Assembly (NCBI GenBank): GCA_002719955.1
Contig: PBFW01000056.1
Location: forward strand, 1 to 64,000
Source: Deltaproteobacteria bacterium
Lineage (GTDB): Bacteria > Myxococcota_A > UBA9160 > UBA4427
DNA length: 64,000 nt
Reading direction: 5' to 3'
A program made the position numbers and the translations under genes. The notes beneath the pieces are model-generated. The model saw nothing but the letters and a program-made list of their open reading frames with translations, made no database searches and was not told the origin of the DNA. This document shows positions 1 to 64,000 of this stretch, one piece after another (position 1 is the stretch's first letter; every line of letters begins with the position of its first letter).

Positions 1-168
1 CTTCTTGGCCGCCTTCTTCTTGCTGGCCTTCCTGGTCGTTTTCTTTGCGGCCTTCTTCTTGGCCTTTTTCTTGACCTGCTTCTTGGCCTTCTTCTTGGCC
101 GACTTGCGGGCGGTCGTCTTCGCCTTCTTGGCTGCTTTTCTTCGGGTGGTCTTCTTGCGTGCGGCCAT
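1..168 (-). CDS. Lysine/alanine-rich histone H1-like protein (partial, runs off the window)
   Basis: The minus strand from an ATG at 168 reads MAARKKTTRRKAAKKAK and continues as an almost pure Lys/Ala/Thr sequence with repeated AKK and AAKK units to the window edge, so the C-terminus is missing. Such tails resemble the eukaryotic histone H1 C-terminal domain and bacterial H1-like nucleoid proteins (HctA/AlgP type), which bind DNA without sequence specificity through their positive charge. No folded domain is visible in the 56 codons available. The gene lies 51 nt downstream of the TerB-like gene on the same strand. DNA compaction is inferred from composition alone, and the tail could instead belong to a longer protein with a folded N-terminal or C-terminal part. 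Confidence 0.6.
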   Translation of the reverse strand, partial: MAARKKTTRRKAAKKAKTTARKSAKKKAKKQVKKKAKKKAAKKTTRKASKKKAAKK

Positions 169-219
169 GTGGCGAGTCTCCCCTTTTGACGGATTTCGAA
201 GCGGCGCGAGCGTAGCGGA

Positions 220-750
220 TCAGCGCTCGCCCGGAAGTGCCTTCATCGATCCGAGGTATTCCTTCCACTTCGAGCGTAGCGCGATCACATCTGATCGGGC
301 GATTCCGATCGCCGTCGCGACCTCGAAAATCTCGTTGTCCTCGACCGTCGAGATCGTTTTATCGGCTGCTGCGACGGCATAGAGGCATCGCAAGAGGCGC
401 AGGCGTTCATCGCGCTCGGTCATGTCGCGGAAGGCTCGGGCGACGAGGTGATCGTCGCTCCCACCGCGCAGCTCTGCGACTCGGACGGCGGTATCGGCGA
501 GGAGTCGCGACTGTTCGGCGCTCATTTCGCCGAATCTTTCGAGGCGCTGGGCGATCGACGCGCGTTCGGCGTCTTCGATGCGGAGGTCGGCGCCCGCGAT
601 ACGGGCCAGGAGATAGGCGAACGCGGCAGCGAGTCGTGCTTCTTCGGGCGGAAGGGTCTCGAGGGATTTTTCGATCTCGATGAGGCTCGTGGGTTCGGCA
701 TCGCGGCCGGCTTTGTCGCTGCCGAGGCCGAGAAATCGCAACAGGGACAC
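220..750 (-). CDS. TerB-like (tellurite-resistance/DjlA N-terminal) domain protein
   Basis: This 176-aa acidic all-helical protein has the pattern of the TerB/DjlA N-terminal fold. An early helix (PPEEARLAAAFAYLLARIA) is followed by an acidic AD-x-x-I-xx-xE motif, and the second half repeats it as AVAAADKTISTVEDNEIFE. I chose the GTG at 750 because AAAGGAG sits 5 nt upstream; the open frame runs further upstream but that part is low-complexity. TerB-like domains are thought to bind metals or act as scaffolds at the membrane, and no specific role can be given here. It precedes the H1-like gene on the same strand. Confidence 0.65.
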   Translation of the reverse strand: MSLLRFLGLGSDKAGRDAEPTSLIEIEKSLETLPPEEARLAAAFAYLLARIAGADLRIEDAERASIAQRLERFGEMSAEQSRLLADTAVRVAELRGGSDDHLVARAFRDMTERDERLRLLRCLYAVAAADKTISTVEDNEIFEVATAIGIARSDVIALRSKWKEYLGSMKALPGER

Positions 751-999
751 GCTCGCTCCTTTATTCTCTCTCCCTACTGCTCTTCGCCATCGCGCGGCTA
801 CACCGCCGCGGAAGTTGGGAGTGGCTCGTCGCACCGGACCGCAATCTCTAGGCTCCGTAGCGGGTTCGCGCAAGACGCAGCAGGTCGGAGAGGGGAAATC
901 AGGCCTGCCTTCGCGGCCTGGCTCGACCTGAACAAACCCCTGCTCGTCGAGGAAGCACCCCGTGATGATTCGAGGCGACCGCGCCGGTTTCGTCGCAGA

Positions 1000-2001
1000 T
1001 CAGTCGTTCGCGTACGGGATGACCTCCGACGAGAGCAGGCGGCATTGTTGGTTCATCTCTTCGCCGGTCTGCGCGATCGGGATCGCGATGAATTTCATGA
1101 TTCCGTTCCTGCGAAACTCGCGAATGCGCGACAACACTTCGCTCGGATCGCCGATCGCCCGAATTCGAGAGATTCGCTCACGCATCCCGGAAGAGGCGTC
1201 ACCGTTTTGAGAGGCGTCACCGTTTTGAGAGGCGTCACCTTTGGAGTAGGCCACACCCCGTGAAGGCGCACCCTTCCTGGCCGCATTCCCTCGCGACGGC
1301 TCCGGCCTTTCGGCTCCCTCACCGATCCGAAACAGGATCGTCGCGCCGTAATGATCATCCGGGATTGGCCGACCGATGCGCTGGCATTCTCGTCGAATCG
1401 CTTGGACCGTCGCGCCCGCTTCTTCGGGAGCTTGGAGGGGCGCGAGCCAGCCGCTGCCGTAGCGAGCGGTTCGCCGGATGGCGGCCTTCGAGGATCCGCC
1501 CAGCCAGAGCGGGAGTGGCTGTTGTTTGGGTTTGGGCGTGATCGTCGCGCGTCGGAGAGAGAAGTATTCGCCCTCGAAGTCGACGTTCTCCGCCCGCCAG
1601 AGCCGCGTGATCACTTCGAGTGCCTCGTCTGCTCGACGACCGCGCCCTTTCGGGCTGCGACCCGTCGCCTCCCATTCCGGGGCGTCCCGGTCCCCGATTC
1701 CGACGGCTGGGAAGAATCGGCCGGCACTCAGGTGATCGAGCGTGGCGCATTGGCGCGCGAAGGTGATCGGGTCTCGAAAGGGCAGCACGACGGCGTTCGT
1801 TCCGAACTTGAGCCGCCGCGTCGCCCCCGCGACGATCGAGAGCAGGGTCATCGGCTCGAGTGAGGGGTCCCGCGAGATGACCCGATCCGATTGCCAGATC
1901 GAATCGATCTCGGAGTTTTCACAGACATCGAGCCAGGTCCGGAACTCGTCGATCGTATCGAAGGGGAAACCTCCGAGTCCGACTCCAATTCGCACGGCCA
2001 T
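1000..2001 (-). CDS. LLM-class flavin-dependent oxidoreductase (luciferase-like)
   Basis: The 333-aa protein has the luciferase-like monooxygenase TIM-barrel pattern: N-terminal MAVRIGVGLGGFPF, then IDSIWQSDR, a central LSAGRFFPAVGIGD, RADEALEVITRLW, and PLPLWLGGSS before the C-terminal barrel strands. Members use F420H2 or FMNH2 to oxidise or reduce small organic substrates; neither cofactor nor substrate can be read from sequence. About 45 low-complexity residues interrupt the domain after GATILFRIGEG, including the repeated unit GDASQN encoded by an 18-bp tandem repeat. The domain resumes with RISRIRAIGDPSEV. The start ATG gives the canonical family N-terminus. Confidence 0.85.
   Translation of the reverse strand: MAVRIGVGLGGFPFDTIDEFRTWLDVCENSEIDSIWQSDRVISRDPSLEPMTLLSIVAGATRRLKFGTNAVVLPFRDPITFARQCATLDHLSAGRFFPAVGIGDRDAPEWEATGRSPKGRGRRADEALEVITRLWRAENVDFEGEYFSLRRATITPKPKQQPLPLWLGGSSKAAIRRTARYGSGWLAPLQAPEEAGATVQAIRRECQRIGRPIPDDHYGATILFRIGEGAERPEPSRGNAARKGAPSRGVAYSKGDASQNGDASQNGDASSGMRERISRIRAIGDPSEVLSRIREFRRNGIMKFIAIPIAQTGEEMNQQCRLLSSEVIPYAND
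1193..1239. repeat. 18-bp tandem repeat, about 2.6 copies, inside the LLM gene
   Basis: The unit gaggcgtcaccgttttga is present at 1193-1210 and again unchanged at 1211-1228, followed by a partial copy at 1229-1239. Because 18 is a multiple of three, each copy adds six residues (on the minus strand GDASQN) without breaking the reading frame. This looks like recent slippage expansion inside a surface-loop insertion. Confidence 0.9.
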
Positions 2002-2234
2002 TTCGTCGTATCCCTTACTCGTCGTCTCAGTGCGCCGGTCCTGATCGATCAGGAAATGGGCCGAACCCCTGTCCGCTGGTCAGACTACGCAAACCTGGCT
2101 CGGGCGTCGAGGTGATTCGCTTGAGCCCCGTTCGCATGGCGCGGGCAGGTCCCCGGCAACTGCCGGGCAGAGTCCGTGATCCGCCCCACGTGGGCGTCAG
2201 CCTTTCGATCCCAACCGCGACGATACGGACGGGC

Positions 2235-2534
2235 ATGGAATCCCTCGCAATCGCGCTCTCCGGGATGCAGAGCGCACAGACTCGCGTGGCCGCTTCGGCG
2301 CACAACGTCGCGACTTTCTTGACCGAGGATTTTCGTCCGCAGCGTGTCGCGCAGACATCGCAGCCGGGTGGTAGTTCGAGGGTGCGGGTTCAGCAGAGCA
2401 GCGATCCCGCGCCGGTCAGCTTCGCACGCGGGGTCGTCGGCCAAATCCAGGCCAGTACCCAGTATTCGGCCTCTGCGCGAGTCTTTCAAGTCGGGGCCGA
2501 GATGCGCGGCCAACTCCTCGATATTTTCGGATAG
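2235..2534 (+). CDS. Flagellar basal-body rod-like protein (short, orphan)
   Basis: This 99-aa protein starts MESLAIALSGMQSAQTRVAA and continues SAHNVATFLTEDFRPQRV. This is the N-terminal signature shared by FlgB/FlgC/FlgF/FlgG rod and hook proteins (S-G-M-x-A-x-x-x-x-x-x-x-A-x-N-x-A). The C-terminus (QASTQYSASARVFQVGAEMRG) resembles the helix that packs against it in the assembled rod. It lacks the central D1 beta domain of FlgC or FlgG. I chose the inner ATG because the family motif begins there; the upstream open frame has no homology-like content. No other flagellar gene lies in the window. The annotation of such orphan homologues is usually uncertain. Confidence 0.65.
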   Translation: MESLAIALSGMQSAQTRVAASAHNVATFLTEDFRPQRVAQTSQPGGSSRVRVQQSSDPAPVSFARGVVGQIQASTQYSASARVFQVGAEMRGQLLDIFG

Positions 2535-2573
2535 TCAAAGCCGCCGAGCGGCCAGGTCATCCGGTCTTGCCGC

Positions 2574-3560
2574 CTAACTGAGCGCCCCATTGCAACTCGA
2601 TCCCGTACCCGACGTGCATCCGAAACAATGCGCCGATGTCGCGATTCGTTTCTGCACGAGCGCGCTGAGGTCATCGACGTCGAAGATCGTCCGACGTTCG
2701 CCGGGGGGCGAAATCTCGAGGGCCTGATTGAAGTCGCAATCGTAGATCGCGCCGTCGTGGGCGACGCTGATCAGATGCCGACACATGAGGTCGGGGATAT
2801 TGTCGGCGTTGAAATTGTCGATCAGCAGGCCCATATAGGTCTCGAATTGCCCCTCGCGCTCGAGTTCATGGGCGAAGCGCTTGATCGGCATGTTCGTGAT
2901 CGTGAGCAGGCGGTTGAAGACGATGCCGAAGCCCCAGCCGAGTTCTTTTCGGTAATCCGCCTCGAGGGAAGCCTGGGAGGCGGGCAGAAAGGGGCCGACC
3001 GGGTTGTAGACGAGGTCGAGAACGAGGTCCGAATCGGGCTTGCCGTAGCCGAGCCCGTTCAGGATCTGGAGAGCCCGGATGCTGCCGTCGAAGACGCCGC
3101 GCCCGCGCTGCCTCTCGACGTTTTCGAGTCCATGACAGGGCAGACTGGCGACGATTTCGACGCGCTGATCCGCGAGGAAGTCGGCCATGCCCCGCTGATC
3201 CGGTTCCAGCAGGATCGTCAGATTGCATCGGTCGATCACGCGTCGGTCGAGTGCCCGCGCACCTCGCACGAGGAAGCGAAAATCGGGATGCATCTCCGGA
3301 GCGCCGCCCGTGATGTCGAGGGTTTCGATTGCGGGATTCGACTCGAGCAGCTCGAGGACCCGACCGATGGCGCGTCGGTCGAGCCGCTCCTTTCGCTTAG
3401 GGCCCGAGTCCACGTGGCAGTGGTGACAGGCGAGGTTGCATTGCAGCCCGATATTGAGCTGGAGCGTATCGATTCCGACGCGCCGCAGCCGAGAGATCCC
3501 CCGATTTTTCAGGTGATCGTCGAAATGCATGGGGTCGAGCCGTGGCTGCGTCGAACTCAC
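2574..3560 (-). CDS. arsS: Arsenosugar biosynthesis radical SAM protein ArsS
   Basis: The 328-aa protein has the radical SAM CxxxCxxC motif at C41, C45 and C48 (LQCNLACHHC), which holds the [4Fe-4S] cluster that cleaves S-adenosylmethionine. A C-terminal cysteine set follows (C312, C315, C323 in HCFGCTSGTGSSC), typical of the ArsS family and its SPASM-like extension. ArsS transfers the 5'-deoxyadenosyl group to methylated arsenite, making precursors of arsenosugars. The GTG at 3560 was chosen because AGAGGTG precedes it closely; a longer ATG frame would overlap arsM by 86 nt. It sits 31 nt downstream of arsM on the same strand, so the two likely form one transcript. Confidence 0.88.
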   Translation of the reverse strand: MSSTQPRLDPMHFDDHLKNRGISRLRRVGIDTLQLNIGLQCNLACHHCHVDSGPKRKERLDRRAIGRVLELLESNPAIETLDITGGAPEMHPDFRFLVRGARALDRRVIDRCNLTILLEPDQRGMADFLADQRVEIVASLPCHGLENVERQRGRGVFDGSIRALQILNGLGYGKPDSDLVLDLVYNPVGPFLPASQASLEADYRKELGWGFGIVFNRLLTITNMPIKRFAHELEREGQFETYMGLLIDNFNADNIPDLMCRHLISVAHDGAIYDCDFNQALEISPPGERRTIFDVDDLSALVQKRIATSAHCFGCTSGTGSSCNGALS

Positions 3561-3591
3561 GCGCGCACCTCTCTGCGTCGCTCCCGGCGAC

Positions 3592-4773
3592 CTAGCAGCA
3601 CGAATCGGAGGCGGGCTTGTTGATCCTGTAGTCGGCGCCCTTGGTCTCGCGCGGGTGGCGTGGCTCGGTCCGCTCACAATCGAAGGCGCCTCGCTCGTCC
3701 TCGGGGATGGCCGCGGCGGGCTCGATCCCGATCGTCTGGCCGGCGTAGGGCTCCCCCGTCAGGATCCGGTAGGTCTTTGCGCAGACGGCCATTCGCACGC
3801 CTCGCTCCAGAATGTGGCCGTCATCGTCGACGACCTGCTTCCAGGGCCCCTTGTAGAGGAGCGCTTGGCCCGCTTCCAGGCAGACGCCTTCCTTGCCTTT
3901 CATTGCGGTGATCGTGACCGAGCGGAATTCGATGCCCTCGACGACGGCGAAGGGTTCCCCCTCCCATTTGTCGATCTCGATGCCGTAGAAGCCCGCCGCT
4001 TCGAGTCGCCGCAGGAAATCGAACTCGTGGAAGGCCCCGGAAACACAGCCGCTCCAGAGTTCCGGATCGTTCTTCAGATGTTCGGGGACGATTTCGTCGC
4101 TCACGATATCCGAGATCGCGATTCGGCCTCCGGGTCTGAGGACGCGAAATATCTCTTCGATCAGCTGCCCCTTGTCGCTCTCACGTACGAGGTTGAGGAC
4201 ACAATTCGAGACGACGAGGTCGATCGAGTCGTCTCGCACGAGGGGGTGCTCTGCGATCAGCCTCTCCCTTTGCTCGTCGAGCCGCGTCAGGTCGTCGAGG
4301 TTCTGGACGGGATGCTCGCCCAACCAATGCTCCAGACGATCGACATCGAGCGCGAGATCCTGGATCCGGCCGCGGCGAAATTCCACGTTCGCGTGCCCGA
4401 CCCGTTCGGCGATGGTCGGGGCGCTGCGTCGCGCGAGTTCGAGCATCTCGTCGTTCATGTCGACGCCGATGACGTGCCCCTTCGGACCGACGACCTGTGA
4501 GGCGATGAAACAGATCTTGCCACCTCCGCTCCCCAGATCGAGCACGGTCTCGCCCTCCCGGACATATCGCGAGGGGTCACCGCATCCGTAGTCGCGTTCG
4601 ATGACTTCGGCGGGAATCGCCTCCAGGAGTTGGCGGTCGTAGTCGACCGGGCAGCAGAGGGCGGTGTCGCGAGCCTGGGCGGCGGCGCTGTAGCGCTCCC
4701 GAGTGGCCCCTTCGGCGTCGAGCCGAATGGATTCGGGGGGCGAAGTCGGTGCGTCGTGCTCGACGAGGCTCAT
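3592..4773 (-). CDS. arsM: Arsenite S-adenosylmethyltransferase ArsM
   Basis: The 393-aa class I methyltransferase has motif I VLDLGSGGGK near residue 80. Its cysteines match the arsenic-binding set of ArsM: CC at 40-41 (ALCCPVDYD), SNCVLNL in the middle, and WSGCVSGA further on. The C-terminus ends SDSCC, a cysteine pair also seen in many ArsM proteins and thought to help bind As(III). The enzyme methylates arsenite stepwise using SAM and glutathione or thioredoxin. The ATG at 4773 has AAAGGAG 9 nt upstream; the frame is open a further 42 codons but without family similarity. arsS follows directly, supporting arsenosugar production rather than simple volatilisation. No arsR regulator is seen nearby. 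Confidence 0.92.
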   Translation of the reverse strand: MSLVEHDAPTSPPESIRLDAEGATRERYSAAAQARDTALCCPVDYDRQLLEAIPAEVIERDYGCGDPSRYVREGETVLDLGSGGGKICFIASQVVGPKGHVIGVDMNDEMLELARRSAPTIAERVGHANVEFRRGRIQDLALDVDRLEHWLGEHPVQNLDDLTRLDEQRERLIAEHPLVRDDSIDLVVSNCVLNLVRESDKGQLIEEIFRVLRPGGRIAISDIVSDEIVPEHLKNDPELWSGCVSGAFHEFDFLRRLEAAGFYGIEIDKWEGEPFAVVEGIEFRSVTITAMKGKEGVCLEAGQALLYKGPWKQVVDDDGHILERGVRMAVCAKTYRILTGEPYAGQTIGIEPAAAIPEDERGAFDCERTEPRHPRETKGADYRINKPASDSCC

Positions 4774-5132
4774 GTTCGTTGGCTCCTTTGGTCTGAAAAA
4801 ATCGCCGTTCTCAAGTACGCGGTTCGGGTTGACTGAGTTACTGGTCTCTTCCCGCGGGATTCGGTTTTTGCGTGCAGTCTCGAAGTCAGTTCTTGCCATC
4901 CGAGGGTCGCGATCCTGCTGCTATGGTCTGCGCCGGTTCGCAGTGGCCTCGAGGGTTCTTGCCCCGCGCCGAGCCCGATGGCTGTTTCCGGCCCGCAGGC
5001 AGATGGAAAAGATCCATTTCTCGGGTTTCGAAGGGTTCGAGCGGGTCGCCGGGCACGCGATCGGGTCGAGCCCCGAACGCCCAGAGTATAACCACCCAAC
5101 TACCACCCATTCCCATGACAGGAGCCCAGAAA
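4774..5132. other. Divergent intergenic region between arsM and the SDR gene
   Basis: About 360 bases separate the start of arsM (minus) from the start of the SDR gene (plus), so promoters for both must lie here. The part next to arsM is less GC-rich than its surroundings, with an A-run near 4796-4802 and a TTGACT hexamer near 4829. I could not assign a -35/-10 pair or an ArsR-type palindrome with confidence. Confidence 0.4.
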
Positions 5133-6041
5133 ATGAGCGAAATCCGCTTCGACGACCGCGTCGCAGTCATCACAGGTGCCGGCGGCGGTCTCGGTAAGAC
5201 CTATGCCCTCGAGTTCGCCAAGCGCGGCGGTCAGGTCGTCGTCAACGATCTCGGCGGCGCCGCGGACGGATCCGGCGGCGGATCGAGCATGGCCGACGGG
5301 GTCGTCAAGGAGATTGGCGAAGCCGGCGGAACCGCCGTTGCGAACTACGACTCGGTTTCCACGCCCGAGGGCGGTGAGGCGATCATCCAGACCGCCCTCG
5401 ACAATTTCGGTCAGGTCGACATCGTTGTGAACAACGCGGGCATCCTGCGTGACAAATCCTTCGCGAAGCTCTCACCCCAGGAACTCGAGGTGGTGATCGA
5501 TGTTCACCTCAAGGGTGCGTTCTTCGTCTCTCAACCCGCCTTTCGAGCGATGAAGCAGCGCAATTATGGTCGCTTCGTCTTCACGGCCTCCGCCGCCGGA
5601 CTCTTCGGCAACTTCGGCCAGACCAACTACGGTGCGGCGAAGATGGGCCTCGTCGGCCTCTCGAATGTGCTTTCCGTCGAGGGCAAGAAGAATAATATCC
5701 TTTCGAACGTGATCGCACCGATCGCGCGCACCCGGCTCACCGAGGACCTGCTCGGACCGATGGCGGAGAATCTCAAGGCGGAACAGGTCACGCCGCTGGT
5801 GACCTACCTCTGTTCCGAGGCCTGTGAGGAGACGCACTCGATCTACTCGGTCGGGGGCGGCAAATATTCGCGGATCTTCGTCGGGATGGGCAAGGGCTAT
5901 TTCTCGGGTGTGGGCGTGGTTCCGACCGCCGAGGAGATCGCCGCGAATTGGGATGCGATTCATTCGGATGCGGACTACGTGATCCCGGATTCGATCGGGA
6001 TCGAGATGAAGACGCTGCTCGAGGCCTTCAAGGGCGAGTAG
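5133..6041 (+). CDS. Short-chain dehydrogenase/reductase of the 3-hydroxyacyl-CoA dehydrogenase (HSD17B4-like) type
   Basis: The 302-aa protein has the Rossmann motif ITGAGGGLGKTYA, then NNAG (VVNNAGILRD), catalytic Ser in FTASAAGLFG and the YxxxK pair in NYGAAKMGL. The insertion VVNDLGGAADGSGGGSS after the second beta strand is characteristic of the (3R)-hydroxyacyl-CoA dehydrogenase part of peroxisomal multifunctional enzyme 2, as is the C-terminal extension after the SDR core. It most likely oxidises 3-hydroxyacyl-CoA with NAD+. The ATG at 5133 has AGGAG 8 nt upstream; the frame upstream of it shows no family similarity. It stands alone on the plus strand and ends 8 nt before a convergent gene. 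Confidence 0.88.
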   Translation: MSEIRFDDRVAVITGAGGGLGKTYALEFAKRGGQVVVNDLGGAADGSGGGSSMADGVVKEIGEAGGTAVANYDSVSTPEGGEAIIQTALDNFGQVDIVVNNAGILRDKSFAKLSPQELEVVIDVHLKGAFFVSQPAFRAMKQRNYGRFVFTASAAGLFGNFGQTNYGAAKMGLVGLSNVLSVEGKKNNILSNVIAPIARTRLTEDLLGPMAENLKAEQVTPLVTYLCSEACEETHSIYSVGGGKYSRIFVGMGKGYFSGVGVVPTAEEIAANWDAIHSDADYVIPDSIGIEMKTLLEAFKGE

Positions 6042-6049
6042 GCCTGCGC

Positions 6050-6535
6050 TCAGGCCTCGGCCGCGAGCAGCTCGTCGAGGGCCGGCCACTCGATCGCCGC
6101 CTGGGCGGCGAAGACCCGCAGCAATAGCGTGCGGTCGTCTTCGCCGTCCGCGCTGCGAAATTGCTGGACCTTGCCCTGGAGATCCGCGGCTTCGGGGCAG
6201 GGCACCTCTTCCTGGGTCAGAACGCCTTCTTCATGCTCAAGACCCATCAGGTCGAGCCATTCCGTGAGCAGTGGGAGTCGGCATTTGAGGAAGTAGACCG
6301 CCAGGAGTTCCTCGGCGAGATGGTTCGAGTTCGCGCGGGACACCGCCTGCCGGATCGATTTCATGCGTTTGGCGGGCGCCTGCTTCATCAGGAATTTGGG
6401 GCGGAATTTCAGGATCTGGGCGGCGGCGAGGGTGGTTCCGCGAATGACCTCGGGGTTGTCCTCGTTGAGCTGGCCCAGGAGTTGGTCGAATTTCTCCTGG
6501 CTCATCGCCGCAATGATCTGATGGGGTCGCATCAT
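6050..6535 (-). CDS. Conserved-looking hypothetical cytosolic protein
   Basis: I do not recognise this 161-aa protein. It starts MMRPHQIIAAMSQEKFDQLL, is predicted all-helical and soluble, has a basic middle (KFRPKFLMKQAPAKRMKSI) and an acidic C-terminus, and contains two cysteines without a metal-binding spacing. The start is fixed by AGGAG 5 nt upstream of the ATG at 6535. It follows ctaA by 113 nt on the same strand and converges with the SDR gene. Codon use matches its neighbours, so it is probably a real gene. Confidence 0.6.
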   Translation of the reverse strand: MMRPHQIIAAMSQEKFDQLLGQLNEDNPEVIRGTTLAAAQILKFRPKFLMKQAPAKRMKSIRQAVSRANSNHLAEELLAVYFLKCRLPLLTEWLDLMGLEHEEGVLTQEEVPCPEAADLQGKVQQFRSADGEDDRTLLLRVFAAQAAIEWPALDELLAAEA

Positions 6536-6648
6536 GATGTCTCCTGAGGGCCGGTCCACGTCGAAGCGGAGACCGGTGGCGAGCAGTGAGGTAGCACCCC
6601 GGGCGGCGGACCGCCGTCGAGATCCTGTCGGGCCGGGGATCTTCGGAA

Positions 6649-7566
6649 TCAGGGTCCTCGCCAGACCTCGCGGACGCCTACCCCGACGCTGCAGACCAGA
6701 CCGGCGGCGAGGGCGGAATGCAGCGCTGTGATCTCGACCGGGAGCCGGAGCAGGACGTTGGCCACGCCCACCCCGACTTGTGCGAGGGCGAAGACTGCGG
6801 CGACGGCCAGCCAGCGGCGGCTGCCCGGATGGCTGCGCGCTCGCCAGGCAGCCGCGGCGATCGCCAGGGCAGCGGCGTAGCCGAGGCTGCGGTGGAATAG
6901 GTGGAGCCCCTGGATGCCCGTCCAGGTCGGGAAGAATTCCCCGTTCATGCACGTCGGCCAATCGGGACAGACCAGGCCCGCGTAATGAGACGAGACGAGG
7001 CCGCCGAGGACGATCTGAAGGGCGAGCAGCGCGCCGGCCAAGGAGGTCATGGCGCGTTGGCCGGAATCGGCGGGGGTCGGGCTGGGATCGACCGCGGAGA
7101 GTCGCGAGAGTCGACGACCCAGTAGGACGACCGCGAGGGCGAACGCGTTGCCCGTGACGAGATGTGAGGTCACGGTCCAGGAGGCGAGCAACTCGAGGAC
7201 GGTCAGGCCACCGAGAACGATCTGTACCGCCAGCAGCAGCGTGGCCACGAACAGGCTGAGCCGCATACGCTCGCCCAGCTCCGGGAGTCGGAGCGTGAGG
7301 AGGCCGAGGGCGAGAAAGGCGAGTCCGACGCTGCCCGCGAGGACGCGATGGCCCCATTCGAAGGCGATCTTGAAATTGAATGGCGGGATGACCTCTCCGA
7401 AACAAAGCGGCCAGTCGGGGCAGGACAGACCCGCACCGTGCGCGCGAACGAGGGCGCCGAGCACGATCAGGATGTAGGTGACGCCCGCCAGGGCGAAGAA
7501 TCCCAGCGCCAGGCGCTGGGCCGGCGAGGCGGAGCGCAACTCATTGGAGGTCTGGTCACGAGCCAA
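6649..7566 (-). CDS. ctaA: Haem A synthase (CtaA/COX15)
   Basis: The 305-aa integral membrane protein has eight hydrophobic segments and the two-fold repeat of the CtaA family. Each half carries a cysteine pair in a periplasmic loop (LSCPDWPLCFGE and LVCPDWPTCMNG) and histidines that ligate haem (EWGHRVLAG, LHLFHRSLGY, ITALHSALA). It oxidises the haem O C8 methyl group to make haem A for an aa3- or caa3-type oxidase, so the organism respires oxygen. The first codon is TTG at 7566; a weak GGGAG lies 12 nt upstream. No other ctaB or cox genes are in the window. Confidence 0.9.
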   Translation of the reverse strand: MARDQTSNELRSASPAQRLALGFFALAGVTYILIVLGALVRAHGAGLSCPDWPLCFGEVIPPFNFKIAFEWGHRVLAGSVGLAFLALGLLTLRLPELGERMRLSLFVATLLLAVQIVLGGLTVLELLASWTVTSHLVTGNAFALAVVLLGRRLSRLSAVDPSPTPADSGQRAMTSLAGALLALQIVLGGLVSSHYAGLVCPDWPTCMNGEFFPTWTGIQGLHLFHRSLGYAAALAIAAAAWRARSHPGSRRWLAVAAVFALAQVGVGVANVLLRLPVEITALHSALAAGLVCSVGVGVREVWRGP

Positions 7567-7793
7567 GAATCTAGGTTCTCCCGCCCGCTTCCGATGCGGC
7601 CTCGTCAGGGGGCGAACGGAGAACGAGGCGCATCGGGCGTGGGATGAGTAAGGGTGGACGCGACGATCGTCGGCGGGCGGACTCTAGAGAAGGAGGCGCT
7701 CGATCGCTTGAGTTGGGTTCGTGCTCGCCGCGCGTGCCATCATGCATTCGAACGGCGCTGATCCCCCCACGGGTGAGAACTCGTCGGGTGCAA

Positions 7794-8267
7794 ATGGGAT
7801 CGGGTCTTCAGAACTTCTCGGAAGCTGTCGATACGGGGACTGATATGGTCGAAGCACAGATGATACGCGAAATGAATGACGATCCCCGCAAACTCACCCA
7901 GATGATTGCGCGCGTCTCCGAGCTGGCGGAGGCCCACGCGGTCTGCTCCGTCGTCGTCGGCGTTGCGGCGGACGAAGGGGATCTTCTCTTCCCCGATTAT
8001 CTGGCCTATCTCGAGAGCGCCCTGCGCGTCGAGGACCAGATCTTTCGCATGACCCGCGAGCGGGCCGTGCTCTACCTGTCAGATGTCGACGCCACCCGCG
8101 CCGCCGAAGTGTTAGTGCGGATCTTCGGTCAATTCTGCGATGAATTTCCGACGGCCGAGGCCCCCGAGTTCGCCCAGCGAATGCTCGAGGTGACACCCGG
8201 CGTCGGACCCATCTCGGTCAAGGACGTGCTGACTTCGGTCTTCGGATCGAAGGACTTGATGAACTAA
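7794..8267 (+). CDS. Protein with a degenerate GGDEF-like domain
   Basis: The 157-aa protein has a helical N-terminus followed by VCSVVVGVAADEGDLLFPDYLAYLE. It then has RMTRERAVLYLSDVDATRAA, where a diguanylate cyclase would show R-x-GGDEF-x-x-LLP-x-x-D. The spacing and predicted strands match the GGDEF fold, but the catalytic GG(D/E)EF residues are absent, so it cannot be an active cyclase. It may bind a nucleotide or be purely structural. The ATG at 7794 is used; another at 7845 is equally possible since neither has a strong ribosome binding site. Confidence 0.5.
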   Translation: MGSGLQNFSEAVDTGTDMVEAQMIREMNDDPRKLTQMIARVSELAEAHAVCSVVVGVAADEGDLLFPDYLAYLESALRVEDQIFRMTRERAVLYLSDVDATRAAEVLVRIFGQFCDEFPTAEAPEFAQRMLEVTPGVGPISVKDVLTSVFGSKDLMN

Positions 8268-8305
8268 GGACCCGCGTCGCCGGGTCCATGTTGGGAATCG
8301 ATGAG

Positions 8306-9061
8306 TCAGTCGCTCGGCTGGGTGAAGGGCGCACGCAAGCGTTCGGCCCAGGGACCGGGCTTCCCGTTGGCGACGGGTCTTCCATTCCATTCGATGATGG
8401 GAATGACTCCGCGCACCGCGTTGACGGACATGAACTCGCGGGCGCTCTCGAGATCTTCGCGGCGGAGCCGGGCGAAAGCGATCTCCGGCTGGCTCTCCAA
8501 TACGATCGTCAGGCCCAGTCCTTCGACGGCGCCCAGAGCGGGGTCGGGCGTGACGAGCCGTCCGGTTCGAGTGACCACCAGGAAATTCGAATGGGCGCCC
8601 TCGACGAGCAGGCCGTGGGCGTCGAAGAGTAGAACCTCATCGAATCCTGTCTCTCGCATCTCTCTTCGCCCGGCATCGTAGGCCAGCACATCGACGTATT
8701 TCGTGTTCGCGCGAAACTCGCGGCCCGGGTGGGTGGTTTGTGAAATCTTCGCCCGCCAGTTTCGGGGAACCGATCCCAGCGGCCTCGGTGTGGGGATCAG
8801 CTCCGGTCCGCCGCCCGGCGGGCGTGACCACTCGATTCGCACGATGCCATCGCCCCGGCCAAAGGCGGCAGCGGCCGCTTCTCGAAAGAGATCTTCGATT
8901 TCTAGGCGGGGGGGAAGAGGGAGCCCGAGTCGCTTCGCGTCTCGGCGCAGCCTTGCCGCGTGGCGTTCGGTGCGCTCCACGCGACCCGCCGTGACGCGGG
9001 CCGTCGTGAACGAACCGAGGCGCCGGGGGAACTCGCCCGACGTCTCGCCCGATTCACCCAT
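8306..9061 (-). CDS. Class IV aminotransferase (PabC/IlvE-like)
   Basis: The 251-aa protein shows the fold-type IV PLP enzyme pattern: an N-terminal F-x-T-x-R segment, an ERHAARLRRDA helix, the PLP-binding lysine in FRANTKYVDVLAY, then FDEVLLFDAHGLLVEGAHSN with the conserved Glu and Asn, and a C-terminal SARE-F-SVNAVRGV. Candidates are aminodeoxychorismate lyase, branched-chain or D-amino acid aminotransferase; the short length (usual range 270-300) leans towards PabC. It starts 15 nt after the gltA stop on the same strand, so the two are probably co-transcribed. Confidence 0.8.
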   Translation of the reverse strand: MGESGETSGEFPRRLGSFTTARVTAGRVERTERHAARLRRDAKRLGLPLPPRLEIEDLFREAAAAAFGRGDGIVRIEWSRPPGGGPELIPTPRPLGSVPRNWRAKISQTTHPGREFRANTKYVDVLAYDAGRREMRETGFDEVLLFDAHGLLVEGAHSNFLVVTRTGRLVTPDPALGAVEGLGLTIVLESQPEIAFARLRREDLESAREFMSVNAVRGVIPIIEWNGRPVANGKPGPWAERLRAPFTQPSD

Positions 9062-9076
9062 CGCGCTGCCTGCCGC

Positions 9077-10363
<1,287 letters not shown>

Positions 10364-11076
10364 GATTGGCTCCTCTCTCTCTGTCGTGGCGCTTCGTGGT
10401 ATTGGCGAAGCGTCCTGGTTGCGGTTTCCCAGTCGTGCGCGGCCAGCTGCTCGCGGTCAGCCGTGTCCGCTCGGTCCCGGGGCTCATTCGGAGGACCGTG
10501 GGATCGGTCGGGGGCTGCGGAGGTCGCGCGCGCGATCAATCGTTCAGAGCGCTTGCCTCGGCGGGCCTCAGAGCGATCCGCCAGCTCGCTCGCGCCCCCC
10601 CGCGGAAGCGGATAAGGGGGCGAACTGGTGGGTCTCGTCAGAGTCTGACCCGCGTCAGGCTCGACTCATCTCTTCGATTCCGTGGCAACGCTGGTTGCGG
10701 CCGATCGCGAGGGAGTGGAGGAAAGCGGGGGTCTGGACCGCTGGCAAGGTAGCGGAACGAGCATCACGATGGCAGGTCGGTGGAGTGCTAAAACTGATTG
10801 TCGTCAGGGATATAGGCTTGCTCCGTGCGCTTTCGCCACCGTGCTCGGAAGATCTTGACTGAAAAGGGGTTTCCCCTCTGGGGAGTCCGGTTTCCTTCTG
10901 CGCAGCGGCGATTCGCCGATCTCTGCGAATCCGAAAGGGCTGATCGTGGAGCGGTCACCTGGCCTCGGATGAGGCGATGTGGGTCCTCCGCGGGCCGTTT
11001 GCGGCTGATGCGGGCATGGCCTGGGCGGTATTCTCTTGCCCGATGCCACCACATGGCGGGACGGGAGAGGTCGAGG
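10364..11076. other. Intergenic region upstream of gltA, no gene recognised
   Basis: About 710 bases lie between the divergent gltA start and the next plus-strand gene. Open frames here have no recognisable family features. A small perfect inverted repeat, AGGGG-TTT-CCCCT, lies at 10865-10877. The region presumably carries the gltA promoter, but I could not place it. Confidence 0.4.
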
Positions 11077-11718
11077 GTGGTTGCCCATGCCCAGCGCGTT
11101 GATCGAGCCGAGTTGCGCAGCGCACATGAAGCGTTTTCGAAGAGCGTGGGAGATCCGGGGGTCGCCTCTGCGGCGATCGCCGAGATCTTCGACGGCCTCA
11201 CCGCTGAACTTCGCGTCGCGCTCGTGCGATCTCTCGGGCGCGCCGAGCAGCGCACGCTCTACCGCAAGGTCGACGGTTTCGCCCCGGTCGCCCTATCGGA
11301 CCTGGTCCCGTCGGGCCGTGCCGACCTGGAGGAGGTGCGACACCTCGGTTTGAACACGCTGCCCGTCTTTCGGGTCTTTGAAAAACGCTTCTGCCGCCTG
11401 CCGGGAGACGAGGCGGGCGCCCCCGTGGCGCTCGCCGGTTATAACTTCCAGGCCCTTTCCCCGGTGACGGGGCCGGGGTATTTCGTGGCTGTCGAGGATA
11501 TCGCTCGCCGGGAGGTGCTCGTCGACTATCGCCGCCTGCCCGAGACCAAGCCGTCGGATTGGCCGGAGATCCGGTCGAATGAGCGTGGACTCGCGCGATT
11601 CGTCTATGGCTTCATGGTCGATCGTCTGCGCCGGGTTTCGGAGCATGTGACGATCGGCTCGGCCACGCGCAAGGGGCGCGAGATGGGCAGTTATTTCGCC
11701 CTCACGCGATCGGAGTGA
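11077..11718 (+). CDS. Hypothetical soluble protein
   Basis: I do not recognise this 213-aa protein. It begins with a helical segment (RAELRSAHEAFSKSVGD) and has a mixed alpha/beta core with VLVDYRRLPETKPSDWPEI and LSPVTGPGYFVAVEDI. No signal peptide or membrane segment is seen. The GTG at 11077 is preferred because GGGAGAGG lies about 6 nt upstream; an ATG at 11053 is the alternative. The frame is open further upstream but that part looks non-coding. It is followed by a minus-strand gene in convergent orientation. Confidence 0.55.
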   Translation: MVAHAQRVDRAELRSAHEAFSKSVGDPGVASAAIAEIFDGLTAELRVALVRSLGRAEQRTLYRKVDGFAPVALSDLVPSGRADLEEVRHLGLNTLPVFRVFEKRFCRLPGDEAGAPVALAGYNFQALSPVTGPGYFVAVEDIARREVLVDYRRLPETKPSDWPEIRSNERGLARFVYGFMVDRLRRVSEHVTIGSATRKGREMGSYFALTRSE

Positions 11719-11790
11719 TGTGACGGAGTCGGGGGGGGCGGTCGCGAATCGAGGAGGGGTGTGTGCGGCCCGGAGACGACGTCGGGGGAC

Positions 11791-12186
11791 TCAGCCGGCG
11801 CGTTTGACCTTGAAACCGCGTTTTTCGAGTTCCTCGACCAGCGTATCCCGGTGGTCCCCCTGGATTTCGATCACGCCCTCCTTGAGCGCCCCTCCGGTTC
11901 CGCAACGCCGTTTCAATTCCCCGGCGAGCGCGGCGAGATCATCGGCGTCGACCGGGACACCCGTGACGGTCGAGACGGTCTTCCCACGGCGACCCTTGGT
12001 GGAGCGCCCGACGCGCACGATGCCGTCGCTCGACCTGGCGCTTTCGGCGTCCTCGCGCGCCTTGATACGCGCCCTCGCGCCCTTGCCGCGACATTGGCAG
12101 CGCGTCTCCGTGCGTCCGCAGGCTGGACAGATCCGCCCCTGCTCGCTCGAGTAGACGAGCCGGTCTCCGCCGTCACCGCGTCCCAT
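11791..12186 (-). CDS. Translation initiation factor SUI1 family protein (YciH-like)
   Basis: The 131-aa protein has an N-terminal zinc-knuckle-like CPACGRTETRCQC, a basic linker, then the eIF1/SUI1 fold: VRVGRSTKGRRGKTVSTVTG, LKRRCGTGGALKEGVIEIQG and HRDTLVEELEKRGFKVKRAG. Bacterial YciH-type proteins bind the 30S subunit and affect initiation fidelity. The start ATG lies 1 nt after the stop codon of the CoA-binding protein gene, indicating a translationally coupled pair. Confidence 0.88.
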   Translation of the reverse strand: MGRGDGGDRLVYSSEQGRICPACGRTETRCQCRGKGARARIKAREDAESARSSDGIVRVGRSTKGRRGKTVSTVTGVPVDADDLAALAGELKRRCGTGGALKEGVIEIQGDHRDTLVEELEKRGFKVKRAG

Positions 12187-12187
12187 G

Positions 12188-12652
12188 CTATGCGTGCCCC
12201 TCGGTCGGTCCGCGGCCTTCGGGCCCCGTTCGACCACCGAGCAGCCGGCGGTGATCAACCATGATGCAGCGGTCCTGGACCACTTCGATTCCGGCTTCGC
12301 GCAAGCGCTGGGCGGATTCCCCATGATGGATGCCGAGTTGCATCCAGACGGCTTTGGGGTGCGGTTGCAGGGAGAGGATTTCGTCGACGTGTCCCGGGAC
12401 ATGTTCCGAGGCGCGGAAGAGGTTCACGATATCGATTGGTTCCGAGACCTCGGTGAGATTCGGATGGCACGTCTCATCGAGGACGGCTTCGAGCTTCGGA
12501 TTGACCGGAACGATTCGGTAACCGGCCCGCTGCATGTAGAGAGGAACACGAAACGCATCCTCGCTCTGTCGGTCCTTGATTCCGATGACCGCGATGGTCG
12601 TCGCCGATTCGAGCAATTCGCCCAGGCTCTCATCACTTTCGATGGGGCTCAT
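12188..12652 (-). CDS. CoA-binding domain protein (YccU-like)
   Basis: The 154-aa protein is a stand-alone CoA_binding Rossmann domain: TTIAVIGIKDRQSEDAFRV near the N-terminus, AGYRIVPVNPKL for the second strand, and IHHGESAQRLREAGIEVVQD with CIMVDHRRL at the end. Related proteins (YccU) bind CoA or an acyl-CoA but have no assigned reaction. The gene is directly upstream of the SUI1 factor gene. Confidence 0.87.
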   Translation of the reverse strand: MSPIESDESLGELLESATTIAVIGIKDRQSEDAFRVPLYMQRAGYRIVPVNPKLEAVLDETCHPNLTEVSEPIDIVNLFRASEHVPGHVDEILSLQPHPKAVWMQLGIHHGESAQRLREAGIEVVQDRCIMVDHRRLLGGRTGPEGRGPTEGHA

Positions 12653-12828
12653 TCAATCCATCCTCTTCGATCCGCCCGGGTCTCGGTCGTTCCGAACGCT
12701 GGCCCGGCGAGGAGTCGAAGTTAGCTACTTTTCGGGTCCGGGCCCCTCGTCGCTCGAATGCGTTTCTTCACCTCGGACCAGCGATCGACGCTCGACACCC
12801 CGGGGCGCAGCCGATACGGTCCCGGGCC

Positions 12829-14313
12829 ATGACTTACCGATCTCGCCCTTCTCGCGGTTCGAGGCCGCGGCAGGGGATGGCCGCGTCGATTCCTGTCACC
12901 CTTGTCGCAGTCGTCACGCTGGGGACGGTTCTTTGCGTCGCGATCGTTTTCGGTCTCGGCGTTCGGAGTGCGTCGGCTGAGGACCTGGGTCGAACGACGA
13001 TTCGTGATCCGATCGAGCGTCTCTTCGAAACGCAACTCGACAACGGTCTCCGGGTGGTTCTGCTCGAGGACCATCGGACGCCGGTCGTCGCGGTTCAGAT
13101 CTGGGTCGATGCGGGATCCTCCGACGAGTCGTTCTATACCGGAACCGCTCATCTCTTCGAACACATGATGTTCAAGGGATCGAAGAATATCGGTGAAGAG
13201 GTCCACGCTCAGCTCATCAATGAGCGCGGCGGTCGCATCAACGCGTATACGAGTCACGACGTGACCGTCTACCACGAAGATGTGACAGCGGAGAGCTTGC
13301 CCCTGGTAATCGACCTCGAGGCGGAGCGTTTCCTCAACCTGGATATTTCCGAATCGACGCTCGATAGCGAGCGCGAGGTCGTTCTCGAAGAGCGTCGGCT
13401 GCGGACCGAGGATACCCCGGACGGTCGCGGCTTCGAAGCGTTGACCGCTCTCGTCTGGAAGGCCCATCCCTACCGTTGGCCGGTCATCGGTTGGCGGAGC
13501 GATGTCGAGCAGGTGACGGTGGAGGCCTGCCAGTCCTTTTTCGACACCTATTATGCCGCCAACAATCTGACGGTCGTGATCGTCGGTGATTTCGAGACCG
13601 CATCGACGATGAAGCAAATCGAGCGGGCTTTCGGACGTCTGCCGACGGCCGATTCGATTCCGCGCAACCCGACGACGGTCGTGCCCCAACACGGAGCCCG
13701 ACGATCCGATGTCTATTTCGACGCCAAGATTCCGCTCCTCTTCGCAGGCTGGCACGCGCCGCCCACCGGTCACGCTGATGGCGAAGCGCTCGACCTCGCC
13801 AGCCAGATTCTGTCCGGCGGCCGGTCGAGCCGCCTCTACCGCTCCCTCGTCTACGAACATGAAAAGGCGCTCTACGCGCATGGCAGCTATTGGGAGTTCA
13901 AAGATGCGGGCATGTTCTACGCGTCCGCCGGTGCACGGCCGGGTGTTTCCCTCGACGAGGTCGAGGCGCTCTTCATGGCGGAGATCGATCGCGTGGGGAG
14001 CGAGGGCGTGAGCGAAGAGGAAGTGGCTCGAGCCCGACGACAGATGGAGGTTTCACTCGTCAATCGCTTCGTAACCAATCATTCGATGGCGAGCCGGATC
14101 GGCCGGGAGATCGTCGCCTTCGGTCGCGTCCGCCCGCTTTCGGAGCGGATCGAAGCCATCCGTGCGGTGACGCCGGCGGATGTCCAGCGTGTGGTTGCGG
14201 CCTACTTGAAGCCCGAGTTCCGCAGCATCGTTCGCGTGATCCCACGCGAGCCGGATCGCTCGGGAAACACGGAATCGAAACCCGCCGCTGCGCGAGTGGG
14301 GGGGATACGATGA
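12829..14313 (+). CDS. M16 family zinc metallopeptidase (exported, catalytic subunit)
   Basis: The 494-aa protein has an N-terminal signal sequence (MAASIPVTLVAVVTL and a hydrophobic stretch to SASA-ED). The inverted zinc motif HLFEH follows, with H108, E111 and H112, and the third ligand is in REVVLEERR about 75 residues later. The C-terminal half has GGRSSRLYRSLVYE, the usual substrate-binding Arg/Tyr region of M16B enzymes. It degrades or processes peptides in the periplasm. Its stop overlaps the start of the next gene by 4 nt (ATGA), and that gene encodes a metal-site-less homologue, so the two likely form a heterodimer like mitochondrial processing peptidase. Confidence 0.92.
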   Translation: MTYRSRPSRGSRPRQGMAASIPVTLVAVVTLGTVLCVAIVFGLGVRSASAEDLGRTTIRDPIERLFETQLDNGLRVVLLEDHRTPVVAVQIWVDAGSSDESFYTGTAHLFEHMMFKGSKNIGEEVHAQLINERGGRINAYTSHDVTVYHEDVTAESLPLVIDLEAERFLNLDISESTLDSEREVVLEERRLRTEDTPDGRGFEALTALVWKAHPYRWPVIGWRSDVEQVTVEACQSFFDTYYAANNLTVVIVGDFETASTMKQIERAFGRLPTADSIPRNPTTVVPQHGARRSDVYFDAKIPLLFAGWHAPPTGHADGEALDLASQILSGGRSSRLYRSLVYEHEKALYAHGSYWEFKDAGMFYASAGARPGVSLDEVEALFMAEIDRVGSEGVSEEEVARARRQMEVSLVNRFVTNHSMASRIGREIVAFGRVRPLSERIEAIRAVTPADVQRVVAAYLKPEFRSIVRVIPREPDRSGNTESKPAAARVGGIR

Positions 14314-15758
14314 GTCGCGGCCTGCGTTGTCTGTTCGCCGCCGCGGCGCTTCTGCTCGCGCCTGCTTGTTCCCTGATATCCGGCTCGCTGCAGTTCAGTT
14401 CGCGCCCGGCGTGGGAGCTTCCCCCGCCGCCGCCCGTCGAAGGACCGGTGGTCGGAGACGGCACGCTGCATCGATCTGTGCTGCCCAATGGTCTCGAGAT
14501 CATGATTCTCGAGGACGATCGATTGCCGCGGGTCTCGCTCGGACTCGACTTGCGTCGCGGTGCGGGCAGCGTCGATCCCAGCCGAGCGGGTCTGGCGGCG
14601 ATCGCCACCGAGGTGATGCAAAGGGGTGCGGGCGACCGAGACGGGCTTGCGCTGGCCCAGGTCGTCGAGGATGCCGGGGCTTCGCTCTCCGTGTCTGCGG
14701 GTTGGGACACCACGGGCATCTCGCTCTCGGGATTATCCGAGGATCGCGCGCTCTTGCTCGAAATCCTCTCGGATGTAGCGCTTCGGCCGCGCTTCGACGA
14801 GGAAGAGTTTCGCAAGGCCGTCGCGGAACATCAGGCGGGGCTCGTGGGTGCGCAGGACGATCCGGCGACATTGATCAGGTGGCATACGCTGCGTGCGCTC
14901 TTCGAAGGCCATCGCTACGGATTGCCGCGCGGTGGAACGATGGAGACGATCGCGGGCCTGTCGGTCGCGGATGCGCGTGGCTATTGGACGGACCGCTTCG
15001 TGCCACGCAATACGATCTTCTGGGCGGTCGGTGATGTCGACAGCGAGAGGCTCGTTGCCGAGGTCGAAGGACTCTACGGTGACCTTCCGGATGTCTCGAC
15101 GATTGAGAATACGCCGCCCACACCCGAGAGAACTCCCCTGGCACGGCGCGTGATCGTCGTGGACAAGCCAGAGCTGGGCCAGGCTCGTATCGTGCTTGCC
15201 CACGAGGGAATCTCCCGAACCGAGCCCAAGCGCATCCCGATCGCCCTGATGAACGACGCGCTCGGCGGCAGCGGATTCTCGTCGCGACTCATGAAACGCG
15301 TGCGCTCCGACGAGGGACTCACCTATGGCATTGGCTCGGGGTATTCCCTGCGCGGCGTGCCGGGCCCCTTCTCGGTGTCGACCTTTACGCGGGTCGCGAA
15401 GGTGCGCGAGGTGATCGATCTCCTGCTCGAGGAGATGGAAGGGATTCGAGGCGAGCGGCCGATGACCGAGGAGGAACTCGCAAAATTCATCAGCTACAAC
15501 GTCGGGCGTTTTGGGCTCTCTCTCGAGACGAGCGGGTCGGTCCTGTCTTCGCTCGTGAACCTGCAGATCTACGGGCTTCCGAGCGATTCCCTCGACACCT
15601 ATCGCGGTCGCCTCCGGGCCGTCACCCTCGAGGACGTGCGTGAAGCCGCCGCGGATCATCTCCACCCCGATCGCGCCGCGATCGTTGTACTGGGCCCGTC
15701 CGAAATGCTGATTCCGCAGCTCGAGGGTCTCGGGCAGGTCGAGGTCTGGCAGCCCTAG
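14310..15758 (+). CDS. M16 family peptidase-like protein lacking the zinc motif (probable lipoprotein partner)
   Basis: The 482-aa protein has the same two-domain M16 fold as its upstream neighbour: VLPNGLEIMILEDDRLPRVS, RRGAGSVDPSRAGLAAIATE, and a C-terminal GSGFSSRLMKRVRSDEGLTYG. Where HxxEH should be it has AAIATEV, so it cannot bind the catalytic zinc. The N-terminus is a signal sequence ending LLLAPAC, a poor lipobox (Pro at -2) that could still allow lipid anchoring. M16B pairs of one active and one inactive subunit are common. Its TAG stop overlaps the stop of the convergent tpsA gene by 4 nt (shared CTAG). Confidence 0.9.
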   Translation: MSRGLRCLFAAAALLLAPACSLISGSLQFSSRPAWELPPPPPVEGPVVGDGTLHRSVLPNGLEIMILEDDRLPRVSLGLDLRRGAGSVDPSRAGLAAIATEVMQRGAGDRDGLALAQVVEDAGASLSVSAGWDTTGISLSGLSEDRALLLEILSDVALRPRFDEEEFRKAVAEHQAGLVGAQDDPATLIRWHTLRALFEGHRYGLPRGGTMETIAGLSVADARGYWTDRFVPRNTIFWAVGDVDSERLVAEVEGLYGDLPDVSTIENTPPTPERTPLARRVIVVDKPELGQARIVLAHEGISRTEPKRIPIALMNDALGGSGFSSRLMKRVRSDEGLTYGIGSGYSLRGVPGPFSVSTFTRVAKVREVIDLLLEEMEGIRGERPMTEEELAKFISYNVGRFGLSLETSGSVLSSLVNLQIYGLPSDSLDTYRGRLRAVTLEDVREAAADHLHPDRAAIVVLGPSEMLIPQLEGLGQVEVWQP

Positions 15759-18700
15759 CGTCCGAAGATGTCGAGAATATCGCTGCCCCTGACGTACCGC
15801 GACGGATGGATTGCCTCCGCGAGTTCCTCGAGGGTGATTCCATCGGGCCGGATCTGCTCGAGCCAGCCACGCTGGATTCGACGGAACTCTCCGGGGGAAA
15901 GCCCGAGTCGGCGGTGGTAGCGGAAGAGGGCGTCGAGCTGGTCGAGGGTCGTATAGGCCTCGAGAAGCGAGCTCGGACGGTTCTTCACGAAGCGGCGGAG
16001 CTCGAAGCCGATCACGCGGCGCGCGCGTGTCATTTCGAGGTATCGGTCGAGTGCGCTCTGGAGGACGTCTCGAACCTCACCCGTGCGTTGGCCGTCGGTT
16101 CCGAAGAGTTCTTCGTAGAGGGAGATCGCGGACTCGGCATCCTGTGGATCGAGGCGTGCGCCCGTGATCGCGACCTTGCCCCGCTTGGCTGAAGAGTCTT
16201 TGGAATGGGCGAGGTCGTCGATGACCGCGACCCCTTCGAGACGCGCGAGCAGCACTTCTGCGGGAGTGTCGTGGGCGTCGATCGCGAGCGACGTCAATCG
16301 ATCTGCGTTCGAGAGCGGCGAGGCCTCCCTGAATTTGCGCGAGGGGGTCGGGACGACGGTGGGGCCGAACGCACCGGGCAGCTGCGAGCGGGAGCTACCG
16401 AGCCCGAGGAGCGAGGGGACCCGATCGTCGATGCCGGTCCCGACGAAGGAAAAGTAGCTTTCGTCGATCAGGCCGCCGCTGGGCAGAATTGCGAGGACGG
16501 GAAAGCGACCGAGAAAGGTGGGGAGGGTCGGATCGAAGGGGTCCACGACCCCAAAACGTGGTTCCTTGCCGATCCCTTCGGCGGTCGGGGTCACCCCACC
16601 AAAGTCGATCATGTTGGCGAGAATCGTCGAACCGCCGTCCTGGGTGCTCGTCCCCCTCGGACCGAAGGTCGTGCCGGCATTGCGCTTCATGAGACCGATC
16701 TCGCTCGGGGGGGCCATGCCACCGATGATGAATTCGAGCGCGGATACGTCGCCGAGGGTCACGACCGCTCCCGGATGGTCGATTGTGATCCGCCCGCCTA
16801 CCGAGAGCCGCTCGCCCGATCCCATCACGAAAGGACCCCCCATCAGGCTCTCGAATTCGAGGTTGCCGCTGCTCTTGCCAATGGTGGCATGGGGGACGAG
16901 GTCGACACGGCCGGTCCCGTATTCGGCGAGTACGGCGACGATTCCGGTACTCGCCGTGCCGAGGTCGGGGGCGCTTCCGAGATCGTTGCGCAGGTCGGTG
17001 AGAAAGTTGCCGTCATCGGCATTCGCGGGATCGTCGGGCTCGTTCAGGGCGGCGGCCAAGAAGACGGTTTCGCCGTCGACCCGTACGAGTTGATCCGAAT
17101 CGATCGCCGTTTCCTGGACGCCATCGCCATCCCCCTCGACCATGGGATCATCTGAAGAGTCCACTCTGCGTCCGAACTGGACGGTCGCATCGCTGGCCGT
17201 GCTGTCCGAATCGAAGAGCACCCACAATCTTCCGAGTTGTTCGTCGGGGATCAGGGGCTCCCGGACGTCGGAGAGGTCGAAATCCGTGGAGGTTCCGATG
17301 TCCTCCTCGAAAAATATTTCTCCGCGCGCCTGGAGGATGAGGCCGGCATCGGTTTCCATGGAGACGCTGGAATCGCGGTAGATATCGTCGGTGAATCGGA
17401 TGCTGCGACCATTCGTGGAGAGCGTCTCCTCGAGCACGGTCTCGCCCGAGTAGCGCTGGTCCCCGCTCGTTTCGATCGTCAGATCATCGGCGGTCGGTAT
17501 CATGGGAGGGCCACCGGTTGCGGAGAAGGGAGTGATGGTGATCTTTCCTGCGCCACCCCCTGCTTCGAGGTCGAGGGAGGCGAGCTGAAGCGCGGCGAAG
17601 TCCGTTGCGTCGAGATCGGGCGCTGCGAAGTCGTCAAAGGTGTAGCCGGGGGTGAGCCCGGTCAATTGGATCAGGATATTTCCGTTCGGGTCGGCGACAC
17701 CACCGTTCGTGCGCACGATCAGGTTGCTGAATGAGGTTCCGGCGCGGACAGAGTCTCCGAGCACGAAATCGTTGCCTGTCGTCGTGAGTTCGATATCGAT
17801 CTGGGAGAGCGATTCTCGCAGGGTTTCGCTCTTCTCTCCGGTGAAGAAACTGAAGTCGCGTCTCAAGTAGCGGTCGGCTCGAACGAGCCGTGTGGACGAG
17901 AAATCGCCGGGTTGAAGGACGCGCACGATGGGTCGTTCGATCGCGTCGGGATCCGACCGAAGGCGGGCGAGGTGTTCGGGGAACTCGAGGCCTGTGAGAA
18001 CCGTGCCACCGACCAGCCGTAGATTCGGAGCGTCGAGGAAGAGTTCGCCCGCAACGCTCGTCCGGAAGGTGACGTCGTTCGACTCGATTCGAACTTGGCC
18101 GTCGAAGCCCTGTGGGCTCGAGGCGGCGAAGGGGTCGGCGAAGGTCGTGTCGACGATGACCTTGGCGTTTTCCGCGATTCGGCCGAGTATCAAGTGATCC
18201 GTCCAAGGCGAGATCAGATGTGGCGTGACCACGGTCAGCTCACCCTGGATCGATGAGAGATCGAGGGTGTTCCACTCGTCGGGGCGCGGGACGCCCGCGG
18301 CGGTGAGCGGAGTCAGAATATCTCCCTCGGCACCGGGGGTACTCAGGTCGAAGTCGCGGCTCTGCTGAACCGAAAAGAGCGATGTTTCCGAGTTCCCGCT
18401 GCGCGTGACGGAGGCGAGGCCTCTCAGGTCGACCTGGGCGAGGGCCCCTTGAACGATCTCGTCGCGTTTGCCGTCTGGCGTGCCGGTCATGTCCTCGTTG
18501 TCCACGTCGGGATTCGTAACGGTCTCGACGGGCCCAGCGGAGAGTTCGATTCGGTTGGCCATCAGGGTCGTGCTCGCGATGCCCTCGAATACGAGGTTGC
18601 CCATCGCCGCCGTCGGTGTGTAGGCGGTCGTCGGAAGGCCATCGACCAAAGCGGCCGCGAGGATGATCGAATCCTCTGAATTCATCGTCACGCCGTCCGC

Positions 18701-21700
18701 GACGGTGATCGACTCCGTCGTGTAGGCGCCGACATTGGCGAATTCGTATAGGTCGCCCGCGCCGCCAGCACCGAACAGGATGTCCCCAAGCAGGGGGGCA
18801 TAGGCACTTCCGAGGAGGAGGTTGCTGCCGCTGACGTTGTCGGGCGCGACCTCGGCCGATTCCTGGCGGCTGATGATGGTATAGGCGGTCGGAATCGCGG
18901 TTCCGTCCCGCTCGTCTTCGATGGAGCGTCGGAGGTTGCCCGAGATCGCGAAGCGGTCCGGGAGTTCGTCCGGGGTGACCTGACCCTCCTGGTCGATGAT
19001 GAGGGTGGTTGGGCCCCGTCCCGTCGTGAGGTCGAACATCCCTGAAACGCCATCGGTCTGGGACGCGGTGCTCAGATTGGTGGTCGTGGCGATCTCGTTC
19101 GTCGCATCGAAGGCTTCGATCAGCAGGCTTTCGGCGTCATAGGCGGAGTCGATCTGCAGACCCGCTGGCGGGGCGTCGGCGTCGAGTCCACCGAGCAGGA
19201 CCCGACCGGTGCCTACGGCGGGCAGGAGGGCGCCGAGAGTCAGCTCGTTGGCGCGAATTCTCAACTTGATTTCTCGCAGCGGATCGTCGAGCGCCTCCGT
19301 CGGCGTGAGGGTGAGGTCGCCGCCGTCGATCGTGAGCAGTTCGATCGTGTTGGCCTCGAGGATCAATCGAGTCTGGACGTCGGGATTGATCGGAAGCGGG
19401 CTGATCCGATCGCCGCTGCCGGGATCGAGGCTGGCGATCTCGAATTGGGTGATGTCGATGCTGCCGCCGTCGCTGCGGATGGCCAGGATATTGGGCAGCA
19501 GATCTGGAAGGTTCCCGATGAATTGAGCCTCCGTCGGGAGGTCGATCACCTGGATATCGTCGTCTTCCTGATAGACGAATATACGGTCCGTGACCGAGCC
19601 GACGGGGGAAAGGTCGAAGGAGGCCCCGCCGACGAGGATTCGGCCAGAGCTGTCGTTGCCGATTCCGTCGCTGGCGATCAATTCGATCCGGGGGGCGGTG
19701 ACGGTCGCGCCACTCCCGAAGGATAGGGTTCCGAGGCCGTTCATCGCGGCACGCAGCGTGACGCGCTCGCGGGCCTCGGCCGGGAGGCCGGTCGGGTTGA
19801 ATCGTTGGGCCAGGGTGTCGCTGAAGGTGAAGTCGCCGACGCCACCGAGTTCGATCGAGGGGCCGACGAAGCTGAAGTCGTCGCTGACCTGAAGCGCCGC
19901 GTCCACCCCCTGCAATCCGATCAGGGAGAGCGCGGTGTCGCGGAAGCGATCGCCGACCGCTTCTGTCGTCGATCGCAGGTTGATCGTTCCGAAATCCGAG
20001 CGCAACGCATAGGAGACGGGAGTGGCCGCTCCGACCCCGTCGAACGACGTGATCGTGCCGGCCGAGAAGTTCGCAAAAGTCGGGAGCAGGCCGAGGTCAT
20101 CGATCGCTGCGTCCTGCCGGAATTCGAAGGAGAGCCCGGTCGCACCGGTGCTCACGAAGTCGGCCCCCCCCGCCTCTCGGATCTGCACGTTCTGGACACC
20201 CGTGATCTTCGATCGGGTGGCGGCGTCGGTGTTCAGCGAGTCGCGCCCCGCGCCGGCGCGAAGCTCGAGATCATTCGCGGCCAGCGTCGTGGTCATCGAC
20301 CCCAGGAAGACCAGATCGCCAAAGCCGCTCGCGCCGGCCTGCAGCGCCAGTCGATCGCTCGATTGCAGGTCGACTCCGTCCGCGACGGTCAGGGTCCCAC
20401 TGTCCGCCGCCCCGTCGACGTCCGTGTTCCGGCCGGCCTGGAAGACGAGATCTTGGGCGAAGCTGATCGCGTCGGCCATCTCGGTCGTCACCGTCAGGTT
20501 CTGCGGCGTCGAGAGGGTCAGCCCGAAGACGTCAAACGCGCTGTCGCCCAGGAAACCGCCCGAGAAGATGATCGATTCCGGGTCGGGATCCACGGGGGGC
20601 GGTAAGAGGAACCCCCCGTTCAGTACGACCCAGCTGAGGCCGTTGTCATTCGTGCGGGTCGCGATCAGGTTGGGGTCGATGGCGATGTCGTTGCTCAGTC
20701 CGGCGGCGTCCTCGACGGTGAGCGTGCCGTCGCTCGATTCGAGCGTGATGCGCTGGCCCCTGTCACCGATCAGGGCGTCGGCAAAGGCACCGGTCGTCCC
20801 CCCCGTCCCCGCCTTCTGCCCGAAGAAGATCTCGCCCGGCGTGGTCGGCAGGGGTGCGGTGCCCCCGATGAGGAGGTCGCCGTCCTGCCGAATCGAGAGG
20901 ACCTCCGGGCGTTCGGTCCCATCCTGATCTCTCAGCTGGAGGCCGGCGTAGTTTCCTCGAGTCCTGCGCGAGTAGCCGAAGGCGTTGGGGATACCGGAGC
21001 CCACGGGGTCTTCGGTCTCTTCGAATTCCAGATTCGCGTTGACGGTCGTGCCGTCCCCGATCGAGATCGAGAGATCATCGCTCTGGAGCCGAACCCCGTT
21101 GGAGGCGATCATTCCCCCGCTGCCGTGGAAGGTGAGCCGGGTGTCTCGTTCGTCCGGCAACATCGCAGCGATTTCGGCTTCTTCGACGTCGCCGAGGAGG
21201 CTCGGGTCGGGGGCCACATTGATGCGGACCCTGTCGCCCTCGATCCGCGTGTTGGCATTGAAGGCGATCTGCCGACTGGCATCGAAGCGTACCTCCCCTT
21301 CGCTCGCGGAGGAGAGGTCGCTGGGATCGTTGGGATCGGAATCGATCCCGAGGTTGGATTCCAAGATGGTCGCGGTCGTCGTCCCGGACGCCGTGATCGT
21401 GACGAGATCGTTGTTCTCCGCTGTCGTGATCTCCCGTGAGGAGATTCGGATCCCCGCGGACGCGAGCGTCGTCGCCGCGTGGGTACCGATCGAGATCTGG
21501 CCCTGTCCATAGAGGTCCATCTCCGCGATGACGCCCGAGGCGTCGTGGGCCACGATCGATATCAGCCCGTCTTCGCCGGTATCGCCGCCGGTCGTGTCGA
21601 AGGTCCCATCGAGGGAGATCTGCTGGGTCGTGGCGGATCCGATCGCGAGGGTGCCGCCCCCGGTCGTGATCGCACCGGTCGCGGTGATCTCGCCGCCCTC

Positions 21701-24412
21701 ACCTCGGGTGCCGACCTCGACAAAGGTGATGTCGAAGGCCCCGTGATCGGCGAGCGCATCGACGCGGTGGGCGTCGATCGAGACGTTCCCGCCCTCGGAT
21801 AGGATCGATCCGTTGGTGATTTCGACCGAACCGGCGAAGGTCGAGTCGGGGATCCCGGCCGCGATCGCGATGTCGCCCCCGCCACTCATCAATGTTCCCG
21901 TGAGTTCGACGAGTCCGGTATCGATCGAAAGACGGTCGTTTCCGGCCGCGACCGTCGAGACGAGGAGTCCGTTGGCGATCAGCCTGATCTCGCCTCCGGT
22001 GTCCGGATCGTCGTCCGGTCGTGTCGTGTCGATCGTTCCCGCGATGCGAAGACTCGCGTCGGCGGTGGTCGTGATCGCGATGATTGCGGGCTCACCCGTC
22101 ATCGGGTCGATGATGGGTGCACCTGTGGTGGCGTCGATTTCGGTCTCGGTCCCATCGCGCGTCAAGATCTCGCTGCCGTGGGAGGTGTTCAGACTCCCCG
22201 CGATCAGGTCGACGGTGCCGCCGTCGGTTTCGATCGTGCTCGCCGCCGACTGGCTGACCGAGACGCCGGAGGCGATGAGTTGACCGCCTCCGGTTCGGAT
22301 ATTGGCGTCGATGTTGACGCTGCCCCGGAGCTGATCGGTGCCGAAGGCTTGATTCGCGTCGCGTTGGGCCTGGTCGTTGGCGCGGAACTCGAGCGCGAGC
22401 GATTGGTTCGGTGTCAGGGCACTCGACCCGCTCCCCACGCTGATGTCCTCGTTGACGAAGATGCTTCCCGCCGCGAGCAGCGTGAGACGTGCCGTCGTGC
22501 CCGGGAGGCTGTCGCTGTCGCTGATCACGATCGGTGCATCGACGGTGATGTCGCCGCGTCCACCCGCTGGAAGGTCTTCTTCACCGCTGTAGATGCCCGG
22601 AGTCGCTTCCGGATCGAAGGCCTCCGTCGAGAGCGTGATATTCATCCCGCTGGTGAGCGCGCGCGTCAGGAGGTCGACCGAAAGTTGATTCGGATTCTGA
22701 CCCATCATCGGCGGCGCGACGGTGCGGAGGACGTCGTCGAAGGCCGCGCTATCGAAATTCGGCGCCAGGATCACTTCGAGGGCGTGTTCCAGACAATTGC
22801 CGCTGGTGTCCGCGCAGGTGGAGTCCGTCAGGGCGGCCACGATGCTGATGGCATAGGGGTCGATCAGCCAATCGCCTCCCTCGCCGTTGGGCGCCGAAGC
22901 GTCCGGAGATTGCGTGATTTGAAAATTCGCGAGACCGGAGGTTTCGATGAAGCCGCCATTTCCCGCTTCCGCGCCGCCGCGGGCCGAGATCCCCCCCTCG
23001 ATCAGGGTGAGGTCCTCGGAAAAGAGGATGACGCGGCCGCCATCACCATCGCGCAGGGCGTCCGCGTGAACCTCGCTCGTCTGGTCCATCAGCAGGGCGC
23101 GCGCGCGCCGGAGTGCACCTTTGCCCTGCTCTTCGCCGCCGATCTGGATCGTTCCGCCGCCCGAATCTCCGGACGCGTCGATCGTGGCATCGGCGACGAC
23201 GATGTAGCCACCGGTGATGTCGATCTCGCCTCCGACTTCGCCTTCTCCGCGACCCGTCGCGTCCAGGTGGCCCGAGAGCTCGACGCGGCCCTCTTCGCCG
23301 CCTTCGATTTCGATCTTTCGGGCGACGATCGTGGGTTGCTCGCTCGAGGTTCCGGTGGTGCCCGTGCCCTGGCGGATTCCCCAGCCGAGGGGGTCCGATG
23401 CGGCCAGGCGGACGTGGCCGAGGCCGGCATTGATCTGACCGTGGTTCGCGACGCGATATTCGGGGTCGTCGGAGTCGGCACGCGCCTGGGCGGTGGCGTG
23501 GGGCAGGCGAAATAATACGGGATTGTCGAATTGGCTCACGTAGATCGCGTCGGCCCCGATCATCATCAGGGACCCGTCCGCGATTTCGATCTCACCATGG
23601 TTGGCCACCCGACTGCCAAGCAGAGCGGCATTCTGGCTTTCGAGGCGGCCGTCGTTGTCGACGGTCCCGTCACCGGACGCGACGAGGAAATTCACCGGGT
23701 TGATCAGGCTCTCCGCGATCGATTCGAGATCGGGGAAATGGATCGCCTCGGCGCCGAGAAGCAGAATGTTGCCATCGGGAGCCAGGATCTCCCCGCGATT
23801 GCGAACGCTGGTGCCGTAGAGGAGGATATCGGCCGTCGCGCGCATCAGACCTTGGTTCTCGACCGGCCCGGTGAGCATCAGCGCCGGGCCGTCCCGCTGG
23901 AGATCGTGGTTCAGCACGTCGGCGCCGACCGCGACGAGGGTGCCCACGTCGAGGATGGCTTCGCTGTCGACGAAAACGCCGAAGGGGCTCGCGAAAACGA
24001 TGGTGTTGTTGGGCCCTGAAACGACATGACCGTTGATGTGGGCGGAAAAGTCGCCACCGACATGATTCCAGTGGGTGGAGCCGTCGCTCACCAGATCGAA
24101 ATTGAGGGTGTGGTCGCTGGGCAGGTCGAGACCGCCCGTCCAGAGGGTCTGCCCGTTCTCCACGAAAGAGGTGATGGTCGTCTCACCCGGAAGCGTCTGG
24201 TCGATGACGCCATCGGTCAGCATCACGGCATCGTCTGCGGAAGGGAACGCGTCGCTCGCGAAGGCATTCGCCGGCGTCATCGCGATCAGGGCGACGACGA
24301 GAACACGGGCGACCCCGCGCTCGAATCGGCTGACGAGGCGGTCTGAACCCTCGCGCGACGCTTCTCTCGCGGCGTGCCGCGGCGACTCAGTAGAGAATGC
24401 TGAAGAGAACAT
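15755..24412 (-). CDS. Giant TpsA exoprotein (filamentous haemagglutinin-like, two-partner secretion)
   Basis: The product is about 2,885 aa. After a long basic n-region come a signal core (VLVVALIAMTP) and a cleavage-like ANAFA. The secretion domain follows: TITSFVENGQTLWTGGLDLP, TLNFDLVSDGSTHWNHVGG, then GPNNTIVFASPFGVFVDSEA. The last aligns with the usual NPNGIxF segment but has lost that motif. Most of the protein is parallel beta-helix sequence rich in Asp, Gly and Thr, with short repeats such as VANHGEI and GGG(T/D)(L/I)AI. The last 200 residues are helical and non-repetitive (LFRYHRRLGLSPGEFRRIQR), perhaps a cap or effector. It is made with TpsB, whose gene overlaps its start. The ATG at 24412 is chosen over a GTG at 24454. 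Function is probably adhesion or inter-cell contact; the target is unknown. Confidence 0.85.
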   Translation of the reverse strand: MFSSAFSTESPRHAAREASREGSDRLVSRFERGVARVLVVALIAMTPANAFASDAFPSADDAVMLTDGVIDQTLPGETTITSFVENGQTLWTGGLDLPSDHTLNFDLVSDGSTHWNHVGGDFSAHINGHVVSGPNNTIVFASPFGVFVDSEAILDVGTLVAVGADVLNHDLQRDGPALMLTGPVENQGLMRATADILLYGTSVRNRGEILAPDGNILLLGAEAIHFPDLESIAESLINPVNFLVASGDGTVDNDGRLESQNAALLGSRVANHGEIEIADGSLMMIGADAIYVSQFDNPVLFRLPHATAQARADSDDPEYRVANHGQINAGLGHVRLAASDPLGWGIRQGTGTTGTSSEQPTIVARKIEIEGGEEGRVELSGHLDATGRGEGEVGGEIDITGGYIVVADATIDASGDSGGGTIQIGGEEQGKGALRRARALLMDQTSEVHADALRDGDGGRVILFSEDLTLIEGGISARGGAEAGNGGFIETSGLANFQITQSPDASAPNGEGGDWLIDPYAISIVAALTDSTCADTSGNCLEHALEVILAPNFDSAAFDDVLRTVAPPMMGQNPNQLSVDLLTRALTSGMNITLSTEAFDPEATPGIYSGEEDLPAGGRGDITVDAPIVISDSDSLPGTTARLTLLAAGSIFVNEDISVGSGSSALTPNQSLALEFRANDQAQRDANQAFGTDQLRGSVNIDANIRTGGGQLIASGVSVSQSAASTIETDGGTVDLIAGSLNTSHGSEILTRDGTETEIDATTGAPIIDPMTGEPAIIAITTTADASLRIAGTIDTTRPDDDPDTGGEIRLIANGLLVSTVAAGNDRLSIDTGLVELTGTLMSGGGDIAIAAGIPDSTFAGSVEITNGSILSEGGNVSIDAHRVDALADHGAFDITFVEVGTRGEGGEITATGAITTGGGTLAIGSATTQQISLDGTFDTTGGDTGEDGLISIVAHDASGVIAEMDLYGQGQISIGTHAATTLASAGIRISSREITTAENNDLVTITASGTTTATILESNLGIDSDPNDPSDLSSASEGEVRFDASRQIAFNANTRIEGDRVRINVAPDPSLLGDVEEAEIAAMLPDERDTRLTFHGSGGMIASNGVRLQSDDLSISIGDGTTVNANLEFEETEDPVGSGIPNAFGYSRRTRGNYAGLQLRDQDGTERPEVLSIRQDGDLLIGGTAPLPTTPGEIFFGQKAGTGGTTGAFADALIGDRGQRITLESSDGTLTVEDAAGLSNDIAIDPNLIATRTNDNGLSWVVLNGGFLLPPPVDPDPESIIFSGGFLGDSAFDVFGLTLSTPQNLTVTTEMADAISFAQDLVFQAGRNTDVDGAADSGTLTVADGVDLQSSDRLALQAGASGFGDLVFLGSMTTTLAANDLELRAGAGRDSLNTDAATRSKITGVQNVQIREAGGADFVSTGATGLSFEFRQDAAIDDLGLLPTFANFSAGTITSFDGVGAATPVSYALRSDFGTINLRSTTEAVGDRFRDTALSLIGLQGVDAALQVSDDFSFVGPSIELGGVGDFTFSDTLAQRFNPTGLPAEARERVTLRAAMNGLGTLSFGSGATVTAPRIELIASDGIGNDSSGRILVGGASFDLSPVGSVTDRIFVYQEDDDIQVIDLPTEAQFIGNLPDLLPNILAIRSDGGSIDITQFEIASLDPGSGDRISPLPINPDVQTRLILEANTIELLTIDGGDLTLTPTEALDDPLREIKLRIRANELTLGALLPAVGTGRVLLGGLDADAPPAGLQIDSAYDAESLLIEAFDATNEIATTTNLSTASQTDGVSGMFDLTTGRGPTTLIIDQEGQVTPDELPDRFAISGNLRRSIEDERDGTAIPTAYTIISRQESAEVAPDNVSGSNLLLGSAYAPLLGDILFGAGGAGDLYEFANVGAYTTESITVADGVTMNSEDSIILAAALVDGLPTTAYTPTAAMGNLVFEGIASTTLMANRIELSAGPVETVTNPDVDNEDMTGTPDGKRDEIVQGALAQVDLRGLASVTRSGNSETSLFSVQQSRDFDLSTPGAEGDILTPLTAAGVPRPDEWNTLDLSSIQGELTVVTPHLISPWTDHLILGRIAENAKVIVDTTFADPFAASSPQGFDGQVRIESNDVTFRTSVAGELFLDAPNLRLVGGTVLTGLEFPEHLARLRSDPDAIERPIVRVLQPGDFSSTRLVRADRYLRRDFSFFTGEKSETLRESLSQIDIELTTTGNDFVLGDSVRAGTSFSNLIVRTNGGVADPNGNILIQLTGLTPGYTFDDFAAPDLDATDFAALQLASLDLEAGGGAGKITITPFSATGGPPMIPTADDLTIETSGDQRYSGETVLEETLSTNGRSIRFTDDIYRDSSVSMETDAGLILQARGEIFFEEDIGTSTDFDLSDVREPLIPDEQLGRLWVLFDSDSTASDATVQFGRRVDSSDDPMVEGDGDGVQETAIDSDQLVRVDGETVFLAAALNEPDDPANADDGNFLTDLRNDLGSAPDLGTASTGIVAVLAEYGTGRVDLVPHATIGKSSGNLEFESLMGGPFVMGSGERLSVGGRITIDHPGAVVTLGDVSALEFIIGGMAPPSEIGLMKRNAGTTFGPRGTSTQDGGSTILANMIDFGGVTPTAEGIGKEPRFGVVDPFDPTLPTFLGRFPVLAILPSGGLIDESYFSFVGTGIDDRVPSLLGLGSSRSQLPGAFGPTVVPTPSRKFREASPLSNADRLTSLAIDAHDTPAEVLLARLEGVAVIDDLAHSKDSSAKRGKVAITGARLDPQDAESAISLYEELFGTDGQRTGEVRDVLQSALDRYLEMTRARRVIGFELRRFVKNRPSSLLEAYTTLDQLDALFRYHRRLGLSPGEFRRIQRGWLEQIRPDGITLEELAEAIHPSRYVRGSDILDIFGR

Positions 24413-26429
24413 GGAGCTCACTCTGTCCCACGTTGGCACCGTTGGCGATGTCACCGTTCGTGTTCATGAGGGCCGTTGCCCAGTCGATGCGGGCGCGCAG
24501 GTTGGAGCGGATCTGTAGATCGGCCCCGACGCCGGCCCCGATCAAGGTCTGGTCATCCTCCGTCGCCCCCACCGAGACTCGATGCTGGTCGTTTCGGACG
24601 GCGTGGCCCGCATCGACGAAGGCGCGCAGGACGAGGTCCCAATCCGGTCGGCCGTAGACCTGTTGCGGGGCCGCTCTGAAGTCGCCGATCAAGGGGAGGC
24701 GAAGAGGTTGTCGCAGGACGGGCAATGCGCGCGGAAAATGGAAGCGATATTCGGCCGAGGCGATCGCGATGGTGTCTCCCACGGCGACGGATTGGCTGTA
24801 GCCGCGCACGCTGTAGAGCCCCCCGATCGAGCCATTCGACTGGGGAATCAGGCGGTAGTCGAAAGCGTATTGTCCCCGAATCCCGAACGAGATCTCGTGC
24901 GCGAGCGTCGAACTCGAATGGGTCGAAGGGTCGCGCCAGGCCTCGGGCCGGAGGAGAGGTTCGAGGAAGGTCGAGTAACCGAGATTGAAATTTACGATAG
25001 CGTATTTCTCGTCCGCCTCGTCGCGACCGAGCGCGTCCAGATTGCCGGAGTCGATCTGGTTGATCTGGCCGTTCGCGGATAGATCCAACTGAAAATTGGA
25101 TATCTGGCTGATGCGCTCGGAGTGGACGCCGATTCGCGGGATCACGAGCAGCGCGTCTCCACCCGCATCGACCGTTCGGTTGTTGACGTCCAGATCTCGG
25201 AAGGAGAGGCCACCATAGAAGTCGATGAAGAGATTGCGAAGTTGGAAGGCCTCGTAGATGAATCGCCCACCGGCCTGGTATTGGGCGCTCGTGATGCGGT
25301 CGTTCGCGAGGCCGACCTGAGTCGCAGACCGTCCCGCCTGTGACTTGCTCATTGCGAAATTGACTTCCCAGCGCAGGCGTTCGATACCCCACCAGGGGAT
25401 CTCGTCGCGCGGGAGCCACTCGATCCACTCGGGATCGCCGCGGCGTTGCGACATCCAGGCCGGGCGCTCCTTCCCGAAGAAGGGGGCCTGATAGCGCGCA
25501 CTCACGGCGTTGACCTCGTCGAGGCTGACGTTCAACCAGTCGATCGAGAGGACATCGTCGCGGTTCGTCAATTGGCGATGGGTGTAGCCGAGGCGGGTCT
25601 GCCAGGGATTCGTGCGGCGTGTACCGGTGTCCGTGACCTGCGCATAGGCGTACCAGGGTTTCGATTCGAGCACGCGATAGTCGAGGACGACATCACCTGG
25701 GTCTTCGCCGGGGGAGAGGGCGGCTTCGACGCGTCGGCCCGAGTGGCGATTGAGTCGAAAGAGATACCTCTCGAGCGCGTGCCGGTCGACCAGATCCGTC
25801 GAGTCCTCGTCCTCCAGTTCGGCGGGCTGGAGTGGCGAAGATTCGCGAATACGTGTGTGGACCTCGTTGTCGATCTTCCAATCACCCTTGACCCGGTCGC
25901 CGACGGCGATGGTGCGGATCCTCGAGATGCGGCCGACGCTGATGACGATGGTGAGGTTCTCGCGATCCGGCGGCCGTAGGTCGCGTTCGTTTTCGAGATC
26001 GAAATCGCGCGCCGAGGGACGCACATCGACGCCGCTGAGACCGGCCTCATTCAGGCGGGCGACGAGTCTGCCGAGGACGCGGACGAGCCCGCCCACTTCC
26101 AGATCGAGAACGGGACTCTTCGGCCCGCCCACCTCGACTCTTTCACCTGGCTCGTCTTCGCGGGGTGCATCCCAGCCGACCTCGGTTCGGCGAAGTTCAA
26201 CGGTGATCGGCGTGATCTCATCGAGCGCCGGCTCGCTCGTGCGCTCACGCGCGTACTCGAGTTCGAGTTCACCGATTCGAAAAGTCTTCGGACCCTCGTC
26301 CTCGGGGAGCAGAAGCACCTGCCCCGAGGCCGAAAGAGAGGAAGAGAGGAGGAAGACGATGACCAACGCCCCAGCGAACCGCGCGGATGCGGTTCGGGTC
26401 GGGGACGGGAATTCCGGCAGCCAGGACAT
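24387..26429 (-). CDS. TpsB outer-membrane transporter (ShlB/FhaC/HecB family)
   Basis: The 680-aa protein has a signal peptide (FAGALVIVFLLSSSLSA then SGQ). A proline/acid-rich region with POTRA-like repeats follows (RVLGRLVARLNEAGLSGVDV, ISRIRTIAVGDRVKGDW and ALERYLFRLNRHSGRRVEA). The C-terminal 16-strand beta barrel carries the family motif VRGY in GGLYSVRGYSQSVAVGD and ends in the aromatic FSILY. It recognises the TPS domain of TpsA in the periplasm through its POTRA domains and exports it. The first POTRA is longer than usual, with an extra acidic segment (DAPREDEPGERVEV). The ATG at 26429 starts the signal peptide; no clear Shine-Dalgarno is seen. It overlaps tpsA by about 26 nt. Confidence 0.88.
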   Translation of the reverse strand: MSWLPEFPSPTRTASARFAGALVIVFLLSSSLSASGQVLLLPEDEGPKTFRIGELELEYARERTSEPALDEITPITVELRRTEVGWDAPREDEPGERVEVGGPKSPVLDLEVGGLVRVLGRLVARLNEAGLSGVDVRPSARDFDLENERDLRPPDRENLTIVISVGRISRIRTIAVGDRVKGDWKIDNEVHTRIRESSPLQPAELEDEDSTDLVDRHALERYLFRLNRHSGRRVEAALSPGEDPGDVVLDYRVLESKPWYAYAQVTDTGTRRTNPWQTRLGYTHRQLTNRDDVLSIDWLNVSLDEVNAVSARYQAPFFGKERPAWMSQRRGDPEWIEWLPRDEIPWWGIERLRWEVNFAMSKSQAGRSATQVGLANDRITSAQYQAGGRFIYEAFQLRNLFIDFYGGLSFRDLDVNNRTVDAGGDALLVIPRIGVHSERISQISNFQLDLSANGQINQIDSGNLDALGRDEADEKYAIVNFNLGYSTFLEPLLRPEAWRDPSTHSSSTLAHEISFGIRGQYAFDYRLIPQSNGSIGGLYSVRGYSQSVAVGDTIAIASAEYRFHFPRALPVLRQPLRLPLIGDFRAAPQQVYGRPDWDLVLRAFVDAGHAVRNDQHRVSVGATEDDQTLIGAGVGADLQIRSNLRARIDWATALMNTNGDIANGANVGQSELHVLFSILY

Positions 26430-26798
26430 CGTGGAATCTACTCGTAGTCGCGGATCGGTCAGGCAATCCGGGTGGTGCGGGCGAGTTTCACGCCCGATTG
26501 GAACTGCGATCTGGGTCTGCCAAGGGGCCATCGCGCGCGGCTCTTCGGGATCGGCGGCCGTGCGGTTGGGCGAGGCGGGACAATAGCGGGATCCGGCGCT
26601 CAACTCCTGCCCGAAGCCGTCGAAATCACAGCAGGATTGGGGCTTTGTTGTGGATGTTCTCGATTCTGGACGTCTGGCCGCCCGATGACTTGGGACGAAC
26701 TCGCCGTGGATCGGTTCCCGAGGCGGCAGATTTCCGCGAATCCAGGCCCCGTATGGATGTCGTGGCAGACCGACCGGTCGGTCTATATGATTGGCTGC
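26430..26798. other. Divergent intergenic region between tpsB and the TetR gene
   Basis: About 370 bases separate the two divergent genes. The TetR-family regulator could control tpsBA from here, but no clear operator palindrome is visible. Open frames are continuations of the flanking genes without family similarity. Confidence 0.35.
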
Positions 26799-27479
26799 AT
26801 GCCGCCAATCGCCGAGCGACCGAAGCCCGCATCCGTCTTCCCGCGCCCACCGGACAGCCGGCTAGCGATTCTCGAGGTCGCCGAGGGGCTCTTTGCTTCG
26901 GGCGGCTATGCCGGGGTGGGCATGCGCCAACTCGCGACCGCGGCCGGGCTCAGCAAATCCTGCTTATTCCATCATTTTCCAACGAAACGCCTACTCTATT
27001 CCGCGGTTCTCGATCGGGTGTTCGGGCGGATCGCGGAGGGCCTCGAAGCGGTCCCGGGGCCGGAGAAGGCGCCTGGCGAGCGCCTCGAAGAGTGGATCGA
27101 CGCATTCATGCGGGCGCTCGCGGATGATCGGCCGGCGGGTCGATTGACGATGCGGGCGCTTCTCGGGGAAGAGCCTTTTCCGGCGGTGATGCGGGCGGCG
27201 ACCCTCGGGCCCGGACTTGAGCAGATGCCCCTCGAAAGGCGACTCGCCGCGATCGTCGACCGCCTTCGCGGGCTGCTCGAAGCGGGGATCGCCAGGGGCG
27301 CTTTTCGTCCCGTCTCGGTCGGCGACGCGATCTCGAGCGTGATCGGAACCGTCGTTTTCCACGCCGCCACGGGCGATCTCGGCGATTCCCTGAGCGCTGC
27401 GTCGAATGCTTCCGATTCCACCCTCGAGCGGCGGCGTCGGGAAGTTTCGGAGTTCATTCGCAGCGGTCTCCTGGCCTGA
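26799..27479 (+). CDS. TetR family transcriptional regulator
   Basis: The 226-aa protein has a TetR N-terminal helix-turn-helix: AILEVAEGLFASGGYAGVGM, then RQLATAAGLSKSCLFHHFPT and KRLLYSAVLDRVF. The C-terminal ligand domain is helical and includes LTMRALLGEEPFPAVMRAA and a TetR_C-like SVGDAISSVIGTVVFHAA. The ligand is unknown. It is divergent to tpsB, which makes control of the tpsBA operon possible. ATG at 26799 and 26787 are both possible; the former is preferred. Confidence 0.85.
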   Translation: MPPIAERPKPASVFPRPPDSRLAILEVAEGLFASGGYAGVGMRQLATAAGLSKSCLFHHFPTKRLLYSAVLDRVFGRIAEGLEAVPGPEKAPGERLEEWIDAFMRALADDRPAGRLTMRALLGEEPFPAVMRAATLGPGLEQMPLERRLAAIVDRLRGLLEAGIARGAFRPVSVGDAISSVIGTVVFHAATGDLGDSLSAASNASDSTLERRRREVSEFIRSGLLA

Positions 27480-27840
27480 GCCAGGACGATCGCTCGGCGG
27501 CGGCCCTTCGGATCCGGCGGACTTCAGTCGCGTAGCATGCGCTCGCGGCGGGCTTCGGCTTTGTCGCGGGCGCGCGTGACCGAGTCGCCGACGCGTTGCG
27601 CCGTACTGCGGTCGTCGACCGCTCGGGTCGCGGAACCGGGGGTCGCGTCGGAGGTGAAATCCGCAAAGATTCCGCCGAAGGTCCGGCGGGTCCCCTCCGT
27701 TCATCGAGCCGCGCTGGGCTGGAGCGGATAGGAATCTTGCGCGGTGCCGCGATGTGCACGCGTGATGCGGTTTGATTGCCAGGAAACGACCGAGAAAGAC
27801 GGTCCGCCGCCGGGAGTGGCTTGTGGTGGGGCCGCCGGGC
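27480..27840. other. Intergenic region, no gene recognised
   Basis: The 360 bases between the TetR gene and the convergent WYL gene hold no recognisable gene. On the minus strand an open stretch ending near 27533 reads SVTRARDKAEARRERMLRD but lacks any start codon, so it may be the remnant of a gene end or chance. Confidence 0.3.
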
Positions 27841-28815
27841 TCAGTCGTCGTAGTTCGCGAGCGCGGTGGAGAGCGAGGCACGGACCTCTTCGCGCAGGGT
27901 GTCTGGTTCGAGAACCGTGGCGCCTCGGCCAAAGGAGAGCACCCAGTTGGCGATCTCCTGGCTGCCCCCCACTTCCATCGAGAGCTCCAGCCCGCCGTCG
28001 GCGAGCGGCGTAACGGTCTGGCTCGCATGCCACTCGCGTTCGCTCACGAAAGAGGCCCAATCCGAGCTGAAGTGGATTCGAATATGGACCGCCGGCTCGG
28101 CGACGACGCCGAAGCTCGAGGCCGTATAGGCATCGAAGTCGAATCCCCCCGCCGCCTCGAAGGATTCCAGGGTGTCCTCGATCGCGCGAATGCGATCGAC
28201 GGAGAAGGTGCGGATTTCTTTCGAGCGGTGATCGTGTCCAATCACGTAGAGCGCACCCCCGTGGTACCAGACCTTGTAGGGATCGATCTGGCGGGTCGAG
28301 AGTTCACCGGTACGGCCGGTTCGATATCGCATTTCGAGGGTGTGACTCTCGAGAACGCCCTCGTTGAGTGTCCGAATCGTGTCTCGAAATTCCGCATAAC
28401 GTTTATGAGGACCGGGCAATACACGGAAGCCGTCGCCGAGCCGTGCGAGATAGCCCGAGAGTTCGGGACCGAGGCCGGCACGAATCTTTGCGAGCGCGGC
28501 CTGGATCGAATCGTGGAAGACGGTGCCCTCCAGGGTCTTGAGCAGGTCCTCGCTGAATGCCAGGGCGAGCAGCTCATCCGGGGTGAAGGGAACCTGTCCC
28601 ATCTGGAACGTGTCGAGGAAACGGTAATACGCCTTGCCGTCGCGTTTTTCACTGGTCACGGGGAAGCCGGCATACATCAGCGCATCGAGGTCCCGGTAGA
28701 CCGTGCGGCGGACACAGCCCAGCTCCTCGGCGAGTTCGTCCAGACCGGTGCCAGCGCGGCTCCGTGCGAGCCGCTGGATCAAGAGCCACTGTCGTGCGAG
28801 CTGGTCGCCTCGCAT
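27841..28815 (-). CDS. WYL-domain transcriptional regulator (YafY/PafC-like)
   Basis: The 324-aa protein has an N-terminal helix-turn-helix of HTH_11 type (GLDELAEELGCVRRTVYRDL) and a central WYL domain. That domain contains DPYKVWYHGGALYVIGHDHR and RTFSVDRIRAIEDT. The C-terminal WCX extension is seen in QEIANWVLSFGRGATVLEPD. WYL domains bind nucleic-acid fragments or small ligands and regulate DNA-damage or stress genes. The ATG at 28815 gives the conserved N-terminus; the frame is open upstream without similarity. It ends about 360 nt before the convergent TetR gene. Confidence 0.88.
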   Translation of the reverse strand: MRGDQLARQWLLIQRLARSRAGTGLDELAEELGCVRRTVYRDLDALMYAGFPVTSEKRDGKAYYRFLDTFQMGQVPFTPDELLALAFSEDLLKTLEGTVFHDSIQAALAKIRAGLGPELSGYLARLGDGFRVLPGPHKRYAEFRDTIRTLNEGVLESHTLEMRYRTGRTGELSTRQIDPYKVWYHGGALYVIGHDHRSKEIRTFSVDRIRAIEDTLESFEAAGGFDFDAYTASSFGVVAEPAVHIRIHFSSDWASFVSEREWHASQTVTPLADGGLELSMEVGGSQEIANWVLSFGRGATVLEPDTLREEVRASLSTALANYDD

Positions 28816-28891
28816 GGGCCCAACGTACCCGTTGTCACAGGTGTTGTCCGGGGTTCGGCCCCAGCCCGCGCCGGAGCGCGCTCGGAAAGAT

Positions 28892-30130
28892 CTATTCGCT
28901 TCGGAAGAACTCGGCGAGCTCGTCTTCGCGCGCCTCGGCGTCGCGGTAGCCGATTTCCGCCAGGCGTCGCGCATAGGTTGCATCGAAGAGCAGATAGGAG
29001 AGGAGGTCGGCCTCCTTGGCCGTCGTCCCCGCACCCGTGAGGCGACGCAGCATCCCCACGAAGCCACCGAAGTCGAGTTCGGGATCATCGCGCACGACCT
29101 CGGCCGCGAGCCGACCGAGATCCTCGGAGGGACGGATGACCAGGTCCTCGATTCGTTTGAGCTTGAGCGAGCTGTCCGGGTTGAGCTCTGCGTTCAGCTT
29201 GCCGACGAATTCGTCGCCATAGGCTTCGACGCCTGCTTCGAGGATATTGTTGACGAAATGCAGCCGCGCGACGTCCGTCTCGATCGGGGAGAGCATCAAC
29301 GCGTTCAACACCTTGCCGAAGAGGTACATCGGGTTTCCGAATTCCGCGGTGCGTTCCTGAGCGGTCGCTTCATTGACCGAGGCGTCGGAGGGATGGGTCA
29401 AGCCGATCACGAGGATCTTGTCCGCGCCCAGACGGACCGCGGGGGCGAGGGGCGTATTGAGTCGCAGTCCGCCGTCCGCGTAGTAGCGAGCGCCCACTCG
29501 CACGGAGGGGAAGAGCAGCGGGATGGCAGCGGAGGCGAGGGCGTGGAGCGGCGAGAGTCGGATGCGCTGCATGCGGATATTGCTGACGCTCGCCCAGGGC
29601 GGGAGTTCCGCTCGATTGCTGTCACAGAAGACGACCGCTCGACCGGTGGCGACCTGGGTGGCCGCGACGCAGACCGTATCGATCCGGCCCGAGCGGACAT
29701 TGCGGCGGATGCCTCGCCAGGGGATCGACTGCAGGACCAGCCGTTCGAGGGGCTCGGTGTCGAGGAGTCCGTAGAGGCGATCCGGTCGTTGACCCTCGCG
29801 AAGCTGCTGCGCCACGCGCTTCACACCTAATATTCTTCGTGGGAGCCTGAAGAAGTCGCGCGTCGTGAACTTGAAGATCTCGTGGACTCGCATGCGGTCC
29901 CAGATCTGGACGAGTCGTTCGCCGCGGCGCTCAGTTTCGTCGGCGGTCGCCGCGATGAAGCAGGCGTGGATCGCACCGACCGAGGTCCCGCAGACGATCT
30001 CGAAATCGGGGATGATCCCCGCGCGACTGGGCAGGGTGTCGAGGATGAAACGGAGAACCCCCGCCTCGTAGGCGCCACGCGCACCGCCGCCGGAGAGGAC
30101 GATGGCTCGTCTCGGTTTCGCAGCCGACAT
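28892..30130 (-). CDS. Patatin-like phospholipase
   Basis: The 412-aa protein begins with the patatin oxyanion motif GGGARG (14-19). The nucleophile elbow GTSVG has Ser50, and YYADGGLRLNTPL carries the catalytic Asp in the DGG motif. The dyad is therefore complete. The C-terminal 130 residues are helical and of unknown function. Such enzymes hydrolyse membrane phospholipids or neutral lipids. The gene starts 31 nt after the efp stop on the same strand, so it is likely in an operon with efp. Confidence 0.9.
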   Translation of the reverse strand: MSAAKPRRAIVLSGGGARGAYEAGVLRFILDTLPSRAGIIPDFEIVCGTSVGAIHACFIAATADETERRGERLVQIWDRMRVHEIFKFTTRDFFRLPRRILGVKRVAQQLREGQRPDRLYGLLDTEPLERLVLQSIPWRGIRRNVRSGRIDTVCVAATQVATGRAVVFCDSNRAELPPWASVSNIRMQRIRLSPLHALASAAIPLLFPSVRVGARYYADGGLRLNTPLAPAVRLGADKILVIGLTHPSDASVNEATAQERTAEFGNPMYLFGKVLNALMLSPIETDVARLHFVNNILEAGVEAYGDEFVGKLNAELNPDSSLKLKRIEDLVIRPSEDLGRLAAEVVRDDPELDFGGFVGMLRRLTGAGTTAKEADLLSYLLFDATYARRLAEIGYRDAEAREDELAEFFRSE

Positions 30131-30161
30131 TTCCCCTCGGATTCCTCGTCCCTGGCTGAAA

Positions 30162-30731
30162 TTAGTTATTCACGCGCTCGGCGTATTCCCGTGTTCGCGT
30201 GTCGACTCGAAGGACGTCGCCTTCCTTGATGAAGAGGGGCACGTTGATCGTGGCACCGCACTCCAACGTCGCGGGCTTGGTCGCGCCGGAGCTCGTGTCG
30301 CCCTTCACGCCGGGGTCGGACTGGGTGACCTTCGCTTCGATGTAGTTCGGGAGTTGGACGTTGACCGGGTTACCCTTCCAGAAGAGGATATCGACGTTCA
30401 TGTTTTCGAGCATCAACTCGAATTGGTCGCCGACCACGTCGGGTGAGATCGGGATCTGGTCGAAGGTCGTCTGGTCCATGAAGACGAGGTTCTCGCCATC
30501 ATGGTAGAGGTACTGCATCGTGTTCTCTTCGATGTCGGCCTCGCTCATCTTCTCACCGGAGCGGAAGGTGCGATCGATCGTTCGTCCGTTCAGCAGGTTC
30601 TTGACCTTGGTGCGGACGAAGGCGCCTCCCTTGCCGGGCTTCACGTGCTGGAAATAGGTGATCGTGAAGGGTTGGCCGTCGAGTTCGATCTTGAGGCCGT
30701 TCCTGAACTGAGATGTGTCGATCGTCGCCAT
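30162..30731 (-). CDS. efp: Elongation factor P
   Basis: The 189-aa protein is full-length EF-P. The N-terminal KOW-like domain carries PGKGGAF with Lys34 at the tip, and the central and C-terminal OB domains follow (ending KEGDVLRVDTRTREYAERV). EF-P relieves ribosome stalling at polyproline. Lys34 rather than Arg implies the lysine class, modified by EpmA-type beta-lysylation or another lysine modification; no epmA or epmB is in the window. Confidence 0.96.
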   Translation of the reverse strand: MATIDTSQFRNGLKIELDGQPFTITYFQHVKPGKGGAFVRTKVKNLLNGRTIDRTFRSGEKMSEADIEENTMQYLYHDGENLVFMDQTTFDQIPISPDVVGDQFELMLENMNVDILFWKGNPVNVQLPNYIEAKVTQSDPGVKGDTSSGATKPATLECGATINVPLFIKEGDVLRVDTRTREYAERVNN

Positions 30732-31152
30732 CGGGTTCGCCCTGGTGCGGATCGCTCGCGCCGCCGTTCTGGCTGGAGCGGGATGTTTCGATCCTTCGGT
30801 TTCGGGTTCTGCGATTCATCCCGCGATTCGAGGAGAGATGAGCGCCCAAGCGCTCACCCTTACCGGGGCTGAACGGGCGCCGAGGATAGCGGAGGGCCGA
30901 TCCCTCGCTAGAAGATCCGCTTCCTGCGCTCGGATCGGTCGATTTTAGCCCAAAAGAGTCGTCGGGCCCTTCGCGACCCGCCTCGTTGCGGGGTAGCCGC
31001 TCGGGACAGCCGAATGCGCCCCAACGGGGGATCCACGCCTTTCCAGGTCATTCTGCCCGCTGCTTGCCGCTCGTCTTCCCCGGTTCTCGGGGGGGGGCGG
31101 TCGCGCTCGACTCCCTCTTGCCCCCGGATCTCCGAAGATCGTCACGCGACCC
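30732..31152. other. Intergenic region upstream of efp, no gene recognised
   Basis: About 420 bases lie between the DUF6868-like gene's stop and the efp start. I see no gene. A run of nine G at about 31090-31098 is the only notable simple-sequence feature. Confidence 0.35.
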
Positions 31153-31404
31153 TCAGAGGCCCTCGCTGATTCTCAAGGCAAAATAGGGAACGAGATTGAA
31201 GACGAAGAGCGCGATCTTGTACTGCGCGAGATACTGAAAATACGCGCGCTCGAGGTCGCCCTCGCCGAGTCCGGATAGTTTTCCATGGATTCTCGTCATC
31301 ATGCCGCGCATCGTCGCCACGGCGAGCGCCGCGAGACCCAGGATCCCGATATTGATGACACTGCACCAACCGAGGAAACGCGTGATCGAATCGAGTGAGT
31401 CCAC
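31153..31404 (-). CDS. Small membrane protein of the DUF6868 type
   Basis: The 83-aa protein has two hydrophobic segments (WCSVINIGILGLAALAVATM and YKIALFVFNLVPYFALRI) separated by a basic/amphipathic loop (TRIHGKLSGLGEGDLERAYF). This matches the small DUF6868 family, of unknown function, found in marine and environmental proteobacteria. Translation starts at GTG 31404 with AAAGGAG 7 nt upstream. It is monocistronic by spacing. Confidence 0.72.
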   Translation of the reverse strand: MDSLDSITRFLGWCSVINIGILGLAALAVATMRGMMTRIHGKLSGLGEGDLERAYFQYLAQYKIALFVFNLVPYFALRISEGL

Positions 31405-32006
31405 TGGAGATCTCCTTTCGTTTCAGCTTTGAGAGATGGAAATCGCGATGTCCGAGAGACCGCGGGTCGACAGCCACCCATTCAGCCGCGCCCCGCCGAA
31501 TATAGCGCAAGGCCCATTGTCCCCCTGTCACGAACTATCTGATTTTCCTGCCCTTTTCCCCTCTATGCACTTGACCAGGCCGGTTTTATTAGGCGGCCTG
31601 GTAGCGTGCACCCAATTAAAGTGCAGCGCCCGAGCTGCCTCGAGAAGACCTTCTTTCCTTCCCGAACACGTGACCGCAGAGGTCGACCGCTCTCGCCTGG
31701 ACGGTGCCGGGTCCGAACGGCAGGCGACTTCTGCCTGCCTTCACGTAGGGGACGAGCCCGCGATGGAGCGATGAATTTCGGACGTTTCGGACGGGTTGAT
31801 CCGGTGTGTCGATCTCCGACGATCCTCTGGGGAGGACAATCCAGATTCTGCTTCTTCGGGGCGCCGTCCCAGGGCTTCGGGAAGTCCGATTTGGAGCCTC
31901 CAAGGGCCCCCGCAGAGGTGCCCAGGAATGACTAAGATCACGATGATCGTCGACGGCGGGGGGGGGCTCTCGTTTCGGATCGTTCACAACCTCGGAGACC
32001 GCAGAT
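31405..32006. other. Divergent intergenic region with two inverted repeats
   Basis: These 600 bases lie between the DUF6868-like gene (minus) and the thiolase-like gene (plus). The stretch 31520-31620 is less GC-rich than the surroundings. Two perfect hairpins are visible: 31575-31601 (8-bp stem, 11-nt loop) and 31719-31739 (7-bp stem, 7-nt loop). Neither has a T-tract. No convincing gene is seen. Confidence 0.4.
31575..31601. repeat. Inverted repeat CCAGGCCG / CGGCCTGG
   Basis: CCAGGCCG at 31575-31582 and its exact reverse complement at 31594-31601 flank an 11-nt A/T-richer loop. Without a following T-run a terminator is unlikely; an operator or RNA hairpin in the leader of one of the divergent genes is possible. 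Confidence 0.5.
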
Positions 32007-33512
32007 ATGAGTCGTGACCCCAGCCGCATCCCCGTCCTCGTTGGAATCGGGCAATCGATCGAACGCGATGGGGTCACGAACGTCGTCGAGTTGGCGTACC
32101 GCGCGGCGGGCGCGGCGTTCGAGGATGCGCCCGGTCTGGTCGACAAGATTCAGCGCTTGACGATGGTGGCCGTTTCGTTTTCTCCGGTCGGGTTGGCTCC
32201 CGCGACCGAGGTGGCCGAGCGACTCGGGCTCGCGGGCATCGCTTGCGAAACGACGACGCCGGGCGGCAACACCCCACAGTGGCTGATGAATCGGGCCTGC
32301 CAGGAGATCGCGCAGGGAGACCTCGAGGCGACCCTGATCGTCGGTGCCGAGGCGACACGATCGATGAGACTCGCGGATCCGGGCAGCGATTTCCTGAGCG
32401 CCGCCACCCAGGATCGATCGCAGGACGAGGGGCCCAGGGACACCGTGGTCGGCGCCTCGATTCGGGGCATGCTCGGCCCCGCGGAGGTCGAGGCGAATCT
32501 GCTTCGTCCCTCGGATACCTATCCGATCTTCGAGAGCGCACTCGCCGCGAAACTCGGGACCTCCCCCGAAGAATCGCGCCAGCGAATCGCCGCCTTCATG
32601 AGTCGCTCGAGCGAAGTGGCGGCGAAAAATCCCTTCGCGTGGTTCCAGCAGGCTCGCAGTGCCCAAGAGATCGCCGAGGCATCCCCCCTGAATCGCATCA
32701 CGGCGGAGCCTTACACGAAATGCATGAATAGCTTTGCGAACGTGGATCAGGGGAGCGCGCTGCTCGTGACGAACCTGGCGATCGCCCAGGAAACCGGTTT
32801 GGCCGATCAATGCGTATTTGCCTGGTCGGGTGCGACCAATGCCGAATTGCTTCCCTCCGCGCGCCCGGATCTCGGGGCATCCCCGGCCATTCGGGCCGCC
32901 GGAAAAGCCACCTTCGCTGCCGCGGGCGTCGGGCTCGATGAAATCGATTTCATCGATCTCTACTCGTGCTTCCCGGTCGCGGTCGAAATCGGCGCGGCGG
33001 AGATCGGACTCTCCTGGGACGATACGCGTGGGTTGACCCAGACCGGTGGGATGTCTTTCTTCGGCGGCCCCGGCAACAACTACGTGAGTCATGGGATCGC
33101 CGCGGTCGCACTTCGCTTGCGCGAGGCGGGTGGGACGGGTGGCGGACGCCGACTCGGATACGCCTCGGGCAATGGTGGCGTCCTCTCGAAGCATTCCCTC
33201 GGAATCTATGGCAGCGAGCCGCCGCCCTCGGGCTTCGTGCTCGCGGACACGTCCGCCGAGCAGGCAGAAATCGGAGTCTCCGCCCTCGATGTCGTACATG
33301 CGGCCGAGGGCGAGGCCAGGGTCGACGGCGCTACGGTCGTCTACGACCGCGTAGGAAATCCCTCCGCGGCCCCGATCATTGCGAGTCTCTCCGACGGGCG
33401 TCGCGTCGTGGCGGTGGCGAGCGAAGAGACGCTTCCGACACTCGTCGGAAAGACGCTTGTGGGTGAGACCGTTCGCGTCACCGGCGCGCATCCGCCGGTC
33501 TATTCGATCTAG
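32007..33512 (+). CDS. Thiolase-like protein (TLP1 type, acetyl-CoA acetyltransferase family) lacking the nucleophilic Cys
   Basis: The 501-aa protein has the two halves of a thiolase fold: IPVLVGIGQSIERDG, RAGAGAAF-type helices, IDFIDLYSCFPVAVEIGAAE and NYVSHGIAAVALRLREAGG with the conserved His. About 120 residues beyond the thiolase core form an OB-like domain, as in thiolase-like protein type 1. Where thiolases have the nucleophile (V-N-x-x-C-x-S-G) it reads CETTTPGGNTPQW, with Thr/Pro in place of Cys, so classical thiolysis is unlikely. It may bind acyl-CoA or act as a non-catalytic partner. GGAG lies 9 nt upstream of the ATG. Confidence 0.82.
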   Translation: MSRDPSRIPVLVGIGQSIERDGVTNVVELAYRAAGAAFEDAPGLVDKIQRLTMVAVSFSPVGLAPATEVAERLGLAGIACETTTPGGNTPQWLMNRACQEIAQGDLEATLIVGAEATRSMRLADPGSDFLSAATQDRSQDEGPRDTVVGASIRGMLGPAEVEANLLRPSDTYPIFESALAAKLGTSPEESRQRIAAFMSRSSEVAAKNPFAWFQQARSAQEIAEASPLNRITAEPYTKCMNSFANVDQGSALLVTNLAIAQETGLADQCVFAWSGATNAELLPSARPDLGASPAIRAAGKATFAAAGVGLDEIDFIDLYSCFPVAVEIGAAEIGLSWDDTRGLTQTGGMSFFGGPGNNYVSHGIAAVALRLREAGGTGGGRRLGYASGNGGVLSKHSLGIYGSEPPPSGFVLADTSAEQAEIGVSALDVVHAAEGEARVDGATVVYDRVGNPSAAPIIASLSDGRRVVAVASEETLPTLVGKTLVGETVRVTGAHPPVYSI

Positions 33513-34110
33513 GCGGATCTCCAGGGCCGGCGTCGATCGCCACCGCGTGCACGACGAATCGCATCGGTCCGCCGGGCACGATCGCGTCGAAGGGAAAACA
33601 TGTGATCAATGTCAGCTCGGCGCGGCCGGTTCGCTCGAGCAGATCGACCCGTGATTCGTGGACGATGGCCATCGTTTCGACCCGGTAGCGAGTCACTCCG
33701 TCCAGCGCTTCGACGACGATTTCGTCACCGCGATCGAGATCTTCGAGCGCTGCGAAATGGGTGTCGCGATGGCCGGCGAAGACGACGTTGTCCGCCTCCC
33801 CCGGACGGGCGCTCGCGGCCACGTGGGCCGGTCCGAAGGCGAGGGATTGACCACTCGCGCCCGCGAGCACGTAGAGCATTCTCCCGCCCCCGGGCAGCTG
33901 GAGTCGGGCAATGGGCCAGATGTCGGCCCCGGGCCACGGTCGGAGCTCGGTCCCTCCGCCGCACATTTCGTCCCAGGTCCTCGCGATCAATACCTGCGCC
34001 GCCCACGCCTTGGCCGGGATCCAGAGACCCCAGCCGACGAATGCGATACCCAGGAAGGCGAGGGCGGAGACAGCGAGTCTCGCCGTGTCCGGTCTTCGTC
34101 GCCTGTTCAT
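33478..34110 (-). CDS. Class GN sortase
   Basis: The 210-aa protein has one N-terminal membrane anchor (RLAVSALAFLGIAFVGWGLW) and the sortase beta-barrel. The catalytic triad is His114 (FAGHRDTHF), Cys171 in LTLITCFPFD and Arg184 in GGPMRFVVHA. This matches the class GN sortases of Gram-negative marine proteobacteria, each of which normally has one dedicated substrate encoded next door. Here the start codon overlaps the end of that substrate's C-terminal sorting signal by 4 nt, but the substrate gene is disrupted. Its stop lies within the last codons of the convergent thiolase-like gene (35-nt overlap). Confidence 0.87.
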   Translation of the reverse strand: MNRRRRPDTARLAVSALAFLGIAFVGWGLWIPAKAWAAQVLIARTWDEMCGGGTELRPWPGADIWPIARLQLPGGGRMLYVLAGASGQSLAFGPAHVAASARPGEADNVVFAGHRDTHFAALEDLDRGDEIVVEALDGVTRYRVETMAIVHESRVDLLERTGRAELTLITCFPFDAIVPGGPMRFVVHAVAIDAGPGDPPRSNRPADARR

Positions 34111-34729
34111 CGGCGATCCCGTTGGGTGGGGCCGACCTTCGAGCGGAGGTCCGAAGCGCCTCGTCTTGCGAAGGGCCAGGTGAGGGCAGCGCCGCCTAGC
34201 AGCAGGCTTCCGATCGAAACGAATAACGCGGCCGGTGTCCCACCCTGAGGGAGTCGGCCGATCAGGACCCTCGCCACCGGCTGGGAAATCGAACTCCTCT
34301 GGGTCGCCTTCCCCACTCCGCCCCCGGTCAGATTCGGGCCTTTCGCCCCTCGGCCCTGGCCCTGCGATAGGCCGATCGGGCGCGTGCGCGTTCCGCGACT
34401 TGTCCCTTGATCAGGCGATCTCCAATTCGCATTCGAAGGGAATCGACTGCGGAGCCCTCGGGAAGCGGAAAGACGTAGACGCCCGCGACCCAATTCTCGG
34501 TCGGATTGGTGAATCTCTGGGTGACATGGGTTCGCGCGATCAGGCCCGCGACCCGGATCTCGACATCCGTTGCGAGCAGCGGGGCTTCCCGGAAGCCATC
34601 CTGCGTCTGGAAAAGGAGTCCACCCGCGCCCATTTCGTTAGGGTCGCGTCGCGCTCCGAGTTCGTGAGGTGGGGACGCGGCGGTCGGAAGGGCGAGAAAG
34701 AGGAGCAGCAGGGGCAGGAGGAAGGGCAT
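34107..34729 (-). pseudogene. Class GN sortase target protein remnant: VIT-domain start and C-terminal sorting signal, middle lost
   Basis: From the ATG at 34729 the strand encodes a signal peptide (MPFLLPLLLLFLALPTAA). The first part of a VIT domain follows (EIRVAGLIARTHVTQRF, then NPTENWVAGVYVFPLPEGS and RIGDRLIKGQVAERARARSA), and it stops at 34328-34330 in the middle of the domain. In another frame, about 75 nt on, lies a complete sorting signal: LPQGGTPAALF, a membrane segment (VSIGSLLLGGAALTWPF) and RR, ending at 34107. Intact homologues are about 700 aa, with VIT and von Willebrand A domains between these ends. So roughly 1.5 kb including the whole VWA domain appears deleted, with a frame change at the junction. 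A functional mini-protein via frameshift is possible but unlikely. Confidence 0.75.
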
Positions 34730-35256
34730 ACGCGTCTCGTTCTCCGGGCGAGGCTCGACAGTCGCGACCGTGGGGCCGGACGTGCGGGCGACGATGGAGG
34801 CGCACGCGAGGACCGGGTCTTTTGTGTTAGGCGACTTGGAGCCGGCGAACACCGGGTGTCGTTCGGAATCTGAAGCGAATGACCCCGCGTCGCACAGCGT
34901 GGTTCTGTTGGACCCTCAGTGGATGAGGGGCGGGCGATGGTTGAACGGAAGGGTTCGTCGAGGGTTTTGCCGGAATCGGGATCGACTTCCCGGAAGGAGG
35001 CGCCGCAGACGCCGGGCGCATCGTCCGTGTCGGGCGCCGTCCAGACCGTTCGCGTCGGCAGATCGGCCCGCCGGTCAGCGACCTCGAAAGAGAGCCCGCC
35101 CTCGCTTCCTTCGTCTCCGAAGGAGCCTCCCAGGAGGCAGGCTCCGCCGAGGCTGATCTCCCGAATCGTCGTCTCGATCTTTCGACCGTCGATTTCGAGA
35201 TGGGCGGGCAGGCTGTCGCAATGTCTGGGGAATAAACCTGGGCCGCCGCCGGGCAT
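34540..35256 (-). CDS. PilZ-like domain protein (uncertain, possibly damaged)
   Basis: The N-terminal 95 residues resemble PilZ: PAHLEIDGRKIETTIREISL followed by GGACLLGG gives the (D/N)-x-S-x-x-G-like motif (EISLGGA), then GGLSFEVADRRADLP, RTVWTAPDTDD and CGASFREVDPDSGKTL. The RxxxR half of the c-di-GMP site is not visible at the N-terminus. The first ATG of the frame lies within the etfA terminator hairpin, and no ribosome binding site supports the inner ATG at 35256. The C-terminal half runs through low-complexity sequence and overlaps the start of the sortase-target remnant in another frame, so the true stop may have been lost with that deletion. Treat both ends as unreliable. Confidence 0.4.
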   Translation of the reverse strand: MPGGGPGLFPRHCDSLPAHLEIDGRKIETTIREISLGGACLLGGSFGDEGSEGGLSFEVADRRADLPTRTVWTAPDTDDAPGVCGASFREVDPDSGKTLDEPFRSTIARPSSTEGPTEPRCATRGHSLQIPNDTRCSPAPSRLTQKTRSSRAPPSSPARPAPRSRLSSLARRTRRVCPSSCPCCSSFSPFRPPRPHLTNSERDATLTKWARVDSFSRRRMASGKPRCSQRMSRSGSRA

Positions 35257-35295
35257 CCACTGATGAGTCGTCGCCTGCTCGGGGCAGGCGCACCG

Positions 35296-35334
35296 AAAAA
35301 AGCGGAGGCCCACGGAATGAATCCATGGGCCTCC
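35296..35334 (-). terminator. Rho-independent terminator downstream of etfA
   Basis: GGAGGCCCA (35304-35312) pairs exactly with TGGGCCTCC (35326-35334). The loop has a further GGA/TCC pairing. On the minus strand the hairpin is followed by a run of six T (A-run at 35296-35301). It lies 38 nt after the etfA stop. Confidence 0.9.
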
Positions 35335-35371
35335 TGCGTTCTTCGAGATTCGAGGTCTTCGGAAAAGGGGT

Positions 35372-36340
35372 CTAGCCCTTGGCCTCCGAGACCGCTGCGG
35401 TCAGAGCCGGGATGATGTCGAAGAGATCGGCGACGATGCCGACGTCCGCGACTTCGAAGATCGGTGCATCGGGATCCTTGTTGATCGCGACGATGAAATT
35501 CGAAGCCTTCATTCCCACGAGGTGCTGGATCGCCCCCGAGATGCCCGCGGCGATATAGAGCTTCGGCGCCACGATCTGCCCCGAGGAGCCCACCTGATAG
35601 GGATGGTCGAGCCAGCCCGCGTCGACGACCGGGCGGGATGCCCCCATCGCCCCACCGAGGATCTCGGCGAGGGGTTGGATGACTTCCGTGAACTTCTCCG
35701 GATCGCCGACACCGCGGCCACCCGAAACGATGATGTCCGCCTTCGTCAGGTCGACGCCAGTCGATTCGGCGATCTTGGTCTCGACGAATTTCGCGGTGGC
35801 GGAGAGATCCGCCGACAACGCTTCCGTACCGCCCTCGCTCGAACCTTCGAACGCGGCCTGCGCGCCGGGCTGCATCGAGGCGACCGTGCGACCCGAGGTC
35901 GAAACCTCGGCGTCGAGCTTTCCGTTGAAGATCCTCCGGAGAAAGTTGAACCCTCCTCCCTCGCCGTTCTCGGCCGAGATCGTGTCGGACACGAAAGCGC
36001 AGTCGAGGCCGGCTGCGATGCGCGGCGCGACATCCCAACCGGCGGGCGTGTTCGAGATCAGGATCAGATCTGCGCCGGTCGAATCGGCCGCTGCCCGGAT
36101 CGCCTTGCTCCAGACATCCACGTTGTAGTTCTCGGCGGCGGCGTCATCGACGACCAGCGTCTTGCCCGCGCCCTTGCTCGCGAACTCGCTCGCCAGATCG
36201 CCGACACCCGAACCGATCACGAGGCCGTTGACCTCGTGCCCGCCCGCTTCGGCGACCGAGCGCGCCGCGCTCACGAGCTCATAGCTCGCCTCGCGAATCG
36301 CGCCCTTCTGAATTTCTGCAACGACGAGGATGGTACCCAT
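35372..36340 (-). CDS. etfA: Electron transfer flavoprotein alpha subunit
   Basis: The 322-aa protein has the EtfA N-terminal domain ([20 protein letters not shown]) and the C-terminal FAD-binding domain. The signature reads [17 protein letters not shown] followed by [20 protein letters not shown]. With EtfB it carries electrons from acyl-CoA dehydrogenases to ETF:quinone oxidoreductase. GGAGAGAACG precedes the ATG. It follows etfB by 146 nt on the same strand and ends at a clear terminator. Confidence 0.95.
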
Positions 36341-36486
36341 CGTTCTCTCCTTTCTGATCCGCCGCGGGGTCCACGTTATGGGTGGGGCGACGGTCGGTCA
36401 CGGATGAACTCGGACCCGCTTCTCGAGCGCCCGTCCAAAGTCGCGCACGGCGCGGCCGAGAGGGCAGGAGCGCTCGGGAAATCGAA

Positions 36487-37269
36487 TCAGAGCAGCCCGA
36501 GTTCCTTGATCTTGGTGACGAGCTGGCCGACGACTTCGTCCGTCGATCCTTCGAGGAGCTCGGCGGTGTCGCCCTTTGCGGGCACGTAGATCTTGTTGAT
36601 GGTGCTCTTGTTCTGGGCCGCGCTGGCGGTGTCGGCAAGGCCGAGGTCGGCCAGCGTCTTGACGTCGACGGGCTTCTTCTTGGCCTGCATGATGCCTTTG
36701 AGCGAGGCATAACGGACCTGATTCGCACCCGATTGGATCGCGATCAGGGCCGGCTTCGGCAGTTCGACGACCTCGAGCGCACCGCCCTCGAGTTCGCGCT
36801 CGACCTTGACCGAAGAGTCACCGAAGTCGGTTGCGACCACGCCCGTCGCCGACGGGTAGCCGAGGAGCTCGGCCACCATCGGCGGGATCGCCGAGGCGTT
36901 GTCGTCTTCGGCCATGAGGCCGGCGATGACGATGTCGGCGCCTTCTTCCTTCGCGACAGCGGCGAGGATCTTGGCCGTTCCGAGCGCATCCGTACCGCGC
37001 GCCGCGTCGTCGTTGACGTGGATCGCGCGATCGGCCCCCATGCCCAGCGCGGTGCGCAGAGCCTGGGTCACCCGGTCGGGACCGATGGACACGACGACGA
37101 CTTCAGCGTCGCCCGCGTCCTTGAGGCGAAGGGCCTCTTCGACGGCGTAGGTGTCATAAGAATTGATTTCGAACTTGATGTTGTCTTCCTGGATCCAGGT
37201 TCCATCGGCGTTCACGTCGAGACGTGCGTCCTGATGGGGAACCTGCTTCAGGCACACCATGACCTTCAT
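36487..37269 (-). CDS. etfB: Electron transfer flavoprotein beta subunit
   Basis: The 260-aa protein starts MKVMVCLKQVPHQDARLDV. It has the AMP-binding EtfB pattern: NSYDTYAVEEALRLKD, GADRAIHVNDDAARGTD, and the conserved VERELEGGALEVVELPKPAL before the C-terminal helix that embraces EtfA. It is the upstream gene of the etfBA pair that ends at the 35.3 kb terminator. Confidence 0.95.
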   Translation of the reverse strand: MKVMVCLKQVPHQDARLDVNADGTWIQEDNIKFEINSYDTYAVEEALRLKDAGDAEVVVVSIGPDRVTQALRTALGMGADRAIHVNDDAARGTDALGTAKILAAVAKEEGADIVIAGLMAEDDNASAIPPMVAELLGYPSATGVVATDFGDSSVKVERELEGGALEVVELPKPALIAIQSGANQVRYASLKGIMQAKKKPVDVKTLADLGLADTASAAQNKSTINKIYVPAKGDTAELLEGSTDEVVGQLVTKIKELGLL

Positions 37270-37472
37270 GGGGGGCTAGCCTCCGATAAATGGGATGCAG
37301 TTATATGCATGAATCTCGACGCGGAAGGGCCGGGATTTCGAACGGGGCGACTCTACCGCCCGCAGGTGTGGATTTCAACGAGTAGAGAGGGGTGCTTCGC
37401 AAGGCGAAGCGCCCCGAATCGTTGCGCTGAAGGGGTTTCGCGCCGCCGCGTGTCGGAATGGGAGAGTGCGCA

Positions 37473-38171
37473 TCATTGTCCCATGAAACTCAGGAACATC
37501 TCGACGTCGTCCGCCCGCAGATAGGGATTGGTGCGTTTCTGATCGCCCAGGGAGTCGTGCCCTTCGGGGGAATACAGATGTCCTGGGAAGAGCGTCGTGT
37601 CGTCGGGGAGCTGTTTGAGCGTTTCGAGGCTTTCGTACATCGCTTTCGGGTCTGCACCGGGTAGGTCGACTCGCCCGCAGCCGTTCAGAAACAGGGTGTC
37701 GCCCGAGACGAGTTGTCCCGATTGGTCACGCTCCTCGACGAGAAAGCACTGGCTGCCGGGCGTGTGGCCGGGGGTGTGGATCAGACGGATGCCGATCCCG
37801 CCGATTTCGAGCAGATCGCCGCCCTCGTGTTCGACGATATCGCCCGTGGAGACGCCCGTGATCTGGATGAGCCCCTGGGCCTCGTTCTTGTTCACGTGGA
37901 TCGGGACGGGCGCGACCTCGAGCAGCTTGGCGAGTCCCTCGATATTGTGGCCGAAGATTTCGCCGCCCACATGATCTTGGTGATAGTGGGTGACGAGGGC
38001 GCCGACGACCTCGACGTCGTCCTGGGCGGCTAGATCGATCAAGCCCTGGACATCCCAAGCGGGATCGACCACGAGGGCTTTCCGCTGCTCACGGCTTCCG
38101 ATCAGGTAGGCGAGGTTGGCCATCTCTCCGACCTTCTGCTGGGCAAAGTATAGATCGCTGGCTTCGGCCAT
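37473..38171 (-). CDS. Metallo-beta-lactamase-fold hydrolase (glyoxalase II-like)
   Basis: The 232-aa protein has the metal motif THYHQDH (H62, H64, D66, H67), the second His in HTPGHTPGSQCF, the bridging Asp in VSGDTLFLNGCGR and the last His in FPGHLY. This arrangement matches single-domain glyoxalase II-like or persulfide-dioxygenase-like enzymes. The ATG at 38171 has CAGGAG 7 nt upstream. The substrate is not deducible. A second family member, gloB, lies 4 kb away. Confidence 0.87.
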   Translation of the reverse strand: MAEASDLYFAQQKVGEMANLAYLIGSREQRKALVVDPAWDVQGLIDLAAQDDVEVVGALVTHYHQDHVGGEIFGHNIEGLAKLLEVAPVPIHVNKNEAQGLIQITGVSTGDIVEHEGGDLLEIGGIGIRLIHTPGHTPGSQCFLVEERDQSGQLVSGDTLFLNGCGRVDLPGADPKAMYESLETLKQLPDDTTLFPGHLYSPEGHDSLGDQKRTNPYLRADDVEMFLSFMGQ

Positions 38172-38255
38172 TCGGGCACTCCTGGCTGGGGAACATGAGA
38201 TTCGGTCAGAGCGGGGCGAGGGCTGCATCGCGTTGGCGCAGCGGGTTCTGGCGAT

Positions 38256-38969
38256 TCAGAGCAGACGGCGCTCGATCCAGTTGGCGAGGACACCGAAAAT
38301 TTCTGAATGGACCTGCTCGTTCGTTCGCCCCGACTTGCGTGGGACCTGGAAATTCGAGTCGGCTTCCTCGACATCGTAGAGTTCGATCGGCGCACCGACC
38401 CGGCGCAGCGCGGCACGCAGCGCCGTCGGGTCACAGCGTCGGTCGCGCGTGCCCTGCACGAAAAGTGTCGGTGAGGTCGTGCGGAAGAGGACGTCGGGAT
38501 CGCTCTTGCCCGGCTTGTCCTGGGGATGCAGGGGGAAGCCCAGTAGAAAGAGGCCATCCGCAAGGAGGCGATCGGCGACCAGTCTGGCGGCCACGCGTCC
38601 GCCCAGACCGACACCCCCGATGATCAAGCGGGCGGGAAGCGAGGTCGGATCGCGGCCGAGGATATTGAGGGCGGCCCGATAGCCGCGTTCGAGCAGGGCA
38701 GGGGAGTCGGCAGTGCTGCGTTTGCCCGCCTCGGCGAAGGGGAAATTGAAACGGAGCGTCAGACAGCCGCGCTCGGTGAGTGCCGTGGTGAGGGCGGTGA
38801 TCAGCGGGTCCTGGTGATCGCTTGCGCTGGCATGCGCGAAGACGACGGCGGTCCGCTCTCCGGTCGGCCACCATTCCGGAATTCCGAGAACACCGCTCAG
38901 ATGGTCGAGTCCGTGGATCGGTTCGGGCAGCTGGATCTCGACTTCTTCGTAGGTTGTGCTCGGCTCCAT
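38256..38969 (-). CDS. KANL3/Tex30-type alpha/beta hydrolase-fold protein lacking the nucleophile
   Basis: The 237-aa protein has the alpha/beta hydrolase pattern: AVVFAHASASDHQDP for the oxyanion strand, CLTLRFNFPFAEAGKRS, then LIIGGVGLGGRVAARLVADR where the nucleophile elbow should be, and SPTLFVQGTRDRRCDP with the acidic residue. In relatives the elbow reads G-G-x-S-x-G-G; here Ser is replaced by Gly, so hydrolase activity is doubtful. It starts 84 nt upstream of nothing else on this strand and ends 84 nt before the MBL gene's start. Confidence 0.78.
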   Translation of the reverse strand: MEPSTTYEEVEIQLPEPIHGLDHLSGVLGIPEWWPTGERTAVVFAHASASDHQDPLITALTTALTERGCLTLRFNFPFAEAGKRSTADSPALLERGYRAALNILGRDPTSLPARLIIGGVGLGGRVAARLVADRLLADGLFLLGFPLHPQDKPGKSDPDVLFRTTSPTLFVQGTRDRRCDPTALRAALRRVGAPIELYDVEEADSNFQVPRKSGRTNEQVHSEIFGVLANWIERRLL

Positions 38970-39159
38970 GACGCTGCCGATCTTACGCGATCAAGCTTTC
39001 CCCGGCTCCCCGGGATGTCCATAACTGTTTGAAAATAAATGAGAAAAAGAATCTACGCTGCTCGCTCGACAGGGCGGATCGGCTCCCGCATCGTACCGGA
39101 ACGCGGGGGCCGGAAACGATCGGCCGAGCAGGCGAGTCCGCGTATGAGGGGGGAGTGGA

Positions 39160-40728
39160 TTGAGAGCGATCATTCTGGTCGTCTGTGCGCTGTCGGTTTG
39201 GGGTTGCGCGACGCCCACGCTCGAGGGCCATCGCGAGTTGAACGAGTGGGACCCGCGGCAGGCGGCGCTGCAAGCGCCTGGGCTGCCGCGGCGCGTCCTG
39301 CTGATCACCGTGGCGGGATTGGAATCCTCGGACTATCTCGATGTTTGGGGCCGTGCCGCTGCCGACGGCGAGCGGGTCCGCATGCCGAATCTGGCGCGGC
39401 TGGCGCGTGAGGGTGCGATGGGGATCGATGCCCTTCCGCCCTCGCCCGGTGCGAGCCGCACGAGCCACGCCACGCTCGCGACCGGGCGGCTGCCGGCTGG
39501 CCACGGCATCGTGGCCGACTCGACCCTCGACGGCGAGGGAGACCGAGCGTTGCCCTTCCTCGACAGCCAGCTGCTTCGCGCCACGCCGCTCTGGGACGCG
39601 GCGATCGGCCAAGGCGTCCTGTCCCTGGGCTGGCCGACGACCGCCGGAGCGCGGGTCGAACTGATCGTGCCCGAGGTGGATTCGGCCGGCAGCTGGCTCG
39701 ACAGTATTCGGCCCCGATCGAGTCCGCTGATCGTTCGAGCGCTCGAGGCAATCGCCGCCGAGGATCTGCGCCGCACATCGACCGGTGAGGCGTCGAGGGG
39801 ACGCGATCTCTCGACCTGGCCGACGCCGGCGGAGAAGGATGCTGCGCTCGTCGAGGTCGTCTGCCGGGTGGTGGATTCCGAGCGCGATCCGGGCCTCTGG
39901 CTGCTGAGGCTCGAACAGACGGATCCGGCTCAGCGCGCGATGGGTTTCGGTTCCGTCGAGGCGGACGAAGCGCTGCTTCGTGTGGACGACGGGATCGGGG
40001 CGATCGTCGGATGCCTCGCGGCGGCGGGTCAGCTCGACGACACGGCGATTTTCGTCGTCGGCGATGTCGCCTACCAGCCGGTTCATTCTTCGGTCGCACC
40101 GAATGTCGCGCTCGTTCGCAACGGGCTGATCGGTCGTGACCCCCGCTCCTCGACCGGAGTGCGAAGTTGGCTGGCCCTCGCGCGTTCCCACGGACGCTCC
40201 GCCTACGTCTACGCCCGAGACGCGGCCAACGCGCTCGAGGCGCGCGAGGTCCTCGAAGCCGAGGGCAGGCGAAGCGGTGCATTCGAAGTCGTTTCCGCCA
40301 AGGAACTCGCGCGCGCAGGGGCAGATCCGCAGGCCTGGTTCGGGCTGGTCGCGGCCGCAGGCTATTCGATCGGAGGGGAACTCACGGGCGCTGCGATTCG
40401 ACCCGCTGGTGTGCGCGGGAGTGCCGGTGCGCTTCGGCTCGGGGGGCCCGGAGAGGGGGCGGTGGGATTCGTTGCCTGGGGTCGCGGAATCAGGAACCGG
40501 GTGCGTCTTCCGACCCTCGAACTCGTCGACGTCGCTCCGACGATTGCGGCTCTGCTCGGCTTGCGGCTCGATGACAAACTCGATGGCGAGGCGCATGTCG
40601 GGCTCCTGCGGGCGGCGGGATCGCCCCCTCCTGCCGGGCCGAAACGACTCGGTGGTGAATCGGGGGGCGATGTCGACGAAGCGTTGCAGGAGATGCGTCG
40701 CGGTCGTGAACTCGGGAGTGGGCGGTGA
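39160..40728 (+). CDS. Alkaline-phosphatase-superfamily lipoprotein with degenerate metal site
   Basis: The 522-aa protein has a lipoprotein signal (MRAIILVVCALSVWGC). The alkaline-phosphatase/phosphodiesterase core follows, with RVLLITVAGLESSDYLDV as first strand. The nucleophile region is SPGASRTSHATLATGRLPAGHGI, and the C-terminus has VDVAPTIAALLGLRLDDKL. The first metal-binding Asp (normally LI-x-x-D-G-L) is Ala, and the usual S-D-H-G motif is replaced by VVGDVAYQPVHSSV. It is probably a non-catalytic or altered-specificity member. The start codon is TTG with GGGGGGAG 5 nt upstream. The next gene overlaps it by 4 nt (GTGA). Confidence 0.75.
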   Translation: MRAIILVVCALSVWGCATPTLEGHRELNEWDPRQAALQAPGLPRRVLLITVAGLESSDYLDVWGRAAADGERVRMPNLARLAREGAMGIDALPPSPGASRTSHATLATGRLPAGHGIVADSTLDGEGDRALPFLDSQLLRATPLWDAAIGQGVLSLGWPTTAGARVELIVPEVDSAGSWLDSIRPRSSPLIVRALEAIAAEDLRRTSTGEASRGRDLSTWPTPAEKDAALVEVVCRVVDSERDPGLWLLRLEQTDPAQRAMGFGSVEADEALLRVDDGIGAIVGCLAAAGQLDDTAIFVVGDVAYQPVHSSVAPNVALVRNGLIGRDPRSSTGVRSWLALARSHGRSAYVYARDAANALEAREVLEAEGRRSGAFEVVSAKELARAGADPQAWFGLVAAAGYSIGGELTGAAIRPAGVRGSAGALRLGGPGEGAVGFVAWGRGIRNRVRLPTLELVDVAPTIAALLGLRLDDKLDGEAHVGLLRAAGSPPPAGPKRLGGESGGDVDEALQEMRRGRELGSGR

Positions 40729-41195
40729 ACGAGCCGATGGTGACGATTGAGCTGAACCCCCGAGAGCAGCGGCTCTATGACCGTCTGCGTCGGCGGATCG
40801 TCGAGCCGGATCCGAAGGCCCGCACCGGCACGCGGGATCTGGTCCTGCTCCTGCCCGACCTCACGATCCTGCTCTTGCGTCTCCTGCGCGACACGCGCGT
40901 CCCGCTCCTCGAAAAGGGCATCGCCGTCGCGGGCGTCGCCTATGTGCTGTCGCCGATCGATGTCCTGCCGGCGCTCCTGATCGGACCCATCGGGCTTCTC
41001 GATGATCTCTTCATCGTCGCCGCCTGTCTTTCGAGGCTCCTGAACCACGTTCACCCCGATGTCGTCAGGGGGCATTGGTCCGGGCAGGGCGATGTGCTTG
41101 GCGTGATTCAGGCAACGTCCGACTGGTTCGAGAAGGAGCTGAGGCTTCGTGTCGGGGATCTGCGCAAGCGGCTCGGCGCTCGTCGCTTCAGCTGA
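40725..41195 (+). CDS. YkvA family (DUF1232) membrane-associated protein
   Basis: The 156-aa protein has the DUF1232 core: RVPLLEKGIAVAGVAYVLSP followed by IDVLPALLIGPIGLLDDLFI, which includes the conserved SPIDxxP and GxxDD residues. It forms two short hydrophobic helices in a small helical protein of unknown function. Translation starts at GTG 40725 inside the stop codon of the phosphatase-like gene, so they are translationally coupled. Confidence 0.85.
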   Translation: MNEPMVTIELNPREQRLYDRLRRRIVEPDPKARTGTRDLVLLLPDLTILLLRLLRDTRVPLLEKGIAVAGVAYVLSPIDVLPALLIGPIGLLDDLFIVAACLSRLLNHVHPDVVRGHWSGQGDVLGVIQATSDWFEKELRLRVGDLRKRLGARRFS

Positions 41196-41215
41196 GGCGG
41201 ATCTTTTCGCGATCT

Positions 41216-41677
41216 TCAGCGGCCGTCTGGCAGCGAACGCCCAGAATCGGGCCGTGCGAGTTTTCGGAGGCGCACGCGGTCTTCCTTGGGAAGCCGCCTC
41301 ACGCGTCCCTCGCCATTGATCGAAGCGTGTTCCGTTCTGCCCGTGAGGAGTAGGACCCCTTGGCATTCGATTCGGTACGCCATCGCGAGCGAAGCGCCGC
41401 GCACCCATTCGAGCCAGGTCGTGATCTCGAGGTCGTCGTCGAAGCGCGCGGGGAGCCTGAAATCGAGCTCGGCGTGAGTCACCGCGAAATGCAGGCCCAT
41501 CGCGAGCCACTCCGGGTAGCTCTTGTCATGGGTTTCGAGCCAGACGATGCGCGCATTCTCGCAGAAGCGCAGATAGTTGGCGTGATGCACGATGCCCATT
41601 CCATCCGTCTCGTAGAAAGCGACGCGATGCCGGGTGGTGATCGGGGTCGCGCCGTCCGGCAGATCGGCTTCCTTCAA
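41216..41677 (-). CDS. YbgC/FadM-type acyl-CoA thioesterase (hot-dog fold)
   Basis: The 153-aa protein has the 4HBT active-site motif YETDGMGIVHHANYLRF, with Asp as the catalytic residue. The hot-dog core VTHAELDFRLPARFDDDLEI and a C-terminal strand with TEHASINGEGRVRRLP follow. It hydrolyses short or medium acyl-CoA. The start is TTG at 41677 with ACGGAG 9 nt upstream. It lies 34 nt downstream of gloB on the same strand. Confidence 0.86.
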   Translation of the reverse strand: MKEADLPDGATPITTRHRVAFYETDGMGIVHHANYLRFCENARIVWLETHDKSYPEWLAMGLHFAVTHAELDFRLPARFDDDLEITTWLEWVRGASLAMAYRIECQGVLLLTGRTEHASINGEGRVRRLPKEDRVRLRKLARPDSGRSLPDGR

Positions 41678-41711
41678 GACCCGCGACTCCGTCCCTGGCC
41701 GGCGGATGGCA

Positions 41712-42470
41712 TCAGAACGAGTCTTTCAACGTGCGGATGCGGCCGAGTTCCTGCGCGGACCCGGAACGCATGAAGGGGTTGGTCGCCTTTTCGTCCGCGA
41801 TCGACGAGGGGATCGTCATCTCAGCGGGCGTCGCGTCGTGCCAATCCGCTGCCGGGTTCGCGCGGATCTCGCGAACCCGGTCGTATCGCTCCTTGAGGTC
41901 GGGGTTCTCCGGTTCGATCGTCAGCGCGAATCTGAGGTTCCCCTCGGTGTATTCGTGGCCGCAATAGACGAGATAATCGTTGGGTAGCGCGGCGAGCTTC
42001 ACGCAGAGCGCTTCGTACATCATCTGGGCATCGCCCTCGAAGATGCGTCCGCAGCCGCCTGCGAAGAGCATATCGCCGGTGAAGACGGCCTTGGCTTCGT
42101 CGAAGACGTAGGCGACGTGGCCCGAGGTATGGGATGGGATGAAGAGCACGCGGCCGCGTTGGTTGCCGATCCGGATCTCGTCGCCCTCGTCGATCCCGAG
42201 TGTCTGGGCGGGGCTCCGCCCGGCATCCGTCGTGTGCCCGTAGACCGGGGCATCGTATCGCTCGGCGAGCTGTGGGTTCGCCATCGTGTGGTCGGGGTGG
42301 TGGTGGGTCGAGAGGATGAGCTTGATGTCGGCGCCGGTGGCTTCGACGCGCGTGACGACCGGATCGACTTCCGGGGCGTCGACGATCGCGGCCTCCTGCG
42401 TCTCGTTGCAGATGACGAGATAGGTGTAATTGTCGCCAAAGGTCGGGATACGTTCGATTTGGAGGCCCAT
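41712..42470 (-). CDS. gloB: Hydroxyacylglutathione hydrolase (glyoxalase II)
   Basis: The 252-aa protein has the THHHPDH metal motif (H56, H58, D60, H61), His in PSHTSGHVAYVF, Asp in VFTGDMLFAGGCGR and the family C-terminal HEYTEGNLRFA with the lysine/arginine-rich substrate arm. It hydrolyses S-lactoylglutathione to lactate and glutathione. It is followed by the thioesterase gene. Confidence 0.88.
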   Translation of the reverse strand: MGLQIERIPTFGDNYTYLVICNETQEAAIVDAPEVDPVVTRVEATGADIKLILSTHHHPDHTMANPQLAERYDAPVYGHTTDAGRSPAQTLGIDEGDEIRIGNQRGRVLFIPSHTSGHVAYVFDEAKAVFTGDMLFAGGCGRIFEGDAQMMYEALCVKLAALPNDYLVYCGHEYTEGNLRFALTIEPENPDLKERYDRVREIRANPAADWHDATPAEMTIPSSIADEKATNPFMRSGSAQELGRIRTLKDSF

Positions 42471-42553
42471 GACCGCAGGCTAGCAGAGACCCGAACGGGG
42501 GTGGAGACCGAGGGTCGATCGCGCGCTTGATCGGGTTCGCGTTAGAGATGGCC

Positions 42554-43417
42554 TCAGAGCAGGTCGAGCTGACGGTCATCCTCGGCCTTCGCGAGAGCGG
42601 CTGCCTCCGCGACGGCCTTCTCTTCGGCTTCCAGCCGAGCCAGGGTCTCCGGTGTCGCGTGGAGCGGGCAGCGTTCCTTGTACTCGCACCAGTTACAGAG
42701 CGCGATCTTCCTGGCCTCGAAGGTCGTGGCTGCCTCGATCTCGTCGATGCGCTGAATCGTCGTTTCTCGCAGGGAGACCAGTTCTTCCGGTTCCCGGGTC
42801 GAGGAACAAATGCGATTCTTGGCGACGTAATGCCAGACGAGCCGGAAGGGCGTGTCCTCGCCATATTCGCGGCTGAGACCGATCTGGTAGAGGGCGAGTT
42901 GGCGATCCTGGTCGAGGATGCGCTGGGGGGGGACACGGGCGCCGGTCTTATAGTCATGCACTTCGATCGCGCCGTCGCGGGCGCGCGAGATGCGATCGAT
43001 GATTCCCTGCATCCGATATTTTCCGGCCGAATCGAGGGGGAAGAGGACACGTCTTTCGAGACCCAGGGTTTCAGCGTCATCGAAGGGGTAGTGCCGCAAA
43101 TAGTAGCCGCGCAGGCAGTTCTCCCCGAGCTCCCGGTAATAGGACAGCGGCGTCCCCTCGCGCACGATCCGCACGCGTTCGGCGTCATAGGATTCTTCCC
43201 AGAGCTTCTGGTAGCGGTCGATGACCTTTTCGACGCCCGGAATCTGGCCGCGGCCCACGAAGACGTAGAGCCTCTCGAGGATTTCGTGGACGCGCTTGCC
43301 GACGAAGGCTTCGATTCCCTCTGATGTGCTCGGGATCTTCTGGATATATCGGAATTCGAACTGCTTGGGGCAGTTCTCGAAACTCGAGAGTCGTGAATGG
43401 CTGTAGATGGTGCCCAA
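42554..43417 (-). CDS. PD-(D/E)XK nuclease of the RecB family with a probable Fe-S cluster
   Basis: The 287-aa protein begins MGTIYSHSRLSSFENCPKQF. A nuclease core follows with AFVGKRVHEILERLY, the acidic Asp in GIIDRISRARDG, and D-x-K in IEVHDYKTGARVPP. The C-terminal cysteines IALCNWCEYKERCP, together with C15 near the N-terminus, match the Fe-S cluster of AddB/Cas4-type nucleases. It is likely a DNA repair nuclease working alone, as no helicase, AddAB or Cas genes are nearby. TTG at 43417 starts the family N-terminus; a GTG at 43486 would add 23 residues. Confidence 0.85.
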   Translation of the reverse strand: MGTIYSHSRLSSFENCPKQFEFRYIQKIPSTSEGIEAFVGKRVHEILERLYVFVGRGQIPGVEKVIDRYQKLWEESYDAERVRIVREGTPLSYYRELGENCLRGYYLRHYPFDDAETLGLERRVLFPLDSAGKYRMQGIIDRISRARDGAIEVHDYKTGARVPPQRILDQDRQLALYQIGLSREYGEDTPFRLVWHYVAKNRICSSTREPEELVSLRETTIQRIDEIEAATTFEARKIALCNWCEYKERCPLHATPETLARLEAEEKAVAEAAALAKAEDDRQLDLL

Positions 43418-43716
43418 TCGGACCCCCGAGCGAAATGGTCGTGCAGTTCCGGGTGTTGGCTGCGCGAAACCAGGATGCTGTCCCACGCGGCGCGGACAAC
43501 TGTCCGCGAGGATAGGGGCTCGCTCGGCCCCTTGCCGGTTCTCTGCGCCTCCGCCGAGCGTGTCGACGCCGAGGTGTGGCGGCGGGCGATGTGGGGCATT
43601 CTATGACGGCGGCGGGCCCGATCAGACCCGGGCTTCCGGACCGCCGAATCCCCTGAGCGCGCCCAGCCAGCGTGTCGATTCTCGACGGGCGCACGCGGGG
43701 ATGGAGGAGTCTGAAG

Positions 43717-44664
43717 ATGGCGAGTGATCCGATGCCGACGTCGATGCGCAAGGCGGGGGTGAGCTCCGAGCGAGGCGCCGATCAAGCGTTCAGCTGCCCG
43801 GCGGAGGTCCTCGAGGCAGCTGTCGAGGGACTCGCAGGTTGTGACGAGACCGTGCTCTCGGAAACGGTCTGCGGCGGCATTCTCGACCCGAGCGAGGTCC
43901 TCGCCTGGGTCGATCGCACCAAACGCCTGCTGCGCTTTCGTGTCGACCCCGAGGAGATTCGCTCGGAATTGCCCATCGTGGCCGATGGGCTCCATGCGCT
44001 GCTCGAGGAGGTCGATCTGCCCGAGGGTGGGGCGGATGCGGCCGAGTTGACCGTTCGCTTCATCGAGCGGCTCGTCGAGCTTCGTCAACTGCTGTCCTAC
44101 GACGTCGAAGCGGCCTATGCCGGCGATCCGGCGGCGGCGGGCTACGACGAGATCGTGGTCGCCTACCCCACGATTCGGGCGCTCGCGATCCACCGTATTG
44201 CCCACGAACTCTACAATTACGGCGTCCCGCTCCTGCCGCGGATCATGAGCGAGTATGCCCACGACCGCACCGGAATCGACATTCATCCGGGTGCCCAACT
44301 CGGTCGCTATTTCTTCATCGATCACGGGACGGGCATCGTCGTCGGCGAGACCGCGGTCGTCGGCGAGCACGTTCGTCTGTATCAGGGCGTGACGATCGGT
44401 GCGACGTCGATCCGCGACGCTTCCGCGCTTCGCGGGAAGAAGCGCCACCCGACGATCGAGGACGATGTCACGATCTATGCCGGTGCGACGATCCTCGGCG
44501 GCGAAACGGTGATCGGTGAGGGTAGTATCATCGGGGGCAACGTGTTCTTGACCGAGAGCGTCCCGCCCGGCTCGCGCGTGATGGCCGAAGCCCCGCGTCA
44601 GATAATGGGGGGTGCCATGGGGCCGGACACCGACGAATCGATGGCCCTGCACTGGGATATCTGA
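43717..44664 (+). CDS. cysE: Serine O-acetyltransferase (EpsC type)
   Basis: The 315-aa protein has the SAT helical N-terminal domain (DEIVVAYPTIRALAIHRIAH) and a left-handed beta-helix hexapeptide domain. The latter includes GIDIHPGAQLGRYFFIDHGT and GIVVGETAVVGEHVRLYQGV, with the catalytic His in FIDHGTG. It makes O-acetylserine for cysteine synthesis. The long N-terminal helical region is typical of EpsC-like SATs. The ATG at 43717 has GGAGGAG 9 nt upstream. No cysK is adjacent. Confidence 0.93.
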   Translation: MASDPMPTSMRKAGVSSERGADQAFSCPAEVLEAAVEGLAGCDETVLSETVCGGILDPSEVLAWVDRTKRLLRFRVDPEEIRSELPIVADGLHALLEEVDLPEGGADAAELTVRFIERLVELRQLLSYDVEAAYAGDPAAAGYDEIVVAYPTIRALAIHRIAHELYNYGVPLLPRIMSEYAHDRTGIDIHPGAQLGRYFFIDHGTGIVVGETAVVGEHVRLYQGVTIGATSIRDASALRGKKRHPTIEDDVTIYAGATILGGETVIGEGSIIGGNVFLTESVPPGSRVMAEAPRQIMGGAMGPDTDESMALHWDI

Positions 44665-44763
44665 GCGTCGGAGCCTTCGCGCAACCCTTCGCTGGCTTTC
44701 GTGGGCGGGCGACACGATCCGCGCGCGGCTGAGGGCGGCAATCCATCGATGGAGGGTTCGAGC

Positions 44764-45303
44764 ATGCACGACCGATTGAATCGAGACGGCGCGCGGCGCC
44801 GAGATCGTTCGCGTGGCGGGTGGCTGCTCGTTTTGCTCGTGCTGGCGTTTTCACTCGTGGCGGGTGTCGCCCAGGCTGCCGATTGGGGCTACGCCCTCGG
44901 CAGCGAATTGATGAGCCCGTACTGTCCCGGTCGCACGCTCTCGTCCTGTCCGAGCCCGCAGGCGGCGGAACTCGTGCAGTGGATCGTGACTCAGGAGGCC
45001 GCGGGTGCGACGCGCGAAGAGGTCATCGAAATTCTGATCGAGCGCTTCGGAGACGAGATCCTCGGGGCCCCGCCGGCCGAGGGAATCACGCTCTGGGCCT
45101 ATATCTTTCCGGTCGCCGGATTCGTGCTCTTCGGGGGCATCGCCTTGCTCGTCCTTCGCCGCGTCGTCGTTTCGAGCAGCCCCCCGAGTCCGCTGGCTGC
45201 TCCTAGCGCCGAGGTGTCTTCCGCGCGCCCCGACCCCACAAGCGATCGGGGAGAGGACGATCTCGCGCGCCTCGTCGACGCCGAACTCGCGAGCCGCAGC
45301 TGA
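44764..45303 (+). CDS. CcmH-like cytochrome c biogenesis protein without the CxxC motif
   Basis: The 179-aa protein has a signal/anchor (WLLVLLVLAFSLVAGVAQA), a short periplasmic CcmH-like three-helix domain (LGSELMSPYCPGRTLSSCPS and AAELVQWIVTQEAAGATREE) and a second membrane span (ITLWAYIFPVAGFVLFGGIA). Classic CcmH proteins carry R-C-x-x-C for reducing apocytochrome; here the two cysteines are separated by seven residues (YCPGRTLSSCP). This variant is seen in some deltaproteobacterial and Acidobacterial homologues. Function in haem attachment is inferred. The ATG at 44764 has GGAGGG 7 nt upstream. Confidence 0.72.
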   Translation: MHDRLNRDGARRRDRSRGGWLLVLLVLAFSLVAGVAQAADWGYALGSELMSPYCPGRTLSSCPSPQAAELVQWIVTQEAAGATREEVIEILIERFGDEILGAPPAEGITLWAYIFPVAGFVLFGGIALLVLRRVVVSSSPPSPLAAPSAEVSSARPDPTSDRGEDDLARLVDAELASRS

Positions 45304-45383
45304 GATCGTGCCGATCCTTTCGCCGCCGACCCCGAGCGATCGATTTCGGCCAGTGGTTGCGATCCGCGGGCTATGATCGCGAA

Positions 45384-45947
45384 GTGAAGATCTATACCAA
45401 GCGTGGTGACGGGGGACAGACGGATCTCTTCGGAGGCGAGCGGGTGGGCAAGGATGCCCTGCGCGTGGCGGCCTACGGCGAGGTCGACGAGTTGAATGCG
45501 TCGCTGGGCGTCGCGATCGCGGCGGGTTCGGATCCGGTGCTCGACGAATCCCTGCGTGGCATCCAGCGCGCGCTCTTCGATCTCGGCGCTTCCCTTGCGA
45601 CGCCGGATCCCGCGCATCGCAAGAAGGCGGGCATCCGCGGTGTCGGTGCGGTGGACATCGAGGCGCTCGAGACCCTGATCGATCGGCTCGAGGGTGGACT
45701 CGATAGCCTCGAGACCTTTGTCCTGCCGGGCGGGAGTGCATCGGCGGCCGCTTTTCACGTGGCTCGAACGGTCTGCCGTCGGGCCGAACGGACCGTCGTC
45801 GGCCTCGCGGGGAGCAAGGGTGAGTCCGTCGAGGCGCTTTCGCTCCGCTATCTGAACCGACTATCCGATCTCTTCTTCGTGATCGCGCGACACGAAAACG
45901 CGCGGCAGGGGCTCTCCGATCTCGCCTGGGTCGGCCGCCCCGACTGA
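45384..45947 (+). CDS. Cob(I)alamin adenosyltransferase (PduO type)
   Basis: The 187-aa protein starts at GTG 45384 as VKIYTKRGDGGQTDLFGGER, the ATP-binding N-terminus of PduO-type ATRs. Also present are GEVDELNASLGVA with the conserved Asp/Glu, and VARTVCRRAERTVVGL with the Arg residues that hold the ATP phosphates. It makes adenosylcobalamin, the cofactor of the mutase encoded convergently 1.2 kb away. The 3' end overlaps the small membrane protein gene on the other strand by 87 nt. Confidence 0.92.
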   Translation: MKIYTKRGDGGQTDLFGGERVGKDALRVAAYGEVDELNASLGVAIAAGSDPVLDESLRGIQRALFDLGASLATPDPAHRKKAGIRGVGAVDIEALETLIDRLEGGLDSLETFVLPGGSASAAAFHVARTVCRRAERTVVGLAGSKGESVEALSLRYLNRLSDLFFVIARHENARQGLSDLAWVGRPD

Positions 45948-46184
45948 GTCCGGAGGCGAAGCTCGATGGAGATACCGAAGCCCGAGCGTCATCGGGGCCC
46001 CCCAGCGAAATTCGCCCATATAGCGGACCGGGTGGTCGAGTTCCCGACGCAGGAATGTCCCGACCACGAATCCGAACAGGAGGGCGAAGAAGAGCGCGAG
46101 CAGGGTCGTGCGCAGGATCCGGACGAATAGGGAGCGGCGAGGACGCCCCGACGGACGTCGCAGGAACCGCGAATCACGGGCCAT
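45861..46184 (-). CDS. Small single-span membrane protein, hypothetical
   Basis: The 107-aa protein has a basic N-terminus (RPSGRPRRSLFVRILRT), one transmembrane helix (LLALFFALLFGFVVGTF) and a soluble tail (EFRWGAPMTLGLRYLH). I do not recognise the family. The start overlaps the meaB stop by 11 nt, which supports co-translation with meaB. The 3' end overlaps the adenosyltransferase gene convergently, so the last 29 codons may be questioned. Confidence 0.55.
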   Translation of the reverse strand: MARDSRFLRRPSGRPRRSLFVRILRTTLLALFFALLFGFVVGTFLRRELDHPVRYMGEFRWGAPMTLGLRYLHRASPPDSVGAADPGEIGEPLPRVFVSRDHEEEIG

Positions 46185-47199
46185 CGGACCCGAGCGCCTT
46201 TTCGATGCGCCGACCGAGATCGTCGATCTGTCGGTCGATGGAGAGGGAGGGCCGGTCCGCGGTGAGCGATTCGATGGCGCCCGCTTCCAGTCTTTCGAGA
46301 CCGAAACGCCCATAACGCGTCGCGAGCGCAGATCGGACGCGCGCATCGCGGCCCGCTCGGCGTCGGATCTCGCCCAGCCCGCTCTCCTTCAGGTATTGGC
46401 GGTGATCGTCGATTGCGTCGATCAGCGCCTCGATTCCGATGCCCTCCCGTGCCGATCCGCAGAGCACGGCGGGCAAGTGGTCCGGATCGCGCCGGCTGCC
46501 GAGATCGAGGCCGGCGCGCAGCTCGGCGGCGGCGCGGTCGGTCAGATTTCCGAGATCGGATTTGTTGACGAAAAAGACGTCCGGCCACTCGAGGATTCCG
46601 GCCTTCATGAATTGAATCAGATCGCCCGCGGCCGGCTGGGCGACGAAGACGAGGCTGTCGACGAGATCGATGACCTGCGCCTCGGATTGGCCGACACCGA
46701 CTGTCTCGACGAAGACGGCGTCGAGGGCGCTCGACAGGACATCGAGGCTTGCGCCGGTGATTTCGGAGAGGCCGCCGAGTTGATCCCGCGCTGCGAGGGA
46801 GCGCATGAAAACGCCCGGTTCTCGTGTGGCGCTGCGCAGGCGCATGCGGTCGCCTAATAGGGCCCCGCCGGAGCGTTTGCTCGAGGGATCGACGGCGAGC
46901 ACGCCGACCGATCGACCGCGTTTGCGCAGGCCGGAGACGAGTGCGTCGAGCAGGGTCGACTTTCCTACGCCCGGGGCACCTGTCACGCCGATGCGAACAC
47001 CGTGGGGGTGCGTTTCGAGCGCATCGAGGAGCGCGAGTGCGGCTTCGCGATTCTCGGGTCGGTCGTCGTCGACCTGGTTCAGCGCTTCGGCGATCGCGGC
47101 CCGGTCTCCCGCCCCCACGCGTTCCGCGAGTTCCCTGGCGGGGGCCGTGCTCCCGCGGGAGTTTGATGAGGCGGTGGACGCGGGATGTTCAGACGGCAT
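46174..47199 (-). CDS. meaB: Methylmalonyl-CoA mutase-associated GTPase MeaB
   Basis: The 341-aa G3E-family GTPase has Walker A GAPGVGKST (74-82), then LAVDPSSKRSGGALLGDRMR, ETVGVGQSE (switch/Walker B region) and NKSD for guanine specificity. MeaB gates delivery of adenosylcobalamin to the mutase and protects it from inactivation. It overlaps the stop of the upstream mutase gene by 11 nt, as expected for mutase-chaperone pairs. Confidence 0.94.
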   Translation of the reverse strand: MPSEHPASTASSNSRGSTAPARELAERVGAGDRAAIAEALNQVDDDRPENREAALALLDALETHPHGVRIGVTGAPGVGKSTLLDALVSGLRKRGRSVGVLAVDPSSKRSGGALLGDRMRLRSATREPGVFMRSLAARDQLGGLSEITGASLDVLSSALDAVFVETVGVGQSEAQVIDLVDSLVFVAQPAAGDLIQFMKAGILEWPDVFFVNKSDLGNLTDRAAAELRAGLDLGSRRDPDHLPAVLCGSAREGIGIEALIDAIDDHRQYLKESGLGEIRRRAGRDARVRSALATRYGRFGLERLEAGAIESLTADRPSLSIDRQIDDLGRRIEKALGSDGP

Positions 47200-49201
47200 T
47201 CGACTCCGAAACGACCTCGACGATCTCGGCCATGATGCGGGTGAGATCGAAGTCTTTGGGTGTGTAGACCCGGCGTACGCCCGCCTCTTCCAGCTTGCGC
47301 GCATCGTCGTCCGGGATGATGCCGCCGACCACGACCGGAATCTGCCCGAGGCCCGCTTCGAGGAGCCGATCGACCACATCGTTGACGAGGATGCCGTGGG
47401 AGCCCGACAGGACCGAGAGTCCGATGACGTGGACCCCCTCGTCCTGGGCGGATTGCACGATTTCCAGCGGCGTGAGGCGAATCCCGTCGTAGACGACCTC
47501 CATACCGACATCCCGAGCCTTGACCGCGATCTGCTCGGCGCCGTTGCTGTGGCCGTCGAGACCGGGTTTGCCCACCAGGATCTTGAGCCGTCTGCCGAGG
47601 ACCGTCGAGAGGGCGTCGACGCGGTCGCGCACCGCCTGGACGTCGTCGTTGGCGGAAGCCAGGGGCGTCGCCGAGACACCCGTCGGTGCGCGGTATTCGC
47701 CGAAGATGTCGCGTAGGACCTGCGACCATTCACCGGTCGTGATACCCGCCTTCGCCGCTTCGATCGAGGGGGGCATGATATTGCCACCATTCTTGACGAC
47801 GTCTTCGAGCTGACGCAGGGCGCGTCTGGTCTCGCCGGCGTTGCGGCGCTCGCGGAAGGCAACGAGCCGCTTGATCTGCTCGCGCTCCGCGGACTCGTCC
47901 ACCTTGAGAACCGAACTCGACCCCGCTTCGACGAGCGGTGACTCGACGCTTTCCCGATAGGCGTTCACGCCCACGACCTGGAGGTCACCGGACTCGATCG
48001 AGCGCACGCGGGCGGTATGACTCTCGACGAGGCGCTGCTTCATGTAGGCATTTTCGATCGCCGCGACGGCGCCACCCATTTCGAGCACGTGATTCATCTC
48101 GTCGCGCGCCGCCGCGAGTAGTTCCGCCGTCTTCCCTTCGATGACGTGGGAACCATCGAAGAGGTCTTCGTATTCGAGCAGATCAGTCTCGTAGGCCAGG
48201 ATCTGTTGCGTACGGAGCGAGAGTTGTTGGTCCCAGGGGCGCGGCAGGCCCAGGGCTTCGTTCCAGGCGGGGAGCTGGAGCGATCGCGTGCGGGCGCGCT
48301 TCGAGAGCGTGACGCCGAGGGCCTCGAGGGCGATGCGGATGATGTTATTCTCGGGCTGGGCCTCGGTGAGCCCGAGGCTGTTCACCTGAACGCCGTAGCG
48401 CAGGCGCAGCATCTTGGCGTCCCGGATGCCGTAGCGGTCGCGGCCGATCTCCTCCCAGAGCTGGTTCATCGCCCGGCCTTTGCACATCTCTTCGACGAAG
48501 CGGATCCCCGCGTTCAGGAAGAACGAGATCCGCCCGAAGATCCGCGACAGCGTCTCCTGGTCGACCTCGGCGCGTTCGCGTACGAAGTCGAGGATGGAGA
48601 TCGCGTTGGCCATCGCGAAGGCGATCTCCTGGACCGGTGTCGCGCCCGCCTCCTGGAGGTGGTAGGAGCAGACGTTGACCGGGTTCCAGTGGGGGACGTG
48701 GTCGACGGTGTAGGAGACGACCTCGCTGGTGAGGCGCATGGACGCGTGGGGTGGGAAGACGAAGGTTCCGCGCGAGAGGTATTCCTTGATGATGTCGTTC
48801 TGGGTCGTACCGCGGAGCGCTGCGGCTTCCGTCCCCTGACGCTCGGCGGCCGCGACATAGAGCGAGAGCAGCCAGGCGGCGGTGGCGTTGATCGTCATCG
48901 AGGTGTTCATCCGGTCGAGCGGGATCTCCTCGAAGAGCGCCTCCATGTCGTCGATATGGCAGATCGGAACACCCACCTTGCCGACCTCGCCGCGTGCGAG
49001 CGGATGATCCGAGTCGTATCCCGTTTGTGTCGGGAGGTCGAAGGCCACCGAGAGGCCCGTCTGTCCCTTGGCGAGATTGCTGCGATAGAGGGCGTTGCTC
49101 GCCTTCGCGGAGGAATGGCCTGAATAGGTTCGGAACATCCAGGCGCGGTCGCGCTCGACGATTCTCGGAGCGGGTCGATCGGAAGGCGGATCGGACGACA
49201 A
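47189..49201 (-). CDS. meaA: Adenosylcobalamin-dependent acyl-CoA mutase, ethylmalonyl-CoA mutase (MeaA) type
   Basis: The 670-aa single-chain mutase has the TIM-barrel domain (WMFRTYSGHSSAKASNALYR, GLSVAFDLPTQTGYDSDH) and a C-terminal B12-binding domain with D-x-H-x-x-G in KPGLDGHSNGAE near residue 547. The N-terminal pattern RTYxGHSxA and the length match MeaA/ethylmalonyl-CoA mutase rather than MutB, but only phylogeny or assay would separate it from (2R)-methylmalonyl- or isobutyryl-CoA mutases. In the ethylmalonyl-CoA pathway it converts (2R)-ethylmalonyl-CoA to methylsuccinyl-CoA. The TTG start has CGGAG 7 nt upstream. It is followed directly by meaB. Confidence 0.88.
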   Translation of the reverse strand: MSSDPPSDRPAPRIVERDRAWMFRTYSGHSSAKASNALYRSNLAKGQTGLSVAFDLPTQTGYDSDHPLARGEVGKVGVPICHIDDMEALFEEIPLDRMNTSMTINATAAWLLSLYVAAAERQGTEAAALRGTTQNDIIKEYLSRGTFVFPPHASMRLTSEVVSYTVDHVPHWNPVNVCSYHLQEAGATPVQEIAFAMANAISILDFVRERAEVDQETLSRIFGRISFFLNAGIRFVEEMCKGRAMNQLWEEIGRDRYGIRDAKMLRLRYGVQVNSLGLTEAQPENNIIRIALEALGVTLSKRARTRSLQLPAWNEALGLPRPWDQQLSLRTQQILAYETDLLEYEDLFDGSHVIEGKTAELLAAARDEMNHVLEMGGAVAAIENAYMKQRLVESHTARVRSIESGDLQVVGVNAYRESVESPLVEAGSSSVLKVDESAEREQIKRLVAFRERRNAGETRRALRQLEDVVKNGGNIMPPSIEAAKAGITTGEWSQVLRDIFGEYRAPTGVSATPLASANDDVQAVRDRVDALSTVLGRRLKILVGKPGLDGHSNGAEQIAVKARDVGMEVVYDGIRLTPLEIVQSAQDEGVHVIGLSVLSGSHGILVNDVVDRLLEAGLGQIPVVVGGIIPDDDARKLEEAGVRRVYTPKDFDLTRIMAEIVEVVSESNAV

Positions 49202-49383
49202 GGGGGGACTCCGTTCTCGGGTGGGTCAATCGGCGGCTGGGGCCCGATCCGCGGACGCTTGCGTACACCGTGAATCGTTCCTGATGGGCCTTCATCGGCG
49301 AAACGGGCGTGTGGGGCGAGCTGAGAGATGAGGCCCTAAGTGGTCGAAAAAATTAACGAAACTGTGAAGACAGGGCAAATCCA

Positions 49384-49400
49384 GGAGCGGGGTATGCTCC
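49384..49400 (+). promoter_or_regulatory. Small hairpin just upstream of the SrkA-like start
   Basis: GGAGC (49384-49388) pairs exactly with GCTCC (49396-49400) around the loop ggggtat. The ATG follows at 49405. The nearest Shine-Dalgarno-like bases lie inside this hairpin, so it could modulate initiation; the stem is only 5 bp and may be chance. Confidence 0.3.
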
Positions 49401-49404
49401 GACC

Positions 49405-50463
49405 ATGGGTCAGGACCTGAACGAATTCTTCTTCCGCCTCTCCCCCGAACGTGTTCTCCAGGCAGTGGAGGCCGCCGGGCATATTCCGTCGGGCCATTGT
49501 TTCGCGCTAAACGCTCTCGAAAATCGGGTCTACGACGTTCGATTGGAAGAGGGTCGTCACGTCGTCGCCAAATTCTATCGGCCCGGTCGTTGGGAGCGCG
49601 AGACGATCCTCGACGAGCATCGTCTGCTGGCCGCTCTGGTCGAGGCGGAGATCCCCGTCTGTGCTCCTCTGCCATTCCCCGACGGCGACACGCTCCACCG
49701 GGTCGAGGATATCCACTACGCGATCTGGCCGCGCACCGGGGGGCGCTCCCCCGACGAACTCAGCGACGATCAGATCGAAGTGCTCGGCCGCTTGATGGCG
49801 CGCATCCATGCGATCGCCGCGGATCTTGGGGCACCGAATCGTCGCCGCCTCGATCCCGAGAGCGCACCGCTCGCAGCGCTCGATCTGCTCGAAGACGGGG
49901 ACTGGCTCCCCCCGAGCTGCAGCGCTCGATATGTTCGCGCCGTCGAGTCTCTCGTCGAGACCTATCGCGAGCGCAGCCGCGGCGTCGAGGTCCAGCCGAT
50001 CCACGGCGACTGCCACGTCGGCAACCTGCTGCGCGGCGATGAGGGCTGGTTCTTTCTCGATTTCGACGACATGGTCATCGGGCCGCCGGTTCAGGACGTC
50101 TGGATGTTGGTGCCCGGGCGCGATGCCGAGGCGGATCGCCAGCGGCACCTCTTGGTGGAGAGCTACCGCCAATTTCGTTCCTTCGATGAGGGGACCTTTT
50201 CGCTGATCGAGCCGCTGCGCGGATTTCGATTCGTGTTCTACGCGGGTTGGATCGCCAAGCGGTGGCAGGATCCGGCCTTTCCCGATGCGTTTCCGCATTT
50301 CGGAACGGATCAGTATTGGGAAACGGAGACGCGCGATCTCGAAGAGCTCGTCGAGCGGATCACGAAGGGAGAGGATCTGCTCAGTCCGTCCGAGCGCGAG
50401 GAAGCGCGGGCGGAGGCCGGCGAGGACGAAATGACGAACGAGGATTTTTTCTGGGATCTCTGA
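49405..50463 (+). CDS. srkA: Serine/threonine protein kinase SrkA-like (RdoA/YihE family)
   Basis: The 352-aa protein has the APH-type kinase fold. It contains LNALENRVYDVRLEEGRHVV then AKFYRPGRW (ATP-binding Lys), the Brenner motif IHGDCHVGNLL with catalytic Asp, and FLDFDDM for the metal Asp. It resembles stress-response kinase A, which phosphorylates proteins and protects cells under oxidative or envelope stress. It stands alone on the plus strand. Confidence 0.87.
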   Translation: MGQDLNEFFFRLSPERVLQAVEAAGHIPSGHCFALNALENRVYDVRLEEGRHVVAKFYRPGRWERETILDEHRLLAALVEAEIPVCAPLPFPDGDTLHRVEDIHYAIWPRTGGRSPDELSDDQIEVLGRLMARIHAIAADLGAPNRRRLDPESAPLAALDLLEDGDWLPPSCSARYVRAVESLVETYRERSRGVEVQPIHGDCHVGNLLRGDEGWFFLDFDDMVIGPPVQDVWMLVPGRDAEADRQRHLLVESYRQFRSFDEGTFSLIEPLRGFRFVFYAGWIAKRWQDPAFPDAFPHFGTDQYWETETRDLEELVERITKGEDLLSPSEREEARAEAGEDEMTNEDFFWDL

Positions 50464-50473
50464 GGACTGGCTT

Positions 50474-51832
50474 CTAGGGTCGGCGATCGTCGATCATCAC
50501 GATGCGATCCTTGAGATAGGCGTAGTTGAGCGGGCGAAAGCGAAGCTCCCCGACCTCGCCGAGGCCGGCTAGATCCTCGAGGATGAAGCTCCGCCCGGCG
50601 TTCATCAGCCAGGCCTCGGTGGGGCGCTCGCCCGATGCATCGACGTTGTGTGCGTAGGCGTCGCCGTCCTTCTCTCCGCCACCGAAGAGGCCCACCCCGG
50701 GCCGGCCCGGGGGGACGAGGCCGAGCGCGTGGGCGGATTCATGGGCCATGACGGTTCCGAGAACGTCCCCCACAAAGGAGATCGCGCGATCGATCTCCGC
50801 CCGGCGGTCATTGGCGCTCTCCGAATCGCCCGGAGATCCAGCACCCCGAGCGGAGAGCCGCTCTTCGTCCGCGGCGCGCGTGCCGAGGGTGGCCCCGCCA
50901 CGCGCGGTGAGAAAGGGGCCCAAGACGTCGGCGTAGAGGTCGGATTCCCGATAGATCGTGAGTTCTGCCGGGAAGAGACCGGCGGTCGCTTCGCGTTCGC
51001 ACTCCTTCGAGGATTTGCGTTGGTTGCGGAGGTCGAAGCGGACGTTGCCGACGGAATCGGGGTTCTCGATGTTGCCCCCGCCGACACAGATACGTGTGAC
51101 GAAGGGTCCCGGGTCGGCTTCGAGGACAAAACGGATGAAGACCGGATCCCGTGCCGCTCCGGTTCGGTTGGGATCGTCCGGCGCATCGTAGGCGCGTCTG
51201 ACCCGTGCGAGGGCCCGCTCGGCGATGCGCTCGGCGACGATTCTTGCGAGCTCGGGGCGCTCGGGGGTCGCGAGGCCGAATCGTTCGAGATCGCGCTCGA
51301 AGTCCGGACGGCCGTCGTCGTCTCGATCGATTGTGAAATCGAAATGGATGATCTGTCGACTGCCGATCGGGGGTCCGCCGAGCCAGGACCGGATGCGCAC
51401 CCGGCGATAAGCGACGAGTTCGTGATCCTCCTCGTCCGTGAGCGTCGCCCGAATCGAGAGCAGTCCCGTGTAGAGACCGAGGGATTCGGGGATCACGAGG
51501 GTCGCGAAATCGTCGTGCGAGACGAGCTGGTCGGCGATTTCGATCATCGCCCCCGTCCGCTCCGCACGCAGCGTCACGACCAGGCTCTCGCGGGTCGCGA
51601 TCGGCAGATCCGGTGGCAGCGCGATTTGCAGGACCCATCCGACGGTCGGGAGAAGGACATCCCTCGCCATCCGCTCGTCGACGCCGTTGATTCGAATGGC
51701 GAGTCCGGTGCCCGTGGCGCCCGCGAAGCGTTCGTTGCGCAGCGCGATGCCGACGAGGACCAGGCCACCGATCAGCCCGAGAAGGACGGCGAGGGTCGGG
51801 CCCCAAAGCGGGCTGCGGGAAGCGGGCCGACT
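50474..51832 (-). CDS. Membrane-anchored zinc-metalloprotease-like protein, hypothetical
   Basis: The 452-aa-class protein has an N-terminal membrane anchor (TLAVLLGLIGGLVLVGIAL) and a large extracytoplasmic domain. An EF-hand-like calcium loop DRDDDGRPDFE and a zincin motif HESAHALG (H365-E366-H369) follow; the third metal ligand of metzincins is not found. I do not recognise a specific family. The true first codon is ATG at 51835, overlapping the upstream sulfatase-like gene's stop by 4 nt, so the two are translationally coupled. An envelope-processing or cell-surface role is inferred from the motif and anchor. Confidence 0.65.
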   Translation of the reverse strand, partial: SRPASRSPLWGPTLAVLLGLIGGLVLVGIALRNERFAGATGTGLAIRINGVDERMARDVLLPTVGWVLQIALPPDLPIATRESLVVTLRAERTGAMIEIADQLVSHDDFATLVIPESLGLYTGLLSIRATLTDEEDHELVAYRRVRIRSWLGGPPIGSRQIIHFDFTIDRDDDGRPDFERDLERFGLATPERPELARIVAERIAERALARVRRAYDAPDDPNRTGAARDPVFIRFVLEADPGPFVTRICVGGGNIENPDSVGNVRFDLRNQRKSSKECEREATAGLFPAELTIYRESDLYADVLGPFLTARGGATLGTRAADEERLSARGAGSPGDSESANDRRAEIDRAISFVGDVLGTVMAHESAHALGLVPPGRPGVGLFGGGEKDGDAYAHNVDASGERPTEAWLMNAGRSFILEDLAGLGEVGELRFRPLNYAYLKDRIVMIDDRRP

Positions 51833-53151
51833 CATCGGGGATCCTCTCCGTTCGGGTGGTCGGAGCGACCGGGCTCGTCGAGTCGGCGCGCCAGATGGAA
51901 CTCCAGGCGGGGAACGGGGCTCTGGGCGTCGAGAATATCCTCACGCCAGGGGCCGGGCGCGAGAGCCGCCGACCGCGGCGCAGGATGGCGCAGGCGGTCG
52001 TAGATCGGAAGGGCCGCGAAGCGGGCGCGCCTGTCGAAGAGTTCAGCCGTCGGGACGGGCTGCCCGGAGCCATCGAGGGTGCTGTGAGATCGCACGTAGA
52101 GATGCGTCTCGCTCGCGAGCCCCACTTCTCCGCCCGCGGCGCTCGTCTCGAGAAGCACGAGGCGGTCCTCGCGCTCGCCATCCCCGGCGTGGGATCGCGC
52201 CAGGTGCGTCAGGTCACGCCCCTCGAAGAGCGCTTCGTCCAGATCGGAACCCAGCTCTCCCGAAACGCGTGCGGCGGTACGCAGGGTCGCCGCCACATCG
52301 ATCGGGCTCGCCAAGCGGAGCGAAATCCTGGGGAGGTTCGCGTTCTGGGTCGGGGGTGGGCGCCAGATGAGCGGTACGCGATGCGTCGACCACTGGATCG
52401 TGGCGTCGCGCAGCGTCGGCGATTCCCGGCCGTGCGGATCCTCTCCCCGCAGCGCGGCGAAGAGCACGCCCGGCCCACGGCCGTCATCGTCGAAGGTGTG
52501 GGAGAGTCGAGACAGCAGGCGATCGAGTTGGACTGGCTCCGCCGCCCGGCCCAGGTGGATCCAGATGAATCGGGGCGAGGGTGTCGATGCGATCCAGCTC
52601 TGGACGGAGCTGGCCATTTCGGTGCGCTCACGGGTGTTCGCATGCATCGGCCGGCCAAAGCGGTCGTCGTAGCGGTCGAATCCCTGATCGAGTCGCCGGC
52701 TGCGGTTCAACCGCGCACTCGCCACGAAAGCGGCCGTCCGATAGCCCGCCCGGGAGAGCGTCTCGGCGATCGTCGTGTGCGCATCGGCGAGGAAGCTCTG
52801 GCCATCATCCGCCACACCGTGAGCCCGAGCGGCCAATCCCGTCAGCGCGGTCGAAGCGGACGAACTCTCGCCGCGCCCGGGCGCCGCTGCCCAGGCGAAG
52901 AGGGTCCCCTCGTTGCCGAGGGCGCAGAGTGAACGCCCGGCCTCCTTCTCACCGCCGAAACACGCCAGGCGCTCTGTGGAGAGCGTGTCGATCGTGATCA
53001 AGATGAGGTCCGGGCGAGTGGGCTGATCGGCCTGGCATCCGAGCAAGGCGATCGCTAGCCATGCGCCGAGCGCCGCGTGTCCGCGCGCCCGACCCGGGGC
53101 GGTTCTAGGAGATTCTGCCGCGACCGGAATTCCGCGCATGAGCCAGGGCAT
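51832..53151 (-). CDS. Sulfatase-like lipoprotein with a degenerate active site
   Basis: The 439-aa protein has a lipoprotein signal (AWLAIALLGC) and a sulfatase/alkaline-phosphatase-like core. DLILITIDTLSTERLACFGG keeps the first metal Asp, while the nucleophile region reads APGRGESSSASTALTGLAAR. There the formylglycine C/S-x-P-x-R consensus is absent, as is the usual S-D-H-G. It has AETLSRAGYRTAAFVASARL and LDQGFDRYDD, matching the family. It may be an inactive relative or act on a different substrate. It overlaps the metalloprotease-like gene by 4 nt. ATG at 53151 or 53139. Confidence 0.72.
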   Translation of the reverse strand: MPWLMRGIPVAAESPRTAPGRARGHAALGAWLAIALLGCQADQPTRPDLILITIDTLSTERLACFGGEKEAGRSLCALGNEGTLFAWAAAPGRGESSSASTALTGLAARAHGVADDGQSFLADAHTTIAETLSRAGYRTAAFVASARLNRSRRLDQGFDRYDDRFGRPMHANTRERTEMASSVQSWIASTPSPRFIWIHLGRAAEPVQLDRLLSRLSHTFDDDGRGPGVLFAALRGEDPHGRESPTLRDATIQWSTHRVPLIWRPPPTQNANLPRISLRLASPIDVAATLRTAARVSGELGSDLDEALFEGRDLTHLARSHAGDGEREDRLVLLETSAAGGEVGLASETHLYVRSHSTLDGSGQPVPTAELFDRRARFAALPIYDRLRHPAPRSAALAPGPWREDILDAQSPVPRLEFHLARRLDEPGRSDHPNGEDPR

Positions 53152-53168
53152 AGCGAAAAAGACGTGCG

Positions 53169-54041
53169 ATGTTCTCCGGGATGATTTCTGGTCTGCACAG
53201 CGCCGTCGTGAAGCTGCGTGATTTCGAGGTCGGTGTTCGCGATTACACCCGACTCCTAGGGCAAGCCCCCCACCGAATCGAGTCCGACGTGCGGCGTGGG
53301 ACCCGCAGTGTCCTGTTCGCCCTCGCTAATATGACGCTCGAGCTGCGCTCGGGCCTCGAGGGGGCAGTCGTGCCTGAGGGCGCCAAATCCGGGGACGAGA
53401 GATTCGGGCAGGTGGGGATTCGGCTGGTTTGCGAGGACGATGACCCCTCGGCCCTGCTGGCCGCTCGCGGTGTGCGCATTGCCTCGAGCACGGACGAAGA
53501 AGGCGTGTCCGAGGGGGCGCTCAGCATTCGGCGATGGCGCTCCCACCGCATCGACGCGAGGTCGAGCCGGGGCCTTCCCGTCGAGTTGATTTGCGGCGAG
53601 GTCTTCGAGCCGGACGCGACCGGGGGCACGGCAGGTTCGGCCGTTGAGCCGGCCGCGCGGATCCGCGCGCTGGATCACGTGGTCGTGATGAGTCCCGATC
53701 CCGTTGCGACCCGCGCCTTCTACGGGGACGGACTGGGCATCCGGCTCGCCCTTGACAGGTCCTTCGAAGAGCGCGGTGTTCGACTCCTCTTCTTTCGCGT
53801 CGGAGGCACGACGATCGAGATCGGTGGCCGCCTCGGGTCGGAGGCCCGGCCGGATCGATCCGACCGTTTGGGCGGACTCGCCTGGCAGGTGGTCGAGATC
53901 GACGCGATCCGGGCGCGGCTCGTCGGCGAGGGCTTTGACGTCTCGAAGATTCGCGAGGGCAACAAGCCCGGAACACGCGTCTGCACGGTTCGGGATCCGG
54001 TCCACGAGGTGCCGACGCTCCTGATCGAACCCCCTTCCTGA
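53169..54041 (+). CDS. VOC superfamily (glyoxalase/dioxygenase-fold) protein
   Basis: The 290-aa protein has two VOC modules: GLHSAVVKLRDFEVGVRDYT at the N-terminus and IRALDHVVVMSPDPVATRAF near residue 160. The second keeps the His of a metal site (DHVVVM) and a Glu (TIEIGGR). Possible roles include glyoxalase, epimerase or dioxygenase. Only 17 bases separate it from the divergent sulfatase-like gene. The N-terminal Met may be at 53169 or 53181. Confidence 0.75.
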   Translation: MFSGMISGLHSAVVKLRDFEVGVRDYTRLLGQAPHRIESDVRRGTRSVLFALANMTLELRSGLEGAVVPEGAKSGDERFGQVGIRLVCEDDDPSALLAARGVRIASSTDEEGVSEGALSIRRWRSHRIDARSSRGLPVELICGEVFEPDATGGTAGSAVEPAARIRALDHVVVMSPDPVATRAFYGDGLGIRLALDRSFEERGVRLLFFRVGGTTIEIGGRLGSEARPDRSDRLGGLAWQVVEIDAIRARLVGEGFDVSKIREGNKPGTRVCTVRDPVHEVPTLLIEPPS

Positions 54042-54125
54042 GGCGTCCGGGGGAGGCGCCGCTAAAATCCTGGTTTCCGTTTCTCCCGATCCCCCCCTGG
54101 CGCGCCCCGCTGGAGACCCTCGAAA

Positions 54126-55076
54126 ATGTCCCAAGATATGGAGCCTTCCCGTCCAGCCGACCTGGAAGAGGCGATACTCGAACTCAAATGCGAGAAGGGC
54201 GCGGTCGTCCTCGCGCATTTCTACCAGGAATCCGATGTCCAGGACCTGGCCGATGTCGTCGGCGATTCGCTGGCGCTGGCGCGGGCAGCCCAGGAGATCG
54301 ACTGTGAGATGATCGTCTTCTGCGGTGTCCACTTCATGGCCGAGACCGCCGCGATCCTGAATCCGGGGATCCCCGTCGTCGTTCCGGATATGGAGGCGGG
54401 ATGTTCGCTGGCCGATGGCTGCCCGCCGGAGGAGTTCAAGTCCTTCGTGGCCGACTATCCGGGTGCCAAGGTACTGACCTATATCAATGCTTGCGCCGGC
54501 GTGAAGGCGATGAGCGATCTGATCTGCACGTCCTCGAATGCCGTGAAGATGGTGAAGCAATTCGAGGGCGAGAAGCTGATCTTCGCACCGGATCGCCATC
54601 TGGCTCGCTGGGTGGCCAAGGAGACCGGTCGGGATGATCTGATCGTTTGGCCTGGCGCCTGCGTCGTGCACGAACTCTTCAGTGCGAAGGGCCTCGCGAA
54701 GCTCATGATCCAACATCCCGATGCGGAAGTGCTGGCCCATCCCGAATGTGACCAGGCGGTCCTCGATCAGGCCGATTTCATCGCGAGCACGACCGGGATC
54801 ATCTCGCGCGCTGTCGCTTCCCCTGACCGCCCCTCGATCATCGCCACCGAGGACGGCGTCTTCCACTCGATCCTGAAGCAGGCGCCGAACAAACGGCTCT
54901 ACCAGGCACCCGGGATGGACGAGAGCTGCGCGTGCAACCGATGTCCCTACATGCGGCTCAATACCCTCGAAAAACTCTACGATTGTCTGATGAACGAAGG
55001 GCCCTGTGTCACGGTTCCCGCGGAACTCGCGAGGCAGGCGCTGATGCCGATCGAAAGGATGCTGACGCTTTCATAG
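54126..55076 (+). CDS. nadA: Quinolinate synthase
   Basis: The 316-aa protein has the three-fold NadA architecture with the [4Fe-4S] cysteines in AGCSLADGCP, GACVVHELF and CACNRCPYMRLN. It also has AHFYQESDVQDLADVVGDSL, GVHFMAETA and ITATxDGVFH-like IIATEDGVFH. It condenses iminoaspartate with dihydroxyacetone phosphate in NAD synthesis. No nadB or nadC is adjacent. Confidence 0.95.
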   Translation: MSQDMEPSRPADLEEAILELKCEKGAVVLAHFYQESDVQDLADVVGDSLALARAAQEIDCEMIVFCGVHFMAETAAILNPGIPVVVPDMEAGCSLADGCPPEEFKSFVADYPGAKVLTYINACAGVKAMSDLICTSSNAVKMVKQFEGEKLIFAPDRHLARWVAKETGRDDLIVWPGACVVHELFSAKGLAKLMIQHPDAEVLAHPECDQAVLDQADFIASTTGIISRAVASPDRPSIIATEDGVFHSILKQAPNKRLYQAPGMDESCACNRCPYMRLNTLEKLYDCLMNEGPCVTVPAELARQALMPIERMLTLS

Positions 55077-55146
55077 GCGCATTCGATTCCGGCCGCGGAA
55101 GATCGCTCGCTGCGATTCACGTCGCGCCGTCGCGAGGGGGCCGCGA

Positions 55147-55611
55147 TCAGTCGCGCATGCGTCGGTTCGATCCGCGACGGTCGGTCCCGAGGAGAGCGGT
55201 CGCACCGATCCCCAAGCCAAGCCCGATATGCGGTTCGGGCACTTCGGCGTCGCACCGGAGTCCTGAGGCCGTCATGGTGACGTCTCCGGCCGTGATGATT
55301 CGCGCTTCGGAAGAGCCGAACAAGCCGCCGCCTTCTGCACTCGGCGGTGCATCGTCGAGGTTCAGGAGGATGTCGGTGGCGGGAGCGCCGATCGAACGAA
55401 TGTTGTTGGGGCCGACGCTCGCTTCGAAGAAGTCGAACGGGCCAGCTCGAGCGGTTCAGCCGGCTGAAAGCAGGAGCGCGAAGAGCAAAGGGATCCAGCG
55501 TATCGCCTGCCAGAATTTCCGATACGATTCGGGTCGTCGACCTCCTGCCAGACGAGTTGCGAGTTCCGGGGAGGGATGAGCCCAAAGTGTGGTGAAAACA
55601 GAACCGTTCAT
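55147..55611 (-). pseudogene. PEP-CTERM protein gene interrupted by an in-frame TGA
   Basis: From an ATG at 55611 the frame reads a signal-like sequence ending WIPLLFALLLSAG and then an in-frame TGA at 55456-55458. In the same frame, beyond the stop, it continues PFDFFEASVGPNNIRSIGAP and ends with a complete PEP-CTERM signal: VPEPHIGLGLGIGATALLG followed by a basic tail (RRGSNRRMRD) and TGA at 55147. PEP-CTERM proteins are cleaved by exosortase and associated with exopolysaccharide. With only about 100 residues of mature part it is short. It lies 100 nt downstream of manC on the same strand. No exosortase gene is in the window. Confidence 0.72.
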
Positions 55612-55715
55612 ATCTACTCGGCGAATGCCTCGATCTCGGCAGGCTGGACGGCTCGTGGATCTGAGTGAGGGCGATGGCGGAGATGGCGACTCGCGTCAGG
55701 CCAAAAAAAGCCGGA

Positions 55716-57161
55716 TCAGGAGCCTCCTCGGCCATAGATATCGTCGAATCGGACGATGTCGTCCTCGCCGAGGTAGGAGCCCGACTGGACCTCGATCAGG
55801 GTGAGGTCGATCGTGCCCGGATTCTCCAGTCGATGCGTCACGCCGATCGGGATATAGGTCGACTGGTTCTCCGTCAGGAGGATTTCCTCCTCGCCCTTCG
55901 TGACGACTGCGGTGCCTTCGACGACGATCCAATGCTCGGCGCGGTGATGATGCATCTGGAGCGAGAGCTTGGCCCCGGGGTTCACCACGATCTGCTTTAC
56001 CTGGAACCGTTCGCCCGCGGCGACCCCCTCGTAGGAACCCCAGGGCCGGTAGACGCGGGCGTTGAGCTCCGATTCGCTCCGCCCCGTGCGGTCGAGTTCG
56101 GCCACGATTTCCTTGACCTCCTGGGCCCGCTCCTTCGGTGCGACCAGGATCGCGTCGGGGGTCTCGATGATCACGAGATCGCGGACGCCAATCGCGCTGA
56201 TCAAGCGGCGCTCCGAACGGGCGTAGCTGTTCTCGACGTCGCGCAGAACGACGTCGCCTAATGTGACGTTGCCATCTTCGTCACGCTCGCCGATCTCCCA
56301 GAGTGCCGCCCAGGATCCGATGTCGTTCCAGCCGATATCCGCCGTCACGACCGCCGCCGCTTCGGTCTTCTCCATCAGCGCATGGTCGATCGAGATGGAA
56401 GGGGAAGTGGCGAATGCAGCCTCGTCGAGCCGTGTAAAGGTCAGATCGCGTTTCGATTTTGCGACGGAATCCCGACACGCGGCGACCAATTCGGGCTCCA
56501 GCCGTTCGAGTTCTTCGAGCAGGAACCCCGCTGGGAAGACAAACATTCCGCTATTCCAGGCATATTCGCCGGATGCGAGAAAGGCTTTGGCGCGTGCCTG
56601 GTCCGGCTTCTCGACAAATTCTGCGATGGAGGCGGCGTCGGGCAGACCATCGAAAGCCTGCCCGCGTCGGATATAGCCGAAGCCGGTCTCCGGATGCTGG
56701 GGGACGACCCCAAAGGTCGTGAACGCGCCGCGCCGCGCGGCCTCGCAGGCGGTGTCGACGGCGGTGCGGAAGGCGGGCAGGTCACGAATTACGTGGTCGG
56801 AGGGGAGGACGAGAAGGAGGCCTTCGGGATCGATCTCTGAGATGATCATCGCCGCTGCGGCGATCGCTGGGGCCGTATTGCGCGCCACCGGTTCGAGGGC
56901 GATCGCGAGGGGCTCTATCTTCTTGGCCCGCAGCTGCTCGGCGATGATGAAACGATGGGCGTCATTACACAGGATCAGGGGCGCCGCGAAGGCGCCGGTC
57001 TCGTGAACCCGGAGCGCGGTCTGCTGCAGCAGGGTGTCCTCGACGTCGGTCAGGGGCAACAACTGCTTCGGAAAGGCGCGCCGGGAGAGCGGCCAGAGCC
57101 GGGTTCCCGAACCCCCCGAGAGAATCACGGGGTAGATCGCTCCTTTCGCGTTCGACGTCAT
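55716..57161 (-). CDS. manC: Mannose-1-phosphate guanylyltransferase/mannose-6-phosphate isomerase
   Basis: The 481-aa bifunctional enzyme has the nucleotidyltransferase N-terminus (PVILSGGSGTRLWPLSRRAF and PKQLLPL). A C-terminal cupin follows with RPWGSYEGVAAGERFQVKQI and SLQMHHHRAEHWIVVEGTA (metal-binding His). It makes GDP-mannose for exopolysaccharide or lipopolysaccharide. The PEP-CTERM gene downstream fits an EPS context. The isomerase half may be inactive or active; both motifs are present. Confidence 0.93.
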   Translation of the reverse strand: MTSNAKGAIYPVILSGGSGTRLWPLSRRAFPKQLLPLTDVEDTLLQQTALRVHETGAFAAPLILCNDAHRFIIAEQLRAKKIEPLAIALEPVARNTAPAIAAAAMIISEIDPEGLLLVLPSDHVIRDLPAFRTAVDTACEAARRGAFTTFGVVPQHPETGFGYIRRGQAFDGLPDAASIAEFVEKPDQARAKAFLASGEYAWNSGMFVFPAGFLLEELERLEPELVAACRDSVAKSKRDLTFTRLDEAAFATSPSISIDHALMEKTEAAAVVTADIGWNDIGSWAALWEIGERDEDGNVTLGDVVLRDVENSYARSERRLISAIGVRDLVIIETPDAILVAPKERAQEVKEIVAELDRTGRSESELNARVYRPWGSYEGVAAGERFQVKQIVVNPGAKLSLQMHHHRAEHWIVVEGTAVVTKGEEEILLTENQSTYIPIGVTHRLENPGTIDLTLIEVQSGSYLGEDDIVRFDDIYGRGGS

Positions 57162-57273
57162 TTCTTTCTGGGATCCTCAAATTGGGGAAGGCGGGACGCT
57201 ACACGAGTTTTGGAGCGACACACACGGTCCCAGACATCGGCTCATCCGGTGCAGAACACGAGCGGACGATCGT

Positions 57274-58497
57274 TCAGGTGGTGAGCCCGCGCGCTCTCAG
57301 CCGTAGCAGGAAGGGCAACGCGATCACTGCGCACAGGATCTCGGCGCTCCCCGCCACGCCGAAAGCCGCCTGGTAGCCGGCGGCTACACCGTGGTGGGCC
57401 CGAACCGCCTCGGATACGAGCCCGCCCGTGAGCGGCCCGAGGATGAAGCCGAGGCTTCCGGCCGTGTTGAACGCGCCGATCGCCGTCGAGCGGATCTCCG
57501 GCGGCGTCAGGTCCGTCGTCATGATCATCGAGGGCACGAACATGATCGCGGCGGTCATTCCGATCACCGCCATTCCGGGTCCGATCCAATCGGTCGGCCA
57601 GAAGCCGAGGCTGGCGGTCAGGAGGCCGTAGATCGCGCTGCCGCCACACAACAGGGCCGTCTTGGACAGGCGGTCTGCGAGCATGCCGAACGGAAAGGAG
57701 AGCAGCGCAAAAGGCAGCATGAAAGCCGAGATCCACAGGCCGACCCTCGGCGGATCCGCCCCGTGGAGCCCGGAGGCGAAGAGCGAAAAGGTCGTCGTGT
57801 AGAAGCCGACGGTGAAGCGGTCGGCGAAGGCGAAGATGAGCGGCGCGATGATCGATCGATTCCGTTTCACCGTCCTCCAGATCGCCCCCGCGCCCGGCCG
57901 CTTCTGCGTTTCGAGCGGTTCGAGGAGCGTCGCGGCCGCCAACGCGGAGGCCGCCAGGAGCACGATCGCCCCGGTCAACAGGGGACGCAGCGGATCGATC
58001 CGACCGAGCAGGCCTCCGATCGGCGCGCCGAGCGCGACGCCGAACATCATCCCGGCGCCGGTGATGCCCATCGTGAGCCCGCGCCCCTGGGCCCCGCCGA
58101 GGCTCGCGGCGATCGAGAGGACCAGGGAAAGCGCAAAGATGTGGGCACAGCCCTCGAATAGCCGGATCCCGAGAAAGGTCGCAAAGGGCATGTCGAAGGT
58201 CATCGCGACAAAGCAGAGGGCATCGACCAGGAGCGCCGCGACCACCAGTGGGCGGCGTCGGCCGATCCGGTCCGCGAGGGCACCGGCGAGAGGGGCCGCG
58301 ATCGCTGCGCCGATCATGTTGATCGACATGAAGAGCGAGGTCAGCAATTCCGAGACCTCGAAGCGCTCGCCGACGAGCCCGCGCAGAATCGGGACGGGGA
58401 GCGTCACCGGCATCATGATCGACAGGGCCAGCAGGCCCATCAGGGCGAGGCGGATCTTCGATGGTCGCGGGATGGGGTTTGCTTCGAGAGGATTCAC
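57274..58497 (-). CDS. MFS transporter
   Basis: The 407-aa protein has twelve predicted membrane helices. The conserved MFS loop 2-3 motif is present as AGALADRIGRRRPLVVAALL and again weakly in the second half (FPFGMLADRLSKTALLCGG). It is probably a drug or metabolite exporter or a sugar transporter; the substrate cannot be assigned. Translation starts at GTG 58497 (or TTG 58500) with AGGA a few bases upstream. Confidence 0.86.
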   Translation of the reverse strand: MNPLEANPIPRPSKIRLALMGLLALSIMMPVTLPVPILRGLVGERFEVSELLTSLFMSINMIGAAIAAPLAGALADRIGRRRPLVVAALLVDALCFVAMTFDMPFATFLGIRLFEGCAHIFALSLVLSIAASLGGAQGRGLTMGITGAGMMFGVALGAPIGGLLGRIDPLRPLLTGAIVLLAASALAAATLLEPLETQKRPGAGAIWRTVKRNRSIIAPLIFAFADRFTVGFYTTTFSLFASGLHGADPPRVGLWISAFMLPFALLSFPFGMLADRLSKTALLCGGSAIYGLLTASLGFWPTDWIGPGMAVIGMTAAIMFVPSMIMTTDLTPPEIRSTAIGAFNTAGSLGFILGPLTGGLVSEAVRAHHGVAAGYQAAFGVAGSAEILCAVIALPFLLRLRARGLTT

Positions 58498-58659
58498 CAA
58501 TGGATCCTGGCTGGGGCGAGGGCTATCAGCCTACCAGGATCTCGCCTCGCCCGGCAGGCCACGCGCCGGCGCGGGTGGCTCCGGTTTCGGCCCGCTCGCG
58601 TGGGCGAAACCGGAGTGAAATCGATGTAGGTCCGACGCCCTTGACCGGGTGGGGCCGAT

Positions 58660-58935
58660 TTAAGCTGCTTCGAGGCGTGCGATCTTCTCCTCGGTGAGCG
58701 TCAATCCGGCGGCCGCGATCGCATCGTCGAGATGGGCCAGTTTCGTGGCCCCGATGCTCGCTGCCGTCACGGTGGGCTTCGAGAGCATCCAGGCCAGGGC
58801 GAGCAGGCCGCGCGCGAGCGGGGACCACGGAATGATCGCGATCTCCCGGGCTAGGAGGAACTCGTACCAATGTGGCGGACCTTCCCCCGGTGGATGAGAT
58901 CATCGGGGGCGCGCAGGGTTTCGTCGACCGTCGAG
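58660..58935 (-). pseudogene. Aldo/keto reductase remnant
   Basis: Two frames of the minus strand encode pieces of an aldo/keto reductase. First comes TVDETLRAPDDLIHRGKVRH then IGTSS. After a frame change comes EIAIIPWSPLARGLLA, joined directly to LAWMLSKPTVTAASIGATKL and the normal end LTLTEEKIARLEAA with TAA at 58660. Intact enzymes are about 330 aa. The N-terminal half with the Asp/Tyr/Lys/His active site is gone, and about 30 and 70-100 residues are missing at the two junctions. The pieces abut the malyl-CoA lyase stop. Confidence 0.8.
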
Positions 58936-59985
58936 CTAGAACTCGTAGGCCACCTTCAGCTCGGGATCGTTCTCGCAGAGCATCTGCGCGAGTTCGACCA
59001 TCACCCGACATTGTTTCACCGTCGCGTCGTCCTGCATCTTGCCGTCGATCATGACGGCCCCCGTGCCGTCGCCCATCTCGTCGATGACCTTCTTCGCCCA
59101 CAGAACCTCGTCGACCGGCGGCGAGAAGACCTTCTTGGCGATGTCGATCTGGACCGGGTGAAGGCTCCAGGTTCCGACGCAGCCCATCAGGAAGGCGTTT
59201 CGAAACTGATCTTCGCAGGCGACCGTGTCCTTGATATCTCCGAAGGGGCCGTAGTAGGGCAGGATGCCGTTGGCGTTACAGGCGTCGACCATGCGCGCCA
59301 TCGTGTAGTGCCAGAGGTCCTGCTGCGCGGTCGCCCGCGGCGCGTCGGGGTCGTTCGCATCGGGGTCCGTGCGCACGATATAGCCGGGGTGGCCCCCGCC
59401 GACGCGCGTCGTCTTCATGCGGCGGCTGGCCGCCAGATCAGCGGGGCCGAGCGAGAGACCCTGCATGCGTGGGCTCGCCGCGCAGATCTCCTCGACGTTC
59501 GCGACGCCGAGCGCTGTTTCGAGGAGCGCGTGGATCATCAGTGGCTTCTTGATGCCGGCGCGCGCTTCGAGTTGGGCGAGGAGACGGTCGACATAATGGA
59601 TATCCCAGGCGCCCTCGACCTTCGGAATCATGATGACATCGAGTTTGTCGCCGATCTCGCTCACGAGTGTGAAGACATCATCGAGAAACCACGGCGAATC
59701 GAGGCTGTTGACGCGGGTCCAGAGCTGACAATTGCCGAACTCGACCTCGCGACCGATCTTTACGAGGCCCTCGCGCGCGGCGACCTTGTTGTCCGCCTGG
59801 ATCGCGTCTTCGAGATTGCCGAGCAGCACGTCACATCGGGTCGCCATCTCCGGGACCTTGGTTGCCATCTTCGCGTTGCTCGGGTCGAAGAAATGAATCA
59901 TGCGAGAGGGCTTGAAGGGGATCTCGCGCAGAGGTGCGGGTGCACCCAGGGCCATCGGTTCGAAGAAGTCTTTCGCGCTGCGCAT
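58936..59985 (-). CDS. mcl: Malyl-CoA/beta-methylmalyl-CoA lyase (HpcH/HpaI-CitE family)
   Basis: The 349-aa protein matches L-malyl-CoA lyase of the ethylmalonyl-CoA pathway and 3-hydroxypropionate bicycle. It has [20 protein letters not shown], the metal-binding Glu in [32 protein letters not shown] with the conserved Asp, [17 protein letters not shown] and [17 protein letters not shown]. It cleaves malyl-CoA to acetyl-CoA and glyoxylate, or beta-methylmalyl-CoA to propionyl-CoA and glyoxylate. GGAGG sits 6 nt upstream of the ATG. It is the last gene of an operon with CoA ligase subunits and a half-ferredoxin. Confidence 0.9.
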
Positions 59986-60039
59986 GGGGAGCCTCCTGCT
60001 CGTCTCTCTTTTGGGCGGTGAAAATAGTCGTTTGTCCGG

Positions 60040-60264
60040 CTACTGATTGTCGTAGAGCCTGATGATCTCGATCTTGCCTCCGGGCGTTGCCTCGAGGCAC
60101 AGATCACAGAGGACGCACTCGTCCAGGTTCGATTCATCGATTCGCAGACCCTGCGTCTCGGCCACAAAAATGGAGACGGGGCAGATTTCTTCGAGCTTCT
60201 TTGCGAGCGCTTTGTCCTTGGCGATTTCGTCGTCGACGCGAACGTCGATGAATTCTCCGGGCAT
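60040..60264 (-). CDS. Small half-ferredoxin ([4Fe-4S], one cluster)
   Basis: The 74-aa protein has KKLEEICPVSIFVAE followed by LDECVLCDLCLEATPGGKIE. The three cysteines of CVLCDLC plus the earlier Cys in ICPV can form one [4Fe-4S] cluster. In a two-cluster ferredoxin the last Cys of the second motif would precede Pro (C-x-x-x-C-P), but here that residue is Thr (CLEATP). Start ATG 60264 has GAGGAAAG upstream. It is encoded between the CoA ligase alpha subunit (14 nt upstream) and malyl-CoA lyase (54 nt downstream), suggesting a redox or regulatory partner of those enzymes. Its electron partner is unknown. Confidence 0.78.
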   Translation of the reverse strand: MPGEFIDVRVDDEIAKDKALAKKLEEICPVSIFVAETQGLRIDESNLDECVLCDLCLEATPGGKIEIIRLYDNQ

Positions 60265-60278
60265 GGTCTTTCCTCTTT

Positions 60279-61193
60279 TCAGCGCTTCTTGCGCGCCAAC
60301 CCTTGGCGGATCAGGTTCGGGATCTCCTCGATCCTCTCGGCGACCAGGATTCCGGATTCTTCCATCCGCTTGATCTTCTCCGCGGTCGTGTCTTCTTTGC
60401 CTTCGACGATCGTGCCGGCGTGGCCGAAACGCATGCCCTTCATTTCGTCCATGAATCGACCGGCCATGAAGGCGATGATCGGAAGTCGCGATTCTTGTTG
60501 CTTGACCCACTCCGCGAGCTCCGCCTCCATGCGACCACCCGGCTCGGAGTAGATCGCGATCGCGTGTGTTTCCTTGTCCGCTTCGAAGAAGGGCATCAGC
60601 TCGGCGTAGGTCGTTCCGACGATCGCATCACCGCCGATCGAGATGCAGGTCGATTGCCCCAGGCCGGCGGCGGTCAGCGTCGATGCGATCTCGGTGGTCA
60701 TGCCACCGGATCGCGACATCACTCCGATATGGCCCTTCTTGTAGGCCTGACGCGTATTGGCCGCGGGACCACCGACGCCGCCCATCTTGCATTCGTCCGG
60801 CGAGATGATGCCGAGGCAGTTGGGGCCGATGATTCGTGCGCCGCGGAGTTTCGCGAGCTCGACCGCGACGGCGACCTGCCTGCGCGGCACGTTCTCCGTC
60901 ACGACGACGATCAGCTTGATGTCGTTCTCGAGCGCTTCGATGATCGCGTCCTGGGTGAATCTGGGGGGGACGGAAACGATCGACCCCTCGATCGAACCGC
61001 CATTGGCGGCGACGGCATCGCGCACACAGTCGTAGACGGGAACGCCATAGACGTCGCGGCCCGCACGGCCCGGTGTCACGCCGCCCACGATCTTGGCACC
61101 GTAATCGAGATTTTCTCGCGTGAGGTTGATCGCCTCACGGCCGGTGATGCCCTGGATGATGAAACGCGTGTCCCCGGTTAGCAGAATCGACAT
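60279..61193 (-). CDS. ADP/ATP-forming CoA ligase alpha subunit (succinate/malate-CoA ligase, SucD-like)
   Basis: The 304-aa protein has the CoA-binding N-terminus (FIIQGITGREAINLTRENLD, VGGVTPGRAGRDVYGVPVYD) and the phosphohistidine loop in RFGHAGTIVEGKEDT. With the beta subunit it makes an acyl-CoA from a dicarboxylate, ATP and CoA. Its neighbour, malyl-CoA lyase, suggests malate-CoA ligase (MtkB role), but succinate or citramalate are alternatives. The ATG at 61193 has AGGA 5 nt upstream. It begins 7 nt after the beta subunit stop. Confidence 0.88.
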   Translation of the reverse strand: MSILLTGDTRFIIQGITGREAINLTRENLDYGAKIVGGVTPGRAGRDVYGVPVYDCVRDAVAANGGSIEGSIVSVPPRFTQDAIIEALENDIKLIVVVTENVPRRQVAVAVELAKLRGARIIGPNCLGIISPDECKMGGVGGPAANTRQAYKKGHIGVMSRSGGMTTEIASTLTAAGLGQSTCISIGGDAIVGTTYAELMPFFEADKETHAIAIYSEPGGRMEAELAEWVKQQESRLPIIAFMAGRFMDEMKGMRFGHAGTIVEGKEDTTAEKIKRMEESGILVAERIEEIPNLIRQGLARKKR

Positions 61194-61200
61194 GCTGGTC

Positions 61201-62406
61201 CTACTCCTGCATTTTCGCGACGGCGCGGCCGGCCGCGTCGTACATCGAGACGCTTCGGTCACAGTAGTCAACGCCGTATTTCTCGAGAATCTTGAACCCC
61301 TCTTCCTCCCAGGCTCCGGGGATTCGGAAGATCGCGATCGTCTCGGCCGGGTCCTGGCCCGCCTCCAGGCATCCCTTGATGACACCACGGGCCACGATGT
61401 CGACACGGGTATTCGATACGACATTCATCATGACCGCGATCTTCTCCACGCCGGGTTTCGACAGAATCAGCTTGGTGAGCTCCTTGGCCTTCGACATCGA
61501 GGGATTGCCACCGATCTCGCAGTAGTTGGCGGGCCGGCCGCCCTGATTGCGGACCGCGTCGAAGAGCGTGAGAGATCCACCGCCGGCGCCGATCACGAGA
61601 CCGAGATTGCCGTCGAATTCGACGACGTTGCCCGCGACGCCTCGGTGGTCCGCGGCATTCACGCGCGCACCTTCGATCTCGAAGGGCGTGGGCGGTCGGG
61701 CCTGGCGGGTTTCGTCTTCGCCGATTCCGAGTTCGTCGAGGAGTGCCGTGTGCTCTCCGCGGGCCTCGGCCTCCATGTCGATGTGGCCGTCGAGGACGAT
61801 GAAACGACCGTCGGCGAGTTGGGCGAGGGGGTTGATTTCGGCGAGCGTCAGATCGTATTCGAGAAAGATCTTCATGAGCTCGAAGACGATCGGGGTGAGC
61901 TTGTTCAGGTCCGACCCGCTGACGCCAGTGGCACTGACCGCTTCCTTGGCGATGCGAGGCGTTAGGGGGAGGATCGAAGAAAAATGCGTCTTCGAGACAT
62001 GCTCGGGATAGGCCTCGGCCACTTCCTCGATGTCGATGCCGCCCATATCGCTGAAGACACAGACCGGTCGCTTTGCACGGCCGTCCCAGGTGATCGCGAC
62101 GAAATATTCCTGTGCGATTGGAGATTTTTCTTCGACGAGGATCGAACGGCACCTCTGGCCGTTGACCTCGATTGGCTTGATCGCTTCGGCCGCCGCTGTC
62201 GCTTCCTCGGCGTCGTCAGCGAATTTTACCGCGCCGGCTTTCATGCGTCCGCCGGAGAGCACCTGACTCTTGAGGACGACGGGGACTCCTCCGAGATTTT
62301 CGAAGGCCGCCGTCGCGCCCGCGGCGTCCTGCACGATCTCGCTCTTTGCGAGCGGCAACCCGTGACGTCTGAAGAGGGCCTTGGCTTCGTATTCGTAGAA
62401 TCGCAT
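61201..62406 (-). CDS. CoA ligase beta subunit (ATP-grasp; succinate/malate-CoA ligase-like, divergent)
   Basis: The 401-aa ATP-grasp protein starts MRFYEYEAKALFRRHGLPLA. It has VVLKSQVLSGGRMKAGAVKF, LAEINPLAQLADGRFIVLD for the metal site and GNLGLVIGAGGGSLTLFDAV with NYCEIGGNPSMSKAKELTKL for the CoA ligase domain. Instead of the usual SucC GGGA...NIFGG pattern it has VMMNVVSNTRVDIVARGVIK, nearer to ATP-citrate lyase or citryl-CoA synthetase. It is the first gene of the ligase-ferredoxin-lyase operon. The substrate is not settled by sequence. Confidence 0.86.
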   Translation of the reverse strand: MRFYEYEAKALFRRHGLPLAKSEIVQDAAGATAAFENLGGVPVVLKSQVLSGGRMKAGAVKFADDAEEATAAAEAIKPIEVNGQRCRSILVEEKSPIAQEYFVAITWDGRAKRPVCVFSDMGGIDIEEVAEAYPEHVSKTHFSSILPLTPRIAKEAVSATGVSGSDLNKLTPIVFELMKIFLEYDLTLAEINPLAQLADGRFIVLDGHIDMEAEARGEHTALLDELGIGEDETRQARPPTPFEIEGARVNAADHRGVAGNVVEFDGNLGLVIGAGGGSLTLFDAVRNQGGRPANYCEIGGNPSMSKAKELTKLILSKPGVEKIAVMMNVVSNTRVDIVARGVIKGCLEAGQDPAETIAIFRIPGAWEEEGFKILEKYGVDYCDRSVSMYDAAGRAVAKMQE

Positions 62407-62874
62407 GGTTGTGTGGCTCCGAACTCCGGGATTCGCTCTGAAGCGGCATCGGGATGCGCGCCCGGTCGAACTCCGGTTCTCGTTTTCCCAGGGGCGAACC
62501 GGGTCCGCTGAAAAACTGCGGCGCGCGGGACCCCCCGGGCGGGTGTTGTGGCCGTCCAAGTCTCGCTTGTCTCGCGTGGGCGTCGGTTTCTAGGGCGACC
62601 CGGGTCCGCCCCGGAGGGACGAATCGTCTCGTAAGGCCGCGAACTCTATGATTTTTCGCGCCGAGCGGCAACAACGGGGCCGCTGACTCGCGTTCCGCGT
62701 GCAAAGGGGGAGCAGCCTTTTCGGAATCGTCCTTTCGCCCCCCGCCCCCTCAACCGGGCTCTCCAATGCACCGATCAGAGAGCCCTCTCCGCGCTCCGCC
62801 GCGGTCCGTCCCGTCCGGAAGTCGGCGGGCGAAATCCTCGACCGGAGCGCCGAGGGCAAGACGAAGGGGAGCGT
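62407..62874. other. Divergent intergenic region, no gene recognised
   Basis: About 470 bases separate the start of the ligase operon (minus) from the receiver fragment (plus). A C/G-rich run (gaccccccgggcggg) lies near 62528-62542. The upstream half of the receiver domain was sought here in all plus frames and not found. Confidence 0.4.
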
Positions 62875-63063
62875 GTGGCTCGAAAGATCCAGGTCGCGAT
62901 GGTGTCCTCGCTGAGCGGCGATGCAGCGAAGGCCGACCAAGCGTTTCGCCCAGGAGCCTCTCGGGCCTTCGGGAAGCCCTTCGACCCCGAAATCACCGGA
63001 TCCCTCATCGAAGACGCCCGTGGCTCCTTGCCAAGAATAGGTGCGGAGGGGGAGCGGATCTGA
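62875..63063 (+). CDS. Truncated response-regulator receiver domain (C-terminal part only)
   Basis: The 62-aa product starts at GTG with AAGGGGAG just upstream and reads VARKIQVAMVSSLSGDAAKA, then FRPGASRAFGKPFDPEITGS. This matches strand 4 to helix 5 of a receiver domain, with the conserved Ser after strand 4 and the Lys-Pro-Phe of strand 5. The first 60 residues with the acidic pocket and phospho-acceptor Asp are missing. It overlaps the next gene by 1 nt (TGATG). It may be a decayed gene whose end keeps the translational coupling, or a small adapter. Confidence 0.5.
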   Translation: MARKIQVAMVSSLSGDAAKADQAFRPGASRAFGKPFDPEITGSLIEDARGSLPRIGAEGERI

Positions 63064-63905
63064 TGTCGGTCAAATTGTTTGGGCAATTTCTGATCGATCA
63101 GGGCGAGGTCGACGCGAGCCATGTGCGTGAGGCCCTCCTGCTGATGGAAGGCGAGAACGCGTCGCTCGCTGAACTCGCCATCTGTCGGGGCTTCATGACC
63201 CGGAGCCAGGCGCTCAGCGTTAGCGCCGAGCAGCGAAATCGCGATCTGGACTTCGCTGAGTTGGCGGTCGAACTGGGCTTCTTGACGCCCGACCAGCTCG
63301 TCGAGGTGCGGCGGGGGCGGCGCAGCCGGCGGCTCCGGATCGGCGAGGCCCTCGTGCGTCGGGGTGCCATCCAGCGCGATCGCCTCGGGACCTTGCTCGA
63401 CGCCTACAAGGCGGATCAGGCCCAATACGAGTTCGCCGAGCTCGCTGAGGTCGACCTGCCCGATGACCTCGCGAGTCATCCCGTGACGCACGACCTGCTC
63501 GAGCTCCTGCCTCGCCTTCTGATGAGGGTCGCGCGGCTGCGGGCCAAGCTGGGTGAGATTCGCGAATTTGATTCGGCGCCCGATTTTGCCGAGGTCGGGG
63601 TGTCGGTTTCGCTCGAGGGCGTTTGCGGATTGGAGGTCGCCCTCGTGTCGGATCTCGATTTCGCCGAGGCGCTGGCGATCGCCGTGTGTGGGACCTCGCT
63701 GGGTGATCTCGATCTTGAGATGATCGCCGACGGTGTGGGAGAATTCTTGACCGTGCTCGGCGGTCACGCGGCCAGCGCGACGACTCGCAGGGGACACCGT
63801 GTCGAACTCGGACCGCCCGACTACGAAGCGGAGCTCTGTGATGGCTGGAGCGTCGATCTCGCCGTCGGGACGGGACGCGCGGCATTGGTCCTCCGCAGCT
63901 TCTGA
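63063..63905 (+). CDS. Protein with type II secretion N-terminal-like repeats and a CheX/CheC-like domain
   Basis: The 280-aa protein has two repeats of the GspE/MshE N-terminal type (KLFGQFLIDQGEVDASHVRE and FAELAVELGFLTPDQLVEVR), then RIGEALVRRGAIQRDRLGTL. A C-terminal domain of the CheX/CheC phosphatase type follows (VALVSDLDFAEALAIAVCGT and EMIADGVGEFLTVLGGHAAS). The CheX-like motif E-x-x-N has Glu but no clear Asn. It may dephosphorylate or bind a response regulator, fitting its coupling to the receiver fragment. Start ATG with GGGGGAG upstream. Confidence 0.7.
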   Translation: MSVKLFGQFLIDQGEVDASHVREALLLMEGENASLAELAICRGFMTRSQALSVSAEQRNRDLDFAELAVELGFLTPDQLVEVRRGRRSRRLRIGEALVRRGAIQRDRLGTLLDAYKADQAQYEFAELAEVDLPDDLASHPVTHDLLELLPRLLMRVARLRAKLGEIREFDSAPDFAEVGVSVSLEGVCGLEVALVSDLDFAEALAIAVCGTSLGDLDLEMIADGVGEFLTVLGGHAASATTRRGHRVELGPPDYEAELCDGWSVDLAVGTGRAALVLRSF

Positions 63906-63983
63906 TTCGCGGATCCCCCCCGGTTCGCGCCGATGCCGATCCGGAAGCCCGAACGGCACAGTTTCCGTGTTACGCTCGCTCCC

Positions 63984-64000
63984 ATGAGCCAGCGGGATCA
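63984..64000 (+). CDS. Possible start of the next gene (partial)
   Basis: An ATG at 63984 begins MSQRD and runs off the window. A short spacing (78 nt) from the CheX-like gene on the same strand suggests an operon. No family can be named from five codons. Confidence 0.3.

Follow-up and report, generated by a model that had tools for sequence, protein, structure and literature searches.

Class GN sortases are poorly described, and their role in Gram-negative bacteria is given as unknown (PMC10581121). A further point of reference is srtA of Shewanella oneidensis, which we take as a likeness at the level of a Gram-negative sortase gene, irrespective of class. Deletion of srtA reportedly did not raise current density (PMC8176591), so that test assigns the gene no role. 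At the level of protein families, class GN sortases (TIGR03784) are paired with a 'marine proteobacterial sortase target protein' (TIGR03788), and the accessible parts of the literature yielded no report of such a pair in a half-lost state. Here we analyze a stretch of bacterial DNA of 64,000 nucleotides (the window, to which all coordinates refer) that shares with the TIGR03784/TIGR03788 pair a sortase scoring over the family cut-off, an adjacent and overlapping partner gene, a VIT-domain start and an LPQGG-type tail. It differs from TIGR03788 in that the partner matches only 81 of the 629 model positions and is frame-broken. The reading that we favor, at a probability of about 0.8, is that a real and probably young deletion of about 1.6 kb broke the substrate gene and orphaned the class GN sortase.

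The gene at 33478-34110 on the reverse strand encodes a predicted class GN sortase of 210 aa, an assignment drawn from alignments, from its TIGR03784 score (194.2 bits, against a cut-off of 158.25) and from its being the only match to PF04203 in the window genome. Its catalytic residues, given by a sequence-only reading of this DNA as His114, Cys171 and Arg184, are all kept and match every relative that reaches those columns. In an alignment of 35 rows, the window's included, the His is found in 35 and the Cys and Arg in 34 each, the one gap at the Cys and Arg columns belonging to a row truncated where its contig ends. An AlphaFold2 model of the protein (mean pLDDT 84.6) predicts a single long helix at the N-terminus and, after it, strands matching sortase folds. 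Profile and fold searches matched solved sortases of classes D, C, E and A, all of them from Gram-positive hosts, among them 2ln7, 4d70, 8t28 and 9iok at about 26% identity; the best of these matches, 2ln7, aligns from profile position 64 onward.

Located after the N-terminal helix and ahead of the first strand, a P-W-x-W-A-D-T-W-P-like segment is conserved among class GN sortases; we presume it to resemble the lid of class C sortases. In the window this segment occupies 33913-33939 on the reverse strand (sortase residues 58-66) and departs at two positions. Residue 61 is Gly where all 38 other rows have Trp (34 in the main alignment and four further relatives, one row being a duplicate), and residue 64 is Ile, against Thr in 33 of 34 other rows. 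On the strength of the alignment, Trp61Gly may at most hint at a change in the sortase. The broader proposition that the window sortase is an outlier at conserved sites was rejected: when 33 rows were each left out of the count in turn, it departed at one of 24 invariant and three of 38 nearly invariant columns, within the range of the other rows, which reach 3 and 5.

The sortase ATG at 34110 lies over the old substrate stop, with the 4-nt overlap (34107-34110, reverse strand) that the sequence-only reading had described. Of 33 distinct relatives, 25 have a candidate sortase start that lies 4 or 1 nt within the substrate stop, which suggests translational coupling of the pair.

The adjacent target gene is still present as a remnant, but it is broken. 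Its front part (34328-34729, reverse strand) comprises a signal-peptide-like start, judged by eye, and most of a VIT domain, matching positions 1-81 of 629 in TIGR03788 and 3-81 of 111 in PF08487. The score of 111.1 bits against TIGR03788 falls far below the family cut-off of 551.65. The VIT domain is thus truncated, as had been claimed, although nearer three quarters than half of it is kept. The VWA domain that follows the VIT domain in the closest relative (locus L031 of genome G001, whose sortase is 67% identical to the window's) and in L035 is absent from the window locus. Farther downstream lies a complete C-terminal sorting signal (34158-34292, reverse strand), with LPQGG, a hydrophobic stretch and an Arg cluster. 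It scores E 8.9e-20 against a tail profile of 13 rows of which the window's own tail is one. This tail is out of frame with the front part, as the earlier reading had it, and belongs to an ORF at 34107-34493, its frame being open for 176 aa.

Alignment of the locus to L031 with blastn, the comparison proposed for placing the junction, shows homology running to 34337 and resuming at 34292. Both sides match one L031 gene in the same order at 73-74% nucleotide identity, and the 44 nt of the junction (34293-34336, reverse strand) stand in place of 1647 nt in L031. The central segment is therefore missing as stated, with a net deficit of about 1.6 kb and not 1.5 kb. In L031 it corresponds to substrate residues 134-682, which take in the end of the VIT domain (at residue 163) and the whole VWA domain (323-473), confirming the loss of the latter. 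The front ORF meets a stop at 34330-34328, 6 nt past the end of homology. Since the remnant yields at most a 133-residue fragment with no sorting signal, the substrate gene is most likely a pseudogene.

A second lesion, independent of the deletion, affects the start of the gene. In L031, L033, L034, L035 and L032 (five of the seven relatives compared, L044 and L036 failing to align at this point), a conserved purine-rich run resembling a ribosome-binding site immediately precedes the substrate start. The corresponding site in the window (34733-34735, reverse strand) holds no start codon. The next in-frame ATG follows two codons later, at 34729, so the altered start need not harm the gene. In L044 the substrate start, judged by eye, seems to be non-ATG. 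Over 213 columns the substrate leader and start (34713-34922, reverse strand) show 74% conservation with L031, and L044 has a stretch in common with them as well; this conserved leader is perhaps a regulatory region.

The arrangement was compared with congener loci (L031, L033, L034, L035 and L044) and with L032, a locus of genome G027 from another genus. The gene order in the genus runs through a metallo-beta-lactamase-fold gene, ETF beta, ETF alpha, a PilZ gene, substrate, sortase, a thiolase-like gene, EF-P and a patatin-like gene, the place of PilZ being seen in L033, L035 and L044 and some loci being cut by contig ends. In L032 the pair occupies another setting, where no match to ETF or EF-P was found. 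A sortase match was found in five of eight congeners (in one of them truncated at the end of its contig), and the remaining three lack both genes, so that the nine sampled genomes of the genus comprise five with the pair, one with a sortase and a broken substrate, and three with neither. The latter three (G006, G007 and G008) are 86-91% complete and carry neither sortase nor target; a weak TIGR03788 match in G008 covers model positions 266-438 only, as in other VWA proteins. At their ETF loci, ETF alpha is followed by EF-P within 0.6 kb in G006, and other genes run up to the contig end in G007. In G008 the PilZ gene adjoins the thiolase gene with no pair between them, both being separated from ETF alpha by other genes. 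ETF alpha is 79-83% similar in these three genomes, against 85-90% for the full-length matches of the other congeners. The pair may have been lost from this place in G006-G008 or may never have been present there, the latter because these genomes are the least similar in ETF alpha and because the pair sits elsewhere in G027.

Beyond the genus, a class GN sortase over the cut-off was found in 22 of the 90 genomes of the class, the window's included, and sampling the phylum more widely, with 377 genomes, gave the same 22 and no others over the TIGR03784 cut-off. A TIGR03788 match above its own cut-off, sought in these 22 genomes and in the three congeners with no sortase, accompanies the sortase in 21 of the 22 (in G026 only just over the cut-off); the exception is the window genome. 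We also examined 34 related loci (33 of them distinct), made up of 17 of 25 matched relatives and 17 further loci; the eight matched relatives left out have sortases below the class GN cut-off. In all 34 the substrate ORF, measured from stop to stop, runs to 659 codons or more, and a short in-frame form of the substrate, which would have pointed to a conserved compact arrangement, was found in none. The description of the locus as an unusual snapshot therefore holds insofar as it is the sole case among the 22 sortase-bearing genomes of the class; it is tempered by gene decay being ordinary and by three of eight congeners having neither gene.

Lineage-specific amino-acid changes, polarized with congeners and compared between the window and its sister G001, number three in the window and two in G001 for the sortase (149 codons), and six in each for the front remnant (111 codons). 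The thiolase-like neighbor has 14 in the window and seven in G001, and the sorting tail of the window has none in the 21 codons compared. Over those 149 codons of the sortase, neither relaxed selection nor acceleration was detected against G001. Decay of the sortase, if begun, would on this comparison be very recent or not measurable. The deletion itself is probably young, because these counts show no acceleration.

These observations fit a two-gene system in the ancestor. Its first product would have been a secreted protein with VIT and VWA domains and an LPQGG-type tail; the dedicated class GN sortase would have come second, its translation probably coupled through the short overlap. The sortase would have cleaved the tail and fixed the substrate protein to the envelope. 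A deletion of about 1.6 kb would then have taken out the stretch from the end of the VIT domain through the VWA domain and the linker, putting the tail out of frame, and the normal substrate start codon would also have gone in the window lineage. Coupling, if it mattered, would be lost as well, because translation of the front remnant would stop at 34328 and leave 217 nt up to the sortase start. The sortase, still intact in frame and in its catalytic residues, would be left with no recognizable substrate and presumably with no use, and would be likely to decay in turn, following the dead substrate. The notion of a dedicated sortase-substrate pair breaking down is thus borne out by the central deletion relative to L031, and what the locus most likely presents is ordinary gene decay caught half-way, with no new mechanism.

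An assembly error is improbable. The contig could have lost the middle of the gene in assembly, or could represent a deletion allele of a minor strain, while the population carries an intact substrate. It would suit this that the window genome is a draft bin (5.85 Mb in 77 contigs, 94.03% complete) with 8.6% contamination and that the sortase shows no relaxed selection. Set against this, the junction lies inside a contig of 137,010 bases (C56), and in the five congeners the longest words common to both breakpoint regions measure 6-8 nt, those common to the window's left arm and the congeners' 3' linkers 6-9 nt. Such words are shorter than any usual assembly k-mer and, by our estimate, at about chance level for these lengths. 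No long direct repeat was found at the breakpoints in the five congeners, and with shared words this short the collapse of a long repeat by the assembler is unlikely. A search of the window genome with the L031 substrate did not find the lost piece on any other contig: it returned the two flanks on C56, a VWA protein of 30% identity on contig C52 and one match at E 0.13. A dropped segment would also leave the altered start codon unexplained.

A sortase redirected to anchor other proteins, which the earlier reading offered as one option, appears very unlikely. The kept catalytic residues and the lack of acceleration would suit it, and the change before the first strand of a Trp shared by all other rows could alter specificity. 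Against it, a six-frame search of the genome with the 13-row tail profile gave no second sorting tail among the 150 of 173 candidates scored, the next best reaching E 0.54, and with all 131 candidates scored none besides the local tail reached E 0.5 or better, so that the search for other LPQGG-type C-termini came back empty. At E values below 0.001, the same profile recovers a tail in 20 of the 22 sortase-bearing genomes, 13 of these tails being in the profile by construction. For the nine genomes whose tails lie outside it, seven were found, those of G035 and G037 being missed. Not one of the 22 genomes showed a second tail at this level, with the candidates capped at 150 for 14 of the 25 genomes covered. 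The window genome likewise has no match above cut-off to the general LPXTG_anchor model, but this control is weak because the model also failed on the local LPQGG tail. All of these tail searches would overlook a substrate whose tail is unrelated, yet with both the lost piece and a second sorting tail not found in the genome, the idea that the sortase serves others is left with no support.

In a variant that we consider doubtful in the extreme, the orphan sortase is kept while changing specificity, as the altered W-x-W-A-D segment might suggest, and would act on an unrecognized tail or alone as a protease. If true, this would break the one-sortase-one-target rule of class GN. Hardly credible is a mini-substrate made by ribosomal frameshifting, with the VIT part joined to the tail: the reading frame of the tail stays open from 34637, through much of the front ORF, and the 21 tail codons compared are free of lineage-specific changes, but the front ORF contains no X XXY YYZ slippery heptamer, none of the 34 related loci has a short form and the substrate start is altered.

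With an orphaned sortase beside a broken substrate as the preferred reading, the presence in the genus of the pair (five of nine genomes), of half a pair (one of nine) and of neither gene (three of nine) suggests that the class GN system is dispensable and that the substrate can go first. The genus thereby offers a natural comparison (pair, half pair, none) for the role of class GN sortases.

Several further features of the class and of the window may be recorded. Eight genomes of the class (G009, G011, G012, G020, G021, G051, G052 and G079) contain a different, lower-scoring sortase; these proteins (L023, L029 and L100-L105) score 62-98 bits against TIGR03784 and have open frames of 178-257 aa. 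Directly upstream of the substrate in the window, a PilZ domain (34957-35214, reverse strand; PF07238, 29.2 bits against a cut-off of 22.5, residues 34-119) lies within a mechanical ORF at 34540-35313, the ends of the gene not being fixed. This domain recurs at that place in L033, L035 and L044, and G008 retains it beside the thiolase gene despite having no sortase pair; a c-di-GMP link of the PilZ gene to the sortase system is possible. Elsewhere in the window, a single mechanical ORF of 2899 codons (15755-24454, reverse strand) possibly encodes a very large protein.
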